Assembly: GCA_001800315.1 (NCBI GenBank)
Contig: MGVE01000005.1
Span: forward strand, 1 to 13,908
Length of the DNA: 13,908 bases
Direction of reading: 5' to 3'
DNA from: Elusimicrobia bacterium RIFOXYA2_FULL_47_53
GTDB taxonomy: Bacteria; Elusimicrobiota; Endomicrobiia; Endomicrobiales; XYA2-FULL-47-53
Below the pieces are notes generated by a model, which saw only the letters and a program-made list of their open reading frames with translations, did not search any database and was not told the DNA's origin. Positions 1 through 13,908 of this stretch are shown in pieces. Numbering within the stretch: position 1 is the first letter of the stretch; each line of letters starts with the position of its first letter. The translations under genes and the position numbers were made by a program.

Positions 1-87
1 GGTCAGTGTCGTTTTGCCGTGGTCCACATGGCCTATCGTCCCAATGTTTACATGCGGTTTCGTCCTGTCAAATTTCGATTTAGACAT
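1..87 (-). CDS. tuf: Elongation factor Tu, N-terminal fragment (cut by window edge)
   Basis: EF-Tu is the GTPase that carries aminoacyl-tRNA to the ribosomal A site. Only the first 29 codons are in the window. They translate to a start [20 protein letters not shown], followed by VDHGKTTLT; the GHVDHGKT stretch is the P-loop (G1) of the GTPase domain and is diagnostic for EF-Tu. The ATG lies at 85-87 and is preceded by a strong Shine-Dalgarno, CAGGAGG on the minus strand (94-100), with a 6-base spacer. It is the last visible gene of the str cluster, 62 bases after fusA. The fragment is intact as far as it goes; the rest lies beyond position 1. Confidence 0.95.
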
Positions 88-112
88 CTTTTTCCTCCTG
101 CCTTATCGGCGT

Positions 113-129
113 GCCGCCTATCCGGCGGC
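113..129 (-). promoter_or_regulatory. GC-rich hairpin in the fusA-tuf spacer
   Basis: The minus strand reads GCCGCC-GGATA-GGCGGC, a perfect 6-bp stem with a 5-base loop, between the fusA stop and the tuf Shine-Dalgarno. A second small stem, GCC-GATAA-GGC (100-110), follows directly and its last base pair touches the first base of the Shine-Dalgarno at 94-100. No U-tract follows, so it is not an intrinsic terminator. It could be an RNA processing or stability element, or could modulate tuf translation; the role is inference. Confidence 0.4.
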
Positions 130-149
130 TTTGAAATTTTGCTTCAGCT

Positions 150-2228
150 TCAGCTGGAAGCTTTTTCTAAGATCTTCTCCGCTATCTGGCGCGGCACTTC
201 TTCATAGTGTGACGGTTCCATGTTATAGGTTCCGCGGCCCTGCGTCATGGAACGCAGTATTGTCGCGTAGCCGAACATTTCTGAAAGAGGAACCGTTCCT
301 CTTATATATTGAAGTTTATTTTTTGATTCCATATTCTGTATCTTGCCGCGGCGGGCGTTGAGGTCTCCGATAACATCTCCCATGTAATCTTCCGGGGTAA
401 CCGTTTCTATTTTCATGACCGGCTCTAATATTATCGGGTTGGCTTTCTTGGCTCCGTCTTTCAACGCCATGGAAGCGGCAATCTTAAACGCCATTTCCGA
501 TGAGTCAACTTCATGGAAAGAACCGTCTGTCAAAGTCACCTTAAGGTCAACGAGCGTGTAGCCCGCTATCGCTCCGGAGGAGAGGGCTTCTTTAACGCCC
601 TTTTCAACCGCCGGTATATATTCCTTTGGTATGGCTCCGCCGACGATGTCGTTTTCAAACTCAAAACCTTTGCCGGCTTCCAGAGGCTCTATGGTAAGAT
701 ATACATGGCCGTACTGTCCGCGGCCGCCGGTCTGGCGGATATATTTGCCTTCAACTTCAACTTTCTTTTTGATGGTTTCGCGGTAGGCGACCTGCGGCCT
801 GCCTACATTCGCCTGCACATTGAATTCGCGTTTCATGCGGTCAACGATGATATCCAGGTGAAGCTCGCCCATTCCGCCGATGATAGTCTGCGAAGTTTCT
901 TCGTCGGTCCTGACTCTGAATGTCGGATCTTCTTCCGCGAGGCGGCTGAGAGCCACGCCCATCTTCTCTTCGTCAGCTTTTGACTTGGGCTCAATGGCAA
1001 TATGGATAACAGGGTCGGGAAAATTCATTGACTCAAGAACTATCGGATACTCTTCATCGCAAAGGGTGTCGCCGGTTGAGGTGTGTTTTAAACCTACCGC
1101 GGCCGCGATGTCTCCGGCGTAAACGACTTTAACCTCTTCCCTCTGGTTAGCGTGCATGCGAAGAATTCTTGAGAGGCGTTCCCTGGTCCTGCTTCTTGTA
1201 TTGTACACATAAGAACCGCTTTCAATGGTTCCTGAATATACTCTGAAATATGTGAGCTTTCCGACATACGGATCGGTCTGAATTTTAAATGCCAGCGAGC
1301 TGAATTTTTCTTTATCGTCCGCCGCTCTTGTTTCCTCGGCGTTAGTATCCGGGTTTAGGCCCTTAAGAGGAGGAACATCCAGAGGCGAAGGAAGATAATC
1401 GCAAACCGCGTCAAGAAGAGGCTGAACGCCCTTGTTCTTAAACGCCGTTCCGCAGAGCACGGGGACAATCTTTATCGCCAATGTGCCTTTTCTTATCGCT
1501 CTTTTTATCTGAACAGTGGTTGAGGGTTTGCCTTCAAGAAAATTGTGCATTATTTCTTCGTCGCAGTCGGCAAGCGACTCTATCATCATGTCTCTGTATT
1601 TCTGGGCATCGGCTTTGAGGTTTTCGGGGATATCAACGACTTCAAATTTCGCTCCGAGTTCCTCGCCGTGCCATAAATGCGCTTTCATTTCCACTAAATC
1701 AATTATGCCTTCAAATTTTTCCTGCTGTCCGACCGGTATCTGTATAGCCACGGGATTCGCTGCCAGGCGGCTTTTCACGGAATCAATGAGCATATAGAAA
1801 TCCGCGCCCACTTTATCCATTTTGTTTCCGAACACAAGCCTGGGAACGCCGTATCTGTCGGCCTGGCGCCAAACGGTTTCCGACTGAGGCTCCACTCCGT
1901 TGCCGGAATCAAAAACCACAACCGCGCCGTCAAGCACTCTTAAGCTGCGCTCCACTTCTACGGTAAAATCAACATGGCCCGGGGTATCTATGATGTTGAA
2001 CTGGCAATCGCGCCATTTGCAGTAGGTGGCGGCCGAAGTAATGGTTATTCCGCGCTCCTGCTCCTGAGCCATCCAGTCCATGGTGGCGGCGCCTTCGTGC
2101 ACCTCGCCGATCTTGTGGATCCTGCCGGTATAGTAAAGTATTCTTTCGCTGGTAGTCGTTTTGCCCGCGTCTATGTGCGCCACGATGCCAATATTTCTTA
2201 TTTTGTCTAACGGAAACTCTCTAGTCAT
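150..2228 (-). CDS. fusA: Elongation factor G
   Basis: EF-G is the cytoplasmic GTPase that drives translocation of tRNA and mRNA through the ribosome and works with RRF in ribosome recycling. The 692 residues match the family's usual length of about 690-700. The GTPase motifs are all present: P-loop [10 protein letters not shown] (residues 17-26), the switch [11 protein letters not shown] (59-68), DTPGHVDF (81-88), NKMDK (135-139) and GTAFKNKG further on. Domains II to V follow without interruption, including the domain IV segment [20 protein letters not shown] and the C-terminal domain V ending near EKILEKASS. The start is fixed by the conserved [20 protein letters not shown] opening. Its ribosome binding site is weak: only AGAGAG at 2239-2244, 10 bases ahead of the ATG. 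It lies between rpsG and tuf, the classic str order. Confidence 0.98.
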
Positions 2229-2271
2229 TTTATTATTTCTCTCTTTGTGTTTTTGTTTATTCTTTCATTTC

Positions 2272-2291
2272 AAATCTCAAATTTGAGATTT
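2272..2291. repeat. 20-bp perfect palindrome in the rpsG-fusA spacer (copy 1)
   Basis: The sequence AAATCTCAAATTTGAGATTT is its own reverse complement. The identical 20 bases occur at 3234-3253 in the rpoC-rpsL spacer. As RNA it could form an 8-bp stem with an AATT loop. No U-tract follows on the minus strand, so it is not a clear terminator. It lies 5 bases after the rpsG stop codon. It reads as a dispersed intergenic palindromic repeat. Confidence 0.75.
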
Positions 2292-2296
2292 CGCGG

Positions 2297-2776
2297 CTAC
2301 CAACGGTAATGAGCAAACGCTTTATTGGCCTCAGCCATCTTGTGCGTGTCTTCTCTCTTTTTCATTGAGGCGCCTTCTTTTTTGCTTGAATCCATAAGTT
2401 CCTGGGCGAGCCTTTCGTGCATAGGCTTGCCGGTCTTGGCTCTTGAATTTGTAAGTATCCAGTGTATCGCGAGAGTAGAAGAACGAAGAGGCGGCACTTC
2501 CATGGGAACCTGGTAAGTGGCTCCGCCGACACGCCTGGGCCTGCATTCCACAAGCGGGCGGACATTTTCTATCGCTCTGTTGAAAACAGCGAGCGGCTCT
2601 TCTTTCATCTTTTCCTTTACTATCTCCAGCGCGCTGTAAAATATTTTTTCTGCGATGCTCTTCTTGCCCTGGATATTAAGCCTGTTGATAAAGCGGGCGA
2701 CCAACACTGAATTGTACTTGTAATCCGGAAGCGGCAGTCCTCTTCTTTCTCTTGGTTTTAGTGCTTTACGCGGCAT
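2297..2776 (-). CDS. rpsG: 30S ribosomal protein S7
   Basis: S7 is a primary assembly protein of the 30S head; it binds the 3' major domain of 16S rRNA and contacts the E-site tRNA. The product has 159 residues, against a usual length of about 156. Family signatures seen are the N-terminal [44 protein letters not shown], the beta-hairpin segment [19 protein letters not shown] and the C-terminal [22 protein letters not shown]. The start at 2774-2776 has a good Shine-Dalgarno, AGAGGA (785-790 in the 2700s), with an 8-base spacer. It is 48 bases after rpsL. In the classic str operon S7 represses its own translation; no matching operator structure was identified in the rpsL-rpsG gap here. Confidence 0.97.
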
Positions 2777-2824
2777 ACTTTAGTTCCTCTTGTTTTATTT
2801 ATATGTTTTGAGTCTGTTAACTTT

Positions 2825-3214
2825 TTATTTCGCGGCTGCTGCGGCTTTCGGCTTCTTTGCTCCGTATTTGCTTCTTCCCTGCCTGCGGCCGTCAACTCCG
2901 GTAGCGTCAAGAGTTCCGCGGATAATGTGATAACGCACGCCGGGCAGATCTTTCACGCGGCCGCCGCGGATCATGACTATTGAATGCTCCTGGAGGTTAT
3001 GTCCCACGCCCGGAATGTAAGCCGTGACTTCATAATTTGAAGAGAGCTTGACCCTGGCGACTTTTCTTAAAGCTGAATTCGGCTTTTTCGGGGTTGTGGT
3101 ATAAACCCTTGTGCAAACTCCGCGCCTCTGAGGGCATTCTTTTAACGCCGGGGATTTAGTTTTTCTGATGCTTTGCTGCCTACCATGAGCGATCAACTGG
3201 TTAATTGTTGGCAT
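2825..3214 (-). CDS. rpsL: 30S ribosomal protein S12
   Basis: S12 sits at the 30S decoding centre and controls accuracy; it is the classical streptomycin target. The product has 129 residues, slightly longer than the usual 124 or so because of an Ala/Lys-rich tail ([12 protein letters not shown]). The core is highly conserved: [26 protein letters not shown] and [26 protein letters not shown]. Lys43 and Lys88 (counting Met1), where streptomycin-resistance changes usually occur, are wild type, and Asp89, the site methylthiolated in many bacteria, is present. The ATG at 3212-3214 follows GAGGA (3219-3223) with a short 4-base spacer. It directly follows rpoC, so the str genes are appended to rpoBC. 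Confidence 0.97.
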
Positions 3215-3233
3215 TTAGTCCTCACTCTGTTCA

Positions 3234-3253
3234 AAATCTCAAATTTGAGATTT
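3234..3253. repeat. 20-bp perfect palindrome in the rpoC-rpsL spacer (copy 2)
   Basis: This is a second exact copy of AAATCTCAAATTTGAGATTT (see 2272-2291), in the 53-base gap between the rpoC stop and the rpsL ATG. The flanks differ apart from a few A/T bases, so the conserved unit is about the palindrome itself. On the minus strand TTTT overlaps its end; a weak termination effect cannot be excluded, but the stem is AT-rich. Confidence 0.75.
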
Positions 3254-3267
3254 CAAATAGATTGTTA

Positions 3268-6200
3268 TTATTTATTTAGGCCCGTTCCAGCCGGAATCAG
3301 GTGACCTATGGAAACATTCTCTTTTAGTCCCCTCAGATAATCTATCTGGCCGGACACAGCAGCTTCCGTAAGGACTCTCGTCGTTTCCTGGAAGGAAGCG
3401 GCCGATATGAACGAGTCGCTTGACAGAGAAGCTTTGGTAATACCGAGCAGTATCGGCTGAGCCACCGGCGCTGTTCCGCCTTTCTTGGCTATGGCGCGTT
3501 TCTCGGCTTCAAAACGGTATTTTGAAATTATTTCGCCGCTCAAAAACGAGCTGTCGCCGGCCAAAGTTATGCGCACATTTGAAAGCATCTGGCGCACTAT
3601 AATTTCAATATGTTTGTCATTAATGGTAACACCCTGCAGCCTGTAAACCTGCTGGATCTCGTTTACAAGATGCTCCTGCACTTCCTTGGGGCCCTTGACC
3701 TTAAGGATGTCGTGAGGGTTGACGGCTCCGTCGGACAACGGCTCGCCGACTCCCACCCTGTCGCCCTCGTAAACCACGAGGTGGCGTCCCGCGGGTATGC
3801 TATATTCTCTTTCCATCTTGGTCTCTTCATTTATTACGACCACCTTGAAACTGCCCTTGGCGGTCGGCTCGCCGAGATGCACGAGCCCGTCTATTTCAGA
3901 AACAACGGCGGCATTTTTCGGCCTGCGCCCTTCAAAAAGCTCGGCGACTCTGGGAAGACCGCCGGTGATATCCTTTGTCTTGGTGACTTCCTGAGGAATT
4001 TTAGCCAGCACATCGCCGGCCTTGATAGCCTCGCCGTCTTCAACCACAAGGTTGGTATCAATCGGGAGCGGATATTCCGAAACATGCTTGCCGTCTTTTT
4101 TGACTACGATTCTGGGGCGGAGCCTTTCGGTCGGATGCTCAATAATTACCCTTTCAATCTGTCCGGTAATTTTGGATTTTTCTTTATGAAGGGTCACGCC
4201 CTCTTTAACATCTTTAAGTTCTATTTTGCCGTCAAATTCCGAGATAATGGGCTTAGAATGCGGATCCCATTCTGCGAGCAATTCGCTTTTGGCGACTTTC
4301 TTGCCGGCGGCAACTTTTATTCTGGCTCCGTAGGGAAGCTGGTAAGTCTCCCTGCGGTGGTTAGGAGTTTCGGAAAGGATCAGCTCGGCGTTTCTGCTGA
4401 CGACTATAAGCTGATTGTCTTTATTCTTAATGGTTCTCATGTTGTGATATTCAACAACACCGTCCTGATCGGCATGCACTTCCGAACGCTTAACGACGCG
4501 GCTCGCGGTACCGCCGATATGGAATGTTCTCAGGGTCAGCTGGGTACCCGGTTCGCCGATGGACTGCGCGGCAATAATACCCACGGCATCTCCGACTTCG
4601 GCTATGCGGCCGGTCGCGGGATGAACACCGTAACATTTAGCGCATACGCCTCTCTCGGCTTCGCAGGTCAGCACGCTTCTGATACCTATTCTTTCAATTC
4701 CGGCCAAAACCATCTTCTTGGCCATCTCAACGGTAATTATTTCGCCTCTTTTTACTATGACTTCTTCTTTAAGCTCACCGTCTTTATCGGGTATAATGCC
4801 TATGATATTATCAAGGGAAACGCGTCCGTAGATGCGCTCTTCCATTTTTTCAATTACTTCATCTCCGCTCTGCAGGGTTCCAACACGGACGCCGTTGATT
4901 GTTTTGCAATCCTCAATGGTTACAACCATGTCATGGCCTACATCAACAAGGCGGCGGGTCAGGTATCCGGCGTCGGCGGTTTTAAGAGCCGTATCGGCAA
5001 GACCTTTGCGTCCGCCGTGAGTGGATATAAAGTACTCAAGCACCGTGAGGCCTTCGCGGAAATTTGAGATAACCGGCGACTCAATGATTTCACCGACTCC
5101 GCCCGTCAGCTTCTTCTGGGGTTTGGCCATAAGACCGCGCATGCCGGCCAGCTGCCTGACCTGCTGGCGCGAACCTCTCGCGCCCGAGTCGGCCATGAGG
5201 AAGATGGAATTGAAACGAGAAGTGCCTTCTTTGTAAGCCACGAACTCGTCTTTCTTCATCTCGTCAAACATTATGTCGGCAACTTTATCGGTGACATGGG
5301 TCCAGATATCTATAACTTTGTTATAACGCTCGCTCTCGGTGATAAGGCCCTGCTTAGCCTGTTTTTCAATTTCCTTTATCTGAACCTGAGCGTCTTTAAC
5401 CATCTTAATTTTCATTGGCGGAATTTTCATGGCGTCTATGGAAATAGAAACGCCGGCCAGCGTCGCGAACTTGTAGCCGAGCATCTTAACTTCGTCAAGA
5501 AGCTGAACCGTGCGCGTATGGCCGATTTCCTTAAAGCATCTCTCTACCAGCTCGGCAAGCTCGCGCTTTCCGACGGTTTTGTTCACATAGCCGAGTTCCT
5601 GCGGTATTACTTCATTGAATATTATTCTTCCTACGGTCGTGTAGTCTTTCCACTTTGTGGCGTCGCCAAGCTCCGCGTCTTTAAGGTGGTCTTCGCGGAA
5701 TTTGTTTCTGCCGAGCACTTTTATTCTGGCGTGCAGGTCAACCTTGCCGCACTGGTAAGCGGTTATGACATCCTGGCTGGAAGAAAATGTTTTTCCCTGT
5801 CCGGCAACGCCTATTTTTTCTTTTGTGAGATAGCAGCTGCCAAGCACTATATCCTGGCTGGGCGTTGCTATCGGACGGCCGGAAGCAGGAGAGAGAATAT
5901 TGTTCGTGGACATCATAAGAACTCTCGCCTCAAGCTGGGCCTCGGTGGAAATGGGAATATGAACGGCCATCTGGTCGCCGTCAAAGTCAGCGTTGAAAGC
6001 CGCGCAGGTCAGCGGATGCAGCTGAATTGATTTGCCTTCTATGAGCACCGGCTCAAAAGCCTGGATGCCGAGCCTGTGAAGCGTGGGCGCGCGGTTAAGC
6101 ATCACCGGGTGGTGCTTGGTAACTCTTTCAAGTATATTCCATACGCCGGAGGATCCGCGTTCAAGCATTTTTCTGGCGGCCTTAAGCGTAACTTTTTCTT

Positions 6201-7398
6201 CTTTTATAAGTTCACGGATAATAAACGGTTTGAAAAGCTCAAGCGCCATGTCCTTGGGCAAACCGCACTGATGCAGTTTGAGGTTGGGGCCTACGACTAT
6301 AACGCTGCGGCCCGAATAATCCACGCGCTTACCGAGTAAATTCTGACGGAAACGGCCCTGCTTGCCTTTCAGGGTGTCTGAAAGAGACTTAAGCGGCCTG
6401 TTCGCCGCGCCTGTAACCGGCCTGGAACGCGACTCGTTGTCTATAAGAGCGTCAACGGCTTCCTGAAGCAGCCTTTTCTCGTTGTTTATCATTACGGCCG
6501 GCGCCTTAAGCTGTTCAATGTGGCGGAGCCTGTTGTTGCGGTTGATTATTCTTCTGTAAAGATCGTTGAGATCAGAGGTGGCGAAACGGCCGCCCTCAAG
6601 AGCGACCAACGGCCTTAAGTCGGGCGGAATAACCGGCAGGACGCTTAATATCATCCACTCGGGCCTTGTGTTGGAGTTCATGAAACCTTCCATGACTCTG
6701 AGCCTGCGGATAAGCCTGGCTCGCTCGGCGTCTGATTTTGTTTTCTTTATTTCGTCATGAAGTTTTTTGCACTCGGGGGCCAGCTCTATTCCTTCAAGCA
6801 GTTTTCTAATGGCTCCGGCGCCTATATCAACTTTCAGCTTATCCTTGAATTCCTGGCGGTATTTCTGGAACTCTTCTTCCGTTATGAGCTGGGTTGACCT
6901 TAACACAACCTTGCCCGTTGAATCTTTCAGATCCTCAAGCACAAGGTAGCGGGTATAATAGATTACTCTTTCAAGATCCGACATCTTCATGTTAAGAATG
7001 ATGCCTATTCTTGAAGGCGGCTTTCTCAGAAACCACAGATGAGCAACCGGCACGGCAAGCTCTATATGGCCGAAACGCTCTCTTCTGACTTTGGCTTCGG
7101 TTACTTCAACTCCGCAGCGGTCGCAGATCTGGCCTTTGTGTTTAATATATTTGTATTTTCCGCAATGGCATTCCCAGTCCTTGGTCGGGCCGAAAATCCT
7201 GTCGCAGAAAAGGCCGTCGCGCTCCGGCTTGAAGGTGCGGTAATTTATGGTTTCGGGTTTTTTAACTTCGCCGAAAGACCATGAACGGATCTGATCCGGG
7301 CTCGCCACGGTGAGCTTGATAGCCTCAAAATCCGTGAAGTTCAGATTAGACACATTCTTCTTTTTGCTGCCTGGTACTGAAAAAGTTAATTTTGCCAT
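3268..7398 (-). CDS. rpoC: DNA-directed RNA polymerase subunit beta'
   Basis: RpoC is the largest catalytic subunit of RNA polymerase. It has 1376 residues, close to the 1407 of E. coli. The N-terminal zinc site is intact (C77, C79, C92, C95, in CHCGKYK and CDRCGVEV). The catalytic Mg-binding motif [12 protein letters not shown] is at 469-480, with the three aspartates at 471, 473 and 475. The bridge helix (about 782-818, [15 protein letters not shown]), the second zinc site (C831, C912, C919, C922) and the trigger loop (about 940-965, [21 protein letters not shown]) follow in order. The C-terminus carries the conserved [28 protein letters not shown] region. The ATG lies 17 bases after the rpoB stop, with GAGG at 7403-7406 and a tight 4-base spacer, so the two genes are co-transcribed and probably translationally linked. 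Confidence 0.98.
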
Positions 7399-7415
7399 AT
7401 TACCTCAAAAGGTTT

Positions 7416-10400
7416 CTATTTGTCCGCTGTTACTTTCTTTTCTTTATCTTTGCTCTTTTCCGCTTTATCGCCTTTGGCGTGAAGCAGTTCAACATTAAGG
7501 CCAAGCCCCCTGAGTTCGTTGGTCAGCACCTTGAACGATTCCGGTATGCCCGGCTCAGGTATAACTTCGCCCTTGATTATAGCGTCGTACATTTTTATGC
7601 GCCCGGTAACATCGTCCGACTTGACCGTCAGGAATTCCTGGAGCACATGCGCCGCGCCGTAGCCTTCTATGGCCCAGACTTCCATTTCTCCGAACCTCTG
7701 TCCGCCGAACTGGGCTTTTCCGCCGAGAGGCTGACGGGTTATCAGGGAGTACGGGCCTGTGGAACGGGCGTGTATTTTATCTTCAACAAGATGTATCAGT
7801 TTAAGAACATACATGACGCCGATGGTAACCTTTTCAAGGAAAGGCTGTCCTGTGCGGCCGTCAAAAAGCCTTATGCGGCAGTCATCGGTCAGGAGATAGT
7901 CTTCCTCGTATTTCGCCAGGAAATCCTCCAGCTCTTTGCCCTTCATGCCGCGCTTTACCAGCTCATGCTTTTTTTCGTCAAGGAGCTTGGCTTTGGCTTT
8001 CTGAATATACTCTTTGATCTGCTCTTCTTTGGCGCCGTCAAAAACCGGAGTTACCATCTGCACATTAAGGACGCTGGCGGCCCAGCCGAGCATGGACTCA
8101 AGAAGCTGGCCCACATTCATACGGGACGGTATGGAAAGCGGGGAGAGAACCGCGTCAACCGGCGTGCCATCAGGCATATACGGCATATCCTCAACGGGCA
8201 TTATGCGGGCAACGATACCTTTGTTGCCGTGGCGTCCCGCGAGTTTATCTCCGACCTGAACCTTCGTTTTGCTGGCTATATAAACTTTAACGACTTTGTT
8301 TACGGAAACCGTGAGCTCGTCGCCCTTCTTGGCGCGTTCTTTCTCTTTGGCTCTTTCGGCTTTAACCATCTCTTCTTTTTTCTCGTAAAGAGCTTCTATT
8401 TTCGTTTTCTCGGCGCCTTTTGCTTTGGCGAGCTGCTCTTTCCTGTCTCTCTTAAGCTTATCCAGCAGGTCGGAATACATCTGGTCCATGTCTTCCTGCC
8501 GTTTCTTTATTTCTTTATCGGTTAATTTCTCGCGCCTGACGAAAGTGCGCACGCCGATAACTCTTCCGGAAGTTCCGGGAGGGACTCTAAGGGAAGCGTC
8601 CTGCACATCTTCGGCTTTCTTTCCGAAAAGGACTCTTAAGAGCCTTTCTTCGGGCGTTGACTGCTGCTCGCCTTTCGGGGCTGTTTTTCCGACGAGTATG
8701 TCGCCGCGCTGAACCATAGCGCCGATCCTGATAATGCCTTCTTCGTCAAGGTTTAAAAGGTCATCCGCGCCCACATTGGGAATATCGCGGGTGATTTCTT
8801 CCGGCCTGCCTTTGGCTTCGCGGGACTCTGTCTGGAACTCCCTGACATGAATTGAGGTGAACATATCCTCTTTGAGAAGCCTTTCCGAAAGGAGTATGGC
8901 GTCTTCAAAGTTATATCCGTCCCAGGGCATGAAAGCGATAAGTATGTTGTGTCCGAGCGCCAGCTGGCCGCCGGAGGTGCAGGGGCCGTCGGCAATGACA
9001 TCGCCCTTTTTGACCTTCTGGCCTTTGGAGACGATGGGAACCTGGTTAATGCAGGTATCCTGATTTGAACGGACATATTTTTTTAAGCGGTAAACATCTA
9101 TGTGGGGCTTGCCTTCGTCTGACCAGACGCAGATTTCGTCGGCGGAAACGCTCATTACTTCTCCGGAGCGTTTCGCGAGGATAACAACGCCTGAGTCTTT
9201 CGCGACTTTTTCCTCAATACCGGTGGAAACAAGCGGCGGTTCGGCGCGAAGCACGGGAACGGCCTGGCGCTGCATGTTTGAACCCATGAGAGCTCTGTTG
9301 GCGTCGTCGTGCTCAAGGAAAGGTATTAAAGCCGCCGAGATTGATATAACCTGCATGGGCGAAATGTCCATATAGTTAATCTTTGAGGGATCAACCAGAG
9401 GGAAGTCGCCTTTGTAACGGCAGGCCACAAGGTCGCTGGTGAAACGCCCGCCGGCGTCTATCGCGGAGTTTGCCTGAGCGATTATGTTCTCGTCTTCTTT
9501 GTCGGCTGTAAGATATTTGATTTCGTTTGTAACTCTGCCTTTTTCAACTTTGCGGTACGGCGACTCTATCAAGCCGTAGGAGTTGACTCTCGCGTAAGTG
9601 GCCAGAGAGGTTATAAGTCCGATGTTCGGGCCTTCCGGCGTTTCAATGGGGCATATGCGTCCGTAATGGGTATGATGGACATCGCGGACTTCAAAACCCG
9701 CGCGTTTACGGTTCAAGCCTCCCGGCCCGAGCGCGCTTAAACGCCTTTTGTGCGTAAGCTCGGCGAGCGGGTTGGTCTGATCCATGAACTGGGAAAGCTG
9801 GGAAGTTCCGAAGAACTTTCTTATCTGAGACACGAAAGGTGTAATATTGATGAGGCCTCGGGGAGTAACCGTGGATTTGTCCTGCATGTTCATGTGCTCG
9901 CGGACAAGCCTTGCCATCTGCACAAGGCCGATGCGCACCTGATTCTCCAAAAGCTCGCCCACGGAACGGACGCGCCTGTTACCGAGATGGTCTATATCGT
10001 CAACCTGTATTTTAATTGATTTGTCGCCTGACTTATATTCCGACGCGCCGTTGTAAAGCTTGAGCAGGTAGCGGAGCGTGGCCACGACATCCTCTTTGGT
10101 GAGGGTGCGTTTATGGTCGGAAGGCATGTTGAAATCAAACTTCTTTTCCTTCATAAGGTCGGTCATTACCGGGCCGAGCTTTTTGAATATCTTATACCTG
10201 CCGACAAGGCTCAGGTCATAGCGCCTGGTGGACTTGAAAAGCAGTTCGTCTAAGAATCCGGCGGCTCTTTCCTGAATAATGAATTCCTGAGTTTTGAGTA
10301 TCTTGTATATAAGGCTTATGGCTTCTTTTTTGGTTTTTACGGGATCTTTCTTAAGCGTCAGAAGCATTGACGGGTCGCGGTGTATGACGAAGGATTTGAT

Positions 10401-11213
10401 TTTCTTCTCTTTGAGCTTGGGAATGAAATCGTCCTTAATGTCCTTGCCGGCTTCAAAAATAACCTCACCGCTGGACTTGTCAACAATATCCTGGGCGAGG
10501 TAACGGCCGGTTATCGGCTCGGCAGGCAGTTCGTCCACGGACACTTCCTCGTTATCCTGGAAAAGCTCAAGGATTTCGTTGTCGGCTTCAATACCGAGGG
10601 CTCTTAAGAATGTGGTCGCGAGAATTTTTCTTTTACGGTCAATGCGGACATAGATAAGGCTGTTCTGGTCAAACTCAAACTCAACCCAGGCGCCGCGGTA
10701 AGGAATTATGCGGGCAAAATAAATGGGCTTACCGTAAGCGGTAACCCTTTTTTCTTCGTCTTCTTCAAATATAACTCCGGGAGAACGGTGTATCTGGCTG
10801 ACTACGACTCTCTCGGCGCCGTTAATGATAAATGTCGCCGTTTTCGTCATAAGAGGAATATCGCCGAAATACACTTCCTGCTCGGCCAATTCCTTCTCTT
10901 TTCCGTTTTCCTGTTTCTGGATAAGGCGCAAAAGAACTTTCAGAGGCGCGGAATAATTCGCGTCTCTGGCAATTGACTCGCCCACGGAATATTTAGGGTC
11001 TCCGAGTGTATAGGAGACAAATTCCATGGTGAGGCTTCCGTCGGAATTAGTCAGGGGGAATACATCTCTGAACGCGCCCTGAAGGCCGTGAGGCTTTCTT
11101 TTTTCCGAGGGAACATCCTGCTGCAGAAACTCAGCAAAAGACTCGCTCTGCATTTCTAACAGAAGTGGCGGCTCCGTTATGGGAGCTATGCGGCCGAAGT
11201 TAACTTTTTTCAT
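7416..11213 (-). CDS. rpoB: DNA-directed RNA polymerase subunit beta
   Basis: RpoB is the second catalytic subunit of RNA polymerase and the rifampicin target. It has 1265 residues. The opening [19 protein letters not shown] supports the ATG at 11211-11213. The rifampicin cluster is at residues 467-498 (9735-9815 holds its main part); the key residues Gln475, Asp478, His488, Arg491 and Ser493 are of the sensitive type, with Ala484 where E. coli has Ser522. Active-site lysines lie in [12 protein letters not shown] (K989, K998). Residues about 896-966 form a Lys/Glu-rich, probably coiled-coil insert, and the last 20 or so residues are a Lys-rich tail. No Shine-Dalgarno is visible: the leader is A-rich (TATTAAAAAAACT before ATG). 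The gene has its own promoter at 11242-11270 and is followed directly by rpoC. Confidence 0.98.
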
Positions 11214-11241
11214 AGTTTTTTTAATAGGAACAAGAAACGAT

Positions 11242-11270
11242 ATTGTATTGATTTTTTAAGATAATGTCAA
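11242..11270 (-). promoter_or_regulatory. Strong sigma70-type promoter for rpoBC
   Basis: On the minus strand TTGACA (11265-11270) and TACAAT (11242-11247) are separated by exactly 17 bases, a consensus -35 and a five-of-six -10. The predicted start of transcription is near 11235, giving a leader of roughly 22 bases ahead of the rpoB ATG. A second TTGACA lies just upstream (11280-11285), with TATCTT at 11258-11263 at a 16-base spacing, a possible overlapping weaker promoter. It sits directly after the rplL terminator hairpin, so it would restart transcription for rpoB and the genes beyond. Confidence 0.8.
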
Positions 11271-11290
11271 CAAATATTTTGTCAATTTCC

Positions 11291-11353
11291 AAAAAACCGA
11301 AAATTGCAGAACGGCAGAAATACCCTTACGGGGCCTTCCTGTCCGATAACTGC
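11291..11353 (-). terminator. Imperfect terminator or attenuator after rplL
   Basis: The minus strand folds into a long imperfect hairpin (11306-11353): outer GCAG/CTGC, an internal loop, then CGGaCAGGAA/TTTCTGCCG with one bulged A and one G-U pair, capped by a CCC/GGG element. It is followed by AATTTTCGGTTTTTT (11291-11305), a broken U-tract. The G-U pair forms only in minus-strand RNA, which fits transcription in that direction. It lies 18 bases after the rplL stop. It probably gives partial termination, lowering rpoBC relative to L12, as the rplL-rpoB attenuator does in E. coli. Confidence 0.6.
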
Positions 11354-11371
11354 AAAAATGGTTTGAGAAAT

Positions 11372-11764
11372 TTATTTAAATTCAACTGTCGCGCCGGCTT
11401 CGGCAAGTTTCTTTTTCATTTCCTCAGCCTGCTCTTTAGTTGCATTTTCTTTTACTGTTTTGGGAGCACCGTCAACAAGATCTTTCGCTTCTTTAAGGCC
11501 AAGGCCGGTAAGTTCGCGAACGACTTTAATTACGGCGATTTTGTTTGCTCCGGCGCCGGTAAGAACAACATTGAATTCAGTTTTTTCTTCCGCTGCCGCT
11601 CCGCCTGCCGCCGCTCCGCCTGCTGCTGCCGGCGCGAAAGCCATGGGGGCCGCTGCTGTAACTCCGAATTTCTCCTCAAGAGCCTTCACAAGCTCTGAGA
11701 GCTCAAGCACCGACATTGATGAGATTGCCTGGATCATTGCGTCTTTGCTAAGTGTTTCTGCCAT
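11372..11764 (-). CDS. rplL: 50S ribosomal protein L7/L12
   Basis: L7/L12 forms dimers on L10 to make the ribosomal stalk that recruits and stimulates EF-G, EF-Tu and other translational GTPases. I take the start at 11762-11764 ([10 protein letters not shown]), giving 130 residues. The ATG five codons upstream (11777-11779) lies inside the Shine-Dalgarno itself: GGAGG at 11773-11777 sits 8 bases before the chosen start. The N-terminal dimerisation domain covers about residues 1-33, then an Ala/Gly-rich flexible hinge ([19 protein letters not shown]), then the conserved C-terminal domain with [20 protein letters not shown] and [16 protein letters not shown]. It follows rplJ by 89 bases and is the last gene before the terminator at 11291-11353. 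Confidence 0.96.
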
Positions 11765-11782
11765 TTTCTTTTCCTCCATTTA

Positions 11783-11804
11783 TTCCAGAAGCAAGGCTTC
11801 GGAA
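11783..11804 (-). promoter_or_regulatory. Hairpin just ahead of the rplL ribosome binding site
   Basis: The minus strand forms TTCC-GAAGC-CTT-GCTTC-T-GGAA, a 9-bp stem with a single bulged T and a 3-base loop. It ends 5 bases before the GGAGG of rplL. No U-tract follows, so it is not a terminator. It may protect or process the mRNA or favour the high translation that L12 needs (several copies per ribosome). The structure is visible; the role is inference. Confidence 0.35.
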
Positions 11805-11829
11805 GTATGAGGCAAGTGATTTTAAAACC

Positions 11830-11864
11830 TTTCCACTTACCGCTTACCGCCTATCACTTACCAC
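11830..11864 (-). repeat. Degenerate heptamer tandem array overlapping the end of rplJ
   Basis: Reading the minus strand, five 7-base units run without gaps: GTGGTAA, GTGATAG, GCGGTAA, GCGGTAA, GTGGAAA (consensus G-T/C-GGTAA). The first unit and part of the second encode the last residues of rplJ (the Ser codon end, Gly and Lys) and the second supplies its TGA stop. The rest lies in the rplJ-rplL spacer. Similar heptamer-type short tandem repeats occur in intergenic DNA of various bacteria; this one intrudes into a coding end. Confidence 0.7.
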
Positions 11865-12378
11865 TGCCTTTTTGATTTTTTATCGCGTCAAGCGCGTAAA
11901 CAACTTTTCTCAACGGGCCCTGCAACACATTGACTATGCCGTACAGAGGCGATTTTATCGCGCCTACCGCCTTGGCGATAAGCTGTTCTCTTGACGGTAA
12001 TCCTGCCAGCGACTTAACTTCCTGAGCGGAAATGATCTTTGTTCCGAGCAATCCGGCCTTTACTTTAAGTTTCGCGTGCTCTTTGCTGAAATCAACAAGA
12101 ACTTTCGCGGCGCCTACGGGATCGCCTTTTTCAATAGCGATGGCGGTAGGGCCTTCAAAATATTTGGAAAACTCTTCCAGCCCCATTTCCTTTAAAACCT
12201 TGATGGTAAGGGTGTTCTTTACGACCTTATACTCGCACTTAAGTGGACGAAGCTTAGAGCGCAGCTCGTTAAGCTCGGCAACGGTAAGGCCCTGGTATTC
12301 CGTAAGGATGATACCGTTGTTGTCTTTCATGCTGACAGTAAGATTTTTTACTATTTCTTCTTTTTGTTTGTTGGGCAT
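11854..12378 (-). CDS. rplJ: 50S ribosomal protein L10
   Basis: L10 anchors the L7/L12 dimers to 23S rRNA and, with L12, represses its own operon. I take the start at 12376-12378 (MPNKQKEEIVKNLT), giving 174 residues, within the family range of about 165-175. It is preceded by AGAGG (12387-12391) with an 8-base spacer. An upstream in-frame ATG (12397-12399) would read through this Shine-Dalgarno and lies next to the attenuator U-tract, so it is rejected. The globular rRNA-binding domain includes TEYQGLTVAELNELRSKLR and KVVKNTLTIKVL; the long C-terminal helix that binds L12 dimers is SPLYGIVNVLQGPLRKVVYALDAI. The final GSGK and the stop come from a heptamer repeat array. Upstream lies its leader at 12401-12510. 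Confidence 0.96.
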   Translation of the reverse strand: MPNKQKEEIVKNLTVSMKDNNGIILTEYQGLTVAELNELRSKLRPLKCEYKVVKNTLTIKVLKEMGLEEFSKYFEGPTAIAIEKGDPVGAAKVLVDFSKEHAKLKVKAGLLGTKIISAQEVKSLAGLPSREQLIAKAVGAIKSPLYGIVNVLQGPLRKVVYALDAIKNQKGSGK

Positions 12379-12400
12379 TTTAATAACCTCTGATAGCAAT

Positions 12401-12431
12401 AAAAAAAACTTCTCTCGAGTAAGAGAAGTTT
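12401..12431 (-). terminator. Attenuator hairpin with U-tract before rplJ
   Basis: On the minus strand AAACTTCTCT and AGAGAAGTTT form a perfect 10-bp stem around a six-base loop (TACTCG, 12416-12421), and its 3' arm runs straight into eight Ts (12401-12408). This is a standard intrinsic terminator shape, placed 22 bases before the rplJ start codon and after the L10 leader fold. A competing antiterminator is visible: AGAGGAAGT (12440-12448) can pair with ACTTCTCT (12422-12429), with one bulged base, which would block the terminator's 5' arm. Confidence 0.8.
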
Positions 12432-12439
12432 ATAGATAT

Positions 12440-12510
12440 ACTTCCTCTCTGCCTCGGCAAGCCGTCTTTCCGACGATTAACCCGCCCATGCTGCGGGACT
12501 TGCTGTCTTC
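12440..12510 (-). promoter_or_regulatory. Ribosomal protein L10 leader (autoregulatory mRNA element)
   Basis: The minus strand carries the hallmarks of the L10 leader family: GAAGACAGCAAG (12499-12510) and CTTGCCGAGGC (12451-12461). GCAAG pairs with CTTGC to close a three-way junction. The two inner arms are CCCGC/GCGGG (12493-12497 with 12481-12485) and CGTC/GACG (12472-12475 with 12463-12466). In other bacteria the L10(L12)4 complex binds this fold to shut down rplJL; in Bacillus subtilis it does so by transcription attenuation. The adjoining hairpin at 12401-12431 suggests the same mode here. It also confirms that rplJ is the first ribosomal gene of this unit. Confidence 0.85.
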
Positions 12511-12513
12511 GAC

Positions 12514-12543
12514 TTTGTATTTATTGCGCTTCTTAAATTGCAA
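12514..12543 (-). promoter_or_regulatory. Weak candidate promoter for rplJL
   Basis: TTGCAA (12538-12543) and TACAAA (12514-12519) on the minus strand are 18 bases apart; each matches four of six consensus bases. Transcription would begin near 12507, at the edge of the L10 leader fold, which is rather close. It may be real, or rplJL may rely on read-through from the rRNA operon. Confidence 0.2.
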
Positions 12544-12573
12544 ATTTCAGATTTCCGTGAAAATCTGGAATTT
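12542..12573 (-). repeat. AT-rich hairpin after the beta-barrel gene, related to the 20-bp palindrome
   Basis: AAATTCCAGATTT and AAATCTGAAATTT on the minus strand form a 13-bp stem (one non-Watson-Crick position) around a 6-base loop (12555-12560). The arms resemble the AAATCTCAAATTT arms of the palindromes at 2272 and 3234. It lies 6 bases after the stop codon at 12580. Only a short run of Ts follows (GCAATTT), so termination here would be weak at best. Confidence 0.5.
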
Positions 12574-12579
12574 ATAATT

Positions 12580-13368
12580 TTAAAATTCCACGCTCCAGCC
12601 TACCGAAACACCCGTTTCTCCGAGAGCGCCCGCTTCTATCACCAGCGCTTCTCCCGGCAAAACCTGCAATCTCGCGCCTGCGTACAATCCCGCGTTATCT
12701 TTAAAACCGGATATCGCTGTCGCCGCCGAACGATCGCTCAGTTCCGAATATACCCGGAAAAGCTTAAGCCCTCCGTAGAATTCGGTTCTGCCGAACTTTT
12801 TGCTTATTGACACCGCGGCCTGAAGCCTTGCCAGCTGTAAATTGTCATCAACTGAACTGGGAGCTTCGTCTCCCGCCCTGAAAACCTTCAGAGCGTATGA
12901 ACTGTAATCAAAACCAAGCTCAGCCGATACGGCCGGTGAAACTATTGTGTCGGGAAAAAGCGATTTTCTCATTCCCGCTCCTAAGATTATCCCCGGCTCG
13001 CGCGCGCTTAATTTATTTTTCGCGTCGGATGAAGGAAACTCAAGCTCATAATATCCGCCGCCCGCTTTTAGCCAGTAACCTAAGCCTTCTCCGGGTTTAG
13101 CAAGGTATTTGGCGACAACGCTGTTTGAAAGGCCAGGGGCCTTGACATCGTTTGATACATCGCTTAAATAACTTGAAGCCCCGACTCTTATCTCGTCCCG
13201 GCTGGAAACCCGGAAGCTTAAATCTTCCGACTGCCTGGAGAAATACAAGTTGACGAGTCCGCGGCCCGCGCTGATCTGCGTTGAGGGAATCATCATTTCA
13301 GAAGCATAATTCAAGGAACATGAAATGAATGTTACAAGAACAATGATAAATACTTTTCTGTTTATCAT
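12580..13368 (-). CDS. Unrecognised exported protein, probable outer-membrane beta-barrel
   Basis: I do not recognise the family. The 262-residue product opens with a signal peptide: positive INRK, a hydrophobic core VFIIVLVTFI (6-15), then SCSLNYASE. Cleavage by signal peptidase I near residue 22 is likely; Cys17 after FIS is a poor lipobox. The mature part has no other membrane helix and shows alternating, aromatic-rich strands separated by polar turns, for example GYWLKAGGGYYELEF and TEFYGGLKLFRVYSEL. It ends in GVSVGWSVEF, a C-terminal Phe with alternating hydrophobics like the beta-signal read by the BAM machinery. The ATG lies 12 bases after the 5S gene with no Shine-Dalgarno; no other start keeps the signal peptide. 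It sits between the rRNA operon and rplJ, where rplK-rplA often lie. Confidence 0.75.
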   Translation of the reverse strand: MINRKVFIIVLVTFISCSLNYASEMMIPSTQISAGRGLVNLYFSRQSEDLSFRVSSRDEIRVGASSYLSDVSNDVKAPGLSNSVVAKYLAKPGEGLGYWLKAGGGYYELEFPSSDAKNKLSAREPGIILGAGMRKSLFPDTIVSPAVSAELGFDYSSYALKVFRAGDEAPSSVDDNLQLARLQAAVSISKKFGRTEFYGGLKLFRVYSELSDRSAATAISGFKDNAGLYAGARLQVLPGEALVIEAGALGETGVSVGWSVEF

Positions 13369-13380
13369 ATAAAATTTAAC

Positions 13381-13497
13381 CCCGGCGGCGACCTACTCTT
13401 CCAGAACCCTGCGGTACTAGTACCATCGGCCCTGGCAGGCTTAACTTCCGAGTTCGGAATGGGATCGGGTGTGACCCTGCCGGAAAAACCACCGGGA
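13381..13497 (-). rRNA. rrf: 5S ribosomal RNA
   Basis: The minus strand holds the conserved 5S core CCGATCCCATTCCGAACTC followed by GGAAGTTAAGC, and the ends CCCGGTGG (13489-13496) and CCGCCGGG (13381-13388) pair to form the terminal helix I. The 117-base length is normal. Ends are set from helix I and may be off by one or two bases. No intrinsic terminator follows: after the 3' end come GTTAAATTTTAT and the ATG of the next gene. The spacer to 23S (13498-13577) is AT-rich, about 80 bases, and holds no tRNA. Confidence 0.95.
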
Positions 13498-13577
13498 ATA
13501 ATTTAAAATTTATGCTGTTTTAATAGTTTCGGTTAACATGCGTTGTACAAAGATCTATACTGCTGGATTAAAAAATA

Positions 13578-13908
13578 TGGCCAAGCCAAACGGTCGATTA
13601 GTAATAGTTAGCTCCATGCGTTACCGCACTTCCACTTCTATCCTATCAAACCCATAGTCTATGGGTGACCTTTAGGGAAACCTAATCTTGGGGTAAGTTT
13701 CACGCTTAGATGCTTTCAGCGTTTATCTTGTCCGCATATGGCTACCCGGCTATGCTCCTGGCGGAACAACCGGCACACCAGAGGTGCGTTCATCCCGGTC
13801 CTCTCGTACTAAGGACAAATCCCCTCAAGTTTCCTGCGCCCACGGTAGATAGAGACCGTACTGTCTCACGACGTACTGAACCCAGCTCACGTACCCCTTT
13901 AATTGGCG
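13578..13908 (-). rRNA. rrl: 23S ribosomal RNA, 3' end (cut by window edge)
   Basis: About 330 bases of the 3' part of 23S rRNA (domain VI and the end of domain V) are present. The sarcin-ricin loop AGTACGAGAGGACC, the site where EF-G and EF-Tu act, is at 13797-13810 on the minus strand. The stretch GGGTTCAGTACGTCGTGAGACAG lies just upstream (about 13859-13885), and the conserved GAGCTAACTATTACTAATCG tail is near the 3' end. The 3' end is placed near 13578, before an A/T-rich run, to within a few bases, because the pairing 5' end lies outside the window. Confidence 0.95.

Follow-up and report, generated by a model that had tools for sequence, protein, structure and literature searches.

A predicted outer-membrane β-barrel gene at the junction of the rRNA operon and rplJL-rpoBC in Elusimicrobiota

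Here we analyzed a window of 13,908 nt from Elusimicrobia bacterium RIFOXYA2_FULL_47_53, which is the whole of C5, one of 20 contigs in a genome of 2.41 Mb. A gene for a predicted outer-membrane β-barrel in this window belongs to a phylum-wide junction of the rRNA operon with rplJL-rpoBC, a context that the initial annotation of this DNA missed. We consider it probable that the arrangement is an ancestral rrn-omp-rplJL-rpoBC unit in which read-through from the rRNA supplies the barrel mRNA. It is an open question how bacteria keep envelope growth in step with ribosome synthesis, and separate regulators are the usual explanation. If the reading is true, the order of the genes would by itself link rRNA to an outer-membrane protein, the ribosomal stalk, and RNA polymerase, and one of the cell's busiest transcripts would also feed the envelope. 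The phylum is little studied, but it has cultured members. We found no paper on the 5S-barrel-rplJ linkage in the open literature, with subscription journals mostly outside the search, and novelty is thus not proven.

Layout of the window and the 5S-barrel gap

All genes of the window lie on the minus strand, in the order 23S 3′ end, 5S, an 11-nt gap, a 262-aa ORF, the L10 leader, rplJ, rplL, rpoB, rpoC, rpsL, rpsG, fusA, and the start of tuf:

13577-13908, minus strand: 23S rRNA 3′ end (Rfam RF02541, model positions 2582-2925); the window and contig end here
13503-13513, minus strand: predicted 5′ arm of the pre-5S stem (MFE fold), pairing with 13369-13379
13380-13496, minus strand: 5S rRNA (RF00001, 97.8 bits), the sole copy found in its own genome
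13369-13379, minus strand: 11-nt gap from 5S to ATG, predicted 3′ arm of the pre-5S stem (sequence and fold)
12580-13368, minus strand: predicted ten-stranded outer-membrane β-barrel gene, 262 aa, signal peptide, ATG start (ORF, AlphaFold2 model, OmpT/OpcA fold, orthologues)
12393-12530, minus strand: autoregulatory ribosomal protein L10 leader (Rfam RF00557, 49.8 bits, gathering threshold 44)
12406-12431, minus strand: terminator-like hairpin and T-run within the L10 leader, a probable attenuator (11-pair stem and T tract)
11854-12378, minus strand: rplJ, ribosomal protein L10 (PF00466 match at 12082-12378)
11372-11779, minus strand: rplL, L7/L12 (ORF and sequence)
11242-11270, minus strand: sigma-70-like promoter for rpoB, TTGACA-17-TACAAT, 11/12 (promoter scan)
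7416-11213, minus strand: rpoB (ORF of 1265 aa)
3268-7398, minus strand: rpoC (ORF of 1376 aa)
2825-3214, minus strand: rpsL, S12 (ORF)
2297-2776, minus strand: rpsG, S7 (ORF)
150-2228, minus strand: fusA, EF-G (ORF)
1-87, minus strand: tuf (EF-Tu) 5′ end, cut by the contig end (sequence)

The initial annotation had placed a same-strand gene 12 bases after 5S, at the tail of the rRNA operon, with neither a terminator nor a Shine-Dalgarno (SD) sequence before it. This description holds, with the gap being 11 nt by the Rfam boundary (TTAAATTTTAT) and the ORF running from 13368 to 12580. Scanning the minus strand gave no terminator-like match in the gap that separates 5S from the ORF, and TTAAATTTTAT contains no SD. 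The only purine run near the ATG is the GGGG that ends 5S, about 12 nt before the start codon and inside 5S helix I; it pairs with the anti-SD at -5.7 kcal. The rRNA operon that ends in this 5S appears to be single-copy. A DNA query found one copy in its own genome, and this query was used because the LSU/SSU family search is insensitive to fragments and missed the window's 332 nt of 23S. Nearly every genome of the survey described below has one 5S match.

A consensus scan of the minus strand between 13908 and 11300 found no sigma-70-like site. The first matches are two sites before rpoB (11285 and 11270), the best being TTGACA-17-TACAAT. The rpoB start (window 11213-11270) is without a clear SD, and its own strong promoter lies about 29 nt 5′ of the start codon. 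The RF00557 covariance match ends 14 nt 5′ of rplJ and scores above the gathering threshold, placing the leader in the L10 leader family. As in the rplKAJL-rpoBC (beta) operon, the order rplJ-rplL-rpoB-rpoC is preceded by an L10 leader with a terminator-like hairpin and followed by the str genes and tuf. Unlike in the beta operon, the rRNA operon and barrel gene lie upstream. As the initial annotation had recognized, the barrel gene fills the slot where L11-L1 often precede L10; nusG-rplK-rplA are elsewhere: contig C6 of the same genome begins with them, and in another genome (G003) they are moved downstream of tuf. A palindromic AT-rich repeat, CAAATTTGAGATTT, also occurs in three intergenic gaps of the window (2272-2291, 3234-3253, and 12541-12554), with 5 matches against 0.28 expected.

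Gene order across the phylum

A close-relative search of genome contigs with the single window protein returned nothing, and the same search with the family alignment returned three Elusimicrobia/Endomicrobiales records. The survey of the phylum used a profile built from five sequences, the window protein and four relatives in its order. In each of these four (41-44% identity), the gene lies just after 23S-5S and is followed by rplJ. The profile search placed barrel relatives in 53 of 340 genomes and in 44 of the 100 genera of the phylum. We read 49 loci; two distant, off-slot loci (L050, L051) and three weak matches (G004, G022, G196) do not count as slot members. The barrel gene is directly preceded by 5S on the same strand in 39 of them, and rplJ follows on the same strand within 400 nt in 47. 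The loci without an upstream 5S are mostly contig-end cuts or members of family f14, discussed below. From the barrel stop to rplJ the median distance is 28 nt, with 2-50 nt in 35 loci. Members of the window's order have a gap of 140-310 nt here, which in the window and L002 contains the L10 leader. The initial annotation had asked whether relatives keep the gene beside 5S. Both close and distant relatives do, and the gene was not found elsewhere in the close ones. Since the arrangement is conserved across the phylum, chance placement is excluded.

The junction itself extends to genomes without the barrel. Among the matches listed, 5S and rplJ on one contig share a strand in 108 of 108 genomes and lie within 2 kb of each other in 95 of the 108. 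The barrel is absent from all members of families f6, f13, f15, and f16 with a measured gap and from some members of f10, f18, and f26. In several genomes lacking it, rplJ begins 39-56 nt after 5S, a distance into which a promoter would hardly fit. Because many lineages have nothing in the slot or have filled it anew, the rrn-rplJ junction appears from these comparisons to be the ancestral feature, with the barrel as its commonest occupant, lost several times (e.g. within f26, f18, and f10). In f6 the slot can hold unrelated genes: those for a 297-aa multi-pass protein (G014), a radical-SAM-like protein (L064/L065), and a secreted protein (L063/L066). The last (L063 562-1470; L066 486-1430) is a different protein of 302-314 aa that occupies the slot in some f6 genomes. 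We considered it as a barrel relative and rejected it, as profiles show no relation (probability 1%).

Upstream, a complete 16S-tRNA-tRNA-23S-5S order precedes the junction in L061 and L062, and L060 has the same order with its 16S cut by the fetched end. Promoter matches occur before 16S in G014, and inspection by eye showed boxA-like sequences ahead of 16S in L061 and L062. Two further features of these rRNA regions were observed. In L005 (460-940), 5S-like remnants broken by short insertions flank the intact 5S, and the last touches the barrel leader. Group I introns lie within the 23S of five Elusimicrobiota genomes (L003 35-310, L021 2903-3142, L040 882-1556, L045 1936-2124, and L049 4529-4787).

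The barrel protein and its riboswitch-controlled orthologues

The window protein has no match in Pfam or NCBIfam, and some of its relatives match OMP_b-brl, Autotransporter, Chlam_OMP, or Legionella_OMP, mostly weakly. AlphaFold2, given the window protein together with three named relatives, produced a model with about ten long strands, a mean pLDDT of 79.3, and a pTM of 0.74; this confident barrel is the best of five models, with the other four at 28-47 pLDDT. Its nearest solved folds are ten-stranded barrels, namely pOmpT (Z 15.6, 216 residues, rmsd 4.0), Pla (15.3), OpcA (14.9), and a designed ten-stranded barrel (14.3), and Foldseek agrees with these matches. The pOmpT alignment fits the omptin type of ten-stranded barrel. 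The hydrophobic N-terminus with its AS/E boundary is conserved across the family, the C-terminus reads GWSVEF, and F262 is nearly invariant. The initial annotation's envelope β-barrel is thus borne out by the predicted fold, an antiparallel barrel, together with the signal peptide and the C-terminal aromatic residue, Phe. The ORF is predicted to encode a ten-stranded outer-membrane barrel with an OmpT/OpcA-like fold. In close pairs of orthologues dN/dS is 0.09-0.21, which points to purifying selection.

The likeness to OmpT and OpcA covers most of the mature chain, but identity is only about 10%. Omptin proteases carry catalytic Asp-His and Asp-Asp pairs. The window protein lacks histidine altogether, and hence the omptin dyad, and no histidine is invariant across the family; it is therefore not an omptin protease. 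OpcA adhesins are ten-stranded barrels with host-ligand-binding loops, and the window protein was compared with them by fold. We also considered an autotransporter β-domain (PF03797). Such domains have twelve strands, a passenger domain, and a helix in the pore. With about ten strands in 262 aa, no passenger, and no PF03797 match, the window protein does not fit, although 3 of 20 barrel family members do match PF03797.

In family f14 (L017, L018, L019, and L024), a c-di-GMP-I riboswitch lies directly upstream of the barrel gene in place of 5S, with rplJ still downstream. A hairpin with a T-run, terminator-like when read by eye, follows the riboswitch and precedes the barrel. In G061 the rRNA is 17 kb distant. 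These orthologues share their upstream element with other c-di-GMP-I riboswitch genes, whereas the window and most orthologues have 5S there. Since f14 has the riboswitch instead of 5S, coupling to rRNA is not essential. The riboswitch suggests that it pays to regulate the supply of this surface protein, which is probably abundant. The phylum thereby offers a natural comparison between a barrel on the rRNA unit, one under a c-di-GMP riboswitch, and its loss.

Read-through, the pre-5S stem, and the translation start

The sequences flanking 5S pair in a covarying stem in many relatives. Over the first 12 flank positions, 44 loci average 9.4 pairs, compared with 5.9 for flanks taken from different loci. 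At least 9 pairs are reached in 31 of the 44 loci, compared with 16% of the mixed-flank combinations. Individual positions have as many as four pair types across 27 distinct loci, with every cell paired; position 8, for example, is T-A in 11, C-G in 9, G-C in 4, and A-T in 3. The flank helix has a z-score of -3 to -7 in most of these 27 loci, and in many loci the 3′ arm leaves no more than a few bases before the barrel start. A pre-5S stem is an ordinary pre-5S processing element. In the window, the MFE fold gives an A-U-rich stem of 10 pairs that ends at the base before the ATG; measured against shuffled flanks, the window's own stem is not significant.

We infer read-through, processing, barrel abundance, and growth coupling as follows. 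The ancestral order of the phylum would have been 16S-tRNA-tRNA-23S-5S, the barrel gene, and rplJ-rplL-rpoB-rpoC-rpsL-rpsG-fusA-tuf on one strand. RNA polymerase leaving the rRNA most likely continues through 5S into the barrel gene. Cleavage at the pre-5S stem would then release 5S and give the barrel mRNA a short 5′ leader, and barrel output would be proportional to rRNA synthesis, i.e. growth rate. Behind the barrel gene, the L10 leader may trim the share of the transcript entering rplJL, and rpoB would draw on an additional promoter of its own. E. coli-type rrn operons with distal tRNA genes likewise carry extra genes after 5S that are transcribed from the rRNA promoters and released by processing, as proposed here. 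The passengers differ, being protein genes in the window (barrel, ribosomal stalk, and RNA polymerase subunits). The fullest form of this reading places rRNA, a major outer-membrane protein, the ribosomal stalk, and RNA polymerase on a single unit through much of Elusimicrobiota, with pre-5S cleavage making the 5′ end of the barrel mRNA and envelope growth hard-wired to ribosome synthesis. We regard this form as possible and put it forward tentatively.

We favor read-through as the simplest reading, since in many lineages a separate promoter would not fit into the gaps. The distance from 5S to the start codon ranges over 11-196 nt; it is 11-35 nt in many loci, and four (the window, L013, L016, and L037) have their ATG at 11-14 nt. 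An inherited neighborhood without coupling seems unlikely. Here the rRNA transcript would end after 5S, and the barrel gene and rplJ would rely on unrecognized promoters within the 23S-5S spacer, 5S, or the barrel gene itself. Rho could terminate transcripts at 5S, or the 23S-5S spacer could contain a promoter invisible to a consensus scan, as such scans miss non-sigma-70 promoters. Gene order may also persist through selection unrelated to co-transcription, and a few loci (L005, L014, and L040) have gaps of 100-196 nt. However, the many short gaps, the close approach of rplJ to 5S where the barrel is lost, the covarying stem that fills much of the gap, and the lack of promoter matches on the minus strand upstream of rpoB all argue against it.

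Barrel starts are weak in several respects. Pairing with the anti-SD has a median of -3.3 kcal at barrel starts compared with -6.0 kcal for rplJ (paired p 0.007, with related loci not independent), under a scoring rule that favors SD detection. GTG or TTG serves as the start in 12 of 42 barrel loci. These features would fit a weaker read-through, with most transcripts ending near 5S and the barrel a low-level product kept low by poor initiation signals (no SD, GTG/TTG, and a few loci without a standard start). We judge this somewhat unlikely. Weak initiation is equally expected on a very strongly transcribed unit, good SD motifs occur in several relatives, and purifying selection has conserved the protein.

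The near-leaderless, SD-less start described in the initial annotation stands for the window, but it does not extend to a general rule. Most other loci have 23-130 nt between 5S and the start, and SD-like motifs are present in several relatives (L002, L003, L004, L026, and L028). The closest relatives do carry such motifs, so the SD-less start is not conserved. By sequence comparison it appears to be a detail of the window's genome and a few relatives rather than a rule of the phylum. The 11-nt gap, the missing SD, the predicted stem ending at the base before the ATG, and the comparable gaps in L013, L016, and L037 could also mean that 5S cleavage yields a truly leaderless or near-leaderless mRNA as a selected control point in the window's genome. 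We find this doubtful given the variable leader, the SD motifs of the closest relatives, and a window stem that does not stand out from shuffled flanks. Four loci (L027, L031, L040, and L044) have a barrel ORF with an intact signal peptide and no ATG, GTG, or TTG where one is expected, possibly starting at ATT, ATA, or CTG.
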